Positions 1-64,000 of a stretch of DNA of 64,000 nucleotides are shown piece after piece. A program made the translations under genes and the position numbers. A model generated the notes under the pieces. It ran no database searches and was not told the DNA's origin. It saw only the letters and a program-made list of their open reading frames with translations. Location of the stretch: positions 2,773,001 through 2,837,000 of the forward strand of contig NZ_CP061177.1 of the NCBI RefSeq assembly GCF_017355405.1, written 5' to 3'. This DNA is from Roseomonas haemaphysalidis. Lineage in GTDB: Bacteria > Pseudomonadota > Alphaproteobacteria > Acetobacterales > Acetobacteraceae. Within the stretch, counting starts at the first letter, position 1. Each line of letters opens with the position of its first letter.

Positions 1-130
1 CGTGGTTTTCGGCCACGCCGACCGGGTGATGGTGCTGCACCATGGCGCCGTGATCGCCAGCGGGGCGCCCGCCGCCATCCGCGCGAATACGAGGGTGCGC
101 GAGGTTTATCTGGGCCAGGAGCCGGCGTGA
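1..130 (+). CDS. livG: Branched-chain amino acid ABC transporter ATPase LivG, C-terminal end (partial)
   Basis: Only the last 42 codons are present, read in the frame that begins at base 2. The tail (ADRVMVLHHGAVIASGAP, then YLGQ before the stop) is the usual end of LivG-type ATPases, where the region after the H-loop names the coupling gene and ends in a YLG motif. The stop codon overlaps the start of the next ATPase gene in a TGATG arrangement, the normal livG-livF order. Its role would be powering import of branched-chain amino acids or a related substrate such as urea or amides. The Walker motifs lie outside the window, so the assignment leans on the neighbour. Confidence 0.85.
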   Translation, partial: VVFGHADRVMVLHHGAVIASGAPAAIRANTRVREVYLGQEPA

Positions 131-831
131 TGTTGCGGGTGGAGGGGCTGGAAGCCCGATACGGCCGCGCGCAGGTGCTGCACGGCATCAGCCTTTCCGT
201 CGCGGCGGGCGAGGTGTTGTGCCTCCTGGGCCGCAACGGCGCGGGCAAGAGCACCACCATGAAGGCCATCATGGGGCTGGTTCCCCCCAGCGGCGGGCGG
301 GTCGTCTTCGCCGGGCGCGAGATCGGCGGGCTGCCACCGCATGAGGTCGCGCGGGCCGGACTGGGCTACGTGCCGGAGGAACGCCGCATCTTCACCGGCC
401 TGACGGTGGAGGAGAACCTAGAAGTGGGACGCCGCCCCGCCCCGGCGGGACAGCCCGCCTGGACGGCGGAGCGCGTCTACGCGCTGTTCCCCGTGTTGGG
501 CGACATGCGCAAGCGGACAGGTGGCCGGATGAGCGGTGGCGAGCAGCAGATGCTGGCCGTGGCGCGGACCCTGATGGGCAACCCCCGCCTGCTGCTGCTG
601 GACGAGCCGAGCGAGGGCTTGTCCCCCTTGGTGGTCCAGCGAATGGCGGAGGCGGTGCTGACCTTGAAGCAGGACGGCATGCCGATCGTGCTGTCCGAAC
701 AGAACCTCGGCTTCGCCGCCAGGGTCGCGGACACAGCGTGCGTGATCGAAAGCGGCGAAATGCGCCACACCGGCACCATGGCCGGATTGCTGGCCGACGC
801 AGAAGCCAGAAGGCGCTACCTTTCGGTGTGA
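130..831 (+). CDS. livF: Branched-chain amino acid ABC transporter ATPase LivF
   Basis: Cytoplasmic ATPase subunit of a branched-chain amino acid-type importer, 233 residues, the usual LivF size. Visible motifs are Walker A (GRNGAGKSTT, near residue 40), the signature MSGGEQQ (near 135) and Walker B LLLLDEPSEGLSP, with the LivF-specific SEQN in place of a classical H-loop histidine. The ATG overlaps the livG stop codon by one base, so translation is coupled; an in-frame GTG three bases upstream is an alternative start. Permease and binding-protein genes must lie to the left of the window. Substrate cannot be told from the ATPase. The gene ends inside a hairpin that also faces the convergent small gene. 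Confidence 0.93.
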   Translation: MLRVEGLEARYGRAQVLHGISLSVAAGEVLCLLGRNGAGKSTTMKAIMGLVPPSGGRVVFAGREIGGLPPHEVARAGLGYVPEERRIFTGLTVEENLEVGRRPAPAGQPAWTAERVYALFPVLGDMRKRTGGRMSGGEQQMLAVARTLMGNPRLLLLDEPSEGLSPLVVQRMAEAVLTLKQDGMPIVLSEQNLGFAARVADTACVIESGEMRHTGTMAGLLADAEARRRYLSV

Positions 832-842
832 AAGGCAGCGCC
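812..842. terminator. Hairpin overlapping the livF stop, likely bidirectional terminator
   Basis: Inverted repeat GGCGCT-A-CCTTT and AAAGG-C-AGCGCC with a 7-nt loop: eleven base pairs with one internal mismatch. The livF stop codon lies at the loop/3' arm border. It sits exactly between convergent livF and the small gene at 850-1056. There is no T-tract on either strand, so strength is uncertain. Confidence 0.5.
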
Positions 843-849
843 CTGGACC

Positions 850-1056
850 TTAGCGGTAGTAAGGCCGCGGCGGGGGCGGCCCGCGACGGCGGCGGCGGCG
901 CCACCGTGGCGGCGGGGGCGGCGGCGGACGGCGATATGCACGCCGGCGCCAGCGCGGGGGCGGCTGGGCCTCGGCTTCCCCGGTGGTGGCAATGGTCGCG
1001 GCACCGGCCAAGCCGATGGCGGCGACCAGATTGAACAGCAAGCGGCGTCTCAGCAA
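850..1056 (-). CDS. Small exported Pro/Arg-rich protein
   Basis: Predicted 68-residue protein with an N-terminal signal peptide (LLRRRLLFNLVAAIGLAG, then a likely cleavage near GEAEA). The roughly 38-residue mature part is 15 arginines and 15 prolines with a few aromatic residues, ending PRPYYR. The block PPPRWRRR occurs twice. I chose the TTG start at 1056 because a perfect AGGAGG lies eight bases upstream (1065-1070); a longer reading from 1083 would bury that ribosome site. No known domain. Such extreme cationic, proline-rich exported peptides could bind envelope polyanions or act as antimicrobials, but that is inference. It converges on livF with a hairpin between. Confidence 0.65.
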   Translation of the reverse strand: MLRRRLLFNLVAAIGLAGAATIATTGEAEAQPPPRWRRRAYRRPPPPPPPRWRRRRRRGPPPPRPYYR

Positions 1057-1063
1057 CGCGGCG

Positions 1064-1070
1064 TCCTCCT
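1064..1070 (-). promoter_or_regulatory. Strong Shine-Dalgarno deciding a TTG start
   Basis: AGGAGGA on the minus strand, eight bases before the TTG at 1056. It is one of the best ribosome sites in the window and is the main reason for calling the Pro/Arg-rich gene and for placing its start here. Confidence 0.6.
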
Positions 1071-1133
1071 GACGATCGACCAAGCGTCAACGCGGCCTTG
1101 GCGGTGTCCGTTCCATGACAAGAGGTTCATGCG

Positions 1134-1373
1134 TCAGGCGGTGATCCACAGCAGTGCCCAGGCGAACAGCCAGCCGGCGAGGATGCCCATGATGCCGCCG
1201 GCCAGCCCCTGCTCGACCAGCGGGTGCACCCGCAGCCGAAGCGCCGCCGCTGCCGCGCGGCGGAGCCACCAGCGAGGGGATGCCCGCGCCACCTGCCATG
1301 AAGCGCGGGCCGGCCAAAGCGGCCGATGCCGCAGCGGGGGGGTAGCGAGGGAGAAGGCAGGTTGCTGCTGCAT
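1134..1373 (-). CDS. Possible small membrane protein
   Basis: Open frame of 79 residues whose last 27 residues look like one transmembrane helix (GIMGILAGWLFAWALLW). The first half is Arg/Ala/Pro-rich and unremarkable, so the real start may lie further in. There is no clear Shine-Dalgarno before the ATG at 1373. A weak TTGACG sits about 32 bases upstream on the same strand in a locally AT-richer stretch. I cannot assign a function. If this is not a gene, 1057-1469 is a 413-base gap with nothing else recognisable in it. Confidence 0.35.
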   Translation of the reverse strand: MQQQPAFSLATPPLRHRPLWPARASWQVARASPRWWLRRAAAAALRLRVHPLVEQGLAGGIMGILAGWLFAWALLWITA

Positions 1374-1469
1374 GAGAACATCATGAACATAACCAGAACG
1401 TTGCCGTCAAGCGTCGTTTGAACCCTTTTTGTTCTCGCTTCCGTGGGTGTGGCATGGTTGCCGCGGCGG

Positions 1470-2804
1470 CTAGGCGACCTCGCGCAACGTCGCGTCCAGC
1501 GCATCGAGGAAGCGGTCGGCATGCTCGCGCCCGAAGACCAGGGGCGGCCGGATCTTGAGCACGTTGGCATGGGGGCCGGAGGCGCTGATCAGCACGCGGC
1601 GCTCCCGCAGCCCGTTCACCAGCTTGGCCGTCGTCGCGCCATCTGGAGCACGTGAGGCGCGGTCCCGCACCAGTTCCACGCCGATAAACAGCCCCGCCCC
1701 GCGCACGTCCCCGATCGCCTCGTGGCGCAGCGCGAGTTGGCGCAGGCCGGCCTGCAGATAAGCACCGGTATCGCGCGCGTTGCTGACCAGCCCCTCGCCC
1801 TCGATCACCTCCAGCACCGCCTGCCCCACCGCGCAGGACACCGGGTTGCCGCCAAAGGTGTTGAAGTAGCGGGTGCGGTCCCCGAAGCCTTGTAGGATCT
1901 CCGGCCGCGCGACCATGGCGGCAATGGGGTGGCCGTTGCCCATCGGCTTGCCCATGGTCACCAGATCCGGCTCGATGCCATGGCGCTGGAAGCCCCACAT
2001 GGACGCGCCCGTGCGGCCGAAGCCAGGCTGCACTTCGTCGGCGATGAACAGCCCGCCCGCTTCGCGGATCGCCGCCACCGCCGGCGCCAGAAAGCCTGCC
2101 GGCTCGGCGAAGACGCCGTCGGACGAGAAGATGGTATCCACCAGCAGCGCGGCGGGCTGGATGCCATGTGCGCGCAGGTCCGCAGCGGCATCGCGCACGG
2201 CGGCGGCGAAGGCCTGCCCGACATCCGCGCCACCGGCACGAAACTGGTCCGGCGCCGGGATGGTGCGGATGTTCGGCCCCGGCGTGACGCCGGCACCGAG
2301 CGAGGGCGACATCTCGGAGATCACCGCCGTCACGCCGTGATAAGCGAGTTGCGTGACGATGAAGCCGCTGCCGCCGGTGTGGCTGCGCGCCACGCGATAA
2401 GCGAGGTCGTTGGCCTCGCTGCCCGTGCAGGTGAACATCACCTGGCTGAGGGCGGGCGGAAAGTAACCCAGCAGCTTCTCGGCGTAGTCGAGGATGACGT
2501 CGTTGATGTAGCGGGTGTGGGTGTTCAGCGTCGCCGCCTGGCGGGACAAGGCCGCCACGACGTGCGGGTGGCAATGCCCGACGCTGGCGACGTTGTTGTA
2601 GACGTCGAGATAAGCGTTGCCGTCCGGGTCATAAAGCCACACGCCCTCGCCGCGCACGAAGTGCACGGGGTTGGCGTAGAACAGGCGGTAGGCCGGGCCG
2701 AGCAGCTTCTGCCGGCGCTCGATCAGCGCGCGCTCGCGCGGGGCGACGGCATTGGTCGCCCGGGCGTCGAAGGCATTGATCATGGTCGGCGTGCTGGCGG
2801 TCAT
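1470..2804 (-). CDS. Class III PLP enzyme, phospho-lyase/aminotransferase (PHYKPL/ETNPPL-like)
   Basis: A 444-residue fold-type I PLP enzyme of aminotransferase class III. The PLP lysine is Lys286 in GKPMGNGHP, preceded by the cofactor aspartate in FIADEVQPGFGRTG. The N-terminal pattern YLDVYNNVASVGHCHPHVV and NTHTRYINDV is what I recognise from the branch containing ethanolamine-phosphate and 5-phosphohydroxylysine phospho-lyases rather than ordinary transaminases. In that branch the substrate is a phosphorylated amino alcohol, cleaved to aldehyde, ammonia and phosphate. The start overlaps the upstream kinase gene (ATGA), which supports a kinase-then-lyase pathway. Plain omega-transaminase activity remains possible. 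Confidence 0.85.
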   Translation of the reverse strand: MTASTPTMINAFDARATNAVAPRERALIERRQKLLGPAYRLFYANPVHFVRGEGVWLYDPDGNAYLDVYNNVASVGHCHPHVVAALSRQAATLNTHTRYINDVILDYAEKLLGYFPPALSQVMFTCTGSEANDLAYRVARSHTGGSGFIVTQLAYHGVTAVISEMSPSLGAGVTPGPNIRTIPAPDQFRAGGADVGQAFAAAVRDAAADLRAHGIQPAALLVDTIFSSDGVFAEPAGFLAPAVAAIREAGGLFIADEVQPGFGRTGASMWGFQRHGIEPDLVTMGKPMGNGHPIAAMVARPEILQGFGDRTRYFNTFGGNPVSCAVGQAVLEVIEGEGLVSNARDTGAYLQAGLRQLALRHEAIGDVRGAGLFIGVELVRDRASRAPDGATTAKLVNGLRERRVLISASGPHANVLKIRPPLVFGREHADRFLDALDATLREVA

Positions 2805-3844
2805 GGGCGGGCACTTTCAGCGCAGGCAGCGTGGAACAGGGCGGCGGCCTGGTCGCGTGGAATGGCGGCGAGCCGTTCCAGCCCCGCCCAGGACCGCGGG
2901 TAGTTGCGCAGGATATAGGCGGCGTTGTCCGGCTGCCGCTCCGCCCGCCAGCCACTGATGGCGACGCTGATGACCCCGCGCACGGCGATCAGGTCGAACA
3001 GGATGTCCAGCTCCTCCGGCAGCAGCGGGCAGATCGCGTGATAGCCGGCGACGATCTCGGCCGGACCGGCCAGCGGATGCCCCTCGGCCTGCACGTGATA
3101 GGCGCAGGCGGTGGCGAGGTCCTGCACCAGCGGTGCGCACACCATGTCGCCGAAGTCGATGACTCCGGCGATGCGGTCGTCCGCCACCGCGTCGGCCAGC
3201 ACGTTGTGCGGGTTGAAGTCGTTGTGGATCACCTGCCTACGCAACCCCCGCATGGCGGGCACCGCCAGCCGCTCGAAGGTATCGAGCAACCCTTCGGGCA
3301 CGGCGCGGCGGGCGGGGTCCTGGATATGCGCCAGCAGCGGCCGCACCCGGGCGGCGTGCTGGATGTCCCACAGCAGCACATGGTCCTGCGCCGGGTGGCT
3401 GAAGCCGCGCAGCGCCAGCCCCACCCGCGCCAGCAGGGCGCCCAGGGCGCGGCGCTGCGCGGCGCCGGGGGTGGCCAGGTGCAGCGGCCGCCCGGGCAGC
3501 CAGGAATACACGCGCACCAGCCGCGAAGGCTGGCCCGGAACCTGCCACGGCACGACGAGCGGCAACCGCGCGCGGGGCACAGGCAGCGTGGGGTCCGCTT
3601 CGGCCAGGTGCAGCAGCGCCCGCCCCTGGAAGTCCGTGACCAAGGAGTCTTCGGCGGGATGCACAACCTTCAGCACGTATTCGCCGCCATCCGAGGCAAG
3701 CAGATGGAAGTTGCGGTCGCGCTCGCCGGTCAGCGGCTTGGCGGTGGCCTGCAGCCCGAAATGCGCGGCCGCGAGGGCTTCGGCATCGGCGGTGGAGGCA
3801 GGCGGCGGCGGTGCATCCAGCACCTCGCCCAATGCCATACTCAT
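2801..3844 (-). CDS. APH-fold small-molecule kinase, hydroxylysine-kinase-like
   Basis: A 347-residue kinase of the aminoglycoside phosphotransferase/choline kinase fold. Visible are ERDRNFHL (nucleotide loop, residues 41-48), Lys59 in YVLKV, the catalytic-loop pattern HNDFNPHNV with Asp209, and the metal-binding DFGD at 230-233. The ERDRNF and IDFGDM signatures match my memory of the AGPHD1/hydroxylysine kinase family, which in many bacteria is fused to a class III phospho-lyase. Here the two are separate but coupled by ATGA overlaps at both ends. It likely phosphorylates an amino alcohol that the downstream enzyme then cleaves. The exact substrate is unknown. Confidence 0.82.
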   Translation of the reverse strand: MSMALGEVLDAPPPPASTADAEALAAAHFGLQATAKPLTGERDRNFHLLASDGGEYVLKVVHPAEDSLVTDFQGRALLHLAEADPTLPVPRARLPLVVPWQVPGQPSRLVRVYSWLPGRPLHLATPGAAQRRALGALLARVGLALRGFSHPAQDHVLLWDIQHAARVRPLLAHIQDPARRAVPEGLLDTFERLAVPAMRGLRRQVIHNDFNPHNVLADAVADDRIAGVIDFGDMVCAPLVQDLATACAYHVQAEGHPLAGPAEIVAGYHAICPLLPEELDILFDLIAVRGVISVAISGWRAERQPDNAAYILRNYPRSWAGLERLAAIPRDQAAALFHAACAESARP

Positions 3845-6135
3845 GCCGGCTCCAGGATCTGTGGCGGCTGCAATACGGCGACCGCCGGCAAGGGTCCGTC
3901 AAAGGCCACCACCTCCACCAGGCACGACTGGGCGGCGCATCCCTGGCCCAGGCGCGAAGTGCCGACGTCCTGCGTCAGCACATTGGGGTTGCCGTGGCGG
4001 TCCAGCCCGTCTTCGCCCGGGTCCCACCACGCGCCCGTGGCCATCGCCACCACGCCGGGGCGGATGCCCTCCGAAAGCTTCAGGCCCGCCAGCACGGCGC
4101 CGCGATCATTGAACATCCGCACGACGGCGCCATCCGACAGGCCGCGGGCGGCGGCGTCATCGGGATGCATCAGCATGGGCTCGCGGCCCTGGACCTTGCT
4201 GGCCTGCGCCACCCGCCCCTGGTCCAGCTGGCCATGCAGCCGCGTGGCTGGCTGGTAGGACAGGAGATGCAGCGGAAAACGTCGGGCCTGCTCCGCGCCC
4301 AGGTACTCGCGCGGCGCGTGCCACTCGGGGTGCCCACCGATCTCGGCGTAGCCGAAGCTGGCGATGGTTTCGGAAAACAGCTCCACCTTGCCGGAAGGCG
4401 TGTTCAGCGGATGCGCCGCCGGGTCACGCGCGAAGTCGGAAAACAGCACGAAGTCCTGGTCCGGACGCGGCGTTTCCACGAAGCCTTCCGTCCAGAAACG
4501 GTCGAAGTCGGGTGCCTCGAACCCCTGGCGGGCGCAGGCCGCGCGCCAGCGCTCGTAGAGGTGGCGCAGCCACGCGGCTTCGTCGCGCTGCTCGGTGAAG
4601 CGGTCGCGGAAGCCCAGGGCGTCGGCCATGTCGGCCAGCATGTCGTGGTCATTGCGCGCTTGTGCGAGCGGCGGAATCGCCTGGTGCATGGCGCGCACGA
4701 AGCGGTCGCGGGACGAGGAGCCGATGTCGTTGCGCTCCAGCGTCGTGGTCGCCGGCAGTACGATGTCCGCATGGCGCGCGGGGGCGGTCCACCATGGTTC
4801 CTGCACCACCACCGTATCCGCACGGCACCAGCCGCGCAGCAGGCGGTTGAGGTCCTGGTGGTGGTGGAACGGGTTGCCGCCGGCCCACCAGATCATGCGG
4901 ATGTCCGGCAGCGGGATGTCACGGCCGTTGTACTGCATCACCTCGCCCGGCCGCTCCAGCAATTCCGTCACACGGGACACCGGGATGGCCACGCCGGCCG
5001 GGTTGCGCGTGGCGGGCAGCGACACGGAGGGCAGTTCCCAGCGCGGCGTGCCCATTCCGTTCAGGCTGCCATAGCCGAAGACCACGCCCTGCCCCGGCTG
5101 GCCGATGCCGCCCAGCATGGCGGCCAGTGCCACCAGCATCCACCAGGGCTGCTCGCCATGCTCGGCGCGCTGGATGGACCAAGTGGCGGTCAGCATGGTC
5201 GGCGCGGCGCCGGCTTCCAGCGCCAGGCGGCGGATGGTGGCAGCCGGCACCTCGGTGACAGCGGAAGCCCATTCGGGCGTTTTCGGCACGCCATCCGCGT
5301 CGCCCAGGATATAGGGCCGCAGCTTGTCCCAGCCGGTGCAGTGGGTGGCCAGGAAGCTCCGGTCCTCCAGCCCCGCCGCCAGCAGCACATGCGCCATGCC
5401 CAGGAGCAGCGCGGTGTCCGTGTTGGGGCGGATCGGCACCCATTCGGCATCCAGGAAGTCCGGCGTATCGCCCTTGAAGGGCGACACGTTGACGAAGCGC
5501 ACGCCGGCTTCCGCCACCTGCTTCAACCAGGGCACGTATTCATGCGCGCCCGCGCCGCCGGCGGTGACCAGCGCATTCTTCAGCGGCAGCCCGCCAAGGC
5601 AGAACATGAGCTTCGTGTGCTTGGCGATGCTGGGCCAGTCCGTCACCTGCCCCTGCATGATGTCGTTGGTGCCGACGATATGCGGCATCAGCGTCATGCC
5701 GGCACCGTAGGAATAATTCGTCACCTGCGTGGTGTAGCCGCCACCGAGACCCAGGAAGCGCTGCAACTGGCTCTTGGCATGGTGGAACCGCCCGGCCGAC
5801 GACCAGCCATAGGACCCGCCCATGATCGAGGCATGGCCGAACGCGCCGCGGACCCGTTGCGTTTCCTCCGCCACCAGCCGGATGGCCTGGTCCCACGGCA
5901 CCGGCACGAAGGCGTCGCTGCCGCGAAGCGATCCGCGCCGCTCGCCTTTCAGCCAGCCGGAACGCACATAGGGGCGGTCGATCCGCACGCGGGAATGCAC
6001 CGCGTCCGGCACGGACTGGATCAGGGCGCCTGGATTGGGGTCCCGCGCGAAGGGTCGCACGCCCGTGACGCGCCCGTTCTCCACCACGGCTTCAAAGGCG
6101 CCCCAGTGGGCGGAATGCGGCTTGAGCTCGGTCAT
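3841..6135 (-). CDS. Molybdopterin oxidoreductase, cytoplasmic BisC/TorA-like
   Basis: A 764-residue bis-MGD enzyme of the DMSO reductase family. Ser108 in GGSYGWSS aligns with the serine that ligates molybdenum in DMSO, TMAO and biotin sulfoxide reductases. There is no Tat signal and no N-terminal [4Fe-4S] cysteine motif, as in cytoplasmic BisC. The C-terminal cofactor domain (HPDDAAARGL, VVRMFNDRGAVLAG) is present. Expected chemistry is reduction of an S- or N-oxide. The stop overlaps the kinase start (ATGA), an unusual partner. DUF2585 lies 21 bases upstream on the same strand. No dedicated electron donor or molybdenum chaperone gene is adjacent. Confidence 0.88.
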   Translation of the reverse strand: MTELKPHSAHWGAFEAVVENGRVTGVRPFARDPNPGALIQSVPDAVHSRVRIDRPYVRSGWLKGERRGSLRGSDAFVPVPWDQAIRLVAEETQRVRGAFGHASIMGGSYGWSSAGRFHHAKSQLQRFLGLGGGYTTQVTNYSYGAGMTLMPHIVGTNDIMQGQVTDWPSIAKHTKLMFCLGGLPLKNALVTAGGAGAHEYVPWLKQVAEAGVRFVNVSPFKGDTPDFLDAEWVPIRPNTDTALLLGMAHVLLAAGLEDRSFLATHCTGWDKLRPYILGDADGVPKTPEWASAVTEVPAATIRRLALEAGAAPTMLTATWSIQRAEHGEQPWWMLVALAAMLGGIGQPGQGVVFGYGSLNGMGTPRWELPSVSLPATRNPAGVAIPVSRVTELLERPGEVMQYNGRDIPLPDIRMIWWAGGNPFHHHQDLNRLLRGWCRADTVVVQEPWWTAPARHADIVLPATTTLERNDIGSSSRDRFVRAMHQAIPPLAQARNDHDMLADMADALGFRDRFTEQRDEAAWLRHLYERWRAACARQGFEAPDFDRFWTEGFVETPRPDQDFVLFSDFARDPAAHPLNTPSGKVELFSETIASFGYAEIGGHPEWHAPREYLGAEQARRFPLHLLSYQPATRLHGQLDQGRVAQASKVQGREPMLMHPDDAAARGLSDGAVVRMFNDRGAVLAGLKLSEGIRPGVVAMATGAWWDPGEDGLDRHGNPNVLTQDVGTSRLGQGCAAQSCLVEVVAFDGPLPAVAVLQPPQILEPA

Positions 6136-6156
6136 GGGTGGAAACCTATCGCTCCT

Positions 6157-6723
6157 TCAGCCAGCCTGCCAGTTGCGCACCGCATCCGTCGGCCACACCA
6201 GCATCAGCACGTTCAGCGTCAGGTTGTCACGGATCGCCAGCAGCGCGGCAAGTTCCAGGGCCACCACCAGCACCACGCCAGCCCAGGCCGGCAGCCGCGC
6301 CGCCAGCGCGAAGCCGAGCAGCATCGCGCCGACATCCGACATGGAATTAAGCACGCTGTCGCCGTTGTAGCCGAGCGCGATGGTGGCATCCCGGTAGCGG
6401 GCGATCACCTGCGGGGTGTTTTCCACGATCTCCCACGCCGCTTCCACCAGTGTCGCCGCCACAGCGCGGGCCGGCAGGCCATGGCGCCGCATCAGCCAAT
6501 GCGCGGCACCATAGAACAGCAGCCCGTGCACGACGTGGGACAGCGTGTACCAGTCGGCGACATGCTGCGATCCCTCGGAGCCGTTCGCCACCCCGTACCA
6601 GAGCTTGATGCTGCCGCATTCGCACACCGGCACGCGGCCCATCGCCAAAAGGACCACCACCATGGCGGCGAGGATGCCCAGAATGACCGCGGTGGCGGCC
6701 GGCGGGGACAAACGAGTTGGCAT
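6157..6723 (-). CDS. DUF2585 (UPF0314) family membrane protein
   Basis: A 188-residue protein with an N-terminal hydrophobic helix and further helices near the middle and C-terminus. The central block PVCECGSIKLWYG, then ADWYTLSHVVHG and EAAWEIVENTP, is the signature I associate with the DUF2585/UPF0314 family of alphaproteobacteria, whose function is unknown. Conserved Glu/Asp/His residues lie at helix ends. It precedes the molybdoenzyme by 21 bases and is probably the first gene of that operon. Divergent from the O-antigen-ligase-like gene across 112 bases. Confidence 0.8.
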   Translation of the reverse strand: MPTRLSPPAATAVILGILAAMVVVLLAMGRVPVCECGSIKLWYGVANGSEGSQHVADWYTLSHVVHGLLFYGAAHWLMRRHGLPARAVAATLVEAAWEIVENTPQVIARYRDATIALGYNGDSVLNSMSDVGAMLLGFALAARLPAWAGVVLVVALELAALLAIRDNLTLNVLMLVWPTDAVRNWQAG

Positions 6724-6835
6724 GGCAGGCTCCCGGCCGGTTCGGCCAAGCCAGCGCTAACACGCCCGGTTGCCGATTTCACCCCGGCGCCTGTTTGCCT
6801 TACAGCACTGTGGCCACTCCGCCGGGATCTGCGCC

Positions 6836-8074
6836 ATGAACCAGCCTGCCGACCGTCTCGACTGGCGCGCCCCCAGCCTGCCGCTGATGGCGGGTGCCGT
6901 GGTCGCCCCCTTCGCCGCCGTGCTGCAATCCAAGGCGATGACGCCGATCGGGCTGCTGGCGCTGGTGGCCTGCGTCCTGCTGGCCCGCTGGCGGCAGGGC
7001 CACTGGCCCTGGCCGCGGGCGGTGACCGGGTGGGCGGGCGTGGCGCTGGGCGGCTGGGCTGCGGTCACCGCGCCGGGAGCCATTGATCCCCATCGCAGCC
7101 TGTCAGAGGCCGCGGCGCTGCTGGCCATGGTGCTGCTGGCATCCGCCGCCGCGCGCGCCGTGGCCGGGGATGCGCCCGCGCAGCGCCGGCGGCTCGGCCA
7201 CGCCGTGATGATCGGGTTGGCGATCGGGCTGCTGACCGCCCTGGCGGACCACCTTTCCGGCAATGCCATCCGTGCCGGCGTGCGGGGCTTGACGGTGGCA
7301 CCGGAAAGCCTCGCCTTCGGGTTGAAGCCCGCGGCGTCGGTCATGGCGCTGCTGCTGCCCCTCGTCGCGGGGGCCGACCTGCCGGCGCGCTGGCGCGGCG
7401 CAGCGCTGGCCGCCGGGCTGGTGCTGCTGCTGGTCCTGCCGGGTGACACGGCCAAGCTGGCGGCCCTGGCCGGACTGGGCGCGGCTGCCGTGGTTGCGTG
7501 GCGGCCTGGCATGGCGCGCGTGCTGGCGGCGGTGCTGGCCGTGGCCATGCTGGCCACGCCGGTGCTTCTGGGCCCCACCATCACGGCCATCGGGCCCAGG
7601 ATCGAACAGCTGCCACCCTCCGGCATCCACCGGCTGATGATCTGGGACTTCGCGCTCGGCCGCGCGGCGGAAAAGCCGTTGAAGGGCTGGGGCATGGAAT
7701 CGTCCCGCAGCATCCCGGGCGGCGATGCGCGGCCGGACGACGCGCGGCTCGCGCGTCTGGGCATCACGGACACGTTTCTACGCTCATGGTTCGCGCAGCC
7801 GCACCTGCGCCTCCTGCCCCTGCACCCGCACAACGGGCCGCTGCAGATCCGCTTGGAACTGGGTTGGATTGGCAGCGCGCTGGCGGCGCTGACGGTGCTG
7901 CTGCTGGGCTTCGCGGCGCCGCGCTGCGCGGTGCCGGCGGCGGCATCGGGGGCGCTGGCGTCTGGCTTCGTGACGTTCTTCGCCAGCTTCGGCGCTTGGC
8001 AGAACTGGTGGCTGTGCGCGGCGGCGATGGCACTGGCCATCGCCGCCGGCATGACGATGCCCAGGCGGCGTTAA
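6836..8074 (+). CDS. O-antigen ligase/polymerase-like membrane protein
   Basis: A 412-residue polytopic protein with about ten to twelve hydrophobic segments and a large periplasmic loop in the C-terminal half. That loop carries RLMIWDFALG followed by PLKGWGMESSR and HPHNGPLQIRLELG, the arginine and HxHN patterns of the Wzy_C/O-antigen ligase family. Members polymerise or attach surface polysaccharide at the periplasmic face. No glycosyltransferase or polysaccharide genes are nearby, so whether it acts as ligase or polymerase is open. The ATG at 6836 is preferred over an upstream in-frame ATG (6770) because homology starts there. Its TAA shares bases with the convergent creatininase stop. Confidence 0.78.
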   Translation: MNQPADRLDWRAPSLPLMAGAVVAPFAAVLQSKAMTPIGLLALVACVLLARWRQGHWPWPRAVTGWAGVALGGWAAVTAPGAIDPHRSLSEAAALLAMVLLASAAARAVAGDAPAQRRRLGHAVMIGLAIGLLTALADHLSGNAIRAGVRGLTVAPESLAFGLKPAASVMALLLPLVAGADLPARWRGAALAAGLVLLLVLPGDTAKLAALAGLGAAAVVAWRPGMARVLAAVLAVAMLATPVLLGPTITAIGPRIEQLPPSGIHRLMIWDFALGRAAEKPLKGWGMESSRSIPGGDARPDDARLARLGITDTFLRSWFAQPHLRLLPLHPHNGPLQIRLELGWIGSALAALTVLLLGFAAPRCAVPAAASGALASGFVTFFASFGAWQNWWLCAAAMALAIAAGMTMPRRR

Positions 8075-8895
8075 GCCGGCACCTTGGACGCGAAATGCGC
8101 GGAGAAGTCCGCGACGATCTGCGTCAGCTTGTCCACCAGCACCGCGCCGGTTTCAGCCGAGCAGAGCTTCGGATCGCCCTTGGCGACTCCCTGGTGGTAG
8201 GTGTCGTCATATTCCATCGGCAGGCCGATCTCGGCGCCCTGGAAGCTGGCGGCGCCCAGCCCGGTATAGGGCAGGCCCAGGACGCTGTCGTTCTTCAGCG
8301 GCTGCGCCTCCGGGATCATGTCGGTGCGCAGCAGTTCCGGAAACAGGTGCAGGCCGATGCTGGTCAGCGGGTCGGCGCCGTGGCCGGACACCGCCTTGGC
8401 CTTCTCCGCGCCGATCAGCCCAGGCAGCAGGCCGTAGCTGATGCGCCACAGATACAGGCTCGGCATCACGATCTTCTTTTCGGTCCACAGCGCGCGGGCC
8501 ACCTCGGCGATGGGGCCGACATTGCCGCCGTGGCCGTTGATGACGATGACGCGCGTCAGGCCGTTGCGGTGCAGGCTGGCCACCATGTCGGTGATGACGC
8601 TGATCAACGTCGCCTGGCTGATGGCGATGCCGCCGACCATCGGGCCGAACCAGTCGGCGCCACCGAAAGGCAGCACGGGGGCGACGAAGGTGGGCGTGCC
8701 GGCGGCGGTGGCGCGCAGCGCGGCCAGCTCCGCCACCTTCTCGGCCAGGAGGTAGTCGCCCATCGGCGCGTGCGGGCCCTGGTCCTCGTGGCTGCCCATG
8801 GGCAGCAGGATGATGGGGTTCTTCGAGAAGGCCTCGCGCCCCTCCCCGCCGGTCAGCGTGCCCATGTGGACCTTGGGCGAAGTCAGTGCAGCCAC
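8071..8895 (-). CDS. Creatininase-family amidohydrolase
   Basis: A 274-residue member of the creatininase family of metal-dependent hydrolases acting on cyclic amides, N-formyl compounds or peptides. Recognisable are LPMGSHEDQGPHAPMGDY near residue 35 and the metal-site loop INGHGGN near residue 120. In canonical creatininase the first block reads E-Q-H-G-P-H; here it is E-D-Q-G-P-H, so one usual metal-ligand histidine is a glutamine. It is the last gene of a peptide-type ABC operon, 20 bases after the ATPase, suggesting it processes the imported substrate. True creatinine activity is unlikely on context alone. Confidence 0.85.
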   Translation of the reverse strand: MAALTSPKVHMGTLTGGEGREAFSKNPIILLPMGSHEDQGPHAPMGDYLLAEKVAELAALRATAAGTPTFVAPVLPFGGADWFGPMVGGIAISQATLISVITDMVASLHRNGLTRVIVINGHGGNVGPIAEVARALWTEKKIVMPSLYLWRISYGLLPGLIGAEKAKAVSGHGADPLTSIGLHLFPELLRTDMIPEAQPLKNDSVLGLPYTGLGAASFQGAEIGLPMEYDDTYHQGVAKGDPKLCSAETGAVLVDKLTQIVADFSAHFASKVPA

Positions 8896-8915
8896 TTGGC
8901 GTACTCCAGTTCTTG

Positions 8916-9890
8916 TTACGAGATTTCTTCGGCCCGGATGCAGGCGACGCGGGAGGCGCCGTCGCCGAAGGGCCGCAGCTCCGGCACCACTTCCGCGCAG
9001 GCGTCGCGCGCATGGGCGCAGCGCGTGCGGAACACGCAGCCGGATGGCGGGTTGGACGGGCTTGGCGGGTCGCCCTGCAACAGGATGCGCTGGCTGCGCT
9101 TCGCCGGGTCGAGCATCGGCGTCGCGGACAGGAGCGCCCTGGTATAGGGGTGGATCGGGCGCGCGAAGATCTCTCGCGCCGTGCCCTCCTCCATCACCTT
9201 GCCCAGATACATCACGATCACCCGGTCGCAGAGGTTGGCGACGACCGGCAGGTCGTGACTGATGAACATCATCGCGAGGCCGAGGTCCCGCCGCAGGTCG
9301 CCCAGCAACTGGATCACCTGCGCCTGGATGGACACGTCCAGCGCCGAAACCGGCTCGTCCGCCACCAGGAACTCCGGACCGGTGGACAGCGCGCGCGCGA
9401 TGCCGATGCGCTGCCGCTGGCCGCCCGAGAACTCGTGCGGGAAACGCGCGGCATGCGCCGGGTCCAGCCCCACCTTGGCGAGCAATTCCGCCACCCGCGC
9501 ACCGCGTTGCGCGCGCGGCAGGATGCCATGGATGCCGATGCCATCGGCGATCTGATCACCCACCCGGCGGCGCGGGTCCAGGCTGCCATAAGGGTCCTGG
9601 AAGACGATCTGCATGCGCTTGCGGGCCGCCCGCCACTCGGCGCGCGAGCCACCGGTGACCGGCTTGCCGTCAAAGCGGACGGTGCCCTCCGTCACCGGCA
9701 TCAGCCCCAGCATCAACCGCCCCAGCGTGCTCTTGCCCGAGCCGCTTTCGCCCACCACGCCCAGCGCCTCGCCACGCGACACGCTGGCGTCGATGTGCTT
9801 AACCGCCTGCACCGGCTTGCCCTTGTGGAACACGCCCTTGCCGGGAAAGGTCTTCGACAGGCCAATGGCTTCGATCAACGGTGCGCTCAT
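8916..9890 (-). CDS. Peptide ABC transporter ATPase, DppF/OppF type
   Basis: A 324-residue ATPase with Walker A GESGSGKSTL, signature FSGGQRQRIGIARAL and Walker B FLVADEPVSALD. The C-terminal oligopeptide domain carries the cysteine pair CVFRTRCAHARDAC typical of DppD/DppF proteins. It starts with an ATGA overlap at the end of the permease-ATPase fusion gene and is followed after 20 bases by the creatininase-family gene. Together with the fused DppD it forms the two-ATPase engine of a peptide/opine/nickel-type importer. The substrate is not evident from sequence. Confidence 0.92.
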   Translation of the reverse strand: MSAPLIEAIGLSKTFPGKGVFHKGKPVQAVKHIDASVSRGEALGVVGESGSGKSTLGRLMLGLMPVTEGTVRFDGKPVTGGSRAEWRAARKRMQIVFQDPYGSLDPRRRVGDQIADGIGIHGILPRAQRGARVAELLAKVGLDPAHAARFPHEFSGGQRQRIGIARALSTGPEFLVADEPVSALDVSIQAQVIQLLGDLRRDLGLAMMFISHDLPVVANLCDRVIVMYLGKVMEEGTAREIFARPIHPYTRALLSATPMLDPAKRSQRILLQGDPPSPSNPPSGCVFRTRCAHARDACAEVVPELRPFGDGASRVACIRAEEIS

Positions 9891-11731
9891 GCCATGGCCT
9901 CCGAACGGGCGAGTTCCGGCCAGCGGATGCAGCGCACCTGCCGCGCGTCGCGGATGTCCTCCAGCGCCGGCGGCGCGGCCTCGCAGGCCGGCTTGGCGAA
10001 GCGGCAGCGCGGCGCGAAGCGGCAGCCGACCGGAAAGGCATGCGGCGGCGGCACGATGCCGGGGATGCCGACCGGCGGCGCCTCGCCTTCCGGCACCGCG
10101 TCCAGCAGGGCGCGGGTGTAGGGGTGCAGCGGGTTGCCGAAGACATCGGCCACGCTGCCCTGCTCCACCACCTGCCCGGCATACATCACCGCCACGCGGT
10201 CCGCGATCTCGGACACCACGCCCAGGCTGTGGGTGATGAAGATCATCGCCGTGCCGGTTTCGCGCTTCAGGTCGTTCAGCAGGTCCAGGATCTGCGCCTG
10301 CACGGTAACGTCCAACGCCGTGGTCGGCTCGTCGCAGATCAGCAGCTTCGGGCGGTTGGCGATGCCCATGGCGATCATCACGCGCTGCCGCATGCCGCCC
10401 GACATCTCGTGCGGGTAGACCCGCAGCCGCTTCGCCGGGTCGGCGATGCCGACACGTTTGAACAACTCCTCCGCCTTGGCCCAGGCCTCGCCAGAGGAGA
10501 CCTTCTGGTGCGCCTGGATCGCCTCGACCACCTGGGCGCCGACGCTGTGCACCGGGTTCAGGCTGCTCATCGGGTCCTGGAACACCATGGCCATGGGGCC
10601 ACCGCGCAGGGCGCGCATTCCCGGCTCGTCCAGCCGCAGCACATCCTTGTCCCCCAGCCAGGCATGGCCCTCCACCGGCACCGCGACCGGCGGCAGCAGG
10701 CCCATCACCGCCGTAGCCGTGACGGACTTGCCGGAGCCGCTTTCACCCACGATCGCCAACGTCTCGCCCGCATGAACGGACAGCGAGACGTCCTGCACCG
10801 GACGGATCGGCCCGCGCGGGGTGGCGATCTCGACGGTCAGGTTGCGCACCTCCAGCACCGCGTCGGTGCGCGGCGCCGGGGCCGGCAGCAGGCCGGGCAG
10901 CACGCGGTCCACCAGCCGCAGCGGGCGGCGGGCGGCAGGGGTGCGCGGGTCCACCGCGTCGCGCAGCCCGTCGCACAGCAGGTTCATGGCGAGGATGGTG
11001 ATGGTCAGCGCGATGCAGGGCCACAGCAGCAGCAGCGGCGCCTGCTCCATGGTCGCGCGCGCGCCACGGATCATCAGGCCCCAGGACGGCGCGGGCGGCA
11101 CGACGCCAAGGCCCAGGAAGCTCAGCCCGCTTTCGAGCACCACCGCCGAGGCGACGGCGAGCGAAAGCTGCACCAGCACCGGCCCCGCCACGTTGGGCAG
11201 CACGGTGCGGCCCAGGATGCGCCAGGTCGGCGCACCCAAAGCCCGGGTCGCCTCCACATAGTCCAGGCTGCGGGCGGACAGCACCTCGGCATAGGTGACG
11301 CGGGCGAAGCCGGGGAGATACAGCACCGACAGCACCAGGATCAGCGTGCCCGCGCCGGGGCCCATCAGCGTGACAACCAGCAGCGCCAGCAGCACCGGCG
11401 GGAAGCACAGGATGATGTCCATGCTGCGCACGGTCAGGATCTCGCCCAATCCGCGGAACCAGCCGCCGATCAGCCCGAAGGCGGTGCCGATGACACCCGC
11501 GATCAACGCCGAGGCGAAGGCGACGCCGAGGCTGGTGCGCGCGCCCCAGACCAGCCGCGACAGCACGTCCCGCCCGAATTCGTCCCGCCCCAGGGGCGAG
11601 CCTGGCATGGCGCCCGCCAGCCGGTGGGCGATGTCCTGCCGCACCGGGTCCGACAGGCCCAGAATGGGGGCCGCGATGGCGACCAGAATGATGAAGGCGA
11701 CGACCGCGCCCGGAATCCAGAGCTTCCTCAT
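9887..11731 (-). CDS. Fused peptide ABC permease (DppC) and ATPase (DppD)
   Basis: One 614-residue reading frame holds a full DppC-type permease (about residues 1-275, first helix at 5-25, EAA loop around EATRALGAP) followed without a stop by a full DppD-type ATPase (about 290-614: Walker A GESGSGKSVTA, signature MSGGMRQRV, Walker B LLICDEPTTALD, C-terminal GCRFAPRCRFAKPAC). In most bacteria these are separate genes. A short Ala/Pro-rich linker joins them. I place the start at 11731 because the ATG overlaps the DppB stop codon (ATGA) and begins a normal permease N-terminus. The longer open frame upstream is a shadow of dppB. Confidence 0.9.
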   Translation of the reverse strand: MRKLWIPGAVVAFIILVAIAAPILGLSDPVRQDIAHRLAGAMPGSPLGRDEFGRDVLSRLVWGARTSLGVAFASALIAGVIGTAFGLIGGWFRGLGEILTVRSMDIILCFPPVLLALLVVTLMGPGAGTLILVLSVLYLPGFARVTYAEVLSARSLDYVEATRALGAPTWRILGRTVLPNVAGPVLVQLSLAVASAVVLESGLSFLGLGVVPPAPSWGLMIRGARATMEQAPLLLLWPCIALTITILAMNLLCDGLRDAVDPRTPAARRPLRLVDRVLPGLLPAPAPRTDAVLEVRNLTVEIATPRGPIRPVQDVSLSVHAGETLAIVGESGSGKSVTATAVMGLLPPVAVPVEGHAWLGDKDVLRLDEPGMRALRGGPMAMVFQDPMSSLNPVHSVGAQVVEAIQAHQKVSSGEAWAKAEELFKRVGIADPAKRLRVYPHEMSGGMRQRVMIAMGIANRPKLLICDEPTTALDVTVQAQILDLLNDLKRETGTAMIFITHSLGVVSEIADRVAVMYAGQVVEQGSVADVFGNPLHPYTRALLDAVPEGEAPPVGIPGIVPPPHAFPVGCRFAPRCRFAKPACEAAPPALEDIRDARQVRCIRWPELARSEAMA

Positions 11732-12678
11732 GCCGTGCGGATCCTCGGGTCGAGTGCTGCGTAGAGCAGGTCCATGATCAGGTTGATCAGCAGGAACAGG
11801 CCGGAAATGGTCAGCACGATGCCGACGACCATCGGGTAGTCCCGCGCTTCCACCGCGCGCAGCAGCGGCGTGGACAGGCCCGGCCAGTTGAACACGTATT
11901 CCACCAGCACCGTGCCGCCCAGCAGCGTGCCCATGTGCAGCCCCAGCACCGTCAGGACGGGCGTCATGGCATTGCGCACCACATGGCGCAGCAGCACCCG
12001 GTTCGGCGAGATGCCCTTGGCCCGCGCGGTGCGCACGTAGTCGCGCGACAGCGCGTCCAGCACGGAGGCGCGGGTCATGCGGTACACCACCGCCGCCAGC
12101 CCCTTGGCGATGGCGATGGCCGGCAGCGCCAGCAACGTCAGGTGCTGCCCCGGGTTCTGCGCCAGCGCCACGTAGCCGCCCGCCGGCATCCATCGCAGCG
12201 TCTGCGCCAGGACCAGGACCAGAAGCGTGCCCACCACGAAGACCGGCACCGCCAGCAGCAGCGCCGCCGTGCCGGAGGCGATGCGGTCGAACAACCCGCC
12301 CCGGTGCAGCGCGGCATAGGTGCCGGCCGGGATGCCGACGACCACGGCGATCAGCGTGCCCGCCAGGATCAGCTCCAGCGTGCGCGGCAGGCGCAGCGCG
12401 ATCTCGTCCAGCACGGGGTACTCATCGACCAGCGAGGTGCCGAGGTCGCCGCGCGTCAGCCCCATCAGGAAGCTGCCATACTGGTCGATCAGCGGCCGCT
12501 CCAGTCCCAGCCGGTCCCGCAATTCGGCCACCGCCGCCGCATCCGGCGCCACGCCGCCGGTGGAAAGCAGAATCTCGGCCGGGTCACCGGGCACCAGGTG
12601 CAGGGTCATGAAGACGATGGTGGCGACGATCCATGCCAGCGCGATGGATACGCCGATGCGGCGGAGGAGCCAGCGCAT
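11728..12678 (-). CDS. Peptide ABC transporter permease, DppB type
   Basis: A 316-residue inner-membrane permease. It begins MRWLLRRIGVSIALAW, the standard DppB first helix, followed by the periplasmic segment with DPAEILL and LGLERPLIDQYG typical of this family. The EAA-type loop DYVRTARAKGIS lies near residue 205 and about six helices are seen. The start overlaps the binding-protein stop codon by one base (TGATG) and the end overlaps the permease-ATPase fusion (ATGA), so all three are translationally linked. It would pair with the DppC half of the fusion to form the channel. Confidence 0.93.
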   Translation of the reverse strand: MRWLLRRIGVSIALAWIVATIVFMTLHLVPGDPAEILLSTGGVAPDAAAVAELRDRLGLERPLIDQYGSFLMGLTRGDLGTSLVDEYPVLDEIALRLPRTLELILAGTLIAVVVGIPAGTYAALHRGGLFDRIASGTAALLLAVPVFVVGTLLVLVLAQTLRWMPAGGYVALAQNPGQHLTLLALPAIAIAKGLAAVVYRMTRASVLDALSRDYVRTARAKGISPNRVLLRHVVRNAMTPVLTVLGLHMGTLLGGTVLVEYVFNWPGLSTPLLRAVEARDYPMVVGIVLTISGLFLLINLIMDLLYAALDPRIRTA

Positions 12679-14195
12679 CAGCCGAAATACGTCGCTTCCA
12701 GCATCGCGCCGGACGTGGTGCTGAGGGCGCCGGGCAGGTTGGTGAACCCCTGCACGCCGGTGGCCATGCCATAGCCCTGGCTGCGCCAGGCAAGCCCGAC
12801 CAGCGGCACTTCCTCCAGCGCCGCGCGCTGCATGTTCTTGTAGATCTCGACGCGCTTGGCCTGGTCCAGCTCTCGCCGCCCCTCGGCCAGCAGTGCCGCG
12901 GTGCGCGGCGCCTGCACGCCGAAGGACCGGCCGTGCGAAGGCGACAGGCTGGGATCGAGCACACTGGTCAGCCCGTCGGGATCGTTGTTCTCGGCCGACA
13001 CGCCGTGGATCGCGATCTCGTATTGCCCGCGCGTGCCCAGGCTGACGCGGGTGGACCAGTCCGGCAGCCGCAGCTCCGCCTGGATGCCGACGGCGGCGAG
13101 GTGCTGCTGCACCACTTCCGCCGTGTCCTTATGCATGCCGAACTGCGCGGTGGCCAGGATGGTGGTGGAAAAGCCGCCGCCGACGCCAGCCTCGGCCAGC
13201 AACGCCTTGGAGCGCGCAGGATCATAAGCCCAGCCGCGCGCCAGTTCGGCATCGTACCAGGGCGTGCCTTCGACGATGGGCAGGCCTTCCAGCACCTTGC
13301 CGCGCCCGAAGAAGGCGGCCTTGACGATGTCCTCGCGGCGGATGGCATGGGCCACGGCGCGCCGCACGCGGGCATCGGCGAAAGGCCCCTTGGTGCCGTT
13401 GAACAGCACGTCCATGAAAGGCCCTTCCACGGCGTCGAGCTTCAGCCGTGGCTCGGCCTCCACCATGTTCATCGACTGCCAGGGGACGTATTCGATCATG
13501 TCCACGTCGCCGGACTGCAATGCGGCGGCTCGCAGGTTCTCGTCTGCGTAAACCACGAAGCGGATGCCCTTCAGCTTGGGCAGCCCGGAATAATGGTTCG
13601 GCACCGCGACCAGATCGACCGAGGTACCACGCTCCTGCCCCGCGATGCGGAAAGGCCCGGCCCCGACAGGTGCATTGGCTTCAGACTTCCGCCAGATCAG
13701 GCCCATGTTGTAGCCGGCGAACCAGTGCGGCAACGACGCCACCGGCTCGCCGGTGTGCAGCCGCAAGGTGTGCTGGTCAGGCGTCTCGATCCGCGTCACC
13801 TGCTGGAACTGCGCGCGCATGTAGGCGGTTGAGCGTTCGCCCGCGATTTGCTCGATGTTCCACTTGATGTCGTCGGCCGTCACCGGCTCGCCATTCTGGA
13901 ACTTGGCATCGGGGCGCAGCTTGAACAGCCAGGACCCGTCGTCCTGCCGGGCGAAGGATTCCGCCAGCTCGCCGCGCAGCTCGCCCTTGCTGTCGTAGGA
14001 TACCAGCCGGCGGTGGATCAGCATCTTCACGGTGCCGGCGGAAGCGCCGGTGCTGACCCAGGGCTGCAGGTTGGGCGGAAAGGCCGACAGGCCAAAGCGC
14101 AGGATGCCATTGGAGGCCTGTGCCCGCGTGGCGGTGCCGCGAAGAAAGGGCAAGGCGGCACCGGCGGCGAGCAGGGCGCGGCGGGTCGGGGTCAT
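12678..14195 (-). CDS. Peptide-type ABC transporter substrate-binding protein
   Basis: A 505-residue periplasmic solute-binding protein, family 5. The N-terminus MTPTRRALLAAGAALPFLRG is a Tat- or Sec-type signal peptide with a twin arginine. Mature-domain landmarks are LAESFARQDDGSWLFKLR and the hinge-region sequence VRRAVAHAIRREDIVKAAFFG, both standard in DppA/OppA-like proteins. I chose the ATG at 14195 because GGAGA lies upstream and the signal peptide starts there; a longer open frame to 14420 has no support. It is the first gene of the operon, so the promoter should lie in 14196-14417. Family 5 proteins bind peptides, opines, nickel chelates or sugars, so the ligand is undetermined. Confidence 0.92.
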   Translation of the reverse strand: MTPTRRALLAAGAALPFLRGTATRAQASNGILRFGLSAFPPNLQPWVSTGASAGTVKMLIHRRLVSYDSKGELRGELAESFARQDDGSWLFKLRPDAKFQNGEPVTADDIKWNIEQIAGERSTAYMRAQFQQVTRIETPDQHTLRLHTGEPVASLPHWFAGYNMGLIWRKSEANAPVGAGPFRIAGQERGTSVDLVAVPNHYSGLPKLKGIRFVVYADENLRAAALQSGDVDMIEYVPWQSMNMVEAEPRLKLDAVEGPFMDVLFNGTKGPFADARVRRAVAHAIRREDIVKAAFFGRGKVLEGLPIVEGTPWYDAELARGWAYDPARSKALLAEAGVGGGFSTTILATAQFGMHKDTAEVVQQHLAAVGIQAELRLPDWSTRVSLGTRGQYEIAIHGVSAENNDPDGLTSVLDPSLSPSHGRSFGVQAPRTAALLAEGRRELDQAKRVEIYKNMQRAALEEVPLVGLAWRSQGYGMATGVQGFTNLPGALSTTSGAMLEATYFG

Positions 14196-14417
14196 GGCAA
14201 TCTCCGGGCCAGGAGCGGCGTGAAACCGCAGGATCGGCAGGGCAGCAGCAATGAGCTCCCGGCAGTGTCGAGCAATCGACGAGGCAGCCGCAAGAGGGAA
14301 TGGCGCCAATTTTTGGGAAACGGATCGGCCCGCTGCCTGTTTTGAAGGCACTCGCCTGATCTGGCAGGCGGAATCACGCGCAGCCTGTGTATCGCAGAAT
14401 GAAACGATCAAAACAGA

Positions 14418-14450
14418 CAAAAAAAGCCGCCGCCCGGCCAGGGCGGCGGC
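14418..14450 (-). terminator. Perfect intrinsic terminator after the DapA-like gene
   Basis: Ten-base-pair perfect GC stem, GCCGCCGCCC with GGGCGGCGGC and a 5-nt loop (14426-14450). Read on the minus strand it is followed at once by seven T residues (14419-14425). It lies 15 bases after the stop of the DapA-like gene and separates that operon from the peptide transporter operon. Confidence 0.92.
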
Positions 14451-14464
14451 TCCGGATCGTCAGG

Positions 14465-15400
14465 TCAGACGGCGGCCAGCTTGGCGCGCGGGTCGTGACG
14501 CGCCACGCGGGACAGCAGGTATTCTACTTCCGTCTTCGCCTTGGCGCTCATGGCCACGCCGGGCTTGCGCTGCGCGTCGGAAGCGATGATGCCGCGCCGC
14601 GCCATCAGGTACTTGCGCACCGCAAGCCCGACCACCGGCTGCTGCTCGTAGCGCAGCAGCGGCAGGTGGGCGTCGAACAGGTCATGCGCCTTGTCCCGCT
14701 CGCCGGCGGCGGAAAAGCGGACCAGGTCCACCAGCATGTCCGGGAAGGCGTAGCCGGTCATGGCGCCGTCCGCGCCACGCTCCGTCTCGAAATCCAGGAA
14801 CAGCCCGCCATTGCCGCACAGGATGGACACGCGGCGCATGCCGTCGGCCTCGAAGCCGCGCATGGCGGAGATCTTCTCCAGGCCCGGCCAGTCCTCGTGC
14901 TTGACCATCACGCAGGATGCGTTGTCCATGATGATCCGCCGGATCACCCCCGGCGTCATGACCACCGTGAAGTTCAGCGGGAAATCCTGCAGCACGAAGG
15001 GCACGTCCTCGCCGATCGCCTCGACCGCCTGGCGGTAGTAGGTGACGATCTGGTCGTCCGTGCGCAGCGTGTTGGGCGGCGCGATCATCACGCCCGCCGC
15101 ACCGGCGTCCATGGACGCGCGCGCCAGCGCCCGCATGGCGGCGAAGCCGGGTGCCGACACACCGACCACCACCGGGATGGAGGAGGCGCGCTTGATGAAG
15201 CGCTTGGCGATGTCCAGCGCCTCGGCGCCTTCCAGCTTGGGGGCCTCGCCCATCACGCCCAGCACGGTGAGGCCCGTGCTGCCGCATTCCAGATAAAAAT
15301 CGGTCATCCGGTCGATCGACGTCTCGTCGATCCGCCCGTCGGCATGGAATGGCGTGGGGGCGATCGGGAAGACGCCCTTGGCGGTGTTGTCGAGCAGCAT
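14465..15400 (-). CDS. Dihydrodipicolinate synthase/NAL-superfamily aldolase-like enzyme
   Basis: A 311-residue class I aldolase-fold protein. Lys167 in CVMVKHED is the expected Schiff-base lysine. Two hallmarks of true DapA differ: the GTTGE pyruvate-carboxylate loop reads GVMGE, and the YNxP tyrosine position reads QDFP. It is therefore more likely a catabolic lyase or dehydratase of the superfamily than a lysine-biosynthesis enzyme. AGGAGA precedes the ATG by nine bases. It follows a Gfo/Idh/MocA dehydrogenase gene by 36 bases on the same strand, a pairing common in sugar-acid and amino-sugar catabolism, and ends at a strong terminator. Confidence 0.85.
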   Translation of the reverse strand: MLLDNTAKGVFPIAPTPFHADGRIDETSIDRMTDFYLECGSTGLTVLGVMGEAPKLEGAEALDIAKRFIKRASSIPVVVGVSAPGFAAMRALARASMDAGAAGVMIAPPNTLRTDDQIVTYYRQAVEAIGEDVPFVLQDFPLNFTVVMTPGVIRRIIMDNASCVMVKHEDWPGLEKISAMRGFEADGMRRVSILCGNGGLFLDFETERGADGAMTGYAFPDMLVDLVRFSAAGERDKAHDLFDAHLPLLRYEQQPVVGLAVRKYLMARRGIIASDAQRKPGVAMSAKAKTEVEYLLSRVARHDPRAKLAAV

Positions 15401-15436
15401 CGTCAGTCTCTCCTGGAGCGATGCCGCGCAGCCTAG

Positions 15437-16420
15437 TCAGCCCGGGGCGGAGGGCAACCCCGCCCGGCCCAGTGATTCGCTGATAGCGGCCTCGACCCGC
15501 AGCGCGGCATCCAGCGCCGCGCGCCCGGCGGCGCCATCCACCACGGCCGGCGTCCCGTTCCGGCACGCGGCAATAAAGGCGGCCTGCTCATGCTCCAGGT
15601 TGTCGTGGTCCTGCCAGGATAGGGTCTCGATGCCGTGGCCGGGCAGTTGCTCCAGCCCAGCCCCCTGCCCCTTGCGCACCAGCTTCAACTCCCGCGCCAG
15701 GAAGTCCAGGCTGGCATAGCCCTCGGTGCCGAAGACCCGCAGGCGGCGTTCCATCTTCAGGCTGGCGCGGCTGGCGGTGATGGTCGCCTGGGCACCGCCC
15801 GCGAAGCGCAGCCGGGCGTTGGCGATGTCCACCCGGTCCGAGCAGACGGCGGTGCCCACGGCCTCCACCGCCTCCACCGGCGCGCCGCCCGCCAGGGAGA
15901 TCACGAGGTCCAGGTCATGGATCATCAGGTCCAGCACCACCGACACGTCCAGGCCGCGTGGCCGGAACGGGGCGATCCGCACCGCCTCCATATAAAGCGG
16001 CCGGCCGACGCCGGCCGACCCCAGCAGCGTCGCGAAGCCGGCGCCGAAGCGCTCCACATGGCCGACCTGCAACACCCGCCCGGCCGCGGCCGCCTGGGCG
16101 ACCAGCGCATCCGCCTGCTCGCGCGTCGCGGCGATCGGCTTTTCCACGAACACATGCTTGCCGGCGGCCAGCGCCTGGGACGCCAGCTCGAAATGAAAGG
16201 CGGTGGGGGCGGCCACGATCACCGCGTCCGCCGCGGCCACCAGCTCGGCCAGCGGCCAGGCACGCGTCGCGGCCTCGCCCGCCACCAGCGCGGCGCGGGC
16301 CGGGTCGGCGTCCGAAAGGCCCAGAAACTCGACCGTGCCCGCGCCCGCCGCCTTGGCCGCCTTCAATGCATGGAAGCGGCCGAAATGGCCCGCGCCCAGA
16401 ATGCCCAGCTTGATGCCCAT
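15437..16420 (-). CDS. Gfo/Idh/MocA-family NAD(P)-dependent oxidoreductase
   Basis: A 327-residue dehydrogenase with a Rossmann N-terminus (GILGAGHFGRFHA, residues 6-18), the family signature EKPIA near residue 95 and a C-terminal substrate domain with IHDLDLVISL. The stretch GHVERFGAGF resembles the GnnA/WlbA branch acting on UDP-GlcNAc-type sugars (where it reads HVERFNP), but no GnnB-type aminotransferase is adjacent. The downstream aldolase-like gene suggests instead a sugar-acid route. GGAG precedes the chosen ATG at 16420; the longer open frame upstream is unlikely. Divergent from secD across 128 bases. Confidence 0.85.
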   Translation of the reverse strand: MGIKLGILGAGHFGRFHALKAAKAAGAGTVEFLGLSDADPARAALVAGEAATRAWPLAELVAAADAVIVAAPTAFHFELASQALAAGKHVFVEKPIAATREQADALVAQAAAAGRVLQVGHVERFGAGFATLLGSAGVGRPLYMEAVRIAPFRPRGLDVSVVLDLMIHDLDLVISLAGGAPVEAVEAVGTAVCSDRVDIANARLRFAGGAQATITASRASLKMERRLRVFGTEGYASLDFLARELKLVRKGQGAGLEQLPGHGIETLSWQDHDNLEHEQAAFIAACRNGTPAVVDGAAGRAALDAALRVEAAISESLGRAGLPSAPG

Positions 16421-16548
16421 CGCCCCGCTCCGCGCTGTCTCGTCCGGCCGCGCCTGTAGCAGAGTGTCGCCGCCGGTGCATGATGGGTTGCTTCGCGCCG
16501 CGCGCGACAGCATGTTCCCGCCCTCTGAACTGGGGGGCCTTCCTGGCC

Positions 16549-18132
16549 ATGCTGTACTTCGCGCGGTGGAAGGTCGCCGCCATTCTGGGCGTGATCCTGT
16601 TGGGGGTGCTGCTGGCCCTGCCCAACCTGTTTCCGCGGTCCGCCATTCCCTCCTGGCTGCCGGCGCGGCAGATCTCGTTGGGCCTCGACCTGCGCGGCGG
16701 CTCCTATCTGTTGCTGGAGGTCGACCTCAACGCGGTGGTGCGGGAGCGGCTGGAAAGCCTCGCGGACGCCGCCCGCACCCGGCTGCGCACCGCCAATGTC
16801 GGCTACACCAACCTGTCCGCCCAGCCCGAGCAGCGGCAGCTGTCCTTGCGCCTGCGCGATCCGGGGCAAGCCGAGGCCGCCCTGGCGGCGCTGCGCGAAT
16901 TGTCCAACCCGGTGCCCACCGGCGGCGGCGCCACGGCGGCCGATCTGGAGCTGGCGTCCAGCAACGGGCTGATCACCGCGACGCTGAGCGAGGCGGCACT
17001 GCGCGCCCGCGCCTCGGGCGCCGTGGAGCAGTCGGTCGAGATCGTCCGGCGCCGCATCGACGAAAGCGGCACCTCTGAGGCGCTGATCGCCCGCCAGGGT
17101 TCCAGCCGCATCCTGGTGCAGTTGCCCGGCGTCGAGGACCCGCAGCGGATCAAGGACCTGCTGGGCCGCACCGCCCGCATGACCTTTCGCCTGCTGGACG
17201 AGAACGCCAACCTCCAGGCTGCCACCCCGCCCCCCGGCGTCGAGTTCCTGGATGGCGAGCAGCCGGGCCAGCGCTACCCGGTCCGCCGCCGCATCGAGGT
17301 GGACGGCGCCAACCTGTCCGACGCCCGCACCGGCCAGAACCCGCAAACCGGCGAATGGGTGGTGAACTTCACCTTCGACAGCGTCGGCACCCGCCGCTTC
17401 GCGGAGGTCACGCGCCAGAACGTCGGCCGCCCCTTCGCGGTGGTGCTGGATAACAAGGTGATCACCGCGCCGGTGATCCGCGAGCCGATCACCGGCGGCA
17501 ATGGCCAGATCAGCGGCAGCTTCAACGCCGCATCGGCCAACGACCTGGCGGTGCTGCTGCGCGCCGGCGCCCTGCCCGCGCCGCTGACGGTGGTGGAGGA
17601 GCGCACGGTCGGCCCCGAACTGGGGGCGGACGCCATCCGCGCCGGCCTGCTGAGCCTGGCGATCGGCGCTTCCTTCGTGTTCCTATACATGGGACTGGCC
17701 TATGGCCTGCTGGGCTGGCTGGCGAACATCGCGCTGTTCGTGAACCTGATCCTGATGGCCGCCGCCCTGTCTGTCCTGGAAGCGACGCTGACCCTGCCGG
17801 GCATCGCCGGCGTGGTGCTGACGCTGGGCACCGCGCTGGACGCCAACATCCTGATCAACGAGCGCATCCGTGAGGAAACGCGCGCCGGGCGGCCACCCGC
17901 CAGCGCGCTTGAGGCCGGCTTCACCAAGGCATCCGGCACCATCCTAGACAGCAACCTGACCAACCTCATCGCCATGGCGTGCCTGTACGGCTTCGGCTCC
18001 GGCCCGGTGCGCGGCTTCGCCATCACCGTGGCCATCGGCACCATCGTGCAGATGTGGACGGCCACCACGCTGGTGCGTTTGTTCGTGTCCTGGTGGTACC
18101 GTTCGCGCCGTCCGCGCGTGCTGCCGGTTTAA
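16549..18132 (+). CDS. secD: Protein translocase subunit SecD
   Basis: A 527-residue inner-membrane protein that, with SecF, uses the proton motive force to pull secreted proteins through SecYEG. It starts with one helix (VAAILGVILLGVLLALP), then LGLDLRGGSYLLLEVD, the conserved SecD motif 1, then the periplasmic P1 region. Five C-terminal helices carry LGTALDANILINERIREE (motif 4) and GFTKASGTILDSNLTNLIA. I chose the ATG at 16549, since the 23 residues before it in the open frame look non-coding. secF follows after 13 bases; no yajC is seen upstream, where the divergent oxidoreductase lies. Confidence 0.97.
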   Translation: MLYFARWKVAAILGVILLGVLLALPNLFPRSAIPSWLPARQISLGLDLRGGSYLLLEVDLNAVVRERLESLADAARTRLRTANVGYTNLSAQPEQRQLSLRLRDPGQAEAALAALRELSNPVPTGGGATAADLELASSNGLITATLSEAALRARASGAVEQSVEIVRRRIDESGTSEALIARQGSSRILVQLPGVEDPQRIKDLLGRTARMTFRLLDENANLQAATPPPGVEFLDGEQPGQRYPVRRRIEVDGANLSDARTGQNPQTGEWVVNFTFDSVGTRRFAEVTRQNVGRPFAVVLDNKVITAPVIREPITGGNGQISGSFNAASANDLAVLLRAGALPAPLTVVEERTVGPELGADAIRAGLLSLAIGASFVFLYMGLAYGLLGWLANIALFVNLILMAAALSVLEATLTLPGIAGVVLTLGTALDANILINERIREETRAGRPPASALEAGFTKASGTILDSNLTNLIAMACLYGFGSGPVRGFAITVAIGTIVQMWTATTLVRLFVSWWYRSRRPRVLPV

Positions 18133-18145
18133 GGGGGCTTACGCC

Positions 18146-19105
18146 ATGTTCCTTTCGCGCCCCCTGTTCCGGCTGGTGCCGGACGACACCAAGATCCCCT
18201 TCATGAGGGGCGGCAAGGTCGGCATCGCCTTTTCGATCTTCCTGTCCGTCGCTTCCGTGATCCTGGCCTTCTATCCGGGCCTGGAGAAGGGCGTGGACTT
18301 CCGCGGCGGCATTGTCATGGAGGTCCGGACCCCGGAACCCGCCAACCTCGGCGCGCTGCGCGGCGCGACGGGCGGGCTGGGGCTCGGCGACGTGGGCCTG
18401 CAGCAGTTCGGTGACGCCAACTCGGTGCTGCTGCGCCTGCCGGTGCAGGGCGACGAGGCAGCGACGCAGAACGCGGTCAACAGCGTCCGTTCCGCGCTGG
18501 AAAGCGTGGCCCCCGGCACCCGCATCCTGCGGACCGAGGCGGTCGGCAACCGCGTGTCGGGCGAGTTGTTCCTCGGCAGCCTGATCGCGCTTGGCGTCTC
18601 GATGCTGGCGATGATGATCTACATCTGGGTGCGCTTCGAATGGCAGTTCGCCGTGGGTGCCATTGCGACCCTGCTGCTGGAAACCACCAAGGTCATCGGC
18701 TTCCTCGCCATCACGCGCATCGAGTTCAACCTGACCACGGTGGCCGCCGTGCTGACCATCATTGGCTTTTCCGTCAATGACAAGGTCGTGGTCTACGACC
18801 GGATGCGCGAGAACCTGCGCAAGTTCAAGACCATGCCGCTGCGCGCGCTGATCGACCGTTCGATCAACGAAACGCTGAACCGCACGCTCGGCACGTCCAT
18901 GACGCTGCTGCTGTCCGCCCTGCCGCTGGCCATCTTCGGCGGCGACGCCCTGGCGGGCTTTGCCATCACCATGGTCTTCGGCATCATCGCTTCCGCCTCG
19001 TCCTCGATCTTCATCGCGGCGCCGATCCTGTTGTTCCTGGGAGAAAACCGCCTCCGCAGGGGGACGGAAGCGCCGGCTGTGGCCCCTGCCCGCCCGGCAC
19101 GTTAA
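18146..19105 (+). CDS. secF: Protein translocase subunit SecF
   Basis: A 319-residue partner of SecD. It has one N-terminal helix, the conserved GVDFRGGI motif (about residue 53), a short periplasmic domain and five C-terminal helices with GFSVNDKVVVYDRMREN, the SecF motif with its functionally important charged residues. The tail after the last helix is a disordered Pro/Ala/Arg stretch. It is co-transcribed with secD. The following intergenic region is unusually AT-rich for this genome and holds a candidate promoter for the next gene. Confidence 0.97.
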   Translation: MFLSRPLFRLVPDDTKIPFMRGGKVGIAFSIFLSVASVILAFYPGLEKGVDFRGGIVMEVRTPEPANLGALRGATGGLGLGDVGLQQFGDANSVLLRLPVQGDEAATQNAVNSVRSALESVAPGTRILRTEAVGNRVSGELFLGSLIALGVSMLAMMIYIWVRFEWQFAVGAIATLLLETTKVIGFLAITRIEFNLTTVAAVLTIIGFSVNDKVVVYDRMRENLRKFKTMPLRALIDRSINETLNRTLGTSMTLLLSALPLAIFGGDALAGFAITMVFGIIASASSSIFIAAPILLFLGENRLRRGTEAPAVAPARPAR

Positions 19106-19138
19106 CCAGACCTAGAAATATAAAAAGTGAGACAGTCC

Positions 19139-19167
19139 TTGTCATTTGGGGCAAACACCCTCTAGAA
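19139..19167 (+). promoter_or_regulatory. Candidate sigma70-type promoter for the EAL gene
   Basis: TTGTCA (19139-19144) and CTAGAA (19162-19167) are separated by 17 bases in a locally AT-rich spacer between secF and the EAL gene. The -35 matches five of six consensus bases, the -10 only about half. The next ATG is 35 bases downstream, preceded by GGAGAG. Confidence 0.35.
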
Positions 19168-19202
19168 GTAGCCCGAGCCCCTGGGGCTGCTGGAGAGTCG
19201 TG

Positions 19203-20384
19203 ATGTCACTGCGCTTCCGTTCGGCCAAGCCGGACGAAGCCCGCATGCTGCTGTTGGCGCGAGACCCGAGGCTGGTGTCCGCCACTCGGGCAGCCGCACG
19301 CGGGCTGGAGCGCCTGCCGCCGCGCCTGATGCGCGACGGACGAGAAGTGCTGGCGCTGCTGCTGGCCTCCGCCGAACCGCCACGCCAGATCATCTGCCAA
19401 CCCTCCGTGGCGGGTCCGAGCTGGCCTGCCCTGCTGGCCACCGCATCCGACCCCTTCGGGTCCACGGACATGGTGCTGGTGGCGGAGGGCAGCGGTGCGC
19501 ATCCGCTGCCGGCCGGCGTGTCGCCAGCCGGGATCACCTGGGCAACCGCGGAGCCGCTGGAACTCGCACGGGCGCTGCGCCAAGCCGCCGCGAACCGCAA
19601 GCAGGTGCCGACCGACAATCCCGAGCATCTCGCCGCCGGCCTGCGACGCGGCGAGATCGCGGTGCGTTACCAGCCCGCCGTGCGGATTTCCGACCGTCGC
19701 CCCGTCTTGCTGGAGGGTTTGGCGCGCTGGCAACGGCGGGACGACACGCCGCTCAGCCCGGATGCCTTCGTACCGATGGCGGAGCGGCATGGCATGGGGC
19801 GGGCGCTGTCGATCGCCGTCGCCGACCGGGCTTTTTCCGAAATGGCCGGGCATGCCGCGCGTGTCGGGGCCTCGCTGTCGCTGAACCTGCCGTTGAACGT
19901 GCTGGTGGAGCGTGACGTACCGTCGTGGCTGCGGGCGTTGCAGCGCCGCAAGCACTTTCCCCTCGGCGCGCTGACGCTGGAAATGACTGAAACGACGCCG
20001 GTGCTGGACCGCTCGGCGCTGCGCCGCGCCTTGCTGCGCCTGCGTGACGCCGGCCTGCCCGTGCTGGTGGACGACCTGGGGCTGGACGAGGACCGTGGCT
20101 GGCTGCTGTCGCTTCCCTTCGCGGGCATCAAGCTGGACCGCCACCTGACCACCGCCATGCCGCGGCAGGCCCGGGCCCGTGCCGAGGTCCGGCGCATGGT
20201 GCGGCTGGCCCATGCGGCGCGCATGACCGTCACGGCCGAAGGTGTGTCCGACGCGCGGCTTTGGCGCGCCGTTGCCGCGGCGGGCGTGGACAACGCCCAG
20301 GGCTATGCCATCGCGCGGCCGTTGCCGGCCATGGCTTTGCCAGCCTGGCACCGGGCCTGGATGGCCCAGGCCATCCCGCGCTAG
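19203..20384 (+). CDS. EAL-domain protein (c-di-GMP phosphodiesterase-like, altered loop)
   Basis: A 393-residue soluble protein: residues 1-135 have no recognised domain, and 140-390 form an EAL domain. The catalytic series is mostly retained: EGL for EAL, NLPLN, LEMTET, DDLGL, IKLD, AEGV and NAQGY. However, the DDFGTGYSS loop reads DDLGLDEDRG, losing the loop-6 residues that normally organise metal and dimer contacts. It may be a weak phosphodiesterase or a c-di-GMP sensor. There is no GGDEF and no membrane segment. The ATG at 19203 has GGAGAG upstream; a GTG one codon earlier is possible. The stop codon shares the CTAG at 20381-20384 with the convergent dehydrogenase. Confidence 0.85.
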   Translation: MSLRFRSAKPDEARMLLLARDPRLVSATRAAARGLERLPPRLMRDGREVLALLLASAEPPRQIICQPSVAGPSWPALLATASDPFGSTDMVLVAEGSGAHPLPAGVSPAGITWATAEPLELARALRQAAANRKQVPTDNPEHLAAGLRRGEIAVRYQPAVRISDRRPVLLEGLARWQRRDDTPLSPDAFVPMAERHGMGRALSIAVADRAFSEMAGHAARVGASLSLNLPLNVLVERDVPSWLRALQRRKHFPLGALTLEMTETTPVLDRSALRRALLRLRDAGLPVLVDDLGLDEDRGWLLSLPFAGIKLDRHLTTAMPRQARARAEVRRMVRLAHAARMTVTAEGVSDARLWRAVAAAGVDNAQGYAIARPLPAMALPAWHRAWMAQAIPR

Positions 20385-21553
20385 CCGGCGTAGACCTCGC
20401 GGTACAACGCGACGATATCGCTGGCATCGGGCACGCGCGGGTTGTTGCCCGGGCTGCCGGACGCCAGGGCCTGCTCCGCCATCAGGGGCAACAGCGCTTC
20501 ATACCGGGCGGCATCGATGCCGTAGTCGCGCGGGCCGGGCACCCCCAGTTCACGGTTCAGCGCGGATAGCTCACGCAGCAGGGCCTGTGCCGCAGCGTCG
20601 TCCGCCGCGTCCGTCCCGGCCAGCCCCATGATACGGGCCGCGCCGGCATAGCGTGCCAAGCCCGACTGCAGGCCGAAGGCAGTGACGACGGGCAGCAGCA
20701 TGGCGTTGGACAGCCCGTGCGGCACATGGAAATGCGCGCCGATCGGCCGGCTCATGCCATGCACCAGGGCGACGGAACTGTTGGAAAAGGCCAGCCCCGC
20801 CAGGGTCGCGCCTTCCATCATCGCGGCGCGGGCGGCGGCATCGTCCGGCACCGCGTAGGCCCGGCGCAGGTTGGCGGCGATCAGCCGCATCGCCGCCGTG
20901 GCATACAGGTCGGAAAAGCTGTTGGCCCGCGCGCTGACATAGGCTTCCAGGGCATGGGTCAGGCTGTCGATGCCGGTGTCGGCCGTCACGCGGGGCGGCA
21001 CGCTGAAGGTGAGCTCGTAATCCACGACCGCCGCCAGCGGCAGGGCGCCCAGCCCGGCGATCAGCATCTTCTCGTCGCTGGACGTGTCGGTGACGATCGT
21101 GAAGCGTGTCGCCTCGCTGCCGGTGCCGGCGGTGGTCGGCACGCAGATCACCGGCAGCGCGGCGTGGTCGGCCGAGGCGGGCACCTTGAAGTCCCGCAGC
21201 CGCTGCCCGGGCGAGGCCGCCGCCAGGATGGCGATCGCCTTGGCGGTATCCATCGGGCTGCCACCGCCAAAGCCGATCAGGCAGTCGAACTGCCCTTCCC
21301 GCAGCGCGGTCACCCCGGCGGCGACCACGGTATCGGTCGGATCCGGCACGGTTTCAGAAAAGACCTTCGCGGCGATTCCGGCCGCGCCTAGCGGGGCCAG
21401 CACCCGGTCCACCGTGCCGGACCCTACCATCCAGGGGTCGGTCACCACCAGCGGCCGCAACAGCCCGAATTCCGTCAGCAACGCGGGAAGCCGTGCCAGC
21501 GACCCGCCGCCGATCAGCAGCTTGCGGGGGGCGAGATGGGTGATCAGGGTCAT
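20381..21553 (-). CDS. Iron-containing alcohol dehydrogenase
   Basis: A 390-residue group III (iron-dependent) alcohol dehydrogenase. The nucleotide region [12 protein letters not shown] lies near residue 97, followed by [13 protein letters not shown]. Metal ligands are seen in [16 protein letters not shown] and [20 protein letters not shown]. Such enzymes reduce or oxidise alcohols, lactaldehyde, 1,3-propanediol, hydroxybutyrate or maleylacetate; the [10 protein letters not shown] pattern does not settle which. The ATG at 21553 begins a normal N-terminus ([16 protein letters not shown]); the longer frame upstream overlaps the divergent gene's promoter and is not used. No obvious pathway partner is adjacent. 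Confidence 0.9.
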
Positions 21554-21659
21554 GTGGCGAGGCCTCCTCCGGTCCGGCGCGGTGCCCGGGGCCCGCGCTC
21601 TCCTGGCGCCAGGATCGGCCAGAACGACGCGGCCGTCCATGCGTGGTAGGCTGGGCGGC

Positions 21660-21983
21660 ATGAGCACCATCGCGCTGTACCTGGCCGCCGCCGTGGCGGA
21701 GATCGCGGGCTGCTATGGCATCTGGGCGTGGCAGCGGCTGGGGCGCGGATGGCCCTGGGCCCTGGCCGGGCTGGCCAGCCTCGCGCTGTTCGGCTGGCTG
21801 CTGGCGCGGGTGGATGCCGATGCCGCCGGGCGGGCCTATGCGGCTTATGGCGGCATCTACGTCGCCTGCGCCTTGCTGTGGCTGTGGGGCGCCGAGGGCG
21901 TGAGGCCGGACCGGTGGGATGTGCTGGGGGTGGCGTTGTGCCTGTCCGGCACGGCGGTCATCCTGCTGGCGCCGCGCGGCTAG
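21660..21983 (+). CDS. YnfA/UPF0060 family small membrane protein
   Basis: A 107-residue protein with four hydrophobic helices, the size and layout of the YnfA (UPF0060) family related to small multidrug resistance transporters. Typical sequence marks are [12 protein letters not shown] in helix 1, [18 protein letters not shown] in helix 3 and [16 protein letters not shown] in helix 4. Some members export quaternary cations, others remain unassigned. It stands alone between divergent and convergent neighbours; its stop codon shares CTAG (21980-21983) with the convergent MFS gene. Confidence 0.88.
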
Positions 21984-23284
21984 CCCGCCACGGGTTGCAG
22001 GCGCGACAGCCGCAGCCCAGCCACCAGCGCCAGGGCCAAACAACCGCCGACCAGCCAGGTCACGCCGGGCCAGCCCTGCCCGGCCCATGCCACGCCGCCG
22101 GCGGCACCGACGATGGAGGACCCCATGTAGTAGCAGAACAGGTACAGCGAGGAGGCCTGCGCCCGCGCCACCCGGGCCCGCCGCCCGACCCAGGAACTGG
22201 CGAGGGAATGCGCGCCGAAAAAGCAGAAGGTCATCACCGCGATGCCGGCGATGATGGCGGGCAGCCAGTCCATCGCCATCAGCATCAGCCCGCCCAGCAT
22301 GGCCGCCAGGATCAGCCACAGCAGCCGACGCCGGCCAAAGCGGTCCGCCAATCCGCCGATGAAGGTGGAGGAGGCGATACCCACGAGGTAGACGGTGAAG
22401 ACCGAAGCGACCACCGCATGGCTGAGCCCGAAGGGAGGCGCCAGCAGCCGGTAGCCGATGTAGTTGTACACGGTGACAAAGGCGCCCATCAGCAGGAAGC
22501 CCACCAGGAACAGCCAGCGCAGCCCGCCGTCGCGCAGGTGCAAGGCGAAATTCTCCACCAACCCCCGGAGCTGCAACGGCCGGGCGTGAAAATGACGCGA
22601 CGGCGGCAGGCACTGCCAGAACACCACCGCGGCCCCCAGCCCCAGCACGCCGATGCCGCCGATCGCCAGCCGCCAGCCGCCCCATTCCATCAGCACGCCC
22701 GAAACGACCCGCCCCAGCATGCCACCCATGGCGGACCCGCTGATGTAGAGCCCCATGGCATATCCGGACGATCGCGGGTGCACCTCCTCCGCGATGAACG
22801 CCATGGCCACCGCCGGCAGCCCGCTCAGCAGGATGCCCTGGACCAGCCGCAGCCCAAGAAACGAGTTCCACCCCGGCACCAGGGCACAGGCTATGGTAAT
22901 GGCTGCGGATGCGAAGACCGACACCAGCATCACCGGCTTGCGTCCCAGCGCCTCCGACACCGCGCTGGCGACCAGCATGCACACGGCCATCGCCGCGGTG
23001 GGTAGCGACAGCGACAAACTGGCCGCGGCCGGGCTGACACCGAACACCCTGGAAAATTCCGGCATCATCGGCTGCACGCAGTACAGCAGCGCAAAGGTGG
23101 CGATGCCGGCACACAGGAAAGCCAGGTTGGTTCGCAGAAAGGCGGCCGTTCCGCGCTCGATGAACGGGGCGTCATCCAACGCCGGCGGCTCGGCGACGGG
23201 GGCGGCCTGTGGGGGGCGGGTCAAGGTTTGCGTCATCGAGGCGTCCAGGCTGCTGCGTCGCAACATGCGCCCCGCGCCGGTCAT
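21980..23284 (-). CDS. MFS transporter, YnfM-like
   Basis: A 434-residue twelve-helix major facilitator protein. The N-terminal part has [20 protein letters not shown] and ALGRKP in the loop 2-3 motif, and [13 protein letters not shown] marks the second half. Sequence and context fit E. coli YnfM, an MFS exporter encoded divergently from a LysR regulator. The first 40 residues are an extra cytoplasmic tail; Met17 (23236) is an alternative start, neither start having a clear ribosome site. A LysR-type dyad and a TAAAAT promoter element lie in the divergent gap, so expression is probably controlled by the adjacent regulator. Substrate unknown. Confidence 0.87.
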
Positions 23285-23306
23285 CGCACAGACTGTCGCA
23301 GGCGCG

Positions 23307-23336
23307 ATTTTATTCGGCTAGGTTGAATACTGTCTT
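23307..23336 (-). promoter_or_regulatory. Candidate promoter of the MFS gene
   Basis: Read on the minus strand: AAGACA (23336-23331), an 18-base spacer, then TAAAAT (23312-23307), a five-of-six -10 match. It ends 23 bases before the MFS start at 23284. The LysR-type dyad lies across the spacer, so binding there would directly affect polymerase. Confidence 0.45.
23311..23329. promoter_or_regulatory. LysR-type operator, TATTC-N9-GAATA
   Basis: Perfect 5-bp inverted repeat TATTC and GAATA with a 9-base centre, containing the T-N11-A core of LysR-family sites. It is centred in the 68-base gap between the divergent MFS gene and the LysR regulator, the classical location for autoregulation and control of the partner. 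Confidence 0.6.
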
Positions 23337-23352
23337 CCGATGGATCAGCCTC

Positions 23353-24285
23353 ATGGAGCTCCGGCATCTGCGCGCCTTTCTCGCGGTCGCGGAAACACTG
23401 CATTTCGCGCAGGCGGCGGAGCAGCTCGGCATCTCCCCGCCTGCTTTGACCGAGCAGGTCCAGGGGCTGGAAACCCTGCTGGGTGCCCGGCTGTTCCGGC
23501 GAACCAAGCGCAGCGTCGCGCTGACGGATGCCGGACGGCTGTTCCTGGCCGAGGCACGACCGGCACTGGAACAAGTGCGGCGTGCCGAGCGGATCGGGCG
23601 GCTTGCCGGGCGGGGCGAACGCGGCATCGTGACCGTGGGCTTCGCGGCTTCCGCCGCCTTGTCCGGCGTGCTGGCGTCGAGCGTGAGCGCCTGGCGGCAA
23701 GCCCAGCCGGAGGTCGAGTTGCGGTTGCAGGAACTGGAAACCATGCCGCAGCTCGCCGCCCTGGCGGAGGGACGGCTCGATATCGGCTTTATCCGCCCCC
23801 CGGTCCCCCTGCCCGACGGCGTGGCCATGGTGCCGCTGCTACGGGAGCCTTTGTGGCTGGCCCTCCCCGCCGGGCATCCGCTTTGCGCTTCGCGGGATAT
23901 CGCCCCCTCGGAACTGGCGGACAATCCCTTTATCAGCCCAGATTTCGACGCCGGCCAGGGCTTCCACCACCACACCATGGCCTTCGGCGCGCAAGGCGGC
24001 TTCGTCCCGCATATCGCGCATCGTGGACGGGACCTGGTGGCGGTCGTGTCGCTGGTCGGCCTGGGGCTCGGCGTGGCGCTGGTCCCGGAATCGCTGCGGG
24101 ACTGCCTGCGCGCACCGGGGGTCGAGTACCGCCCCCTGGCAGGCACGCCGCCCCGTTCGGAACTCGCCGCCGCCTTCCGGCGCGGCGAGGCCGCGCCGGC
24201 GACGCGGGCCTGCATCCGGTTGCTGCGGCAGGCCAGCGCGCGGCTGGACGCTACTCCGCCGGAACTGCCGCCTGTGCCCGCATGA
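23353..24285 (+). CDS. LysR-family transcriptional regulator
   Basis: A 310-residue regulator. The N-terminal winged helix-turn-helix reads MELRHLRAFLAVAETLHFAQ with the recognition-helix region SPPALTEQVQGLE, and residues 95-300 form the effector-binding domain (VTVGFAASAALSG). It is divergent from the YnfM-like exporter and likely controls it through the dyad at 23311-23329. The ATG at 23353 begins exactly at the conserved LysR N-terminus; 48 upstream codons in frame are not used. The last 35 bases overlap antiparallel with the end of the ABC permease gene. The effector is unknown. Confidence 0.94.
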   Translation: MELRHLRAFLAVAETLHFAQAAEQLGISPPALTEQVQGLETLLGARLFRRTKRSVALTDAGRLFLAEARPALEQVRRAERIGRLAGRGERGIVTVGFAASAALSGVLASSVSAWRQAQPEVELRLQELETMPQLAALAEGRLDIGFIRPPVPLPDGVAMVPLLREPLWLALPAGHPLCASRDIAPSELADNPFISPDFDAGQGFHHHTMAFGAQGGFVPHIAHRGRDLVAVVSLVGLGLGVALVPESLRDCLRAPGVEYRPLAGTPPRSELAAAFRRGEAAPATRACIRLLRQASARLDATPPELPPVPA

Positions 24286-25237
24286 GCGCGCGCTGCTGCT
24301 TGCGCTTGCCGAACTGCTGGTCGGCGATGACGCCCAGCAGGATCACGCTGCCCATCACCGCGAAGTTGAGCGAGGACGGGATGCCCAGGATGTTCACGAG
24401 GTTCTGCAGGATCTGCAGCAGCACCGTGCCGAGCACGATGCCGAGGATGCTGCCCTCCCCGCCGCGCAGGGAGCAGCCGCCCAGCACGGCGGCGGCGATG
24501 GCATAGAGTTCGTAGAAGTTGCCGAAGGAGGATGGCGAGACGGACGACGTGTAGAACACCAGCAGCACGGTGGACAGGCCGGCGAGGCCGCCGCCGATCA
24601 GGTAGGCGCCGGCGATGACGGCCGATGTGTTGATACCCGAATGCCGCGCCGCTTCCTCGTTCCGCCCGACCGCGTAGAGGTAGCGGCCGAACACGGAACG
24701 ATGCAGCAGCACCCACATGGCGGCGGCCACGATGACCAGGATGATGAAGGGGTGGGGCACGCCGAAGCTGCGCCCCGATGCCAGCCAGGTCAGGAAGTCC
24801 AGGTCGCTGCCCGCGTAGCCGAAGCCCATGGTGCCGTCATTGGTGTAGTAGCGCGCGGCGCCGCGGTAGATCAGCAGCCCGCACAACGTGACCACGAAGG
24901 GCTGCAGCTTCAGCTTTGTCACCAGCAGCCCGTGCAGCCAGCCGAGGAACAGCCCGGCCACCAGCACGATCAGCAGTGCCAGTGGCCAGGCGACCTCGTA
25001 GTTGACCAGCAGGTCGATGAAGATGACGCCCAGCAGTGCGAACATCGAGCCCACCGACAGGTCGATGCCCCCGGTGATGATGATCAACCCCTGCCCGATG
25101 CTGAACACGCCGAACAGGCCAATCAGGTTGGCCATGTTCAAGAGGTTCACGCCGGACAGGAACAGCGGGTTCATCAGGGCCGTGATGCCGCCGATGACGA
25201 TCAGCAGCAGCCCCAGGCCCAGTTCCTTCTTGCTCAT
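24251..25237 (-). CDS. Sugar ABC transporter permease, RbsC type
   Basis: A 328-residue inner-membrane permease of the ribose/xylose/autoinducer class, with about ten helices. Characteristic are GGIDLSVGSMFALLG (near residue 60), NEEAARHSGIN in the loop that meets the ATPase (near 190) and AAAVLGGCSLRGGEGS (near 260). The start overlaps the ATPase stop by ATGA. The last 12 codons overlap the convergent LysR gene on the other strand; those residues are basic and past the last helix, so the overlap costs little. Works with the ATPase and binding protein immediately upstream. Confidence 0.93.
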   Translation of the reverse strand: MSKKELGLGLLLIVIGGITALMNPLFLSGVNLLNMANLIGLFGVFSIGQGLIIITGGIDLSVGSMFALLGVIFIDLLVNYEVAWPLALLIVLVAGLFLGWLHGLLVTKLKLQPFVVTLCGLLIYRGAARYYTNDGTMGFGYAGSDLDFLTWLASGRSFGVPHPFIILVIVAAAMWVLLHRSVFGRYLYAVGRNEEAARHSGINTSAVIAGAYLIGGGLAGLSTVLLVFYTSSVSPSSFGNFYELYAIAAAVLGGCSLRGGEGSILGIVLGTVLLQILQNLVNILGIPSSLNFAVMGSVILLGVIADQQFGKRKQQRALMRAQAAVPAE

Positions 25238-26742
25238 GTCTCCAGGGTCTCCTGCCCGATCGCCAGCCGCAGCACCGCCTTCTCGCTGAAGGCGTCCCGC
25301 TGCAGGGTGCCGCTGATGCGGCCCTCATGCATCACCACGATGCGGTCCGAGACGCCGATCACCTCCTCCATGTCGGAAGAGATCATCAGGATGGCCACGC
25401 CCCTGTCGGCCAGCGCGCGCATCAGCCCGTAGATCTCGCCCTTGGCGCCGACGTCGATGCCGCGCGTCGGCTCGTCGAACAGGATGACCCGGGGCGCCAT
25501 GCTGAGCCACTTGCCCAAAACCACCTTCTGCTGGTTGCCGCCGGACAGGGTGCCGGCGGCCACCGCCGTGCTGTGCGCCTTGATGTGCAGCGATGCCGCC
25601 TGGGCCGCCGCCGCGCGCTGTTCCGCCACGAAGTCGATCAGCCCGGCATGGCAATAGCTCGGCATGCTGGCCAGGGTGATGTTTTCCGAGATGGGCATGT
25701 CCAGCACCAGCCCGTCCTGCTTGCGGTCCTCCGGCGCCAGGTAGATGCCGGCGGCGACCGCGTCCTTGGGCGAGCCGATCCGCACCGGGCTGCCATCGAG
25801 CGTCACCGCCCCGCCCAGCGGCGGGTCGATGCCGAAGAGCGCGCGCGCCAGCGATGTGCGGCCCGAGCCGACCAGCCCCGCGAGGCCGACGATCTCGCCC
25901 GGCTGAATGGACAGATCCACCTTGCGGCCGGGAAAGGCCGCGGTGACCAGCCCGCGCGCTTGCAGCCCGCCCGCGCGCGGCGGCTGGGCGGGCGGGGTGT
26001 ACAACGCCCGCAGGTCACGCCCGATCATCAGCCGGATCATGTTGGCGTGGCTGATATCCTCGCGCGCCAAGGCGCCCGCCAGCTTGCCGTCGCGCAGGCA
26101 GACCACACGGTCGGCGCAGTCGATCACCTCGCCCAGTCGGTGCGTGATGTAGACGATGCCGGTGCCGGAGGCGCGCAGCTCCGCCACCACCGTCAGCAGC
26201 CGCGCGGTTTCCGAAAGGGTCAGGGACGAGGTCGGCTCGTCCAGGATGATGATGCGCGCTTCCGCCGCCAGGGCCTTGGCGATCTCCACGAGCTGGCGCT
26301 GGGCGATGGACAGCTGCGCCACCGGCGTGTGCGGCGTGAAGTCGGCGCCCAGGCGGCGCAGCAGAGGCGCCACCCGGGCCGCCGCCGCGCGCCGGTCCAG
26401 CAACCGCAGGGGGCCGCCCCTCAGCGGCTCCCTGCCAAACAGGACGTTGGCGGCGACATCCAGGTTGTCAAAAAGATTGAGCTCCTGGTGCACGAAGGCG
26501 ATGCCGGCGGCCTGCGCCTCCGGCACCGAAAGGCGGTCGTAGCTGCGGCCGCCCAGGTGGATGGCGCCCTCGCTGGGCGCCACCACGCCGCCCAGCACCT
26601 TCATCAGCGTGGACTTGCCGGCGCCGTTCTCGCCGATCAGCCCCAGCACCTCGCCCGCGTCGAGCGAAAGGCTGACGCCATCCAGCGCGCGCACGCCGGG
26701 GTAGCTCTTGCTGATCCCCTCCAGCCGCAGCAGCGCGGTCAT
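25234..26742 (-). CDS. Sugar ABC transporter ATPase, RbsA type (two ABC domains)
   Basis: A 502-residue double ATPase. The first domain has Walker A GENGAGKSTLMK (near 38), signature LSIAQRQLVEIA and Walker B IIILDEPTSSL. The second has a degenerate Walker A, GLVGSGRTSLAR, with arginine for lysine, plus LSGGNQQKVVLGKWL and ILFDEPTRGIDV. This asymmetry is normal in the RbsA family, where only one site is thought to hydrolyse efficiently. It sits six bases after the binding-protein gene and overlaps the permease gene (ATGA). Which sugar is carried cannot be told; no catabolic gene is adjacent. Confidence 0.94.
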   Translation of the reverse strand: MTALLRLEGISKSYPGVRALDGVSLSLDAGEVLGLIGENGAGKSTLMKVLGGVVAPSEGAIHLGGRSYDRLSVPEAQAAGIAFVHQELNLFDNLDVAANVLFGREPLRGGPLRLLDRRAAAARVAPLLRRLGADFTPHTPVAQLSIAQRQLVEIAKALAAEARIIILDEPTSSLTLSETARLLTVVAELRASGTGIVYITHRLGEVIDCADRVVCLRDGKLAGALAREDISHANMIRLMIGRDLRALYTPPAQPPRAGGLQARGLVTAAFPGRKVDLSIQPGEIVGLAGLVGSGRTSLARALFGIDPPLGGAVTLDGSPVRIGSPKDAVAAGIYLAPEDRKQDGLVLDMPISENITLASMPSYCHAGLIDFVAEQRAAAAQAASLHIKAHSTAVAAGTLSGGNQQKVVLGKWLSMAPRVILFDEPTRGIDVGAKGEIYGLMRALADRGVAILMISSDMEEVIGVSDRIVVMHEGRISGTLQRDAFSEKAVLRLAIGQETLET

Positions 26743-26748
26743 GGCACG

Positions 26749-27708
26749 CTACCGGGTCCGCAGCAGCTCGCGCATCTGGCCCTGGAACTCGGCCACGTTG
26801 CTTTTGTCGATGATGCGCGTGGGCACGATGATCTGCTTGTTGGCCGGGATGAACGACCGGTCGTTGTTGATGTACTTGATCATGTTGATCATGCTCATGT
26901 ACCCGAACTCGAAGGGCTGCTGCACGACGGTGGAAAAGATGGTGCCGTCCGCCACGCCGCGCAGCGTCAGCCCGTCCTCGTCGAAGCCAACGACCTTGAC
27001 CTTGCCTTCCTTGTTCGCCGTTTTCACCGCCTGGTAGATCTGCGGCGTGTTGTAGGCCCAGAGGCCCGACAGCAGCGCGATGTCCGAATAGCGTGCCAGC
27101 GTGTCCTCGACGTTGCGCTTGGCGCGGGCCATGTCGCTTTCATCGGTGCGGACGTCGACGATCTCGATGTTGCCGCCTTGCAGGACCTCGCGAATGCCCT
27201 GCACGCGCTCGCGCGCGTTGTCGGCATCCATGGTTCCGACAAAGAGCATGGCCTTGCCGCCCTGCGGCAGCGCCAGCTTCATCTGCTTGCCGGCCTCGCG
27301 CCCGGCCGCCACGTTGTCCGTGCCAATATAGACGGCGCGGTTGCTGTTGGGCGCATCGCTGTCCGTGGTGAACAGCACGGCCTGGGAGGCGGCACGGTTC
27401 AGCGTGTCGGTCGAGTTGGACGGGTTGATCGGCGAGATGGCGATGCCTGCCACCTTGCGGGCCAGCAGCTCGTCCACGATGCGGCGCTGGTCAGCGGCGC
27501 TGGCCTGACCGGGGACGAACATCTCCATGTTGTATTCGGGATGCTCGCGGTTCGCCTTCTCGATGCCGCGCCGCGCGATGGTCCAGAAATCGGCGGAAAC
27601 GTTGACGATGAAGGCGAGGGTCTTCTTTTCCTGCGCGATGGCGGCGGGGCCGAACGCCGCCGCGGCTGCCAGGGCCGCGGGCACGGCAAGCAGTGAACGC
27701 CTTTGCAT
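26749..27708 (-). CDS. Sugar ABC transporter binding protein, RbsB type
   Basis: A 319-residue periplasmic protein of the ribose-binding (peripla_BP_4) family. The signal peptide RRSLLAVPAALAAAAAFG ends near AIAQ. Mature landmarks are SADFWTIARRGIEKA, the sugar-site region GIAISPINPSNS and the hinge VVGFDEDGLTLRGVADG. GAGGAG lies just upstream of the ATG. It is the first gene of the binding protein-ATPase-permease operon. The 113-base gap upstream contains two inverted repeats that may be regulatory. Confidence 0.93.
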   Translation of the reverse strand: MQRRSLLAVPAALAAAAAFGPAAIAQEKKTLAFIVNVSADFWTIARRGIEKANREHPEYNMEMFVPGQASAADQRRIVDELLARKVAGIAISPINPSNSTDTLNRAASQAVLFTTDSDAPNSNRAVYIGTDNVAAGREAGKQMKLALPQGGKAMLFVGTMDADNARERVQGIREVLQGGNIEIVDVRTDESDMARAKRNVEDTLARYSDIALLSGLWAYNTPQIYQAVKTANKEGKVKVVGFDEDGLTLRGVADGTIFSTVVQQPFEFGYMSMINMIKYINNDRSFIPANKQIIVPTRIIDKSNVAEFQGQMRELLRTR

Positions 27709-27750
27709 GGTCGCTCCTCAAACATTTCCCCGGCCCCGGTAGGGCCTTGG

Positions 27751-27781
27751 TTGCTCGGGCCTGATTTCTGGCCCGTTGCAA
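27751..27781. promoter_or_regulatory. Inverted repeat upstream of the sugar ABC operon (CGGGCC dyad)
   Basis: CGGGCC (27756-27761) and GGCCCG (27770-27775) around an 8-base TGATTTCT centre, extended outward by TTGC and GCAA with small mismatches. It may be a terminator for the upstream MFS gene, though there is no T-tract, or an operator for the sugar ABC operon. Confidence 0.4.
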
Positions 27782-27786
27782 CCACG

Positions 27787-27810
27787 CTAGCAGAAGCGCG
27801 ACGCTGCTAG
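27787..27810. promoter_or_regulatory. Inverted repeat CTAGCAG-N10-CTGCTAG
   Basis: Perfect 7-bp inverted repeat with a 10-base centre in the gap between the MFS gene stop (27822) and the sugar ABC operon. The spacing would place the half-sites about one and a half helical turns apart. Candidate operator; no regulator gene is adjacent. Confidence 0.4.
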
Positions 27811-27821
27811 GAAGCACGCTT

Positions 27822-29288
27822 TCAGCTTACCTTTTGGCCATCCGCCGGCTCCAGGGACAGGGGGGCGGAGACCTCCTCCAGCGACTTCCGTTCCGCCGCG
27901 AAGCCGAGCTTCCATTCGGTCGCAGCGGCCAGCAGCATCAGGAATGCCGCCAGCAGGAAGCCCCAGAAGATGTCGGTGCGCTGCCCGCCCTCGATCAGCC
28001 AGCCGAACAGCGTCGGGCCGGCGACACCGCCGATCGCCGTTCCGAAGGCATAGAACAACGCGATGGCGATGGCGCGCATCTCCAGCGGAAAGCTTTCCCC
28101 CACCGTCAGATAGGCGGCGGAAGCAGCGGGTGACGCGAAGAAGAAGATCACCGTCCAGGCCAGGGTCTGTTCCCAGGCCGACAGCCAGCCCTGCTGGAAG
28201 GCATAGCCCGAGATCGCCATCAGGATCCCCGCCGTGGCATAGGTCAGCGTGATCATCACCTTGCGACCGACGCTGTCGAACAGCGGCCCCAGCAGCAGCG
28301 GGCCAGCCAGGTTGCCCAGCGCGAAGGGCAGCAGGTACCAGCCCACCTGCCCGGAGGGGACACCGTAGAACTTGGTGAGCACCAGGGCGTAGGTGAAGAA
28401 GATGGCGTTGTAGCAGAAGGCCTGGCAGGCCATCAGCGTGATGCCCAGCACCGTGCGCCGGCGCTGCCGGTGGAGCATGATGTCGAAGACGTCTCGCAGA
28501 GAGGTATGGCCCCGGCGCCGCAGCTTGACCGGCCCGTATTCCAGCGGCGGCAGCGGGCCATGCCGCGCTTCCACGCGTTGCTCGATCTCGTGCACGATGC
28601 GGCTGGCTTCCTCGCCACGGCCATGGGTCATCAGCCAGCGCGGGCTTTCCGGCACCCAGTTGCGCAGGAACATGATGACGATGGACAGCACGCCGCCAAC
28701 GATAAAGGCCGCGCGCCAGCCGATCTCGGGGTCCACCACCGCCGGGTCCAGCACCACCAGCGCCGATGCCGCGCCCAGCGCCGCGCCTGCCCAGAAGGTG
28801 CCGTTGACGGCGAGGTCCACGGTGCCGCGCTTGCGGGCCGGGATCATTTCCTGGATCGCGGAGTTCACCGCGGCGTATTCGCCACCGATGCCGGCACCGG
28901 TCAGCGCGCGGAACAGTGCGAAAGACCAGAAGTCCCAGGAAAAGCCGGTCGCGATGCTGGCGGCCATGTAAAGGCCGACGGTGATGAAGAACAGCTTGCG
29001 CCGCCCCCAGCGATCCGTGAGCCAGCCGAACCCGATGGCGCCGATCACCGCGCCGATCAGGTAGGCGGAAGCGCTGAGGCCCACCTGCGTCGCGCTGAGC
29101 GCCAGGCTGGGGCTTTCGTTGATGGCACCGGCCAACGAGCCGACCAGCGTCACTTCCAGCCCGTCCAGCGTCCAGGTGATGCCGAGGGCCGCGATAATCA
29201 GCCAATGGAAGCGGTCCCAGGGCAGGCGATCGAGCCGCGCGGGCACATCCGTTTCGAATACGTCGCCCACCGCCGTCTGCCGGTCCAT
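27822..29288 (-). CDS. MFS transporter, sugar-porter/metabolite symporter type
   Basis: A 488-residue twelve-helix MFS protein. Family marks are TWTLDGLEVTLVGSL in helix 1, GWLTDRWGRRKLFF after helix 2, and VPESPRWLMTHGRGEEA after helix 6, the PESPR motif of the sugar-porter group, followed by a long cytoplasmic loop. The second half repeats the loop motif as FDSVGRKVM. It likely moves a sugar, aromatic acid or other carboxylate with protons. It is transcribed toward the ribose-type ABC operon but separated by 113 bases with two dyads, so cotranscription is uncertain. Divergent from the glycosylase gene. Confidence 0.9.
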   Translation of the reverse strand: MDRQTAVGDVFETDVPARLDRLPWDRFHWLIIAALGITWTLDGLEVTLVGSLAGAINESPSLALSATQVGLSASAYLIGAVIGAIGFGWLTDRWGRRKLFFITVGLYMAASIATGFSWDFWSFALFRALTGAGIGGEYAAVNSAIQEMIPARKRGTVDLAVNGTFWAGAALGAASALVVLDPAVVDPEIGWRAAFIVGGVLSIVIMFLRNWVPESPRWLMTHGRGEEASRIVHEIEQRVEARHGPLPPLEYGPVKLRRRGHTSLRDVFDIMLHRQRRRTVLGITLMACQAFCYNAIFFTYALVLTKFYGVPSGQVGWYLLPFALGNLAGPLLLGPLFDSVGRKVMITLTYATAGILMAISGYAFQQGWLSAWEQTLAWTVIFFFASPAASAAYLTVGESFPLEMRAIAIALFYAFGTAIGGVAGPTLFGWLIEGGQRTDIFWGFLLAAFLMLLAAATEWKLGFAAERKSLEEVSAPLSLEPADGQKVS

Positions 29289-29411
29289 CGCGCGCCCTCC
29301 CTCGGTCCTTCAACGGCCAACGCGGTTGAAGCGCGGGCGTTGCGGCGACGGGGTTGCCCGGCGGGGCATGGCGTGCATCATCCTCGCGGCATGGTCCGGA
29401 GAAACGCTGCG

Positions 29412-30062
29412 ATGACAAGGCGATTGGGCGGGCGCGCCGCCCGCGCGCATCTGGCGGCCGACCCGGTGATGGGGCCGGTGGTCAAGCGGGTCGGCGCCTT
29501 CACCCTGGTGCCGGAACCCCGCGAGCCGTTCGAGGCGCTGGTGCGCGCGATCGCCCACCAGCAGGTGCATGGCCGCGCTGCCGAGGCAATGCTGCGCCGG
29601 CTGATCGAACTCTTTCCGCAGCAGGCCTTCCCGGACCCCGCCGGCCTGCTGGCCCTACCGGACGGCGCGATCCGTGGCTGCGGCTTCTCGGGCGCCAAGG
29701 TCGCCGCCATCCTGGACATCGCGCACAAGACGGTGGGCGGGCTGGTGCCGACGCGGCGCGCCGCGGCCCGCCTGCCCGACGAAGTGCTGATCGAACGCCT
29801 GGTGGCGATCCGCGGCGTCGGGCGCTGGACGGTGGAGATGCTGCTGATCTTCACGCTGGGCCGGCCGGATATCCTGCCGGTGGACGACTTCGGCGTGCGC
29901 GAAGGCTTTCGCCATGCCGCCGGGCTGGACGCCCAGCCCAGGCCCAAGGCGCTGGCCGAGATCGGCCAAGCCTGGGCACCCTTCCGTTCCGCCGCCGCCT
30001 GGTACCTGTGGCGCTATGCGGACCTGGCCAAGGGCGGCTTCAATGCGCCAAGCGCGATCTAG
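29412..30062 (+). CDS. DNA-3-methyladenine glycosylase II (AlkA-type HhH-GPD)
   Basis: A 216-residue base-excision repair glycosylase lacking the N-terminal domain of E. coli AlkA, like the short bacterial and archaeal forms. The helix-hairpin-helix is LVAIRGVGRWTVEMLL (residues 130-145) and the catalytic aspartate is in PVDDFGVR (Asp158 or 159). Early residues EALVRAIAHQQVHGRAA match the family. It removes alkylated purines from DNA. I prefer the ATG at 29412, which has GGAGA nine bases upstream, over the ATG at 29391. The TAG stop shares CTAG (30059-30062) with the convergent hydrolase. Confidence 0.92.
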   Translation: MTRRLGGRAARAHLAADPVMGPVVKRVGAFTLVPEPREPFEALVRAIAHQQVHGRAAEAMLRRLIELFPQQAFPDPAGLLALPDGAIRGCGFSGAKVAAILDIAHKTVGGLVPTRRAAARLPDEVLIERLVAIRGVGRWTVEMLLIFTLGRPDILPVDDFGVREGFRHAAGLDAQPRPKALAEIGQAWAPFRSAAAWYLWRYADLAKGGFNAPSAI

Positions 30063-30820
30063 CCGAGAAACGCCCCCAGGGCGGCCAGAAAGCCGGCCGG
30101 CTGCTCCGCATGCACCCAATGGCCGGCGTTCTTGACCCGGCCAAAGCGCACGGCGGGGAACAGCGCGCGGAACATCGCGCGGTGCTCGTCCCTGACGTAA
30201 TCGGAGCTCTCACCGGACAGCACCAGCACGGGGCCGTCATAGCGCGCCCCGGGCGGAAACTCCGGCGCGGCCTCGATGGCCGGCAGCGCAGTCGCCGTTT
30301 CGCGCAGCCCAATCCGCCAGGACGGCCCGGTGAAATCCAGGTTCTGCAGCAGAAAGCCGCGCACGCCCGCGGCGGGCACGGCCGCCGCCAGAGCCGCGTC
30401 CGCCTGCCGGCGGGTGAGGCCAGGCGACAGCGGCAAGGCCAGCATCGCTTCCGCATAAGGGCGGAAGGCGGGGGGATAGGCCACGGGCGCGATGTCCACC
30501 ACCACCAGCCGGGATACCGTCGCGGGGCGCGACAACGCCAGCATCATCGCGACCTTGCCACCCATGGAATGACCCACGACGTCGGCGGAAGCGACGCCCA
30601 GCGCGGCCAGCGTTTCCGCCACATCCGCCGCCATCGCCGCGTAGTCCATGGCGGCATCGTGCGGAGAAGCGCCATGGTTGCGCAGGTCCAGTGCCAGCAC
30701 CCGCCGCCCGGCGGCGGCCAGGACCTTCTGCACGCCGCCGAAATTGGCGGCCTGCCCGAACAGTCCGTGCAGCAGCACCAGCGGCGGCCCCTCGCCCAGC
30801 TCGACGGCGTTCAGGCGCAT
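30059..30820 (-). CDS. Alpha/beta hydrolase, YbfF-like esterase
   Basis: A 253-residue alpha/beta hydrolase. The oxyanion loop is LLHGLFGQAANFG, the nucleophile is the serine in VVGHSMGGKVAMML (near residue 96), and the histidine is in NAGHWVHAEQP near the end. The DLRNHGASPHD segment is typical of the YbfF/ABHD11 esterase group. Natural substrate unknown, possibly acyl esters or thioesters. It is the last of three coupled genes; its ATG overlaps the EamA stop (TGATG). Cotranscription with a quinone oxidoreductase and an exporter suggests detoxification, which is only inference. Confidence 0.9.
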   Translation of the reverse strand: MRLNAVELGEGPPLVLLHGLFGQAANFGGVQKVLAAAGRRVLALDLRNHGASPHDAAMDYAAMAADVAETLAALGVASADVVGHSMGGKVAMMLALSRPATVSRLVVVDIAPVAYPPAFRPYAEAMLALPLSPGLTRRQADAALAAAVPAAGVRGFLLQNLDFTGPSWRIGLRETATALPAIEAAPEFPPGARYDGPVLVLSGESSDYVRDEHRAMFRALFPAVRFGRVKNAGHWVHAEQPAGFLAALGAFLG

Positions 30821-31692
30821 CAGCCGAAGGTCGCCACGAGGACGCTGCCGACGATCAGGGTGCCGCCGATCAGCACATCCCAGCCCAGCGGCTCACCCAG
30901 CCACATGGTCGAGATCACCACGCCGATCGCCGGCGCCAACAGAAAGCCAACCGACGACACCGCACCCGGCAGCCGCCGCCCGGCCTCGATCACCGCCCAC
31001 GTGCCGAGGGGCGCGACCACGCAGCCGATCACCAGCATCTGCCACAGGGCCCCGGCGCCGATGCCGCCACCGAGCGCCAGAGGCTCCTGCACCAGGGCCA
31101 TCGGGAGCAGCACCGCACCCCCGAGCAGAAAGGCGAAGGGCAGGTTCTCCAGCATTGGCCGCGCCGCCGGAAACAGGCGCGTGACGATGATGGCCCAGGA
31201 CCAGAGAAAGGATGCGATCAGCAGCATGGCATGCCCGAGCACGACGCCATGGTCGTGAAAATCAGCCGCCCAGGGACCCGCCAGCGCGGCCACGCCCGCG
31301 AGCCCCAGCCCGGCCGCCACCCAGCGCGCGGACGACACCTTCTCCTTCATCACCAGCACGGACAGGGGCACCAGCCAGAAGATGGTGACATTGGCGAGCA
31401 CGGCGGTGCGCCCCGCCGGCACCAGCGCCACCGCCAAGTGCGTCAGGGCGAAGTAGCCGCCCAACTGCAGCACGCCCACGCCCAGGATCGCCGGCCAGTC
31501 CTGGCGCGACGGCCAGCGCAGCTTGCCCTGCGCGACCAGCAGCAAGGCGATGATCGCCGCCGCCAGCATGGTGCGGGACACGGCGAACCACAGCGGCGTC
31601 GCATCGGCCAGGGCGGACTTGGTGATCGGCCATGCGCCGCCGAACAGCGTCACGGCCACCAGCAGCAGCCGCAGGTCAGCCAGGGCGATCAT
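30820..31692 (-). CDS. EamA/DMT-family transporter
   Basis: A 290-residue protein with ten predicted helices forming two EamA repeats (about 5-135 and 150-285). The early segment [25 protein letters not shown] and later [23 protein letters not shown] are typical of the drug/metabolite exporter superfamily. It probably exports an amino acid, nucleobase or other metabolite. The start overlaps the quinone oxidoreductase stop by ATGA and its own stop overlaps the hydrolase start (TGATG). The longer open frame upstream is the shadow of the oxidoreductase and is rejected. Confidence 0.9.
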
Positions 31693-32705
31693 GCTGCGGC
31701 GCTGTCGGCGACTTGCAGAACGATCTTGCCGATATGCCCGCTGCTTTCCATCAGCCGGTGCGCCGCGGCGGCCTCCGCCAAGGGAAACACGGCGTGGATC
31801 GGCGGCACGCATTCGCCTTTCGCCAGCAGGGGCCAGACCTTCTGGCGCAATGCATCGGCGATGGCTCCTTTCTCGGCGGCGGTGCGTGGCCGCATGGTGC
31901 TGCCGGTCACGGTCAGCCGCTTCACCATGATGGGCCGCAGGTCCACCTTCTCGGCCTCGGCACCGCCGAGAAAGGCGATCATCACCAGCCGCCCGTCCTT
32001 GCCCAGGCAGCGCAGGTTGCGCTGGAAGTAGCTGGCGCCCACCATGTCCAGCACCACGTCCACGCCCTGTGGCACCGTGGCCTTCACCTCGGACACGAAG
32101 TCCTGCTCGCGGTAGTTGATCGCGGCGTCGGCGCCGAAGCGCAGCATCGCGGTGCATTTCTCCGCGCTGCCGGCGGTGGCCAGCACGCGGGCGCCGAACG
32201 CCTTGGCAAGCCGGATGGCCGTGACGCCGATGCCCGAGGTGCCGCCATGCACCAGCACGCTTTCCCCCGCCGCCAGCCGGCCATGGCCGAACAGGTTGGC
32301 CCAGACGGTGAAGAAGGTTTCCGGCACCGCCGCCGCCTGCACAGCATCGAAGCCTTCCGGCCAGGGCAAGGCCTGCGTGGCGGGCGCGATGCAATATTCG
32401 GCGTAGCCGCCGCCATTCACCAGAGCGCAGACCCGCTCGCCCAGGGCGAAGCGCCCGACGCCCTCGCCCAGCGCGGCGACCTCGCCTGCCACTTCCAGTC
32501 CCAGCTCCGGGCTCGCGCCTGGCGGTGGCGGATAGGCGCCCTTGCGCTGTTCGACGTCGGGGCGGTTCACGCCCGCCGCCATCACGCGGATCAGGATCTC
32601 GCCCGCAGCCGGCCTTGGCACCGGGCCTGTGGCGGGGACCAGCACCTCCGGCCCGCCGCCGGCGCCATGCGCCACAAACGTCATGTTGCTGGGTAGCGCC
32701 GCCAT
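31689..32705 (-). CDS. Zinc-independent NAD(P)H-quinone oxidoreductase, PIG3-like
   Basis: A 338-residue medium-chain dehydrogenase. [27 protein letters not shown] is the N-terminal pattern of the TP53I3/PIG3 quinone oxidoreductases (positions about 46-72), and the Rossmann loop is [18 protein letters not shown]. Zinc-ligand cysteines of alcohol dehydrogenases are absent. It would reduce quinones or enones with NADPH. First gene of a three-gene coupled operon with an EamA exporter and a hydrolase. Met8 (TFVAHG) is a possible alternative start. Confidence 0.9.
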
Positions 32706-32858
32706 GATCTGGTTCCCTCCGCCTGGCGGCCATCAGCCCGGCGTGGCAGGGTCGGCGGTGCATCCTGTCGCGTCAAGGCGCGCGCAAGCCTGTGCCATGC
32801 CGATAAGGGTCACAGTGTTGCTGTGGAAACACGCCCCGGCTGAAGTTTGGCGATGGCA

Positions 32859-32890
32859 GCCAGCGCCACCCGCGAACGGATGGCGCTGGC
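32859..32890 (-). terminator. Hairpin after the Bug-family gene
   Basis: Ten-base-pair perfect stem GCCAGCGCCA and TGGCGCTGGC with a 12-nt loop, starting 7 bases after the stop of the Bug gene on the minus strand. No T-run follows, so it may act as an RNA 3'-end stabiliser or a factor-assisted terminator. It separates this gene from the quinone oxidoreductase operon downstream. Confidence 0.5.
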
Positions 32891-32897
32891 CGGCGGA

Positions 32898-33881
32898 TCA
32901 GTTCGCCTTGATGCCGGCCGCCTGGATGATCGGCGTCCACTTCGCGATCTCATCGTCCAGGAATTTGGCGGTGCTGGCCGGCGTGGTGTCGGACCGGGTC
33001 TGCATCGTCAGGTCGGACAGCCGCGCCTTGACGCTGTCCATCGCCATGACCTTGTTGATGGCCTCGTTCAGCTGCGTGACCACGGCGGCCGGCGTGCCGG
33101 CCGGCAGCATCACCATGTGCCAGGTATAAGCCTCGTAGCCCGGCACGCCGCCCTGCTGGAAGGTCGGCATGTCCGGCAGCTGCGGCAGCCGGTCGGCCGA
33201 AGACACGGCCAGCCCCTTCACTTCCTTGCTGCGGATAAAGGGCAGCGCGTTGTTGGCCACATCCAGCATCATCGCGATGGTGCCGTTCAGCAGGTCCGGC
33301 ATGGCGGCGGCGGAGCCGCGATACGGCACGTGGTTGACCTTCAGGTCGCCCGCCTGCTTCAGGAACAGCTCGCTCGCCAGGTGCAGCGCGGCGCCGTTGC
33401 CGGTGCTGGCGTAGTCGTATTTGCCCGGGTTCTTCTTGAACAGCTCGATCAGCTCGGGCAGCGAGTTCACCGGTAGGTTCTTGTTGACCATCATGATCAT
33501 CGGGATCACGCCGGTCAGTGCCACCGGTTGGAAATCCTTCATCGGATCAAACGGCAGGCTCGGGAAGATCTCGCGCAGCGCGGCATGGGCGATGGTGGTG
33601 TAGAGCGCCGTGTAGCCATCCTTCGGCGCCTTGGCGACGGCGTCCGATCCGACGACCACGCCGGCGCCCGTGCGGTTTTCCACCACCACGCGCTGCGGCA
33701 GCATCTTGGACAGCTCGTCGGCGATCAGCCGGGCCGGCACGTCGGTCGGACCGCCGGCGGCAAAGGGCACGATCATCCGGATCGGCTGGTTGGGCCAAGT
33801 GGCCTGCGCGCGGGCCGCGGCGGGGAGAAGTCCGGGAAGGGCTGCGGCCGCCCCGAGAGCGAGCAGGTCACGACGGTTCAT
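32898..33881 (-). CDS. Bug-family (TctC) periplasmic binding protein
   Basis: A 327-residue secreted protein of the Bug/TctC family. Signal peptide MNRRDLLALGAAAALPGLLP with cleavage near ARAQA. Family marks: WPNQPIRMIVPFAAGGPTDVPARL, VVENRTGAGVVVGSDAVAKAPKDGYT and VNHVPYRGSAAAMPDLLNG. Bug proteins bind carboxylates, amino acids or amides, for tripartite tricarboxylate transporters or as orphan sensors. No TctA/TctB membrane genes are present here, so it is an orphan. AGGAGA lies ten bases before the ATG. It follows the diaminopropionate ammonia-lyase-like gene by 32 bases and probably shares its transcript. Confidence 0.93.
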   Translation of the reverse strand: MNRRDLLALGAAAALPGLLPAAARAQATWPNQPIRMIVPFAAGGPTDVPARLIADELSKMLPQRVVVENRTGAGVVVGSDAVAKAPKDGYTALYTTIAHAALREIFPSLPFDPMKDFQPVALTGVIPMIMMVNKNLPVNSLPELIELFKKNPGKYDYASTGNGAALHLASELFLKQAGDLKVNHVPYRGSAAAMPDLLNGTIAMMLDVANNALPFIRSKEVKGLAVSSADRLPQLPDMPTFQQGGVPGYEAYTWHMVMLPAGTPAAVVTQLNEAINKVMAMDSVKARLSDLTMQTRSDTTPASTAKFLDDEIAKWTPIIQAAGIKAN

Positions 33882-33913
33882 CGGCGGATCATCTCCTGGG
33901 CAGTCCAAGTTTT

Positions 33914-35071
33914 TTATGGAAGTTTTGTCATCATATGGACCGGGGGCGGACGGGTCAACGCGGGCGTGGTGGCTCCAATCAGGCTCGCATACAGATCCGG
34001 GTCGGTCGCGCCTTCCGTGCCGAACAGCAGCACCCGGGACGCGCCGTCCAGTTCCAGTGCCTGCCGCGCCGCCTTGTCCGCCGCGGCCAATTGCAATGCG
34101 ATCAGCCCCGCCACCGCGCTTTCCCCCGCTTCCACCGGCGGAACGCGCTGCGCCAGGAGGCGCATGGCAGGGGCCACCGCGCTGTCCGGCACCGTCATGA
34201 ACGCGAAGGCGGCACGTTCCAGCTCCTGCCACGCCAACAGGCTCGGTTCGCCGCAGGCCAGCCCGGCCATCAGGGTATCAGGTTCGCCCGGCGCAGCGGC
34301 CATGCCGCCGGCCTCGGCGCTGGCCAGCAGGCACGCGGCCCCATCGGCCTCCACCACAACCACCCTGGTCCCGGTGCCGAGGCGCAGCCGCGACTGTGCC
34401 GAAACGGCGGCCGCCACCCCGCCGACGCCGGCCTGGATGAAGATGTGGGTGGGCGGCTCCGGCAAGGCCGTCATCGCCTCGTCCGCCATCAGGCGGTAGC
34501 CCTGCATGATATCCCGCGGGGGCTCGGTATAGCCTGGCCACGAGGTGTCGGACACGACGATCCAGCCCTCGGCCTCCGCCATCCGCGCCGCCTCGCGCAC
34601 CGAATCATCGTAGTGCCCCGGCACTTGCCGCACCTCCGCGCCAAGGGCCGCGATGGCATCGCGCCGGCCCTGGCTGACGCCGGCGTGCACGAAGATCACG
34701 CAACGGGCACCGAAGCGCCCTGCTCCCCAGGCCACGGCGCGGCCGTGGTTGCCGTCCGTGGCGCAGCACACCGTTTGCACCGCGTCACCGCTGCGCCGGG
34801 CGCGGGCGGCTTCCAGCACGCGGGCCACGGCATAAGCACCACCCAGCGCCTTGAAGCTGCCCAGCCCGAAGCGACCCGATTCGTCCTTGTAGTGAACGGC
34901 GCCAATGCCGGCATCGGCCGCCACCTCAGGCATACTCAGCAAGGGCGTGGGGGCGTAGCCCGGCCAGGCACGGATCGCGGCCGCGGCGCGGTGGAAGCCG
35001 GAGTTGGGCAGCACCACCACGCCGGGCACGCCATGGCGCGGGTTGCGAAGCAGGCGGAAGGGATGCGTCAT
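33914..35071 (-). CDS. Diaminopropionate ammonia-lyase-like PLP enzyme
   Basis: A 385-residue fold-type II PLP enzyme. Lys74 in KDESGRFGLGSFKALGG is the cofactor lysine; the FGLGSFKALGG form is typical of diaminopropionate ammonia-lyase (YgeX/DpaL) rather than threonine dehydratase. The DGNHGRAVAW loop and the glycine-rich GVGGVAAAV phosphate loop are present. The reaction would convert 2,3-diaminopropionate to pyruvate and ammonia; D-serine or other beta-substituted amino acids are alternatives. Start at 35071 by homology; no good ribosome site. It is divergent from the DenD-like gene, and an orphan Bug-family gene follows. Confidence 0.85.
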   Translation of the reverse strand: MTHPFRLLRNPRHGVPGVVVLPNSGFHRAAAAIRAWPGYAPTPLLSMPEVAADAGIGAVHYKDESGRFGLGSFKALGGAYAVARVLEAARARRSGDAVQTVCCATDGNHGRAVAWGAGRFGARCVIFVHAGVSQGRRDAIAALGAEVRQVPGHYDDSVREAARMAEAEGWIVVSDTSWPGYTEPPRDIMQGYRLMADEAMTALPEPPTHIFIQAGVGGVAAAVSAQSRLRLGTGTRVVVVEADGAACLLASAEAGGMAAAPGEPDTLMAGLACGEPSLLAWQELERAAFAFMTVPDSAVAPAMRLLAQRVPPVEAGESAVAGLIALQLAAADKAARQALELDGASRVLLFGTEGATDPDLYASLIGATTPALTRPPPVHMMTKLP

Positions 35072-35083
35072 GCGCTTCAGCTT

Positions 35084-35097
35084 GGGCGCGCGCGCCC
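35084..35097. repeat. 14-bp perfect palindrome in a divergent spacer
   Basis: GGGCGCGCGCGCCC, fully self-complementary, lies in the 67-base gap between the divergent ammonia-lyase-like and DenD-like genes. It could be an operator for both, but alternating GC is not rare at this composition. Confidence 0.3.
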
Positions 35098-35138
35098 GGT
35101 GGGGCAATCTGCCGCAAACAGAACATTACGAGGAAACG

Positions 35139-36125
35139 ATGCGGATCACCATTCTCGGCGCCGGCGGCTTTCTGGGACGCAAGCTGGCGGCCCGCCTGGC
35201 GCGCGACGGCAGCCTCGGCGGCCGGCCCGTGACGGCGTTGACGCTGTTCGACCTGAACGTGCCGCCGGCGCCGGACGCTGCCTTTCCCATCCACCGCATC
35301 GCGGGCGACGTGGGGGATGCCGCCACGCTGTCCCGGGCCATTCCGGCCGGTACCGACGTGGTGTTCCACTTGGCCGCCGTGGTCAGCGCTGCGGCGGAAG
35401 CCGATTTCGACCTCGGCATGCGGGTCAATCTCCATGGCACGCTGGCGCTGCTGGACGCCTGCCGCAAGCTGGAGCACGCGCCGCGCGTAGTGTTCACCTC
35501 CTCCGTCGCCAGCTTCGGCGGCGGGCAGCAGGCCATGGTCCCGGATGACGGGCGGCAGGTGCCGGCGAATTCCTACGGCGCGCAGAAGGCGATGGGCGAG
35601 CTGCTGTTGCAGGACGCGTCCCGCAAGGGCTTTCTGGACGCGGTCAGCATCCGCCTCCCCACGGTGATCGTCCGTCCGGGGCGCCCCAACAAGGCGGCCT
35701 CCTCCTTCGTGTCCGGCATCGTGCGGGAGCCGCTGCTGGGCCTCGCCACCACCTGCCCGGTGGGGCCGGACTTCGCCGTCTGGGTGTGCTCGCCCCGGCG
35801 GGCCGTGGACTGGTTCCTGCACGCGGCGGCGATGGACACCACGCCGCTCGGCATCGACCGGGGCCTCAACCCGCCCGGCCTGTCCGTCACGGTGGGAGAG
35901 CTGCTGGCTGCCCTGGAACAGGTGGGCGGGGCGGAGGCCCGGGCGCTTGTGCGATTCGAGCCCGACCCGGCGATCGAGGCGATCGTCGCCGGCTGGCCGG
36001 CCGCCTTCGCCGCCACCCGTGCCCGCGCCCTGGGCTTCGCGCAGCAGGAAGACGCCGGCGCCGTGCTGCACGCCTTTCTGGCCGACGACCTGGAAGCGAC
36101 CCGCGCCGAACGGGCGATGACCTGA
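35139..36125 (+). CDS. denD: D-erythronate dehydrogenase-like SDR (DenD family)
   Basis: A 328-residue extended short-chain dehydrogenase. Rossmann motif GAGGFLGRKLAARL (residues 7-20), VFHLAAVVSAAAEADFDLGMRVNLHG (near 78-103), catalytic SSVASFGG with the downstream YGAQKAMGE (Tyr-x-x-x-Lys). These match the DenD family, which oxidises D-erythronate at C2 in acid-sugar catabolism. The usual partners OtnK/DenK kinase and OtnC aldolase are not adjacent, so the family call is firmer than the pathway. AGGA precedes the ATG by six bases. It is the only gene between a divergent promoter region and a 198-base gap where I see nothing convincing. Confidence 0.82.
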   Translation: MRITILGAGGFLGRKLAARLARDGSLGGRPVTALTLFDLNVPPAPDAAFPIHRIAGDVGDAATLSRAIPAGTDVVFHLAAVVSAAAEADFDLGMRVNLHGTLALLDACRKLEHAPRVVFTSSVASFGGGQQAMVPDDGRQVPANSYGAQKAMGELLLQDASRKGFLDAVSIRLPTVIVRPGRPNKAASSFVSGIVREPLLGLATTCPVGPDFAVWVCSPRRAVDWFLHAAAMDTTPLGIDRGLNPPGLSVTVGELLAALEQVGGAEARALVRFEPDPAIEAIVAGWPAAFAATRARALGFAQQEDAGAVLHAFLADDLEATRAERAMT

Positions 36126-36323
36126 GCCCGCAGAGGCACTTCCGGCACGGTTCTGGCGCCGGCTGAGAACTTCGCGGCGGGGCCGGCGGAAGCATCTGGC
36201 ATGGCGGTATTTTTCCGGCTAAGCCGCGCAAGGGCCACGACCCCGGTCGTCGCCCGATGACCTGCGACCGGCCAAAGAGCGTGCCGCACCTGCCTGCCGG
36301 CACCCAGGAGAGGACCAGCAACC

Positions 36324-36893
36324 TTGATTTCCCGTCGTTCCATCATGTTCGCGGGCGGCATGCTGCCCCTGCTGCTCGCCGGCTGCGCCACCATCATCGC
36401 CCCCAACAAGCCGCTGCCGGAAGACGGCACCATCGACCTGATGTCGCTGCTGTCCGGCCTGCCGAATGCCAAGCTGTTCACGGCGGCGTTCAAGCGTTCC
36501 GGCCTGTCGGACCGCGTGGGCGTGGCCAACGGCCCCGTCACGGTCTTCGTTCCGACCGACGACGTGCTGGAAGCCCTGCCGCCCGCGCAGCGCGCCATCC
36601 TGACCGATACCGCCACCGACAAGGACCAGCTGCGCGCCGCCGTGGGCGGTCTCTGCGCCAGCGGTCAGCTGCGCCTGGAAAGCATCGCGGTGCGCCAGGG
36701 CCACATCAACACCTGGACCATCAACCAGCAGCTGCGCGTCACCGGCGCGCCCTCGCCGACCGCCAAGATCCAGCGCGCGGTGCTGGCCAATGGCCGCACC
36801 ACCGTCAGCGGCCCGCAGGTCGGCTTTGTCCGGGCGGACATTCTGGCCAGCAACGGCGTGATCCACTTGCTGAACGGCGCGCTGCTGCCCTGA
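36324..36893 (+). CDS. Fasciclin-domain lipoprotein
   Basis: A 189-residue exported protein. The N-terminus SRRSIMFAGGMLPLLLAGC carries a lipobox (LLAGC), so Cys21 would be lipidated. Residues 45-188 form one FAS1 domain: LFTAAFKRSGLSD, GPVTVFVPTDDVLEALP (H1 box) and ILASNGVIHLLNGALLP (H2-like end). FAS1 domains mediate adhesion or protein interaction. I chose the TTG at 36324, since AGGAGAGG lies ten bases upstream; the ATG at 36345 would shorten the signal peptide and has no ribosome site. A strong terminator follows. Confidence 0.85.
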   Translation: MISRRSIMFAGGMLPLLLAGCATIIAPNKPLPEDGTIDLMSLLSGLPNAKLFTAAFKRSGLSDRVGVANGPVTVFVPTDDVLEALPPAQRAILTDTATDKDQLRAAVGGLCASGQLRLESIAVRQGHINTWTINQQLRVTGAPSPTAKIQRAVLANGRTTVSGPQVGFVRADILASNGVIHLLNGALLP

Positions 36894-36917
36894 GCCGGGC
36901 ACCACGCCCGAGACCGG

Positions 36918-36950
36918 GGCCGGAACCGCGATGCGGTTCCGGCCTTTTTT
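36918..36950 (+). terminator. Perfect intrinsic terminator after the fasciclin gene
   Basis: Twelve-base-pair perfect stem GGCCGGAACCGC and GCGGTTCCGGCC with a 3-nt loop, followed by six T residues (36945-36950). It lies 24 bases after the fasciclin gene stop and just ahead of the convergent deacetylase-fold gene at 36958. Confidence 0.92.
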
Positions 36951-36957
36951 CTTGGGA

Positions 36958-37863
36958 TCAGCCCGCCGACTGGGACTTGCACCATTCGGCCACCTGCGCG
37001 TGCGTGGCGAACCACACCTTGCCCGATGCCTTGATGTGCTGCAGCAGCCGGTCCAGCAACGCGATGCGGCTGCGGTGGCCGATAACGTGCGGGTGCATGG
37101 TCAGCAGAAACAGCCCGCCTTCCTCCCGCGCGCCATCGAACTCGGCCCGGAAGATCTCCTCAACGGCCGAGGGCGGCGTGTAGGGCCGCAGGCCCGAAAA
37201 GCGCAGCATGTTGAAGTACACGGCGTCGTCGCGGATCCATTCCGGGGGCAGTTCGACGATGCCGGTCGGCTTGCCGCCATCCTCCAGCTCGTAGGGGTCG
37301 TCATCGGCCATCAGGCTGCTGTCGTAGAGCAGGCCGAGCTCCTGGATGATCCCCATGGTATCCACGGAGAAATCCCAGCTGGCGGTGCGGATGCCGACGG
37401 GGCGGCGGCCGCTCAACTGTTCCAGCGTGTCGGCCGCGCGGAAGGTCAGGTCGCGCTCCACGCCGGGCGGCAGGCTAGTATTCGCCTCGTGGATCCAGGA
37501 ATGGATGCCGATCTCATGCCCCTCGTCGGCCACGCCGCGCACCTCGTCGGGGTGCAGCAAGGCGGACACGGCGGGGTAGAAGAAGGTGGCCGGGGCACCG
37601 TGCTTGGCCAGCAGGCGGCGGATGCGCGGCACGCCCTGGCGCGCGCCGTACTGGCCCTGGCTGATGCGCATCGGGCTTTCGTCGTTGTCGCGCAGCGGAA
37701 TGGTCTCATGGTCGGCGTCAAAGGACAGCGCCACGCAGCACTGCGCGCCGTCCGGCCAGCTGCGCGGCGCCAGGCTGCGGCCGCCCCGCGCGCGGCCGAC
37801 AATGCCGCGCCAGCGCTCCTCGCTCCATTCCCACGGCTTCTGGCCCTGTGTCGCTTCGCTCAT
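36958..37863 (-). CDS. Polysaccharide deacetylase-fold hydrolase (PgdA/cyclic imidase-like)
   Basis: A 301-residue NodB-fold enzyme. Metal-site motifs are SFDADHE (residues about 47-53), HEIGIHSWIHE (about 115-125, the HxxxH pair) and RTASWDFS. This SFDADHE form is the one I recall from the HpPgdA branch, which includes bacterial cyclic imide hydrolases as well as peptidoglycan deacetylases. There is no signal peptide, so peptidoglycan is an unlikely substrate. GGAGGA lies six bases before the ATG. The divergent amidase and M20 amidohydrolase genes favour a role in cyclic imide or amide catabolism. Confident on fold, modest on substrate. Confidence 0.8.
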   Translation of the reverse strand: MSEATQGQKPWEWSEERWRGIVGRARGGRSLAPRSWPDGAQCCVALSFDADHETIPLRDNDESPMRISQGQYGARQGVPRIRRLLAKHGAPATFFYPAVSALLHPDEVRGVADEGHEIGIHSWIHEANTSLPPGVERDLTFRAADTLEQLSGRRPVGIRTASWDFSVDTMGIIQELGLLYDSSLMADDDPYELEDGGKPTGIVELPPEWIRDDAVYFNMLRFSGLRPYTPPSAVEEIFRAEFDGAREEGGLFLLTMHPHVIGHRSRIALLDRLLQHIKASGKVWFATHAQVAEWCKSQSAG

Positions 37864-37993
37864 GCCGGTTCCTCCATTGCGATACGGGGGCAGTTTGGAC
37901 CCGCTGGCCGCCGCCAGCCAGGGGGGGTGCCCTTTCCTCGGTCCCGCCGCCGCCGCATGGTGGCCGGCAACTGAAGCCTTCGCGGAACCTCCC

Positions 37994-39436
37994 ATGTCCG
38001 ATACCGATCCGGCCCTGATGTCGGCCGAGCAGCTCCTCGCCCTGTATGCCCGCCGGCGGCTGTCGCCGGTGGAAGCGCTGCAAGCGGTGATGGAGCGGGT
38101 CGCGCGCTTCAATCCCTGGGTCAACGCCTTCAGCCAACTCAACCCACGCGCCCTGGCGGATGCCGGCGCCAGCACGGCCCGCTGGGCCGCCGGCCGGCCG
38201 CTGGGGCCGCTGGACGGCGTGCCCGTGACCGTGAAGGACTCTCTGGACCTGCAGGGCTTCCCCACCCGCCATGGCAGCAAGACCACCGCAACGGCGGCCG
38301 CCACGGAGGATGCCCCCGCGGTGCTGGGCCTGAAGGGTGCCGGCGCCGTGATGCTGGGCAAGACGCACACCACCGAATTCGAATGGAAAACCCCCGGCGA
38401 CAACCCGCCGGGCGGCATCACCCGCAACGCCTGGAACCCCGAGCGCTCGGTGGGCGGTTCCTCGTCCGGCGCCGGCGCCGCGGGCGCGGCGAATTTCGGT
38501 CCCCTGCACCTGGGCAGCGATTCGGGCGGCGGCATTCGCGTGCCGGCCGCCTGGTGCGGGCTGGTGGGGCTGAAGCCCAGCCAGGGGCGCGTGCCGCAAT
38601 GGCCGCGTGCGACGTTCGGCACGTTGTCCTCGGCCGGCCCGATGGCGCGTAGCGTGCGCGACGCCGCGCTGATGCTGTCCGCCATGGCACAGGCTGACCT
38701 GCGCGACCCCTCCGCCCTGCCCGACGATGCCCGCGACTGGCGCGGCGGCATCGAGGACGGCGTCGCCGGGCTTCGCGTCGCCGTGGTCCGCCGCCCCGGC
38801 TTCATGCCGCCGATCGACGCGGAAGGCGAAGCCTCGGTGGAACTGGCCGCACGCCTGCTGCGCGAGCAGGGCGCCATCGTGGAGGGTGCCGACCCCGACG
38901 TGCCGGACCTCCGGGACGCCTTCGCCTTGCTGCGCGGCGTGGCGCTGGCCCGCCGCGTGGCCGGCATCGCGCCAGACCGGCGGCCATTGCTGGATGGCGG
39001 CCTGGAGGAAACGGCGCAGCGTGCCGAAGGGCTGTCCGCGCTGGATTACCTGGCGGCGGAGGCGCTGCGGATGGAGGCTGCGCATGCCATGGCACGGTTC
39101 CACCAGCGCTACGACCTGGTGCTTTGCCCCACCACGCCCAGCGCCGCCTTCGCCGCCGACGCGCCGACCATCCGCCCGCGCGAGGCATTGTGGCGCGACT
39201 GGCTGCCCTGGACCGCCGTGTTCAGCATGACCGGCCAGCCCGCCATCTCGGTGCCGGCCGGCATGGATGAAAGCGGCATGCCGCGCGGCGTGCAGCTCGC
39301 CGCCGCCCGCCTGCGCGACGACTTGGTGCTGCGCGGCGCGCGGGCGATCGAGCGCGCCGTGGCGCTGCCCCCGGCCCGCACGGAACAGCCGGAACAGCCG
39401 GAACAGCCACAGGGCTGCGCCCACCACGCGCATTGA
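37994..39436 (+). CDS. Amidase (amidase signature family)
   Basis: A 480-residue amidase with the Ser-cisSer-Lys triad: lysine in GVPVTVKDSLD (near 79), cis-serine in SVGGSSSGAGAA (near 155) and nucleophile serine in LGSDSGGGIRVPA (near 178). Cytoplasmic, hydrolysing an amide to acid and ammonia. The C-terminal end has three EQP repeats and then GCAHHAH, a Cys/His-rich tail not normally seen. The following amidohydrolase gene starts 40 bases downstream, so the pair is an operon. Substrate unknown; a half-amide made by the divergent NodB-fold enzyme is one possibility. Confidence 0.9.
   Translation: MSDTDPALMSAEQLLALYARRRLSPVEALQAVMERVARFNPWVNAFSQLNPRALADAGASTARWAAGRPLGPLDGVPVTVKDSLDLQGFPTRHGSKTTATAAATEDAPAVLGLKGAGAVMLGKTHTTEFEWKTPGDNPPGGITRNAWNPERSVGGSSSGAGAAGAANFGPLHLGSDSGGGIRVPAAWCGLVGLKPSQGRVPQWPRATFGTLSSAGPMARSVRDAALMLSAMAQADLRDPSALPDDARDWRGGIEDGVAGLRVAVVRRPGFMPPIDAEGEASVELAARLLREQGAIVEGADPDVPDLRDAFALLRGVALARRVAGIAPDRRPLLDGGLEETAQRAEGLSALDYLAAEALRMEAAHAMARFHQRYDLVLCPTTPSAAFAADAPTIRPREALWRDWLPWTAVFSMTGQPAISVPAGMDESGMPRGVQLAAARLRDDLVLRGARAIERAVALPPARTEQPEQPEQPQGCAHHAH
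39382..39408 (+). repeat. Three tandem 9-bp repeats in the amidase gene
   Basis: Three perfect copies of GGAACAGCC (39382-39390, 39391-39399, 39400-39408), encoding EQP three times near the amidase C-terminus. In-frame and multiple of three, so copy-number change would not break the gene. Confidence 0.8.
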
Positions 39437-39476
39437 TCGCCGCCCCTCCACGCCACGCAAGGAACCGCCCATCGCC

Positions 39477-40745
39477 ATGACCGACACCCTGCCCCCCGCC
39501 CTGCCCGCCGCCATCGATGAAAGCCGGCAATGGGCCCGGCTCATGGGCATGGCCATGCTGGGCGCCATTCCCCATGACGGCGTGAACCGTGAGGCGCTGA
39601 CGCCGCTGGACCGCCAGGCCCGCCGCCTGCTGGTCACCTGGGCCATCGAGGCGGGCCTGACGGTCAGCATCGACGAGATGAACAACCTGTTCCTGCGCCA
39701 CGAGGGCACCGACCCCACGGCGGCCCCGGTGCTCAGCGGCAGCCACATGGACAGCCAGCCCAGCGGCGGGCGGTTCGATGGCATCTGGGGCGTGGTGGCG
39801 GCGCTGGAAGCGGTGCAGGCGATCCGCGAGGCTGGCCTCGCCACCCGCCGGCCGATCGAGGTGGTGTCCTGGACCAACGAGGAAGGCGGCCGCTTCGCCC
39901 CCGGCTGCATGGGCAGCATGGCCTGGTCCGGCCACCGCCCCGCCACCACCTGGGACCAGGTGGCAGACGGCGCGGGCATCACCTTCCGTGCCGCGCTGGA
40001 CGAGCAGATGGCGGCCGAGGCGGACCTGCCCCGCCGCCCGCTGGGGCCGCAGCCCGGCGCCGCCCCTTTCGCCTACGTGGAGGCCCATATCGAGCAAGGG
40101 CCGCGGCTGGAAGCCGACCTGCTGGACATCGGCGTGGTGACCGGCATCCAGGGCAGCCGCTGGTTTCTGGTGGATATCACCGGGCAGTCCGCCCATGCCG
40201 GCACCACGCCGGTCGGGCTACGACGCGACGCGGTGCAGGACATGGTACGCGCCATCGAGGCACTGAACCGCCTGACGGAAGACCCGGAGGACGTGCTGCG
40301 CTTCACCGTCGGGCGGGTCGAGGTGCATCCGAACAGCAGCAATTCGGTGGCCGACCGGGTGCGCTTCAGCATCGACCTGCGGCACCCGGACGCCGCCGTG
40401 CTGACCGCCAAGGGCGATGCGATCGCAGCCACGGTGCAGAGCGCCGTGAAGTTCTGCACGGCGCAGGTGACCGAGCGCTTCACCGCCATGCCCGCCACCT
40501 TCCAGCCGGACGTGCCGGCGGCGGTGGAAGCGGCGGCGGCGGCGCTGGGCCTGCGGTCGCTGCGCTTGGCGTCCGGCGCCTTCCACGACGCGCAGTTCCT
40601 GGTGCCGGTCTGCCCGACAGGGATGATCTTCGTGCCGTCGCGCGGCGGCATCAGCCACAACCCGGCCGAGTACAGCTCGCCGGAGCAGCTCGCCGCCGGC
40701 ACCAGGGTCCTGGCCGCGACGCTCTACGACCTGGCCAACCGCTAG
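39477..40745 (+). CDS. M20-family Zn-dependent amidohydrolase (N-carbamoyl amino acid hydrolase type)
   Basis: A 422-residue enzyme of the HyuC/AllC branch of M20 peptidases. Metal-site sequences are SGSHMDSQPSGGRFDG (near 85), WTNEEGGRFAP (near 132) and AYVEAHIEQGPRLE (near 198); the dimer domain has GQSAHAGTTPVGLRRDA, and SHNPAEYS comes near the end. Family members hydrolyse N-carbamoyl amino acids, allantoate or ureidoglycolate-like compounds. Coupled with the amidase upstream. No hydantoinase gene is present, so the carbamoyl substrate would come from elsewhere. Confidence 0.9.
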   Translation: MTDTLPPALPAAIDESRQWARLMGMAMLGAIPHDGVNREALTPLDRQARRLLVTWAIEAGLTVSIDEMNNLFLRHEGTDPTAAPVLSGSHMDSQPSGGRFDGIWGVVAALEAVQAIREAGLATRRPIEVVSWTNEEGGRFAPGCMGSMAWSGHRPATTWDQVADGAGITFRAALDEQMAAEADLPRRPLGPQPGAAPFAYVEAHIEQGPRLEADLLDIGVVTGIQGSRWFLVDITGQSAHAGTTPVGLRRDAVQDMVRAIEALNRLTEDPEDVLRFTVGRVEVHPNSSNSVADRVRFSIDLRHPDAAVLTAKGDAIAATVQSAVKFCTAQVTERFTAMPATFQPDVPAAVEAAAAALGLRSLRLASGAFHDAQFLVPVCPTGMIFVPSRGGISHNPAEYSSPEQLAAGTRVLAATLYDLANR

Positions 40746-40746
40746 C

Positions 40747-41331
40747 CTACCAGCGGCGCGGCGGACCGCAGTCCAGGTGCACAAAGCCCTGGCGGTAGTA
40801 GCCGACGCCGCCCACCTGCATCTGCGCCGCCGTGCGGGCGACGCCGATGCCGTCCCGGCCCTGCAGCCGGAAGTCGGCCGCCATGCCCGACATGTGCAGG
40901 CTGACGGTGGAGGCAGCACGGGTCTGCCGGGCCGTGGCGGCATTGTGCTCGGGCGTGCGGTAGCCGCTCATGATGGTGAAGGCCTCGTTGGCATCCAGCC
41001 GGTCGGCCACGGCGCTGAGCACGTCAAACAACCGGGGGTCCATCGGCGTGACCTCGGCCTGCGACAGGTCGCGGAACACCCAGTCCAGCTTGTGCAGCGC
41101 CGCGCGGTCGTACTTGCCATCGCGGAAATACACGCCGTCGAAGCTGTCGTCGGACACGGCGCGCTGCACGTTCAGGCGCCGCACGCCCGGCAGGCTGGCG
41201 GCGAAGGCACCCTTTGGCAACGCCGCGCAGCCGGCCAGCACGCCGAAGCCCGCCTTCAACACAGTGCGGCGGCTGGCCATTGCGGGCTCGCAGCAGGGGC
41301 AGCCGCCGCGGCGGTTGAACAGGTCCAGCAT
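40747..41331 (-). CDS. DUF882 (M15-like) murein endopeptidase, MepK/YcbK-like
   Basis: A 194-residue exported enzyme of the YcbK/DUF882 family. The Tat-like signal is SRRTVLKAGFGVLAGCAAL (residues 20-38), with Met18 as a possible start. The catalytic domain shows SGYRTPEHNA, SLHMSGMAADFR and FVHLDCGPPRRW, the His-Asp-His zinc pattern of M15 LAS peptidases. E. coli MepK cuts 3-3 crosslinks in peptidoglycan, and its gene neighbours the L,D-transpeptidase ycbB. The same pair is seen here, with a TGATG overlap. One base separates the stop from the convergent amidohydrolase. Confidence 0.88.
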   Translation of the reverse strand: MLDLFNRRGGCPCCEPAMASRRTVLKAGFGVLAGCAALPKGAFAASLPGVRRLNVQRAVSDDSFDGVYFRDGKYDRAALHKLDWVFRDLSQAEVTPMDPRLFDVLSAVADRLDANEAFTIMSGYRTPEHNAATARQTRAASTVSLHMSGMAADFRLQGRDGIGVARTAAQMQVGGVGYYRQGFVHLDCGPPRRW

Positions 41332-42911
41332 CAGCGGGCCACCACGGCGGTGGGGGCGGCCGCGCCGGCGACGACGGCGGCGGGCGGCGGCGGCGGCGCG
41401 GCCGGCGGCACGCGCTGGTCCAGGGCGCGCACATAGGCGGCATCCAGGCCATAGATGTCGGGCCGCAAACGCAGCCGTCCTCCCTCCACCACGGCGGTCT
41501 GATACACCAGCCGCACCGGCAACGGCCGGCGCAGGCCGACGGCGCTGGTTTGCCGCGATTCCAGCGCCGCGTCGGCCTTGGCGCGGTCCCAGCCGGGCGT
41601 GCCTTCCAGTACCGCTCCCAGGAGGTCCATCGGCCGCTCCAGCCGGATGCAGCCCGAGGAAAAGGCACGGTCGCGCCTCGCGAACAAACCGCGGTCCGGC
41701 GTGTCGTGCAGGTAGATGTCGTCGCTGTTGGGCATGATGAACTTGATCCGGCCGAGCGCGCTGAAGTCGCCGGCGTCCTGGCGAAAGAGATACGGCACCC
41801 GCTCGGGGTTCACTGCCGCCCAGTTCACGGACAGCGGATCGACCTCGACGCGTTCGCCGCCGATGTATTGGAAGACGCGAAAACCCTTTTCGATCATCGC
41901 CCGCGGGTCGCGGCGGAACTTCGGCAGCAGGTCTTCCCGCGCATTGCGTTCCGGCACGCCCCAGGGCGGATTGAACTGCACCGTGGTCATGGTGACGGAC
42001 AGCAGCGGCGTGGCCCGCTGCGGCTTGCCGACGATCACGGCCATGTCCAGCAAGGCCCGCTCGCCTTCCAGCAGCTTCAGCCGGAAGTCGGGGACATTGA
42101 CCTCGATGCGCCGCCCCGGCTGCGGCCGCGGCATGGCACGGCGCTGGTCCAGGGCAACGCGCAGCTGCGCCACGCGCGCCTCGGCCGGGCGGTTCATCAC
42201 CGCCAGCGTGGCGGGGCCCACGCGGCCATCGGCATCCAGGTTGTAGGCGGACTGCCAGCGCTTGACGGCATCCAGCAGCGTCTCGTCATAAGCCGCGGGA
42301 TCGGCCGGCACCTCCGCGGCCAATGCCGCGTCCTCGGCCGCGACGCGCGCGCGCAGGGCCGGCACCCGCACCGGGTCCACCACGCCGGGTTCGATGGTCA
42401 TGGTGTCCGGCGTGGCGGAGGGCGGCACCTTGGGCCAGCCGCCGGCCTCCACACGCGCTCGGGCCTCGCGCAATGCCGAACGCAACAGGTCGGTGCCCGG
42501 GGGCAGCAGGGCCGCCTGCTCCACCACCTGAGCGGGGTCGGGGCTGCCGTGCAGCCGGGCCTGCCACGCCGGCAAAGCCACGATGTCCCGCCGCAGGTCG
42601 GGGCGGCCGGGCAGATAGCGCACGCGGCCCTGCAACAGGTCGGACACGGCGGCCCAGGCCGCGGCATAAAGCGCGGCGGCATAGCCCTGCGGGTCGGCGG
42701 TCGCGCGCGCATCGGCCGGGATGGCGTAATGCGCCGGGTTCAGGCCGTCCTGGTCCAGGGCCCGCAGGCGGGCGGCCAGGGCCAACAGCGCGTCCCAGTC
42801 GGGCCGCGCGGCGGGCGGAACCACGGCGGGACCCGCCGCCTGGGCCGCGAGCGGCAGGACGGAAGCCAGGAACACGAGGCAAGCATCGCGGCGAAGCATG
42901 CGGCATGGCAT
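41331..42911 (-). CDS. L,D-transpeptidase, YcbB/LdtD-like
   Basis: A 526-residue periplasmic enzyme forming 3-3 crosslinks in peptidoglycan. A signal peptide (DACLVFLASVLPLAAQAAG) is followed by a scaffold region, a peptidoglycan-binding repeat (DAVKRWQSAYNLDADGRVGP, near 215) and a YkuD domain. The catalytic histidine is in YLHDTPDRGLF and the nucleophile is Cys421 in SSGCIRLE. A Pro/Ala-rich tail ends the protein. Length and domain order fit the large LdtD class. Met5 is an alternative start. Its gene overlaps the MepK-like gene, pairing synthesis and cleavage of the same bond. Confidence 0.92.
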   Translation of the reverse strand: MPCRMLRRDACLVFLASVLPLAAQAAGPAVVPPAARPDWDALLALAARLRALDQDGLNPAHYAIPADARATADPQGYAAALYAAAWAAVSDLLQGRVRYLPGRPDLRRDIVALPAWQARLHGSPDPAQVVEQAALLPPGTDLLRSALREARARVEAGGWPKVPPSATPDTMTIEPGVVDPVRVPALRARVAAEDAALAAEVPADPAAYDETLLDAVKRWQSAYNLDADGRVGPATLAVMNRPAEARVAQLRVALDQRRAMPRPQPGRRIEVNVPDFRLKLLEGERALLDMAVIVGKPQRATPLLSVTMTTVQFNPPWGVPERNAREDLLPKFRRDPRAMIEKGFRVFQYIGGERVEVDPLSVNWAAVNPERVPYLFRQDAGDFSALGRIKFIMPNSDDIYLHDTPDRGLFARRDRAFSSGCIRLERPMDLLGAVLEGTPGWDRAKADAALESRQTSAVGLRRPLPVRLVYQTAVVEGGRLRLRPDIYGLDAAYVRALDQRVPPAAPPPPPAAVVAGAAAPTAVVAR

Positions 42912-42973
42912 ACAGCCCCGCCGGGTCGCCTGGCCAGCCCTTCCTGCATCACGCCGCCGCCAGGAACAATCGG

Positions 42974-43504
42974 TTACTGAGGTTTCTTCAGACCGGCGAG
43001 CTTGGCGAAGGGGTTGGGGCGCGTGGCTTCCGGCGCCGCCTCCGCATCGTCATCCAGCTCCAGCGTGGCGCCCGGCACACGCGGATAGGGGTCGAGCGCC
43101 AGGGACAATTGCTCGGCAATGGCCTCGCCCAGCTCCAGGTGCTCGCCGGCCACCGGAATCTCGTCCGGCCCCTCGGGGTCGGGCTCGTCCTCTTCCTCAC
43201 GCTCGGCGTCCATGCGCACGAAGCGCAGGTCCACCGCTTCCTCCACCCGCTGTGGCACGGGGTCCAGCGTCACCACGCAGGCCTGCACCACATCCGCGCT
43301 CATGCGGCCGCGCACCCGCACGGCGCCACCGGCCTCGGACCGCAGCCGCAGGCTGGCCTTCAGCGAACCGATGTCCAGGATGCCGAAGCGGCGGGCCAGG
43401 GCAGCCCGCTCGGCGGGGGTGGCTTCCAGCTCCTCGCGCTTTTCCTGGCGGGTGATGGTCCCCCAGGACAGCAGGCGGGAGAATTCGGGGGCGATGTCGC
43501 TCAT
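42974..43504 (-). CDS. DUF177/YceD family protein
   Basis: A 176-residue YceD/DUF177 protein. The central block VRGRMSADVVQACVVTLDPVPQ is the family core, followed by an acidic loop EREEEDEPDPEGPDE, the dimer segment LGEAIAEQLSLALDPYPR and the C-terminal NPFAKLAGLKKP. In other organisms YceD is tied to 23S rRNA/L32 (rpmF) biology. Here, as in many alphaproteobacteria, it overlaps the cytochrome bc1 chaperone gene (ATGA). Neither rpmF nor plsX follows, since the L,D-transpeptidase gene comes next. Confidence 0.88.
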   Translation of the reverse strand: MSDIAPEFSRLLSWGTITRQEKREELEATPAERAALARRFGILDIGSLKASLRLRSEAGGAVRVRGRMSADVVQACVVTLDPVPQRVEEAVDLRFVRMDAEREEEDEPDPEGPDEIPVAGEHLELGEAIAEQLSLALDPYPRVPGATLELDDDAEAAPEATRPNPFAKLAGLKKPQ

Positions 43505-44046
43505 GCCGTTACCTCGGGGAAGCGCGCGCGGCCGGCCAGCAACGCGTCTAGGGGTTGCGCCGCCAGGGCCGTATCGGTGCGCAGCGCCGCGGCCGCCAGC
43601 CGGGCGGGCCGATCGTCGTCATCGGGCAGGGTGCCGCGCCACACGTTGCGCGCCAGGGCGGTGGCCAGGCCCGCGGCATCGCCCGCTTCCAATGGCGCCT
43701 CGTAGGCCTGGGCCCGGCCGTGAAAGGCTTCCCACATGTTCTTCACCCGGCGGGAAATGGACATGTCGCCCACCCCCATCTCGCGCAGGTTGGTGTCCAT
43801 GTCCGCGAACATCGCGTCGAACACCGCCTGGGCCAGCTTGGCGCCGCGCGGGTCGGCATCGCGATGCAGGCGCCGGATCAGCAGCGCGACGTACAGGCCG
43901 ACGATGTCGAACCGCCCGTCCAGCGTGTCCGGCACCGAGAGCTCGGCGTAGAAATAAGGCTGGCGGGCCGCCTGCACGGCCTGGCCATACAACTCGAAGC
44001 CGCGGCGCTCATGCGCCTTGCTGCGGAACAGGCCGAACAGGGCCAT
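43501..44046 (-). CDS. Ubiquinol-cytochrome c chaperone family protein (Cbp3-like)
   Basis: A 181-residue soluble protein of the Cbp3/UQCC1 family, assembly factors of cytochrome b and the bc1 complex. Typical stretches are LYGQAVQAARQPYFYAELSVPDT, LDGRFDIVGLYVALLIRRLH and FADMDTNLREMGVGDMSISRRVKNM. It overlaps the DUF177 gene by ATGA and is divergent from bamE, the usual alphaproteobacterial layout. The bc1 genes themselves are not in the window. Confidence 0.9.
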   Translation of the reverse strand: MALFGLFRSKAHERRGFELYGQAVQAARQPYFYAELSVPDTLDGRFDIVGLYVALLIRRLHRDADPRGAKLAQAVFDAMFADMDTNLREMGVGDMSISRRVKNMWEAFHGRAQAYEAPLEAGDAAGLATALARNVWRGTLPDDDDRPARLAAAALRTDTALAAQPLDALLAGRARFPEVTA

Positions 44047-44218
44047 GGCGGGCGGGGCTCCTCGTGCTTCGGCAAGCGGCAGTTGACCCCAATGCGGGGC
44101 GGTGGCAATCGACCGAGCAGATGGCCCGCCAGCCGCGCCCGGTCAATCGGGCACGGGCAAGCGGACCGCACCGACCCCCACCGCGCCGCAGGCCGGTACG
44201 TACCGAGAGGGCTCAGCC

Positions 44219-44731
44219 ATGGCCAGCCGCACCATCCCCGCCCCACGGGCCCGCCTCGCGCCCGGTCTCGTCGCGCTCGGCCTGCTGCTCGGCGGCTGCT
44301 CGGTGTTCGAGGCGCCACCGGTGCTGCGCGGCAACCGCGCCGACCCCGAGGTGATCGCGCAGCTCAGCCCCGGCGTGCAAACCAAGGCGGATGTGCGCGC
44401 GCTGCTGGGCTCGCCCAGCGCCACCGGCACCTTTGACGATTCAGAGTGGTACTACATCAGCTCCGTGACGCGCATCCGGCCGGCGCAGAACCCCGGCGTG
44501 GAGAACCAGCGGGTGGTGACCATGCGCTTCGACCCGCAGGGCGTGCTGCAAAGCGTCAGCGAGCTGGGCCCCAAGGATATGCGCGACGTGGCGGTGGTGG
44601 AACGCACCACGCCGGTGCCGGGCACCGACCGTACCATCCTGCAGGCGCTGTTCGGCAATATCGGCCGCGTGGGCGCGGCTGGCCTTGGCGCCGGCGCGGA
44701 TGCCGGGCCGGGCGGCGGCCCCGGCCGCTAA
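44219..44731 (+). CDS. bamE: Outer membrane protein assembly factor BamE
   Basis: A 170-residue lipoprotein of the BAM complex that inserts beta-barrels. The signal ends in LLLGGC, so the mature protein starts at a lipidated cysteine. The SmpA/OmlA fold is seen as QLSPGVQTKADVRALLGSPS, followed by SEWYYISS and VVTMRFDPQGVLQSV. The C-terminal 25 residues are a Gly/Ala tail. GAGAGGG lies upstream of the ATG at 44219; earlier in-frame codons are non-coding in character. Its TAA overlaps the convergent MFS stop in CTAA. Confidence 0.93.
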   Translation: MASRTIPAPRARLAPGLVALGLLLGGCSVFEAPPVLRGNRADPEVIAQLSPGVQTKADVRALLGSPSATGTFDDSEWYYISSVTRIRPAQNPGVENQRVVTMRFDPQGVLQSVSELGPKDMRDVAVVERTTPVPGTDRTILQALFGNIGRVGAAGLGAGADAGPGGGPGR

Positions 44732-45921
44732 AGCGCGGCCACGGCCCGCCGGCGGCCGAAGGCGATGGCGCCCACCGCCACCGCCATGGCCGGTACCAAG
44801 AGCAGCATCAGGGTGTTCCAGCCCGCCCAGGCGTGGATGGCGCCCGACGCAAAGGCGCTGCAGGCCACGGTGCCGAAGACAATGAAGTCGTTGGCGGCCT
44901 GGGCGCGCACCCGCTCGTCAGGCCGGTAGGATTCGGCCAAAAGGTTGGTGGCGCCGACGAACATGAAGTTCCAGCCCAGGCCCAGCGCCACCAGTGCCAC
45001 GCCGAAATGCGCGAAGCTTTCGCCCGAGGCCGCGACCAGCACGCAGCCAATGTTCAGCGCCGCCCCCGCGACGATGACGGGCCGCGCGCCGAAGCGGGCG
45101 ATCAGCCGGCCGGAAAAGAAGCCCGGGGCGAACATCGCCACCGCGTGCATCTGAATGACCGTGGCGCTGGCGGAAATGCCGAAGCCGCACAGCATCATCT
45201 CCAGCGGCGTCGCGGTCATCATCAGGTTCATGCAGCCATAGGCCAGCGCGCCGGCCATGGCGGCGGTGATAAAGGCGGGCCGGACCAGGATCTCGCGCAG
45301 CGGCGTGCTGTTCTTGGGGCGCGGCGGCGCCGGCGGCAGGCGGGTGAAGGACAGCAGCGTGATGCACACCAGGGGCAGCAGGGCCAGGATCAGGTAGGTG
45401 CCGAGAAACAGCATCGGCGCCAGCAGGTCCTTGGAGTTCTTCACCAGCTCGGGCCCGAAGATCGCCGACAACACGCCGCCCGCCATCACCAGGGAAATGG
45501 CGCGCGGGCGGTATTCCGGCGTCGCCACCTCGGCAGCGGCGAAGCGGTAATGCTGGGAGATGCCAAAGCCGATGCCGGCCGGCACCGCGCCCAGGCAATA
45601 CAGTGCGAAGGAACCCTGCCACACGCCGGCGGCGAAGGTCAGGCTGCCGATGCCGGCGCAAAGGGCACCCAGCATGAAGCCCGGCTTGCGCCCGAGCCGC
45701 GCGAAGATGATGCCGGCCGGGATGGAGGCCGCCATGGTGGACGCCATCTGCACCGCCATGGGCAGGGTGGCCAACAGCTTGTCCGTCGCCAGGCTGTAGC
45801 CGATCAGGGCGGACATCGCGGTCTGGCCCACCGTCGCCGCCTGCATCAGCGCCTGGCACAGGAACATCAGGAACACGCTGCGCTTCATGGTCGCGGCATC
45901 CGCCGCATGGCCGGACTGCAT
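44728..45921 (-). CDS. MFS transporter
   Basis: A 397-residue major facilitator protein with about twelve helices. The loop 2-3 motif is IIFARLGRKPGFMLG and the second half has GRLIARFGARPVI. It ends the rpiB-thiL operon, its ATG at 45921 overlapping the thiL stop as TGATG; an ATG five codons earlier would overlap thiL by 16 bases. The position suggests cotranscription with riboflavin/thiamine genes, but nothing in the sequence shows a vitamin as substrate. Confidence 0.88.
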   Translation of the reverse strand: MQSGHAADAATMKRSVFLMFLCQALMQAATVGQTAMSALIGYSLATDKLLATLPMAVQMASTMAASIPAGIIFARLGRKPGFMLGALCAGIGSLTFAAGVWQGSFALYCLGAVPAGIGFGISQHYRFAAAEVATPEYRPRAISLVMAGGVLSAIFGPELVKNSKDLLAPMLFLGTYLILALLPLVCITLLSFTRLPPAPPRPKNSTPLREILVRPAFITAAMAGALAYGCMNLMMTATPLEMMLCGFGISASATVIQMHAVAMFAPGFFSGRLIARFGARPVIVAGAALNIGCVLVAASGESFAHFGVALVALGLGWNFMFVGATNLLAESYRPDERVRAQAANDFIVFGTVACSAFASGAIHAWAGWNTLMLLLVPAMAVAVGAIAFGRRRAVAAL

Positions 45922-46889
45922 CAGAAGTGGCTCCATCCCTCTTGGGAGAGGGTCATGGGCGCCCCCTGCCCGTCCAGCACCGTAACAAGCGGATCGCCCG
46001 CCACGAACCGCCCGATGCGCGTGGCAGTCGTGCCGGTGGCGGCGGCGAGAGCGGCGATGCCGGCCGCCGCGCCGGGCGGCGCCGCGAACAGCAGTTCGTA
46101 ATCGTCGCCACCCGTCAGCACGCGCCGCAGCAAGGCGGGTTCAGCGGCCAGCACCGCGGCTGCGGCGGGCGACAGCGGCACCAGCACCGCCTCAAGCACC
46201 GCGCCGCAACCCGAAGCGCGGCACAGGTGCCCCAGGTCCTGCACCAGCCCGTCCGAAACATCCATGGCGGCATGCGCCAGCCCTACCAGCCCCTGCCCCA
46301 GCGCCATGCGCGGGCGCGGGATCCGGTAGCGGTCCGCCAGATGGCCCGCTGCGTCGCCCGCCCGCTCGCCCAGCGCCACGGACAGGCCCAGCGTGCCGTC
46401 GCCCACCGTGCCCGAAACCCAGAGCTCGTCCCCTGCCCGCGCGCCGTTGCGCCGCAGGGCGGTGCCGGGCGCCACATGGCCGATGATGGTGAGCGACAGG
46501 GACACCGGCCCGGCGGTGGAGGTCGTGTCGCCCCCCAGCACGCGCAGGCCAAACTCGTGTTGGTCCGCGGCCAGCCCGGCGGCGAAGCCCTGCAGCCAGT
46601 CCGGCGGCGTCTCGCGTGGCAGGCTGACCGTCAGCAGGTAGCCGAGCGGCTGCGCGCCCATCGCCGCGAGGTCGGACAGGTTGGTGCGCAGCAGCTTGCG
46701 GGCGATGTTGCCCGGGCTGTCGTCCGGCAGGAAATGCACGCCGGCGACCATGGCATCCGCCGCCAAGACCAGCTCGCGCCCGGGGGGCGGTGTCAGCAAT
46801 GCGGCGTCGTCGGACAGGTCCAGGGCGCCAGGGCCCGCCAGCGGCCGGAAGTGCTGGGCGATCAACGCGAATTCCGGCGGCAGGGTCAT
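45921..46889 (-). CDS. thiL: Thiamine-monophosphate kinase ThiL
   Basis: A 322-residue kinase that phosphorylates thiamine monophosphate to thiamine diphosphate. Metal- and ATP-site motifs: DLSDDAALL (24-32), VLAADAMVAGVHF (near 41-53), RTNLSDLAAMGA (near 68), VLGGDTTSTAG (near 118) and MDVSDGLVQDL (near 210). It lies four bases after nusB, as in many proteobacteria, and its stop overlaps the MFS start. Confidence 0.95.
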   Translation of the reverse strand: MTLPPEFALIAQHFRPLAGPGALDLSDDAALLTPPPGRELVLAADAMVAGVHFLPDDSPGNIARKLLRTNLSDLAAMGAQPLGYLLTVSLPRETPPDWLQGFAAGLAADQHEFGLRVLGGDTTSTAGPVSLSLTIIGHVAPGTALRRNGARAGDELWVSGTVGDGTLGLSVALGERAGDAAGHLADRYRIPRPRMALGQGLVGLAHAAMDVSDGLVQDLGHLCRASGCGAVLEAVLVPLSPAAAAVLAAEPALLRRVLTGGDDYELLFAAPPGAAAGIAALAAATGTTATRIGRFVAGDPLVTVLDGQGAPMTLSQEGWSHF

Positions 46890-46893
46890 GCGG

Positions 46894-47391
46894 TCAGCGA
46901 GTGAACTCGGGGCCCCGCAGGTGGCGCGCCAGGGCGTCTAGCACGCCATTGGCGAAGCGCGGCTCCTCGCCCCCGAAGAAGCCGTGGGCGATGTCCATGT
47001 ATTCGTTGATCACCACGCGCGCCGGCGGCTCGGTGGAGGAGGAGAACTCGAAGGCCGCGGCGCGCAACAGGGCACGCAACACCGGGTCCAGCCGCGCCAC
47101 CGTCCAGTCGCGGGCCAGATGGGCGCTGATCACGCCATCCAGCATGTCGCCATCCTTCGCCACGCCGCGCACCACGTGGGTGAACAGCGGCACGTCCACC
47201 TGCGGCACACGCCCGTCCTCATAGCCGCCGCCATCAGGGCCCAGGCGGTGACGCACGAACTGGTCGATCACCGTTTCGGCGCTTTCGCCGCCCTGGTCGC
47301 TTTGAAACAGGGCCTGGATGGCGGCGACGCGCGCGCCGGTACGGGGGCGGCCCTGCTGGGCCGCCGCGGAGGTCTTGGTGGGGGTGCTCAT
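46894..47391 (-). CDS. nusB: Transcription antitermination factor NusB
   Basis: A 165-residue RNA-binding protein acting with NusE (S10) on boxA RNA in rRNA antitermination. Family sequence ARVAAIQALFQSDQ near the N-terminus, DPVLRALLRAAAFEF in the middle and VVINEYMDIAHGFFG followed by FANGVLDALAR near the end. The first 20 residues are a low-complexity Thr/Ala/Gln tail. The ATG overlaps the ribH stop by ATGA. Standard ribH-nusB-thiL order. Confidence 0.95.
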   Translation of the reverse strand: MSTPTKTSAAAQQGRPRTGARVAAIQALFQSDQGGESAETVIDQFVRHRLGPDGGGYEDGRVPQVDVPLFTHVVRGVAKDGDMLDGVISAHLARDWTVARLDPVLRALLRAAAFEFSSSTEPPARVVINEYMDIAHGFFGGEEPRFANGVLDALARHLRGPEFTR

Positions 47392-47870
47392 CGGATGCCC
47401 CATCTGCGCGCCAGCGCGATCTGGGTCAACAGGGCGTGGGCGGCCTCGGCGCCCTTGTTGTGACGGTCGTCGGCGCTGCGGGCCTCGGCCTGGTCCAGGG
47501 ATTCGACTGTCAAAAGGCCAAAGCCCAGCGGAATGCCGGTTTCGCTGCTGATGTCCATCACGCCCTGGCACACCGCCTCGCAGATGAACTGGTAGTGGTC
47601 GGTCTCGCCCTTCACCACGCAGCCGTGCAGCAGGTAGCCATCCCAGCCAGGCGCGACTTCCATGGCCATGCGCAGCGCCGCCGGCAGCTCGAAAGCGCCC
47701 GCCACGTCCACCGTTTCCAGGTGGGCGCCGGCCTCGGCCAGCACGCGCTCGGCGCCGCGCTTCATGCCGCCCACCACGCCGTCGTAATAGGGTGCCTGGA
47801 TCAGCAGGATGCGCGGCGGCGGGCCGGCGACAACGGGGGTGGCGCGCTCGGGGGCGTCGATGGTGCTCAC
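47388..47870 (-). CDS. ribH: 6,7-dimethyl-8-ribityllumazine synthase RibH
   Basis: A 160-residue lumazine synthase, condensing dihydroxybutanone phosphate with the ribitylamino-uracil. Recognisable sites: VDVAGAFELPAALRMA (near 52), GCVVKGETDHYQFICEA (near 85, with the catalytic histidine) and GIPLGFGLLTVES. The start is a GTG overlapping the ribBA stop as GTGA. It acts between RibD/RibBA and RibE of the same operon. Confidence 0.95.
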   Translation of the reverse strand: MSTIDAPERATPVVAGPPPRILLIQAPYYDGVVGGMKRGAERVLAEAGAHLETVDVAGAFELPAALRMAMEVAPGWDGYLLHGCVVKGETDHYQFICEAVCQGVMDISSETGIPLGFGLLTVESLDQAEARSADDRHNKGAEAAHALLTQIALARRWGIR

Positions 47871-49003
47871 GGGGTGGGGGCCTCGCCGTCGTCGATGGAA
47901 CGGGTTTCGGCGACCGTCAGGCCATAGCCTTCCAGGCCGACAATCGCCTTGGGGTGGTTGGACAGCAGGATCATTTCCTTGACGCCGAGATCCGCCAGGA
48001 TCTGCGCGCCGATGCCGTAGTCGCGCAGCTCCGGGTTCACGCCCCGGCCGCGGCCGGCGCGCACGCGCTCGGAAATGGCGGTGGGCTTCACGTCGCGGAT
48101 CAGCACCACCACGCCGCGCCCGGCGGCCGAAATCTCGGCCATGGAGCGCTGCAGGTCGTGCGGCCCCTGCATGCCGATGATGTCGGACAGGACGTTCACC
48201 GCATGCATGCGCACCAGCGCCGGGCCAGGGCGCGCCAGATCGCCCTTCACCAGCGCGACGTGCTCGCCGTATTCCAGCGTGTTCGCGTAGACCACCAGCC
48301 GCCACTCGCCGTTGCCCGAAGCATCCGGCATGCGGCCCTCCTCCACCCGCTTGACCAGCCGCTCCGTGCGGCGGCGGTGGGCGATCAGGTCGGCGATGGT
48401 GCCGAGCTTCAACCCGTGGTGCTGGGCGAAGGACACCAGGTCCGGCAGGCGGGCCATGGTGCCGTCGTCATTCATGATCTCGCAGATCACGCCGGCGGGG
48501 TTCAGCCCGGCCATGCGGGCGAAGTCCACCGCCGCCTCGGTATGGCCGGCGCGCACCAGCGTCCCGCCTTCGCGCGCCACCAGCGGAAACACGTGGCCGG
48601 GGGTGACGATGTCCTCGCGCTTGGTTTCGCCATTGATGGCGACCGCGACGGTGCGCGCCCGGTCGGCGGCGGAGATGCCGGTGGTCACCCCTTCCCGCGC
48701 CTCGATGGAGACCGTGAAGGCGGTCTGGTGCCGGGTGCCGTTGGCCTGGGCCATCAGCGGCAGCCCCAGATGCTCCACCCGCCCGCGCGTCATGGCCAGG
48801 CAGATCAGCCCGCGCGCGAAACGGGCCATGAAGTTGATGGCGTCCGGCGTGGCGAACTGCGCCGGGATCACGAGGTCGCCCTCGTTCTCGCGGTCCTCGT
48901 CATCGACCAGGATGAACATGCGGCCGCGCCGCGCTTCCTCCAGCAGCTCCTCGGTGGGGCTGAGGAACTGGTGCAGCGAGGTCTGCGTGGTCGTCATGTT
49001 CAT
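47867..49003 (-). CDS. ribBA: 3,4-dihydroxy-2-butanone 4-phosphate synthase RibB with a degenerate GTP cyclohydrolase II domain
   Basis: A 378-residue two-domain protein. Residues 15-210 form a complete DHBP synthase (ILVDDEDRENEGDLV, GVTTGISAADRA, LVRAGHTEAAVDFA). Residues 215-378 have the GTP cyclohydrolase II fold but not its active site. The zinc-binding block that normally holds three cysteines reads MHAVNVLSDIIGMQ and contains none, and the EGRxIGL motif is replaced by RDVKPTAIS. The end (LRDYGIGAQILADLGV, HPKAIVGLEGYGL) is conserved. So only the RibB half should be active, and a separate RibA is needed elsewhere in the genome. Confidence 0.93.
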   Translation of the reverse strand: MNMTTTQTSLHQFLSPTEELLEEARRGRMFILVDDEDRENEGDLVIPAQFATPDAINFMARFARGLICLAMTRGRVEHLGLPLMAQANGTRHQTAFTVSIEAREGVTTGISAADRARTVAVAINGETKREDIVTPGHVFPLVAREGGTLVRAGHTEAAVDFARMAGLNPAGVICEIMNDDGTMARLPDLVSFAQHHGLKLGTIADLIAHRRRTERLVKRVEEGRMPDASGNGEWRLVVYANTLEYGEHVALVKGDLARPGPALVRMHAVNVLSDIIGMQGPHDLQRSMAEISAAGRGVVVLIRDVKPTAISERVRAGRGRGVNPELRDYGIGAQILADLGVKEMILLSNHPKAIVGLEGYGLTVAETRSIDDGEAPTP

Positions 49004-49602
49004 GCGTGGAACTCCTGCAGGCGGGCGACGTAGCGCGCCAGCATGTCGATCTCGATGTTCACCCGGTCGCCGGGCTTCAGGTCGGCAAGGGTCGTGACCG
49101 TGCCGGTATGCGGGATGACGTTGACGCCGAAGCTGTTGCCCTGCACCTCGTTGACGGTCAGGGACACACCGTTGACGGTGACGGAACCCTTGGGCGCCAC
49201 AAAGCGCGCCAGCCCGTCCGGCAGGCGGAACAGCCAGCGGGTGGAGCCGTTCTCCGGCGTCTCGGACAGCACGTCGCCCAGCCCGTCCACATGGCCGGAC
49301 ACCACGTGGCCGCCCATCTCGTCGCCCACCTTCAGGGCGCGCTCCAGGTTGATGCGGCTGCCGACCCGCCAGCCGCCCAATGTCGTCTTGGACAGGCTTT
49401 CCGCCGAAACCTCGACCGTGAAGCGGCTGTCGCCCAGCGTCACCACCGTCAGGCAGCAGCCGGAGCAGGCGATGGAAGCGCCGATCTCGGCCCCCGCCAG
49501 CCAGCCCTGCGGCGTGTCGATGGCCAGCCGCATGTCCTGGCCGTCGCCCAGGGGCTCGATGGCGGAAACGACGCCGATGGCGGTGATGATCCCGGTGAAC
49601 AT
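49000..49602 (-). CDS. ribE: Riboflavin synthase alpha subunit RibE
   Basis: A 200-residue riboflavin synthase that dismutates two lumazines to riboflavin. It begins with the invariant MFTGII and consists of two lumazine-binding repeats (about 1-97 and 98-195). SIACSGCCLTVV and SVTVNGVSLTVNEV are equivalent positions of the two, and GHVVSGHVDGLG is also present. The start is three bases after ribD, and the end overlaps ribBA by ATGA. Confidence 0.95.
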   Translation of the reverse strand: MFTGIITAIGVVSAIEPLGDGQDMRLAIDTPQGWLAGAEIGASIACSGCCLTVVTLGDSRFTVEVSAESLSKTTLGGWRVGSRINLERALKVGDEMGGHVVSGHVDGLGDVLSETPENGSTRWLFRLPDGLARFVAPKGSVTVNGVSLTVNEVQGNSFGVNVIPHTGTVTTLADLKPGDRVNIEIDMLARYVARLQEFHA

Positions 49603-49605
49603 GGT

Positions 49606-50718
49606 TCAGGCAGCCTCGAATTCACTAAGCAGGTCCGGCCCCAGCGCGATCGCCGAGACCCTGCGGAACTTGGGCATCTCCGACAGCAGGTCCAGGGGCA
49701 GCGCTTCCGCCGCCGGCCGGCCATCGGCGCCCATGACGGCGGGAGCATGGAACCAGGCGAGCCGGTCCACCAGCCCCGCGCGCAACAGGGCCGCCGCCAG
49801 GCCGGCGCCACCCTCCGCGAAGACACGGGTGATGCCGCGCACCGCCAGCGCCCGCAGCAGGGCGGCGGGGTCCAGGCCGCTGTCCAGCGCCGGAACCTCG
49901 ATGATCTCCGCGCCACGCCCCCGCAGCGCCTCCAGCGCGGCGGCCGGATGCCCGGCCCGGGTCGCGATCCAGGCGGGTGCGGGGTTGTCCAGTAACTTGG
50001 CGCCGGGCGGCGTGCGCAGGCGGGAATCCGCCACCACCCGCACGGTGGGTAACGGCGCGGCGCCGGGCAGGCGCGCGCTCAGGTCCGGGTCATCGGCCAG
50101 CACGGTGCCGCTGCCCACCAGAACGGCATCGTGCCGCGCGCGCAGCGCATGCACGGCGCGGCGGGCTTCCGGCCCCGTGATCCAGCGGCTTTCACCCGTG
50201 CGCGTGGCGATGCGGCCATCCAGCGTGCTGGCAAGCTTCAGCGTCACCAATGGCAGCCCGGCCGATACGCGTTTCAGGAAGCCGGCGCTGAGCCGGGCCG
50301 CCTCGTCCCGCAGCACGCCGGCCTGGACCTTGATGCCGGCATCCCGCAACAACTGCAGGCCCCGGCCATCGACGCGGGGGTCGGGGTCGCGCAGCGCCAC
50401 CACCACGCGGGCCACGCCGGCGGCGATCAGCGCATCGGTGCATGGCGGCGTGCGGCCCCAGTGGCAGCAGGGCTCCAGGGTCACAAAGGCGGTGGCACCC
50501 CGTGCGGCGTGCCCGGCCCGGCGCAATGCCTCGGTTTCGGCGTGGGGCCGGCCGCCGGGGGCAGTCCAGCCCCGACCCACCACCTCGCCGTCCCGCACGA
50601 TCACGCAACCCACCGCCGGGTTGGGCCAGGTGTTGCCCAGCCCCCGCGCGGCCAGCGACAGTGCGGCCCGCATGTGGGCCTCGTCTTCCGAGGCCTGTGT
50701 CTGGCCCGCCGCCGGCAC
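49606..50718 (-). CDS. ribD: Bifunctional deaminase/reductase RibD
   Basis: A 370-residue bifunctional enzyme of riboflavin synthesis. The N-terminal zinc deaminase shows PHAETEAL and EPCCHWGRTPPCTDAL, with the His-Cys-Cys ligands. The C-terminal reductase begins near LKLASTLDGRIA and has VFAEGGAGLAAALL. The start is a GTG at 50718, three bases after the GNAT gene stop; Met16 is an internal alternative. Typical nrdR-ribD order except for the inserted GNAT gene. Confidence 0.94.
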   Translation of the reverse strand: MPAAGQTQASEDEAHMRAALSLAARGLGNTWPNPAVGCVIVRDGEVVGRGWTAPGGRPHAETEALRRAGHAARGATAFVTLEPCCHWGRTPPCTDALIAAGVARVVVALRDPDPRVDGRGLQLLRDAGIKVQAGVLRDEAARLSAGFLKRVSAGLPLVTLKLASTLDGRIATRTGESRWITGPEARRAVHALRARHDAVLVGSGTVLADDPDLSARLPGAAPLPTVRVVADSRLRTPPGAKLLDNPAPAWIATRAGHPAAALEALRGRGAEIIEVPALDSGLDPAALLRALAVRGITRVFAEGGAGLAAALLRAGLVDRLAWFHAPAVMGADGRPAAEALPLDLLSEMPKFRRVSAIALGPDLLSEFEAA

Positions 50719-50721
50719 CGT

Positions 50722-51297
50722 TCAGGCCGCGACGGCGGCCGCGAGCAGCGGCTTGGCCAGCACGCTGTGGCGCAGCATGGCTTCCAGCACCGGCTCCGGC
50801 CGCAGACCCGCGGTGCGCAGCGCGTAGCCCCGCCGGCGGAACAGGCCCAACGCGCGCAACTGCCCGCTGGGCACCCGCACCCGCAGGCTGGCGACGCCCT
50901 GGCGGCCCAGGGTCTCCTCCATGGCCGCCAGCAGGGCGGAGCCGATGCCCTGCCCGGTGCGGCCGGGCGCCACCCACAGCCCCTGCAGGCGGGCGGGCGG
51001 GTCATTGGCGGCGGGCAACGTGGCCAGGGCGCAACCGACCGGCACGCCATCCACCTCGGCCAGCAGCAACACGCCCGGCGTCGCGGCCAGAAAGCAGGTG
51101 AAGCGCGCGGCATCCGCCCGCGCCCGCAGTTCCGGCGGCAGCAGCACCGCCACGCCCTGCGCGAAGGCCGCGGCGGCGATGGTGGCCAGCGCCGGCCGGT
51201 CGGCCAGCTGCGCCGGGCGAAGCACGATGCCGCCACGCGGACGGACCGCGCCAGGGCGCCAGGCGGCGGGAACCGCGCCGATGTCTGTGAATGTCAC
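50722..51297 (-). CDS. GNAT-family N-acetyltransferase
   Basis: A 191-residue acetyltransferase. The CoA-binding motif A is LQGLWVAPGRTGQGIGSALL (near 105-124), preceded by the beta-4 strand region VPVGCALATLPA. The N-terminal 25 residues look atypical, and the start is unsure: GTG at 51297, TTG at 51300, or a later codon, none with a clear ribosome site. It is inserted between nrdR and ribD inside the riboflavin operon. Acceptor substrate unknown. Confidence 0.8.
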   Translation of the reverse strand: MTFTDIGAVPAAWRPGAVRPRGGIVLRPAQLADRPALATIAAAAFAQGVAVLLPPELRARADAARFTCFLAATPGVLLLAEVDGVPVGCALATLPAANDPPARLQGLWVAPGRTGQGIGSALLAAMEETLGRQGVASLRVRVPSGQLRALGLFRRRGYALRTAGLRPEPVLEAMLRHSVLAKPLLAAAVAA

Positions 51298-51312
51298 CAA
51301 GGGATCAGGTAC

Positions 51313-51783
51313 TCAGCCGTTGTCGGGGTCGGGGGTCTTGCCCAGGGAGCCCAGGAAGGCCTGGAAGTCCTTGGCCTCGCGAAAATTGCGATACACGGAG
51401 GCGAAGCGCACATAGGCCACGGGGTCGAGTTCCCGCAACGTGTCCATCACCATCTCGCCGATGGCGCGGCTGGCGATCTCGCTTTCGCCCTCGGCTTCCA
51501 GGCGGCGCTGGATGCCGTTGACGATGCGCTCCACCCGGTCCTCGTCCACCGGCCGCTTGCGAAGCGCCACGCGGATGGAGCGCGCCAGCTTCTCACGGTC
51601 AAAAGGCACGCGGCGCTGGTCGGACTTCAGCACCGTCAGCTCGCGCAGCGTCACCCGCTCGAAGGTCGTGAAGCGGGCGCCGCAGGAGGGGCAGGATCGC
51701 CGGCGGCGGATGGCCGCGCCGTCATCGGCGGGGCGGCTGTCCTTCACCTGGGTGTCCTCGCTCCCGCAGAAGGGACAGCGCAT
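51313..51783 (-). CDS. nrdR: Transcriptional repressor NrdR
   Basis: A 156-residue repressor of ribonucleotide reductase genes. The zinc ribbon uses Cys3, Cys6, Cys31 and Cys34 (MRCPFC and CPSC), followed by an ATP-cone domain ([20 protein letters not shown]) that senses ATP/dATP. The conserved [11 protein letters not shown] lies near 125. It is 24 bases after glyA, the common proteobacterial order. No NrdR box or nrd gene is seen in this window. Confidence 0.96.
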
Positions 51784-51807
51784 GTCTCCGTCCCCTCCCC
51801 CGCGCCC

Positions 51808-53112
51808 TCAGGCCTTGTAGATCGGGAAGCGGTTGCAGAGGTCGAGCACCTGGCGGCCGACCTCGCGCTCCACGGCCTCGTTGGCTTCCGGCGCATTGGC
51901 CTGGGCCAGCCCCTTCAGCACCTGGCCGATGAACTGGCCGATCTCGCGGAACTCCGCCTCGCCCAGCCCGCGGGTGGTGCCGGCGGGCGTGCCCAGGCGA
52001 ATGCCGGAGGTGATGGCCGGCTTCTCGGGGTCGAAGGGCACGGCGTTCTTGTTGCAGGTCAGGTGGGCGCGGCCCAGCGCGGCCTCGGCCAGCTTGCCGG
52101 TCAGCTTCAGGGGGCGCAGGTCCACCAGCATCAGGTGGTTGTCCGTGCCGCCCGTGACGATGCCCGCCCCTTGCGCCTGCAGCTCGGCGGCCAGCGCCTT
52201 GGCATTGGCCACCACGGCCTTGGCATAGGTGCGAAACTCGGGGCGCAGCGCCTCGCCGAAGGCCACGGCCTTGGCGGCGATCACATGCATCAGCGGGCCG
52301 CCCTGCAGGCCGGGGAAGACGGCGCTGTTGAACTTCTTGGCCAGCGCCTCGTCGTTGGTCAGGATCATGCCGCCGCGCGGCCCGCGCAGCGTCTTGTGGG
52401 TGGTGGTCGTCACCACGTGGGCATGCGGGATCGGGCTGTCATGCGCGCCACCGGCGACGAGGCCCGCGAAATGCGCCATGTCCACCATGAACCAGGCACC
52501 GACCTCGTCCGCGATCTGGCGGAAGCGGGCGAAGTCCCAGGCGCGGGAATATGCGGAGCCGCCGGCGACGATCAGCTTGGGGCGGGACTCGCGCGCGATG
52601 CGGGCCACCTCCTCCATGTCGATGGTCTGGTCTTCCTGGCGCACCGTGTAGGGCGCGACCTTGAACCACTTGCCGGACTGGTTGGCGGGCGAGCCATGGG
52701 TCAGGTGCCCGCCGGCCGCGAGGTCCAGGCCCATGAAGGTGTCGCCCGGCTGCAGCAAGGCGAAGAACACCGCCTGGTTCGCCTGCGCGCCGCTGTGCGG
52801 CTGCACATTGGCGAAGCCCACGTTGAACAGCTTCTTGGCGCGCTCGATCGCCAGCGTCTCGGCCACGTCCACGAACTCGCAGCCGCCGTAGTAGCGGCGG
52901 CCGGGATAGCCCTCCGCGTACTTGTTGGTCAGCACCGAGCCCTGGGCTTCCAGCACGGCGCGGGACACGATGTTCTCGCTAGCGATCAGCTCGATGCCGT
53001 CCTGCTGCCGCACCAGCTCGCGGCCGATGGCGTCCAGGATCTCCGGGTCGGTTTCGGACAGCGGGGCGGAGAAGAACCGGCCGGCGCCGGCGACGGGGGT
53101 GATGTCGTTCAT
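51808..53112 (-). CDS. glyA: Serine hydroxymethyltransferase GlyA
   Basis: A 434-residue PLP enzyme converting serine and tetrahydrofolate to glycine and methylene-THF. Markers: [18 protein letters not shown] (near 40), [20 protein letters not shown] (near 58), and the PLP-lysine segment [16 protein letters not shown] (near 235). The C-terminus is complete ([18 protein letters not shown]). Four bases follow rpiB, so the two share a transcript. Confidence 0.97.
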
Positions 53113-53116
53113 GGCG

Positions 53117-54752
<1,636 letters not shown>

Positions 54753-54771
54753 CGCGGTTGTCACCCCTGCG

Positions 54772-54808
54772 CCATGGAACGGGATGCCGCCAGGCCCCGT
54801 TGCCATGG
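54772..54808. terminator. Hairpin between hemB and the YXWGXW gene
   Basis: CCATGGAACGGG and CCCGTT-G-CCATGG form a twelve-base-pair stem with one bulged G and a 12-nt loop, starting 19 bases after the hemB stop. No T-run. It may terminate or attenuate transcription before the small lipoprotein gene at 54836. Confidence 0.4.
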
Positions 54809-54835
54809 ACGTTTCTGGCAGGGAGATCGCGAAAC

Positions 54836-55195
54836 ATGCTGAACCCTTTGCGCGGGGCCGCGGGCCTCGGTGCGTTGGCGCTTCTGGGCCTGTCCGCCTG
54901 CGTGCCGCCGCCGCCCGCCGTCGGTGGCTATGCCCCGGTCGCGCCCGTTCATGCGCCGGCGCCCGTGGTGGTTCCCTACCCTGCGGTGCCGCCGCTGCGG
55001 GCCGAGATACGCCCACCGCCGCCGGTCGGGCTACGGCTGGTATGGCAGCCCGGCCATTGGCAGTGGAACGGCTACGAATATGTCTGGAGCGAGGGGCGCT
55101 GGGTGCAGCAGCGCATCGTCGCGCAACGCTGGGAGCCGGGCCACTGGGTGGACCGCGGCGGCCGCTGGGCGTGGGAGCCGGCGGGCTGGCGCTAG
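54836..55195 (+). CDS. YXWGXW-repeat lipoprotein
   Basis: A 119-residue exported protein. The signal peptide ends in a lipobox-like LLGLSAC, followed by a Pro/Val/Ala-rich linker. Two copies of a Trp-rich repeat follow (WQPGHWQWNGYEYVWSEGRW near 70-90, WEPGHWVDRGGRWAWEPAGW near 100-119), which is the YXWGXW family. Such proteins are common in proteobacteria with no assigned role; an envelope structural role is plausible. The ATG at 54836 is preceded by AGGGAGA; the longer frame upstream overlaps hemB. Confidence 0.85.
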   Translation: MLNPLRGAAGLGALALLGLSACVPPPPAVGGYAPVAPVHAPAPVVVPYPAVPPLRAEIRPPPPVGLRLVWQPGHWQWNGYEYVWSEGRWVQQRIVAQRWEPGHWVDRGGRWAWEPAGWR

Positions 55196-55204
55196 GCCAA
55201 TGGC

Positions 55205-55230
55205 GGGGCGGGAGCCGAAGCTCCCGCCCC
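55205..55230. terminator. Hairpin between convergent genes
   Basis: Eleven-base-pair perfect stem GGGGCGGGAGC and GCTCCCGCCCC with a CGAA tetraloop, starting 9 bases after the YXWGXW gene and ending 7 bases before the convergent esterase stop. No T-tract on either strand; probably a shared bidirectional terminator. Confidence 0.6.
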
Positions 55231-55237
55231 TGTCACG

Positions 55238-56380
55238 TCAGGCGCGGGGGCGCCGGGCGTTGCGGCGCGGCGCCACCACGGCGGGTGCCGGCGCGGCGAA
55301 GGCGGCCTGCAGCTCCGCCGCGACGAAGCGCTGCGCATCGCCCGCCTTGGACAGGACCTTGGGGTCGGCGCCGAAGAACTCGTGCGTCACACCCATGTAG
55401 TCACGCTCGACCACCTGCACGCCGTTGGCGCGCAGCTTCTCGCCCAGGGCCTTGCCTTCGCTGTTCAGCGGGTCGATCTCGGCGGTGACGATGATCGCCT
55501 TGGGCAGGCCGCGCAGCTCGGCATTGCCCACCACGTTCAGGCGCGGGTCGGTCTTCTCGGACGGCGCGCCGGTGCCGTAGTTGTCGAAGAACCACTTCAT
55601 CATCGCGGCGTTCAGCGGCTTGGCCATGGCGTTGGCGCGGTAGGACGGGGTGGTCATGTCCGTGCCCGCCACGGGGTAGATGAGGCCCATCGCCACCGGC
55701 AGGGGCGCCCGTGCCTCGCGCGCCATCATGGCGACGTTGATGGCCAGGTTGCCACCCGCGCTTTCGCCGACCACGGCGACCCGCGACAGGTCGCCACCCA
55801 GCTGCGCCGCGTTCTGCAGCGCCCAGATGTAGGCGGCATAGGCATCGTCATGCGCGGCGGGGAAGCGATGCTCGGGGCCCTGGCGATAATGCACGGAGAT
55901 GACGATGGCGCCGGTATCGGCGGCCAGCGCGCGCGGCGAGGAGTCGTAGACGTCCAGGTCGGCGATCACGAAGCCGCCGCCGTGGAAATAAACGATCATC
56001 GGCAGGCGCGGCAGCGGCTCGCCCCGCGCGGGCGCCGCCTGCGGCACGTAGATGCGGGCCTGCAGCGGGCCGGCGGAACCGGGGATGGTGATGTCGCGCA
56101 CCTGCGGGATGGCGCGCGGCGCGGTGGGCAGGCCCAGCATGCGCTGGCGGGCCTTCACGGCATCGGCCATGCTCGGCTGGCGGCGCGCCTCGGCCGGCGT
56201 CAGCGTCTCGATCGGCTTGGGGTTCAGCGACGCGAAGGCTTCCAGCAGGCCGCGCATCTCGGGGTCGGCACGGCCGGTCGGGTCGGCGGGCGGCATGGGG
56301 GAGACGTCGGTGGCACAGGCGGACAGCGCGGCGAGGCCGAAGGGCAGCAACAGGCTGGCACGGCGGGACAGCATGGTCAT
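55238..56380 (-). CDS. Alpha/beta hydrolase lipoprotein, hormone-sensitive-lipase type
   Basis: A 380-residue exported esterase. Signal sequence RRASLLLPFGLAALSAC with a lipobox at Cys22 or so. The hydrolase domain has the HSL-family oxyanion motif YFHGGGFVIADLD, nucleophile VVGESAGGNLA, the acid in VTAEIDPLNSEG and the histidine in GVTHEFFG. The C-terminus is a basic, Ala/Pro-rich tail. The ATG at 56380 has AGGAGAG about ten bases upstream. Likely hydrolyses short acyl esters at the envelope; natural substrate unknown. It does not appear coupled to the malonate cluster upstream, being 98 bases away. Confidence 0.88.
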   Translation of the reverse strand: MTMLSRRASLLLPFGLAALSACATDVSPMPPADPTGRADPEMRGLLEAFASLNPKPIETLTPAEARRQPSMADAVKARQRMLGLPTAPRAIPQVRDITIPGSAGPLQARIYVPQAAPARGEPLPRLPMIVYFHGGGFVIADLDVYDSSPRALAADTGAIVISVHYRQGPEHRFPAAHDDAYAAYIWALQNAAQLGGDLSRVAVVGESAGGNLAINVAMMAREARAPLPVAMGLIYPVAGTDMTTPSYRANAMAKPLNAAMMKWFFDNYGTGAPSEKTDPRLNVVGNAELRGLPKAIIVTAEIDPLNSEGKALGEKLRANGVQVVERDYMGVTHEFFGADPKVLSKAGDAQRFVAAELQAAFAAPAPAVVAPRRNARRPRA

Positions 56381-56478
56381 GACGGGGGGTCTCTCCTGAT
56401 CGGCACCCCCCATCCCGGACGTGGGAAGCGAGGCATTACCGCTGCCGGAAACGCTTTGTTACCGCCCCGGTTGCGCTG

Positions 56479-57321
56479 CTAATCGCGCAGGAAACCGCGG
56501 ATCATGCCGGTCTGCGCCGGGTCCATGAGGGCCGGAGCGTGGCCGCAGCCGGCGATGGTCGCCAGCGTCACGCCGGGCTTCAGGGCCATGCGGGCGGCCG
56601 TGGCCGCGGTCAGCAGGGGGCTGGTTTCACCGCGCAGCAGCAGCACCGGCCGGTCCAGCGCATCCCACATCGGCCACAACACGATGTCCGTCGGCGCGGC
56701 GGCCTGCATCGGCTTGGCGATGGCCGGGTCGTAGTGCAACGTCACGCGGCCGCCGGGCGTCATGCGCGCCGATGTCTCGGCCAGGTGCCGCCATTCGGCC
56801 GGCGACAGCGGTCCGAAGCCGGCGTGGATGACGCGCAGATGCGCTTCCAGCGCGTCAATCCCGGCGAAGTCTGGCCCGAAGCCGACATAGGCGGCGATGC
56901 CGGCCAGCGCCGCCGCCGGGATCTCGGCGCCCACGTCGTTGAGCACCAGCCGCCCGACCCTGTTCCCCGGCAGGCTGGCGAGCGCCATGCCGATCAGCCC
57001 GCCCATCGAGGTCCCGACCCAGTCGAACCGCCCCAGCCCCGCCAGCAGCGGCGCCAGCGCCGCGAGGTAGCTTGGCACGGCGTAGAGGCTGCCATCCGGT
57101 AGCCAGGAGGACAGGCCACGCCCGGGCATGTCCGGGCAGATCACCCGACGCCCGTCCCCGGCCAGCTCTCGGGCCAGGGTGTCGAAGTCCCGGCCCGTGC
57201 GGGTCAGGCCATGCACGCAGACCACCGGCGCGCCGTCCGCCGGCCCCCATTCGGCCCAGCGGAGATCCACCGGGCCGAAGGGGAGCGGGACGCGCAGCGC
57301 GCCGAGGCGGGGTTCAGACAA
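56479..57321 (-). CDS. Alpha/beta hydrolase
   Basis: A 280-residue cytoplasmic hydrolase: VCVHGLTRTGRDFD oxyanion loop, DMPGRGLSSWL, nucleophile in WVGTSMGGLIGM (near 115), and the histidine in AGCGHAPALMD. The likely start is a TTG at 57321, inside the last codons of the CoA-transferase gene (8-base overlap), because the usual N-terminus begins there; an upstream start would overlap further. It is the last gene of the malonate-type cluster. It could cleave an ester or thioester linked to that pathway, but this is inference. Confidence 0.85.
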   Translation of the reverse strand: MSEPRLGALRVPLPFGPVDLRWAEWGPADGAPVVCVHGLTRTGRDFDTLARELAGDGRRVICPDMPGRGLSSWLPDGSLYAVPSYLAALAPLLAGLGRFDWVGTSMGGLIGMALASLPGNRVGRLVLNDVGAEIPAAALAGIAAYVGFGPDFAGIDALEAHLRVIHAGFGPLSPAEWRHLAETSARMTPGGRVTLHYDPAIAKPMQAAAPTDIVLWPMWDALDRPVLLLRGETSPLLTAATAARMALKPGVTLATIAGCGHAPALMDPAQTGMIRGFLRD

Positions 57322-58516
57322 TCCCGCCGTCCCGCAGCTTCGCGATGGCGGCGGCATCGTGCCCGAGCGAGGCCAGCACCTCGTCCGTGTGCTGGCCGAG
57401 CACGGGGGCGGCCGAGCGGTAGTCCGGCGGCGTGGCGGAAAGCTTCACGGGATTGGCGATCACCGTAACCGGCTCGCCCGAGGCATGGTCCATCGTCACC
57501 AGCATCTCGCGGGCCTGGACATGCGGGTCGGCGAAGACCTTTTCCAGCGTGTTGATCGGGCCGCAGCCGATCTTCAGCGCTTCCAGCTTGGCGATCCACT
57601 CGTCGGTGGGCTTGGTCCTGGTCAGCGCCGTCAGCGTTTCGGTCACCAGCGCGCGGTTGCCGACGCGGGCGGCGTTGGTGCTGTAACGTTCGTCCGCCAG
57701 CAGGTGCTCCAGCCCGAAGTTCTTGCAGAACCGCTCGAACGTCGGGTCGTTGCCGATGGACAGCACCATGTAGCCATCGGCCGTGGGGAACACCTGGTAG
57801 GGCACGATGTTGGGGTGCTGGTTGCCCAGCCGCGGCGGGTTCTGCCCGGTGGCCAGGTAGTTCATGCCCTGGTTGGCCAGCCACGCCACGTGCGTGTCCA
57901 GCATGCTGATGTCGATCTGCTGCCCCTGCCCCGTCGCCTGCTTGTGCCGCAGCGCCGCCAGGATGCCGATGGTGCCGTAGAGCCCCGCGAACAGGTCCGC
58001 CACCGGGATGCCGACCTTCTGCGGCTCGCCCTCGATCTCGCCGGTCAGCGACATCACGCCGCCCATCGCCTGGATCAGAGCGTCGTAGCCCGGGCGCGGC
58101 GCGTAGGGGCCGGTTTGGCCGAAGCCGGTGATGGAGCAGTAGATCAGCCCGGGATACTTCTCCTTCAGCTGTTCCCAGCCCAGCCCGTACTTGGCCAGCG
58201 CGCCGACCTTGAAGTTCTCCACCAGGATGTCGGCGGATTCCAGAAGCTGGTGGACGATCGCCTGCGCCTCGGGCTTGGCGATATCCAGCGTGATGGACTT
58301 CTTGTTGCGGTTGACGCCGACGAAGTAGGCGCTTTCCCGCGTGTTCGGCATGAAGGGCGGCGCGAAGCCGCGCGTGTCGTCCCCCGCCTCGGGACGTTCG
58401 ATCTTGATCACCTCGGCGCCGAGGTCGCCGAGCATCTGCGTGCAGGTGGGGCCGGCGAGCACGCGGGTGAGGTCCACCACGCGCAGGCCCTTGAGCGGTC
58501 CGGTCGGTTCAGTCAT
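57314..58516 (-). CDS. Class III (CaiB/BaiF) CoA-transferase
   Basis: A 400-residue family III CoA-transferase. The N-terminal LKGLRVVDLTRVLAGPTCTQ and LGAEVIKIERPEAGDDTRG are characteristic, and the catalytic aspartate is in RPGYDALIQAMGG (near 155). These enzymes move CoA between acids through an aspartyl-CoA mixed anhydride. The start at 58516 fits homology; 11 codons upstream are probably not used. It follows the MatC carrier gene by 33 bases. In a cluster with malonyl-CoA decarboxylase and no MatB, it is a good candidate for activating malonate with CoA from acetyl-CoA or succinyl-CoA. Confidence 0.9.
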   Translation of the reverse strand: MTEPTGPLKGLRVVDLTRVLAGPTCTQMLGDLGAEVIKIERPEAGDDTRGFAPPFMPNTRESAYFVGVNRNKKSITLDIAKPEAQAIVHQLLESADILVENFKVGALAKYGLGWEQLKEKYPGLIYCSITGFGQTGPYAPRPGYDALIQAMGGVMSLTGEIEGEPQKVGIPVADLFAGLYGTIGILAALRHKQATGQGQQIDISMLDTHVAWLANQGMNYLATGQNPPRLGNQHPNIVPYQVFPTADGYMVLSIGNDPTFERFCKNFGLEHLLADERYSTNAARVGNRALVTETLTALTRTKPTDEWIAKLEALKIGCGPINTLEKVFADPHVQAREMLVTMDHASGEPVTVIANPVKLSATPPDYRSAAPVLGQHTDEVLASLGHDAAAIAKLRDGGIV

Positions 58517-58549
58517 GGCATCAGGTCTTTCTTGCTCGCGGGCACTCAA

Positions 58550-59863
58550 TCACATCCAGTTCGGCACGACCAGAATGGCCCAGGCCAGCAGCGGGCCCAG
58601 CGCCACCACCAGGCCGCTATAGATCAGGAAGCGGCGGAACAACGTGTCGCGCTCGCTTTCAGCAGCATTGGCCACCACCAGCGCGCCATTGGTGGAAAAG
58701 GGGCTGACATCCACGATGGTGGCGGAGATGGCCAGCGCCGCCACCATGCCGGCCGGGCCGATATGCCCCTGCATCATCAGCGGCACCGCCAGCGGGATGA
58801 TGGCGCCCAGCACGCCGACGGAGGACGCGAAGGCCGAGACGATGCCGCCCACGTAGCACAGCAGCAGCGCCGCCAGCAGCGGCATGCCGAGGTTGGTGAC
58901 GCTGTTGCTGACCATGTCCACCGCGCCGGACTTCTGCAGCACCGCGACATAGGTGATGACACCCGAGATCAGCAGCACGGTGGACCAGCTGACCTTGTCG
59001 ATCGCGCCCTTCTGCGCTTCCGGCGACAGCAGCGCCAGGATCACCGCGATGGTGATGGCCACCATGCCGACGTTGAGCCCGAAGGCCAGCGAGCCGACGC
59101 CCAGGATGACCAGCCCCGCCAGGGTCAGCATCTGGTCGCGCGTGGCCGTTTCGCGCACCGCGTGGCCGGCGCTGGCCGGCGTTCCGCCATGGCCGCGCAC
59201 ATCGACCGAGGCGCCGCCGCCCTGCTCCAGGCTGTTGTCGCCGCCCGTGTCGCGCCGGCCCAGCAGCTTCAAGCCGCCGAAGGCCACGAAGACCCCGATG
59301 GCGACCAGCAGGTTGAAGATCAGGCTGGCCAGAAACAGGAAGACCTCGCTGCCTTCCATGCCCGCGCGCTCGACGATCTGGTTGGTGATGCCGCCATAGA
59401 TGCTGATGGGCGAGAAGCCACCCCCCTGCGCGCCATGGATCACCAGCAGGCCCATCATCAGCGGGTCGATCCTGTAGTGCCGCGCGAAGCGCAGCGCGAT
59501 CGGCGCGATGATGGCCACCGCCGCCGGGCTGACGGCACCGATGGCGGTCAGCACCGCCGCCACGCAGAACATCACCCACGGGATCAGCGCGATGCGGCCG
59601 CCGACGCCGCGCACCGCCCAATGCACCAAAAGGTCGATGGTGCCGTTCTTCTGCGCGATGGCGAACAGGTAGGTGATGCCGACCAGGGTGACGAACAGAT
59701 CCCCGGGAAAGCCCGCCAGGATGGCATTGGCGCCCATGCCGACGATGAAGGTGCCGATCAGAAAGGCGAGCGCGAAGGCCAGGGCGCCCATGTTGATCGG
59801 CAGCGCGGTGCCGATCACGAACATGACGACCAGCCCCAGGATGGAGGCAATGGCAGGAGACAA
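58550..59863 (-). CDS. matC: MatC-like dicarboxylate carrier
   Basis: A 437-residue membrane protein with ten or more helices and the MatC N-terminal pattern (ALPINMGALAFALAFLIGTF and GFPGDLFVTLVGITYLFAIA). A second conserved block reads HGAQGGGFSPISIYGGITNQI, and the second half ends with SATIVDVSPFSTNGALVVAN. It belongs to the ion-transporter superfamily of dicarboxylate carriers; Rhizobium MatC moves malonate. A hydrophilic loop near 205-240 separates the halves. It lies 44 bases after malonyl-CoA decarboxylase, which supports malonate as substrate. Confidence 0.88.
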   Translation of the reverse strand: MSPAIASILGLVVMFVIGTALPINMGALAFALAFLIGTFIVGMGANAILAGFPGDLFVTLVGITYLFAIAQKNGTIDLLVHWAVRGVGGRIALIPWVMFCVAAVLTAIGAVSPAAVAIIAPIALRFARHYRIDPLMMGLLVIHGAQGGGFSPISIYGGITNQIVERAGMEGSEVFLFLASLIFNLLVAIGVFVAFGGLKLLGRRDTGGDNSLEQGGGASVDVRGHGGTPASAGHAVRETATRDQMLTLAGLVILGVGSLAFGLNVGMVAITIAVILALLSPEAQKGAIDKVSWSTVLLISGVITYVAVLQKSGAVDMVSNSVTNLGMPLLAALLLCYVGGIVSAFASSVGVLGAIIPLAVPLMMQGHIGPAGMVAALAISATIVDVSPFSTNGALVVANAAESERDTLFRRFLIYSGLVVALGPLLAWAILVVPNWM

Positions 59864-59907
59864 AATGAACGTTCCTTTGTTTTTGGGCGCGCGAAAGACG
59901 CGCGGCG

Positions 59908-61383
59908 TCAGGCGGCGGGCTTGTCGCTGCCCTCGGTAGTGCCGCCCAGCAGGCGTGGAAGGTAGCCGCCGCGGGGCTTGGGGGCCGCGACGGCCGGCAA
60001 GGCCAGAAGCGCATCGACCGAGGCCGAGCGCGCGACCGCGCCGGAGCGCGTGAAGGCCTCGTGGTTCGCCTCGATGCTGTCAGGGTCGTACAGGTAGTTC
60101 ACCATGATGCCGAAGGATTCGGCCATGCCGCGCGGCGCGGTGTTGCCCCGCCAGTTGATCCGTTCCAGGCGGGCGCCGTTGCCCAGGTGGAAGCGGGCGA
60201 CAGGGTCGATGTTGCCCATGCCGGTGTTGGGGCGGGTCAGGTATTCGGCGGCAAGGCGCATCAGCGGCTTGCGCAGCGCAGCATCCGTCGCCGCATCCGC
60301 CCACCATTCGCCATCCGCCAGGCTGTCGAGCAGCGCTGCCGCGCCGGGGCGCTCCTCGCCCTCCGCCGGCGGATGCAGCGCCAGGATGGCGGCCTCCTCT
60401 TCTGGCAATAGCACGTCGGCGCTGCGGTCCAGGCGGCGCTTCAGCCAGCGGCGGAATCCCGGCACGGGCGACAAGGTGGCGAAGGTGCGGATCTGCGGCA
60501 GCTCGCCCTTCAGCTCCTCCACCACCTGCTTGATCAGGAAGTTGCCGAAACTGATGCCGCGCAGCCCGTCCTGGCAGTTGGAGATGGAGTAGAAGATGGC
60601 CGTATCCGCATCCGGGCTGGAGCCCTCGGGCGGCGCCAGCAGGGGCTGGATGGCGCTGGCCAGCCCCCGCACCAGGGCAACCTCCACGAAGATCAGCGGC
60701 TCGCCCGGCAGGGCGCGGTGCAGGTAGGCGAAGCAGCGGCGGTCCGGCGCCAGGCGGCGGCGCAGGTCGTCCCAGCCCATGATCTCGTGCACCGCCTCGT
60801 AGTCGATTAGCTTTTCCAGGATCGCGGCCGGCGTATCCCAGTCGATGCGCCGCAGCTCCAGGAAGCCCCGGTTGAACCAGGAAGTGAAGAGGTGGTGCAG
60901 GTCGGCGTCGAGCGGCTTCAGTTCCGGCTGCTTCTTCAGCTCGCCCAGCAGCTCGCGGCGCAGCTGCACCAAAGCGGCGGTGCCGCCGGGCGCCATGTTC
61001 ATCCGGCGCAGAACCTCCTGACGCGGTGGCTCGGCCTTCTCGAACAGGGTCATGGCGCGGGCGGCGCTGGGCTCATCCAGATAGGCCCGGGCGGCGGCGC
61101 GCAGCGCGTCCTCGTCCGGCAAAAAGGCGCCGGCCAGAAATTGGCGGAAGGCCGCGCGGTCTTCTGGGTTCAGGTCGTGCAGCACCGCCAGCAGCTCACG
61201 CGCGACCGCGGCGCCGGAGGCCTCTCCGCGTTCCGACAGCAGGGATCGCGCCAGGAGTTCCGCCCGCACCAGCGGCGGCCGGGCGATGCCGGGAACATCG
61301 GCGTAGGGTCGGCCACGATCGGCGATGCCGGACCACAGGCGTTCCAGCCAGGTGCGGGCCCCCAGCGTGACGGATATCGGCAT
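59908..61383 (-). CDS. matA: Malonyl-CoA decarboxylase
   Basis: A 491-residue decarboxylase converting malonyl-CoA to acetyl-CoA and CO2. The helical N-terminal domain spans about 90-195. The GNAT-like catalytic domain has FYSISNCQDGLRGISFGNFL (near 290), carrying the conserved serine, and VARFHLGNGARLERINWRGN (near 415), with the catalytic histidine, then GMAESFGIMVNYLYD. These are family hallmarks from bacteria to human MCD. The ATG at 61383 has GGGGAGGG upstream. It sits between the GntR regulator and the MatC carrier, the mat arrangement minus matB. Confidence 0.95.
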   Translation of the reverse strand: MPISVTLGARTWLERLWSGIADRGRPYADVPGIARPPLVRAELLARSLLSERGEASGAAVARELLAVLHDLNPEDRAAFRQFLAGAFLPDEDALRAAARAYLDEPSAARAMTLFEKAEPPRQEVLRRMNMAPGGTAALVQLRRELLGELKKQPELKPLDADLHHLFTSWFNRGFLELRRIDWDTPAAILEKLIDYEAVHEIMGWDDLRRRLAPDRRCFAYLHRALPGEPLIFVEVALVRGLASAIQPLLAPPEGSSPDADTAIFYSISNCQDGLRGISFGNFLIKQVVEELKGELPQIRTFATLSPVPGFRRWLKRRLDRSADVLLPEEEAAILALHPPAEGEERPGAAALLDSLADGEWWADAATDAALRKPLMRLAAEYLTRPNTGMGNIDPVARFHLGNGARLERINWRGNTAPRGMAESFGIMVNYLYDPDSIEANHEAFTRSGAVARSASVDALLALPAVAAPKPRGGYLPRLLGGTTEGSDKPAA

Positions 61384-61498
61384 GGTTCCCTCCCCCTGCT
61401 GTTTCATGGCGTTGCCGCCACTATTCCGCACCCCGGAGCGGAGGGAAACCCGAAATTATGCGAGGGAGGGCAGCCTGGGCCGCCAGGCATGCGGGAGG

Positions 61499-62149
61499 CT
61501 AGCTTCGCGCCCGCCGCATATACTGCGCCAGGGCCGCGCTCGCCGTCAGCATATGCGCGCGCATCAGCTGCGCCGCCTCTTCCCCCGCGCCGCGCAACAC
61601 CTGCTCCAGGATCGCGCCGTGCTCGGCGAAGGACCGCTGGATGCGGCGGTCCTCGTGGAACTGCGCGCGGCGATAGGGTGCCAGCCGGAGCCGGAGCGCC
61701 ATGGCGTGCTCGGCCAGCACGCTGTTGTGCGTGCCCCGGTACAGCAGGGCGTGGAAGCCGCGGTTGTATTCGTCATAGGCATCGAGCGCCGTCTCGTCGG
61801 CCGTGAAGTCGGCATGCAGGGATTGCAGCGCGAAGCGTTCCGTGGCGGTCATGCGGAAGGTGGACAGGCGCGCGCACATGGCCTCCGTCTCGGCCATCAG
61901 CTCGAACATCTCGGCCAGCTGCTCCAGCGTCACGCTGGCGACACGGGCGCCGCGACGTGGCTCGATCACCACCAGGCCGGCGGAGGCCAGCTCCCGCAAG
62001 GCTTCCCGCGCGGGCGTGCGGGACGCGCCGAAGCGCTCGGCCAGGGCGCTTTCATCGATCACGCTGCCGGGTGCGATGCGGCCGGCGGTGATGTCGTCGG
62101 CCAGGTGCAGGCGGATGGTTTCGGCAAGCGTCGCGGGGGATCGGGTCAT
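61499..62149 (-). CDS. matR: GntR-family (FCD) regulator, MatR-like
   Basis: A 216-residue regulator. The N-terminal winged helix shows IRLHLADDITAGRIAPGSVIDE and SRTPAREALRELASAGLV, and residues 80-210 form an FCD effector domain with histidines typical of its metal site (RGFHALLY, EHGAILE, RAHM). It is next to malonyl-CoA decarboxylase, like MatR of Rhizobium, and divergent from an aldehyde dehydrogenase across 110 bases. I could not find the MatR palindrome TTGTA/TACAA in either flank, so its operator is unknown. Confidence 0.88.
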   Translation of the reverse strand: MTRSPATLAETIRLHLADDITAGRIAPGSVIDESALAERFGASRTPAREALRELASAGLVVIEPRRGARVASVTLEQLAEMFELMAETEAMCARLSTFRMTATERFALQSLHADFTADETALDAYDEYNRGFHALLYRGTHNSVLAEHAMALRLRLAPYRRAQFHEDRRIQRSFAEHGAILEQVLRGAGEEAAQLMRAHMLTASAALAQYMRRARS

Positions 62150-62259
62150 CGGGGCCCATGCTGCCCCGCCCCGGCGGCGGGCGAAAGGGGCCGGCTTGAA
62201 AGGCAGCCGGCCAGCGCGCATGGTCTCGCGCCCTTTGTGCATCCGGGAGAAGAAACGCC

Positions 62260-63771
62260 ATGCTCGACACGCCAAACCCCGCGCCCGGCAGCCCCCTGCT
62301 CGATCCCGCAGCACTGGCGAAAGCGATCTCAGGGTATCATTTCATTGGTGGGCGGTACACGCCCGCCCGGTCCGGCAAGACCTTTGATGTCGTGAACCCC
62401 GCCACCGGCGCGGCGGTGGCCCAGGCCGCCGATGGCGACGCGGCGGATGTCGATGCCGCGGTGACCGAGGCGGCCCGCGCGCAGAAGGAATGGGCCAGGA
62501 TGCCCGCCCGCAAGCGCGGCGCGCTCGTGTACCAGGCGGCCACCCTGATCCGCGAGCATGTGGAGGAGCTGGCCCGGCTGGTGGCGCTGGAGACCGGCAA
62601 GGCGCTGCGAACGGAAAGCCGCGTCGAGGCCAACAACGTGGCCGACATCTTCGAGTTCTTCGGCGGCCTGGGTGGTGAGCTGAAGGGCGAGACCGTGCCC
62701 TTCGGCCCCGACGTGCTGAACGTCACGGTGCGTGAGCCGCTGGGCGTGGTCGGCGCCATCATCCCCTGGAACATCCCGATGATGCTGATGGCGCTGAAGG
62801 CGGCGCCCGCCCTGGTCGCCGGCAACAGCATCGTCGTGAAGTCGGCCGAGGAAGCACCGCTGGCGGTGCTGCGCATCGTGGAATTGATGAACCGCGTGCT
62901 GCCGGCCGGCGTGTTCAACATCCTGTCCGGCCAGGGCCCGGAATGCGGTGCGCCGCTGGTGGCGCACAAGCTGGTGCGCAAGGTGACCTTCACCGGCTCG
63001 GTCGAGACCGGCCGCATCATCGCCCGGGTCGCCGCCGATAAGCTGATCCCGGCGACGCTGGAACTCGGTGGCAAGTCGCCCATGATCGTCTTCGCGGATT
63101 GTGACTTCGAGAAGACTGTGGCCGGCGCGCTGACCTCGATGCGCTTCACCCGCCAGGGGCAAAGCTGCACGGCGGCCAGCCGCATCTTCGTGGAGCGGCC
63201 GATCTTCGACAGGTTCGTGGCCGAGATGGCCAAGCGCGTGGACGCCATGGTGATGGGCGACCCGCTGGACGAGAAGACCGACATCGGCACCATCATCTCG
63301 CCCGAGCAGTTCAGCAAGGTGCAGGGCTTCATCGCCGAGGGCGAGAAGACCGCCGGCGCCACCGGCCGCGCCTGCTCCGCCATGCCCAGCGACCCGGCGC
63401 TGAAGAAGGGCCTGTTCATCCGCCCCTACATCTTCACCGGCCTGACCAAGGACAGCCGGCTGGTGCGCGAGGAGATCTTCGGCCCCGTCACCACCGTCTT
63501 TCCCTTCGACAGCGCCGACGAAGTGCTGGCCGAGGCGAACGACAGCGAGTTCGGCCTGGCCGCCACGGTCTGGACCAACGACCTGAAGATCGCGCTGGGC
63601 TTCGCGCACGGGCTGGAGGCCGGGCTGGTGCAGGTCAACCAGAACCTGGTGGTGCAGCCCAACCTGTCCTACGGCGGCGTCAAGAACTCCGGCCTGGGCA
63701 AGGAAGCCAGCCTGGAATCCATGCTGGAGCATTTCACCCACAAGAAGACGATCATGGTGAACATGGCCTGA
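62260..63771 (+). CDS. NAD(P)-dependent aldehyde dehydrogenase
   Basis: A 503-residue aldehyde dehydrogenase. The catalytic Cys303 is in QGQSCTAASRI, the general base Glu268 in TLELGGKSPM, and Asn171 in IIPWNIPMMLMALK. Tetrameric class-1/2-like layout with FTGSVETGR for NAD. Substrate not determined. The divergent malonate cluster makes malonate semialdehyde a possible substrate, which would yield malonate, but sequence alone cannot show it. GGGAGAAG lies upstream of the ATG. Its last codons (MVNMA) are echoed just after the stop, and a long hairpin follows. Confidence 0.9.
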   Translation: MLDTPNPAPGSPLLDPAALAKAISGYHFIGGRYTPARSGKTFDVVNPATGAAVAQAADGDAADVDAAVTEAARAQKEWARMPARKRGALVYQAATLIREHVEELARLVALETGKALRTESRVEANNVADIFEFFGGLGGELKGETVPFGPDVLNVTVREPLGVVGAIIPWNIPMMLMALKAAPALVAGNSIVVKSAEEAPLAVLRIVELMNRVLPAGVFNILSGQGPECGAPLVAHKLVRKVTFTGSVETGRIIARVAADKLIPATLELGGKSPMIVFADCDFEKTVAGALTSMRFTRQGQSCTAASRIFVERPIFDRFVAEMAKRVDAMVMGDPLDEKTDIGTIISPEQFSKVQGFIAEGEKTAGATGRACSAMPSDPALKKGLFIRPYIFTGLTKDSRLVREEIFGPVTTVFPFDSADEVLAEANDSEFGLAATVWTNDLKIALGFAHGLEAGLVQVNQNLVVQPNLSYGGVKNSGLGKEASLESMLEHFTHKKTIMVNMA

Positions 63772-63797
63772 CGGCCGTCGGGCATGGTGAACATGGC
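63753..63797 (+). repeat. 15-bp direct repeat at the aldehyde dehydrogenase 3' end
   Basis: CATGGTGAACATGGC occurs at 63753-63767, where it includes the last sense codons, and again at 63783-63797 after the stop, exactly 30 bases later. Both copies are followed in frame by a stop codon. It looks like a partial tandem duplication of the gene end. Confidence 0.75.
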
Positions 63798-63809
63798 GTA
63801 ACCCGACAC

Positions 63810-63846
63810 CACGCGCGCGGCGGATAGGAAATCCGCCGTGCGCGTG
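63810..63846. terminator. Long hairpin between aldehyde dehydrogenase and the AmpG-like gene
   Basis: Sixteen-base-pair stem, CACGCGCGCGGCGGAT paired with ATCCGCCGTGCGCGTG, with a single G-T pair and a 5-nt AGGAA loop. No T-tract. It probably ends the aldehyde dehydrogenase transcript. It finishes only 15 bases before the next start codon. Confidence 0.6.
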
Positions 63847-63861
63847 GCAGTTTGCGCTTCC

Positions 63862-64000
63862 ATGCGCACGCTCCAGCTGTTCAAGAATCCCCGCTTCCTG
63901 GTCATGCTCGCCCTGGGCTTCTCGGCGGGCGCACCCTTGCCGCTGGTGCTCGGCATCCTGCGGCGCTGGATGACCGAATCCGGCATCTCGTTGACCGAGA
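63862..64000 (+). CDS. AmpG-like MFS permease, N-terminal part (partial)
   Basis: The first 46 codons run to the end of the window. LQLFKNPRFLVMLALGFSAG and then LVLGILRRWMTESGISLTE match the first helix and following loop of AmpG-type muropeptide permeases and related MFS proteins. There is no Shine-Dalgarno before the ATG, and a 16-bp hairpin ends 15 bases upstream, so the mRNA may be leaderless or nearly so. Full identity needs the rest of the gene. Confidence 0.65.
   Translation, partial: MRTLQLFKNPRFLVMLALGFSAGAPLPLVLGILRRWMTESGISLTE

Follow-up and report, generated by a model that had tools for sequence, protein, structure and literature searches.

A hydroxylysine kinase, together with ammoniophospholyases for 5-phosphohydroxylysine and phosphoethanolamine, was reportedly described by Veiga-da-Cunha in 2012, the genes of this system being presumably those named HYKK/AGPHD1, PHYKPL and ETNPPL. 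The solved phospholyase 5g4i is presumably A1RDF1 of Arthrobacter, a name under which no papers were found in the open-licence literature. Mallette and Kimber are said to have reported in 2018 an (S)-1-amino-2-propanol kinase of the aminoacetone (RMM/Aut) microcompartment. The locus of this microcompartment is described in the available text of PMC6620236 as having an APH-family phosphotransferase and an aminotransferase-like gene in connection with an amino alcohol. In Herbaspirillum rubrisubalbicans, the operon Hrubri_0242-0245 is annotated, in the text available from PMC13275390, as a haloacid dehalogenase, a 'hydroxylysine kinase', a '4-aminobutyrate aminotransferase' and an AsnC/Lrp protein. 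Among the open-licence papers found, none settled the bacterial substrate of such a kinase-lyase pair.

The locus compared here lies in the window, meaning the whole 64,000-nucleotide stretch of the Roseomonas haemaphysalidis genome that was analysed (contig NZ_CP061177.1, positions 2,773,001 to 2,837,000).

Gene layout of the locus

The minus-strand block has the following features:

1134..1373, minus strand: a small protein encoded immediately after the lyase, by eye with a single probable membrane stretch; falls in one cluster with the equivalent position in the relatives L010 and L090
1470..2804, minus strand: 444-aa predicted PLP enzyme of class III, phospho-lyase type, the second of the two genes in the conserved pair (PF00202, 263.5 bits, residues 47-439)
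2801..3844, minus strand: predicted APH-fold small-molecule kinase, hydroxylysine-kinase-like, 347 aa (PF01636, 100.9 bits)
3841..6135, minus strand: predicted Dor/Tor/Bis-group molybdopterin reductase for S-/N-oxides, 764 aa, probably cytoplasmic (PF00384/PF01568/PF18364)
6157..6723, minus strand: DUF2585 protein, upstream of the molybdoenzyme (PF10755, 251.5 bits)
8071..8895, minus strand: creatininase-family amidohydrolase, a neighbour probably outside the pair (PF02633)

The initial annotation had placed four genes here, with DUF2585 upstream, and had the molybdoenzyme, kinase and PLP enzyme joined by two ATGA overlaps; all four genes were found in these places on the minus strand, and a 4-base ATGA overlap is present at both the molybdoenzyme/kinase and the kinase/PLP enzyme junction. 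The molybdoenzyme starts 21 bp after the end of DUF2585, and an AAGGAG stretch resembling a ribosome site is found at the DUF2585 stop codon. No structured RNA or tRNA was found in the window.

The overlaps make a single transcript likely, and no promoter-like sites were found in positions 1200-7000, with a scan that fits this 70% GC genome poorly. Both features would suit an operon assembled by chance, in which the reductase and the amine route are chemically unrelated and are co-transcribed because both help under a common stress or nutrient condition. Such an origin is considered unlikely, as, among the loci examined, the touching order and the contact of molybdoenzyme and kinase were seen in this genome only, and as the same ill-suited scan found four terminator-like sites in this region, near the shuffled mean of 2.2. 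The locus very probably consists instead of two independent modules lying side by side, namely the kinase-lyase pair and a sulfoxide reductase, whose contact would result from local gene loss.

The kinase-lyase pair

The conserved unit at this locus is the two-gene kinase/phospho-lyase pair, which is widespread in Proteobacteria. Among the best 80 of at least 484 kinase relatives, 78 loci show the kinase followed by a lyase relative, mostly in Alpha-, Beta- and Gammaproteobacteria (the flanks of loci L111-L149 being about 5 kb a side or less). At 83 of the 88 loci with both genes, a lyase start is possible that overlaps the kinase stop or lies no more than 20 bp from it, in a count that took the closest in-frame start, and so is biased to short gaps, and that includes a few genomes twice. 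A gap of 29 bp was found in two of the 88 (both from the same genome), and the two genes form one fused frame in three.

With the PRK06148 model of 1015 positions, the kinase matches positions 9-341 (283.5 bits) and the lyase positions 572-1011 (517.6 bits). Like the PRK06148/PRK06149 fusions (NF004799, NF004800), the pair therefore matches the two model ends; unlike them, it is split in two genes and has no middle region, which is why the full-length cut-off of 1128 bits for PRK06148 is not reached. No PRK06148 match above this cut-off was found anywhere in the window genome. The pair is a predicted split form of the PRK06148 fusion, working like a hydroxylysine/aminoalcohol kinase and phospho-lyase route.

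The kinase possesses the HxDxxxxN and DFG motifs, which we take to be those of the APH fold (H207, D209, N214 and D230-F231-G232), and in 28 aligned rows these are invariant, as are H207, N208, D209, N211, P212, N214 and I229-D233 as a set. No solved structure matched the kinase by sequence at 0.001. A profile search gave weak PDB matches among the best 60 of 371 (best value 4.5e-06), namely aminoglycoside phosphotransferases, protein kinases and a homoserine kinase, from which the substrate is not readable. Several database names among the best 120 of 922 listed relatives read 'hydroxylysine kinase'. The enzyme is predicted to be hydroxylysine-kinase-like, and for 5-hydroxylysine as its substrate it is database names alone that say so.

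The class III aminotransferase fold of the lyase was confirmed (PF00202). Among the best 60 of 190 PDB sequences, its best solved relative is the phospholyase 5g4i (404 bits over residues 23-441, compared by sequence, not by neighbourhood), the ethanolamine-phosphate phospho-lyase 6tor scores 369 bits over residues 27-440, and the next solved enzyme after the phospho-lyases only 196 bits. By score, the PLP enzyme is a predicted phospho-lyase rather than a transaminase. The initial annotation had regarded the two genes as a kinase/phospho-lyase pair of the hydroxylysine/ethanolamine type and had mentioned that fused forms exist; the former agrees with the PRK06148 matches, the 78 loci and the phospho-lyase scores, and the latter with the PRK06148 model itself and the three single-frame loci.

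Like the HYKK/AGPHD1-PHYKPL-ETNPPL system, the window pair comprises an APH-family kinase and a class III PLP phospho-lyase, the latter matching 6tor; unlike that system it is bacterial and consists of two genes. The same pair is seen in Hrubri_0242-0245, judged by annotation, and the dehalogenase and AsnC/Lrp neighbours of that operon also occur beside the pair in Betaproteobacteria and Pseudomonas loci of the present set. In the window the pair is adjoined by neither a dehalogenase nor AsnC, and the operon as given in the text available from PMC13275390 has no molybdoenzyme. The APH-family phosphotransferase and aminotransferase-like gene of the RMM/Aut locus have counterparts in the window, compared by description only as found in the available text of PMC6620236; unlike at that locus, no microcompartment genes were seen beside the pair.

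The pair probably degrades an amino alcohol by phosphorylation, after which ammonia and phosphate are split off. The kinase would phosphorylate a hydroxylated amino acid or an amino alcohol (5-hydroxylysine, ethanolamine or 1-aminopropan-2-ol type) at its hydroxyl group, and the PLP enzyme, judging from its family, would then remove phosphate and ammonia by elimination, leaving an aldehyde or semialdehyde to be oxidised further. Recognition of the pair is a gain for annotation, since its genes can carry the labels of plain aminotransferase and kinase.

The molybdoenzyme

The description of the molybdoenzyme as cytoplasmic and BisC/TorA-like, also made in the initial annotation, was upheld. No Tat-type leader is visible by eye (the N-terminus starts MTELKPHSAHWG), which makes 'cytoplasmic' reasonable, and in having no leader the protein is like BisC. 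With TIGR00509 (bisC_fam) it scores 928 bits, under the curated cut-off of 1017.55, which justifies the name 'BisC/TorA-like' but not 'BisC'; a second molybdoenzyme copy in the window genome is likewise under this cut-off, with 948 bits. Among solved structures it scores best against DMSO reductases (667 bits). Its residues Y109, W111 and S142 align with Tyr114, Trp116 and Ser147, and the equivalents of these are kept in 13 Acetobacteraceae rows, the window included and the genome's paralogue row left out. Serine 147 is presumably the Mo ligand in Dor/Tor/Bis enzymes. According to the available text of PMC5122715, Tyr114 and Trp116 are common to S-oxide reductases, and the Mo ligand is there called an aspartate.

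In family and in these matching residues the enzyme is like the Dor/Tor/Bis reductases (DMSO reductase 1dms; E. coli BisC, TorZ and TorA). It differs from the three E. coli enzymes in being only 38-42% identical to them, in forming a clade apart from them in the tree and in its score under the BisC-family cut-off. It is a predicted S-/N-oxide reductase with molybdopterin, in the Dor/Tor/Bis group and probably cytoplasmic; as the second module it would reduce sulfoxides, possibly methionine sulfoxide in free form or some similar S-oxide.

Distribution of the molybdoenzyme and the pair

The initial annotation had proposed that the molybdoenzyme feeds or clears the kinase-lyase route. In such a single pathway, an amino-alcohol N-/S-oxide would be reduced in the cytoplasm by the molybdoenzyme and the reduced amine degraded by kinase and lyase, and the ATGA overlaps at both junctions, with all genes on the same strand, speak for it. 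Among the matches listed, molybdoenzyme orthologues (at least 57% identity) were found in 83 of the 249 sampled family genomes, 20 of these also having a kinase relative (E <= 1e-30) and 63 lacking one. Over the 249 genomes, one row of which (G120) is a partial match, the odds ratio of 1.79 leans to association and to that extent favours a single pathway, but it is not significant (Fisher p = 0.084). Among the matches listed, only four of the 249 genomes (G000, G107, G239 and G016), all of the window's genus, have the two genes on a common contig and no more than 20 kb apart; most of the sampled genomes are drafts, so genes on different contigs may be nearer than they appear.

The kinase loci also tell against a single pathway, as the molybdoenzyme is missing within up to 10 kb on each side in 76 of the 80 and present in four, all Roseomonas/Pseudoroseomonas. 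A three-gene molybdoenzyme-kinase-lyase operon was not found in unrelated lineages in the 80 kinase loci and 249 family genomes. The initial annotation had regarded a trio not conserved beyond this strain as refuting its proposal, and this is largely what was found: the touching trio was seen in no other locus examined, and looser proximity ends at the genus.

The molybdoenzyme has other, commoner partners. These were counted in 56 loci, a selection from the 83 orthologue genomes, mostly from the top of the matches listed, plus L010, L012 and L013. The gene caller missed the molybdoenzyme in five of the 56 and PhoX in several, so final neighbour counts were taken from tblastn; cluster names come from one representative each, the dipeptide-transporter clusters being named by eye. 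In 38 loci a PhoX-family gene follows the molybdoenzyme on the same strand at a distance of no more than 700 bp, and in 33 a divergent PRK06105-type aminotransferase lies beside the molybdoenzyme, so that the second module would commonly have PhoX downstream and the aminotransferase upstream. DUF2585 is near in five. The kinase is near in 7 of 56, or 4 of 53 without L010, L012 and L013, which came from the kinase scan and make the full set favour a molybdoenzyme-kinase link.

Gene order in the genus and origin of the contact

Among the six relatives with both genes, opposite-strand genes lie between molybdoenzyme and kinase in four (L013, L090, L091 and L092), which again argues against one pathway, and a PhoX gene lies between them in the other two (L010 and L012). 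In these two, the molybdoenzyme, PhoX, kinase and lyase are collinear and close, so the collinear block is not confined to one strain; this is a point in favour of one pathway. That pathway is nevertheless judged highly improbable and was rejected on distribution and gene order: most molybdoenzyme genomes have no kinase, proximity is limited to one genus, other genes intervene and other partners are commoner.

L010 and L090 are two about equally close relatives of the window strain, and a tree to which L090 was added leaves the three closest rows unresolved. The order in L010 is molybdoenzyme-PhoX-kinase-lyase, the molybdoenzyme overlapping PhoX and the kinase starting about 70 bp past the PhoX end; L090 is without PhoX and has an opposite-strand YjbR gene instead, which, like the unresolved tree, counts against singling out PhoX loss as the event behind the contact. 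PhoX after the molybdoenzyme is kept in six of eight genus relatives (L010, L012, L013, L091, L093 and L094) and absent in L090 and L092. Two further genomes of the genus (G205 and G162) have the molybdoenzyme and PhoX, with kinase and lyase absent. In the genus, where the pair is present and the locus reaches that far, it is flanked by the molybdoenzyme on one side and a branched-chain-type transport operon on the other. No close PhoX copy was found in the window genome, the best being 39-42%. From this gene order, the intervening gene or genes (PhoX, perhaps others) would have been lost in the window's lineage, after which the molybdoenzyme stop codon would abut the kinase start and give the overlap. 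The window's genes may in this way share a transcript without sharing a pathway, and the locus is a caution that one strain's overlapping genes are no proof of a common pathway.

There is a very slight chance that, in the clade uniting P. ludipueritiae, G107 and the window strain, the reductase was recruited to the pair, so that an amine N-/S-oxide would be reduced, phosphorylated and eliminated, with co-translation in the window strain; if true, this would be a new catabolic route.

The ATGA overlap at the molybdoenzyme/kinase junction is clean and kept in frame, an observation that goes against two modules; co-transcription with some regulatory benefit is thus possible.

Other neighbouring genes

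A connection between the pair and its upstream neighbours, the peptide transporter and the creatininase, was also considered and rejected. Creatininase relatives occur in 59 of the 249 family genomes, of which only G000 and G107 have one on the same contig as the kinase, and among loci L010-L109 a creatininase was near the pair in L010, in L090 and at the place of the window itself, and in no others. The binding protein of the transporter has matches of about 30% identity or less (14 best of 31 matches), save itself and that of L090 (81%). Amide-hydrolase neighbours do recur beside the pair, in 25 of the 80 loci, which suggests that the amine of the route may be released from an acylated or peptide precursor.

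Gene layout

The window has a GC content of about 70%, and its nearest named relatives mark the host as a Roseomonas-type bacterium of the Acetobacteraceae. At its start the window carries on its minus strand the following genes:

DUF2585 gene, minus strand, upstream of the molybdoenzyme
3841..6135, minus strand, 764-aa molybdoenzyme of the Dor/Tor/Bis group
2801..3844, minus strand, 347-aa APH-family kinase
1470..2804, minus strand, 444-aa class III PLP enzyme (phospho-lyase type)
1134-1373, minus strand, small protein of ~79 aa
850-1056, minus strand, possible 68-aa exported protein with a TTG start

The initial annotation joined molybdoenzyme, kinase and lyase into one catabolic operon by ATGA overlaps, and both four-base overlaps are present in the sequence. 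The ~79-aa protein lies directly after the lyase and has one likely membrane stretch, judged by eye, with relatives among the clustered loci in L010 (P. ludipueritiae) and L090 (genome G107). The 68-aa protein has a leader-like N-terminal start followed by an Arg/Pro-rich run.

The kinase-lyase pair

The kinase and PLP enzyme form a single unit. Loci of the best 80 of 484 kinase relatives, chiefly in Alpha-, Beta- and Gammaproteobacteria, were compared; in 78 of the 80, all but L067 and L070, a lyase relative lies downstream of the kinase in the same orientation. Both genes are present in 88 of the 96 loci of a spacing comparison, and 83 of these 88 have a possible lyase start that either overlaps the kinase stop or is no more than 20 bp away from it, a count in which the start closest to the kinase stop was chosen, biasing it to short gaps, and a few genomes are counted twice. 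Three of the 88 have both in a single frame (L047, L082, L089), and two loci of one genome (L014, L096) have a spacing of 29 bp. The kinase and PLP enzyme match opposite ends of the kinase-lyase fusion model PRK06148, and the kinase retains the APH catalytic motifs (28-row alignment). Against solved structures the lyase scores 404 bits with phospholyase 5g4i and 369 bits with ethanolamine-phosphate phospho-lyase 6tor, the next enzyme reaching 196 bits (best 60 of 190 PDB sequences). The pair belongs to an already known kind of system. The kinase diverges faster than its partner, with 63% identity to L011 (lyase 82%) and 60% to L013 (lyase 80%).

The molybdoenzyme and its usual neighbours

By sequence, the molybdoenzyme belongs with the oxide reductases of the Dor/Tor/Bis group. 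Among solved structures it scores best against DMSO reductases (667 bits), and it retains Tyr, Trp and Ser at the positions considered in work on S-oxide reductases. No leader is visible, and its score on the BisC model (TIGR00509) is under the cut-off. In the tree it falls with the genome's second copy in a 14-row clade (support 100/100) that does not include E. coli BisC, TorZ or TorA. It probably acts as a sulfoxide reductase in the cytoplasm, for which E. coli BisC is an example (excerpts of PMC12096835). The second copy (G000:C1:2034009-2036282), of the same group and 49% identical, is likewise without an obvious leader.

The molybdoenzyme is probably a unit distinct from the kinase-lyase pair. 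Of 56 Acetobacteraceae molybdoenzyme loci, 38 have a same-strand PhoX relative no more than 700 bp downstream, 33 have a divergent PRK06105-type aminotransferase just upstream (L099, L101, L102 and 30 others), and seven have the kinase. The aminotransferase does not adjoin the molybdoenzyme in the window. It too is of class III, but it is not the lyase gene, since its representative scores 716.7 bits on PRK06105 (cut-off 517) and identity to the window lyase is only 27-31%. The pairing of molybdoenzyme and PhoX relative, found at L010:6022-9905 and in 37 of the other 55 loci, with the two genes overlapping in some of them, is better conserved than the one initially reported.

A survey of 249 family genomes gave a molybdoenzyme orthologue in 83 and a kinase relative (E <= 1e-30) in 45. 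Twenty genomes carry both, 63 the molybdoenzyme alone, 25 the kinase alone and 141 neither, for an odds ratio of 1.79 (Fisher p = 0.084, with no correction for descent). In four of the 20 (G000, G107, G239, G016), all from the window's genus, the two genes share a contig and are no more than 20 kb apart; the remaining 16 have them on separate contigs, mostly of draft genomes, or more than 100 kb apart. In two genomes of the same genus (G205, G162) the molybdoenzyme stands close to the same transport operon, and the pair is absent. With this p value, proximity in 4/20 genomes and the kinase at 7/56 loci, the proposed shared pathway is not borne out.

Possible origin of the overlap

The window, L010 and L090 group together in the molybdoenzyme tree (support 95/92), which leaves the order within the three open. 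In L010 the molybdoenzyme overlaps PhoX, and ~70 bp further on come the kinase and then the lyase; L012 has a like order. L090 is without PhoX, and an opposite-strand YjbR gene separates molybdoenzyme and kinase; opposite-strand genes also separate them in L013, L091 and L092, including a sodium/proton antiporter in L013, a TctA transporter in L091 and a relative of the latter in L092. PhoX follows the molybdoenzyme in six of eight genus relatives examined, and no close PhoX copy was found in the window genome (best 39-42%). From gene order, the simplest account of the molybdoenzyme/kinase overlap is that the intervening gene or genes were lost in the window's lineage, which would have brought two modules together, the molybdoenzyme and the kinase-lyase pair; for PhoX, the loss may be one that L090 shares.

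Likely chemistry of the pair

Going by family, the pair would phosphorylate an amino alcohol and then eliminate phosphate and ammonia. At the best 80 of 484 loci, same-strand neighbours include ArgE/DapE deacylases (16), histone-deacetylase-like deacetylases (12) and carbamoylase-type hydrolases (5), 25 loci combined, as well as parts of dipeptide-type transporters, assigned by eye (13); family names were taken from representatives. These neighbours hint that the amine comes from a precursor that is acylated or a peptide. Pseudomonas and Betaproteobacteria loci among the same 80 have a haloacid dehalogenase (13), an AsnC regulator (13) and aldehyde dehydrogenases (11), each present in a few further groups too, and the Herbaspirillum layout in excerpts of PMC13275390 is, by annotation, like these. 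At L065:6895-8890 and the corresponding positions of L068, L071, L072 and L078, from Pseudomonas and Azoarcus/Aromatoleum-type genomes, the pair is near ornithine-cyclodeaminase-family and threonine-dehydratase-family genes; the L065 representatives of both are under the ectoine EutC/EutB cut-offs, and these neighbours may hint at the substrate of the pair.
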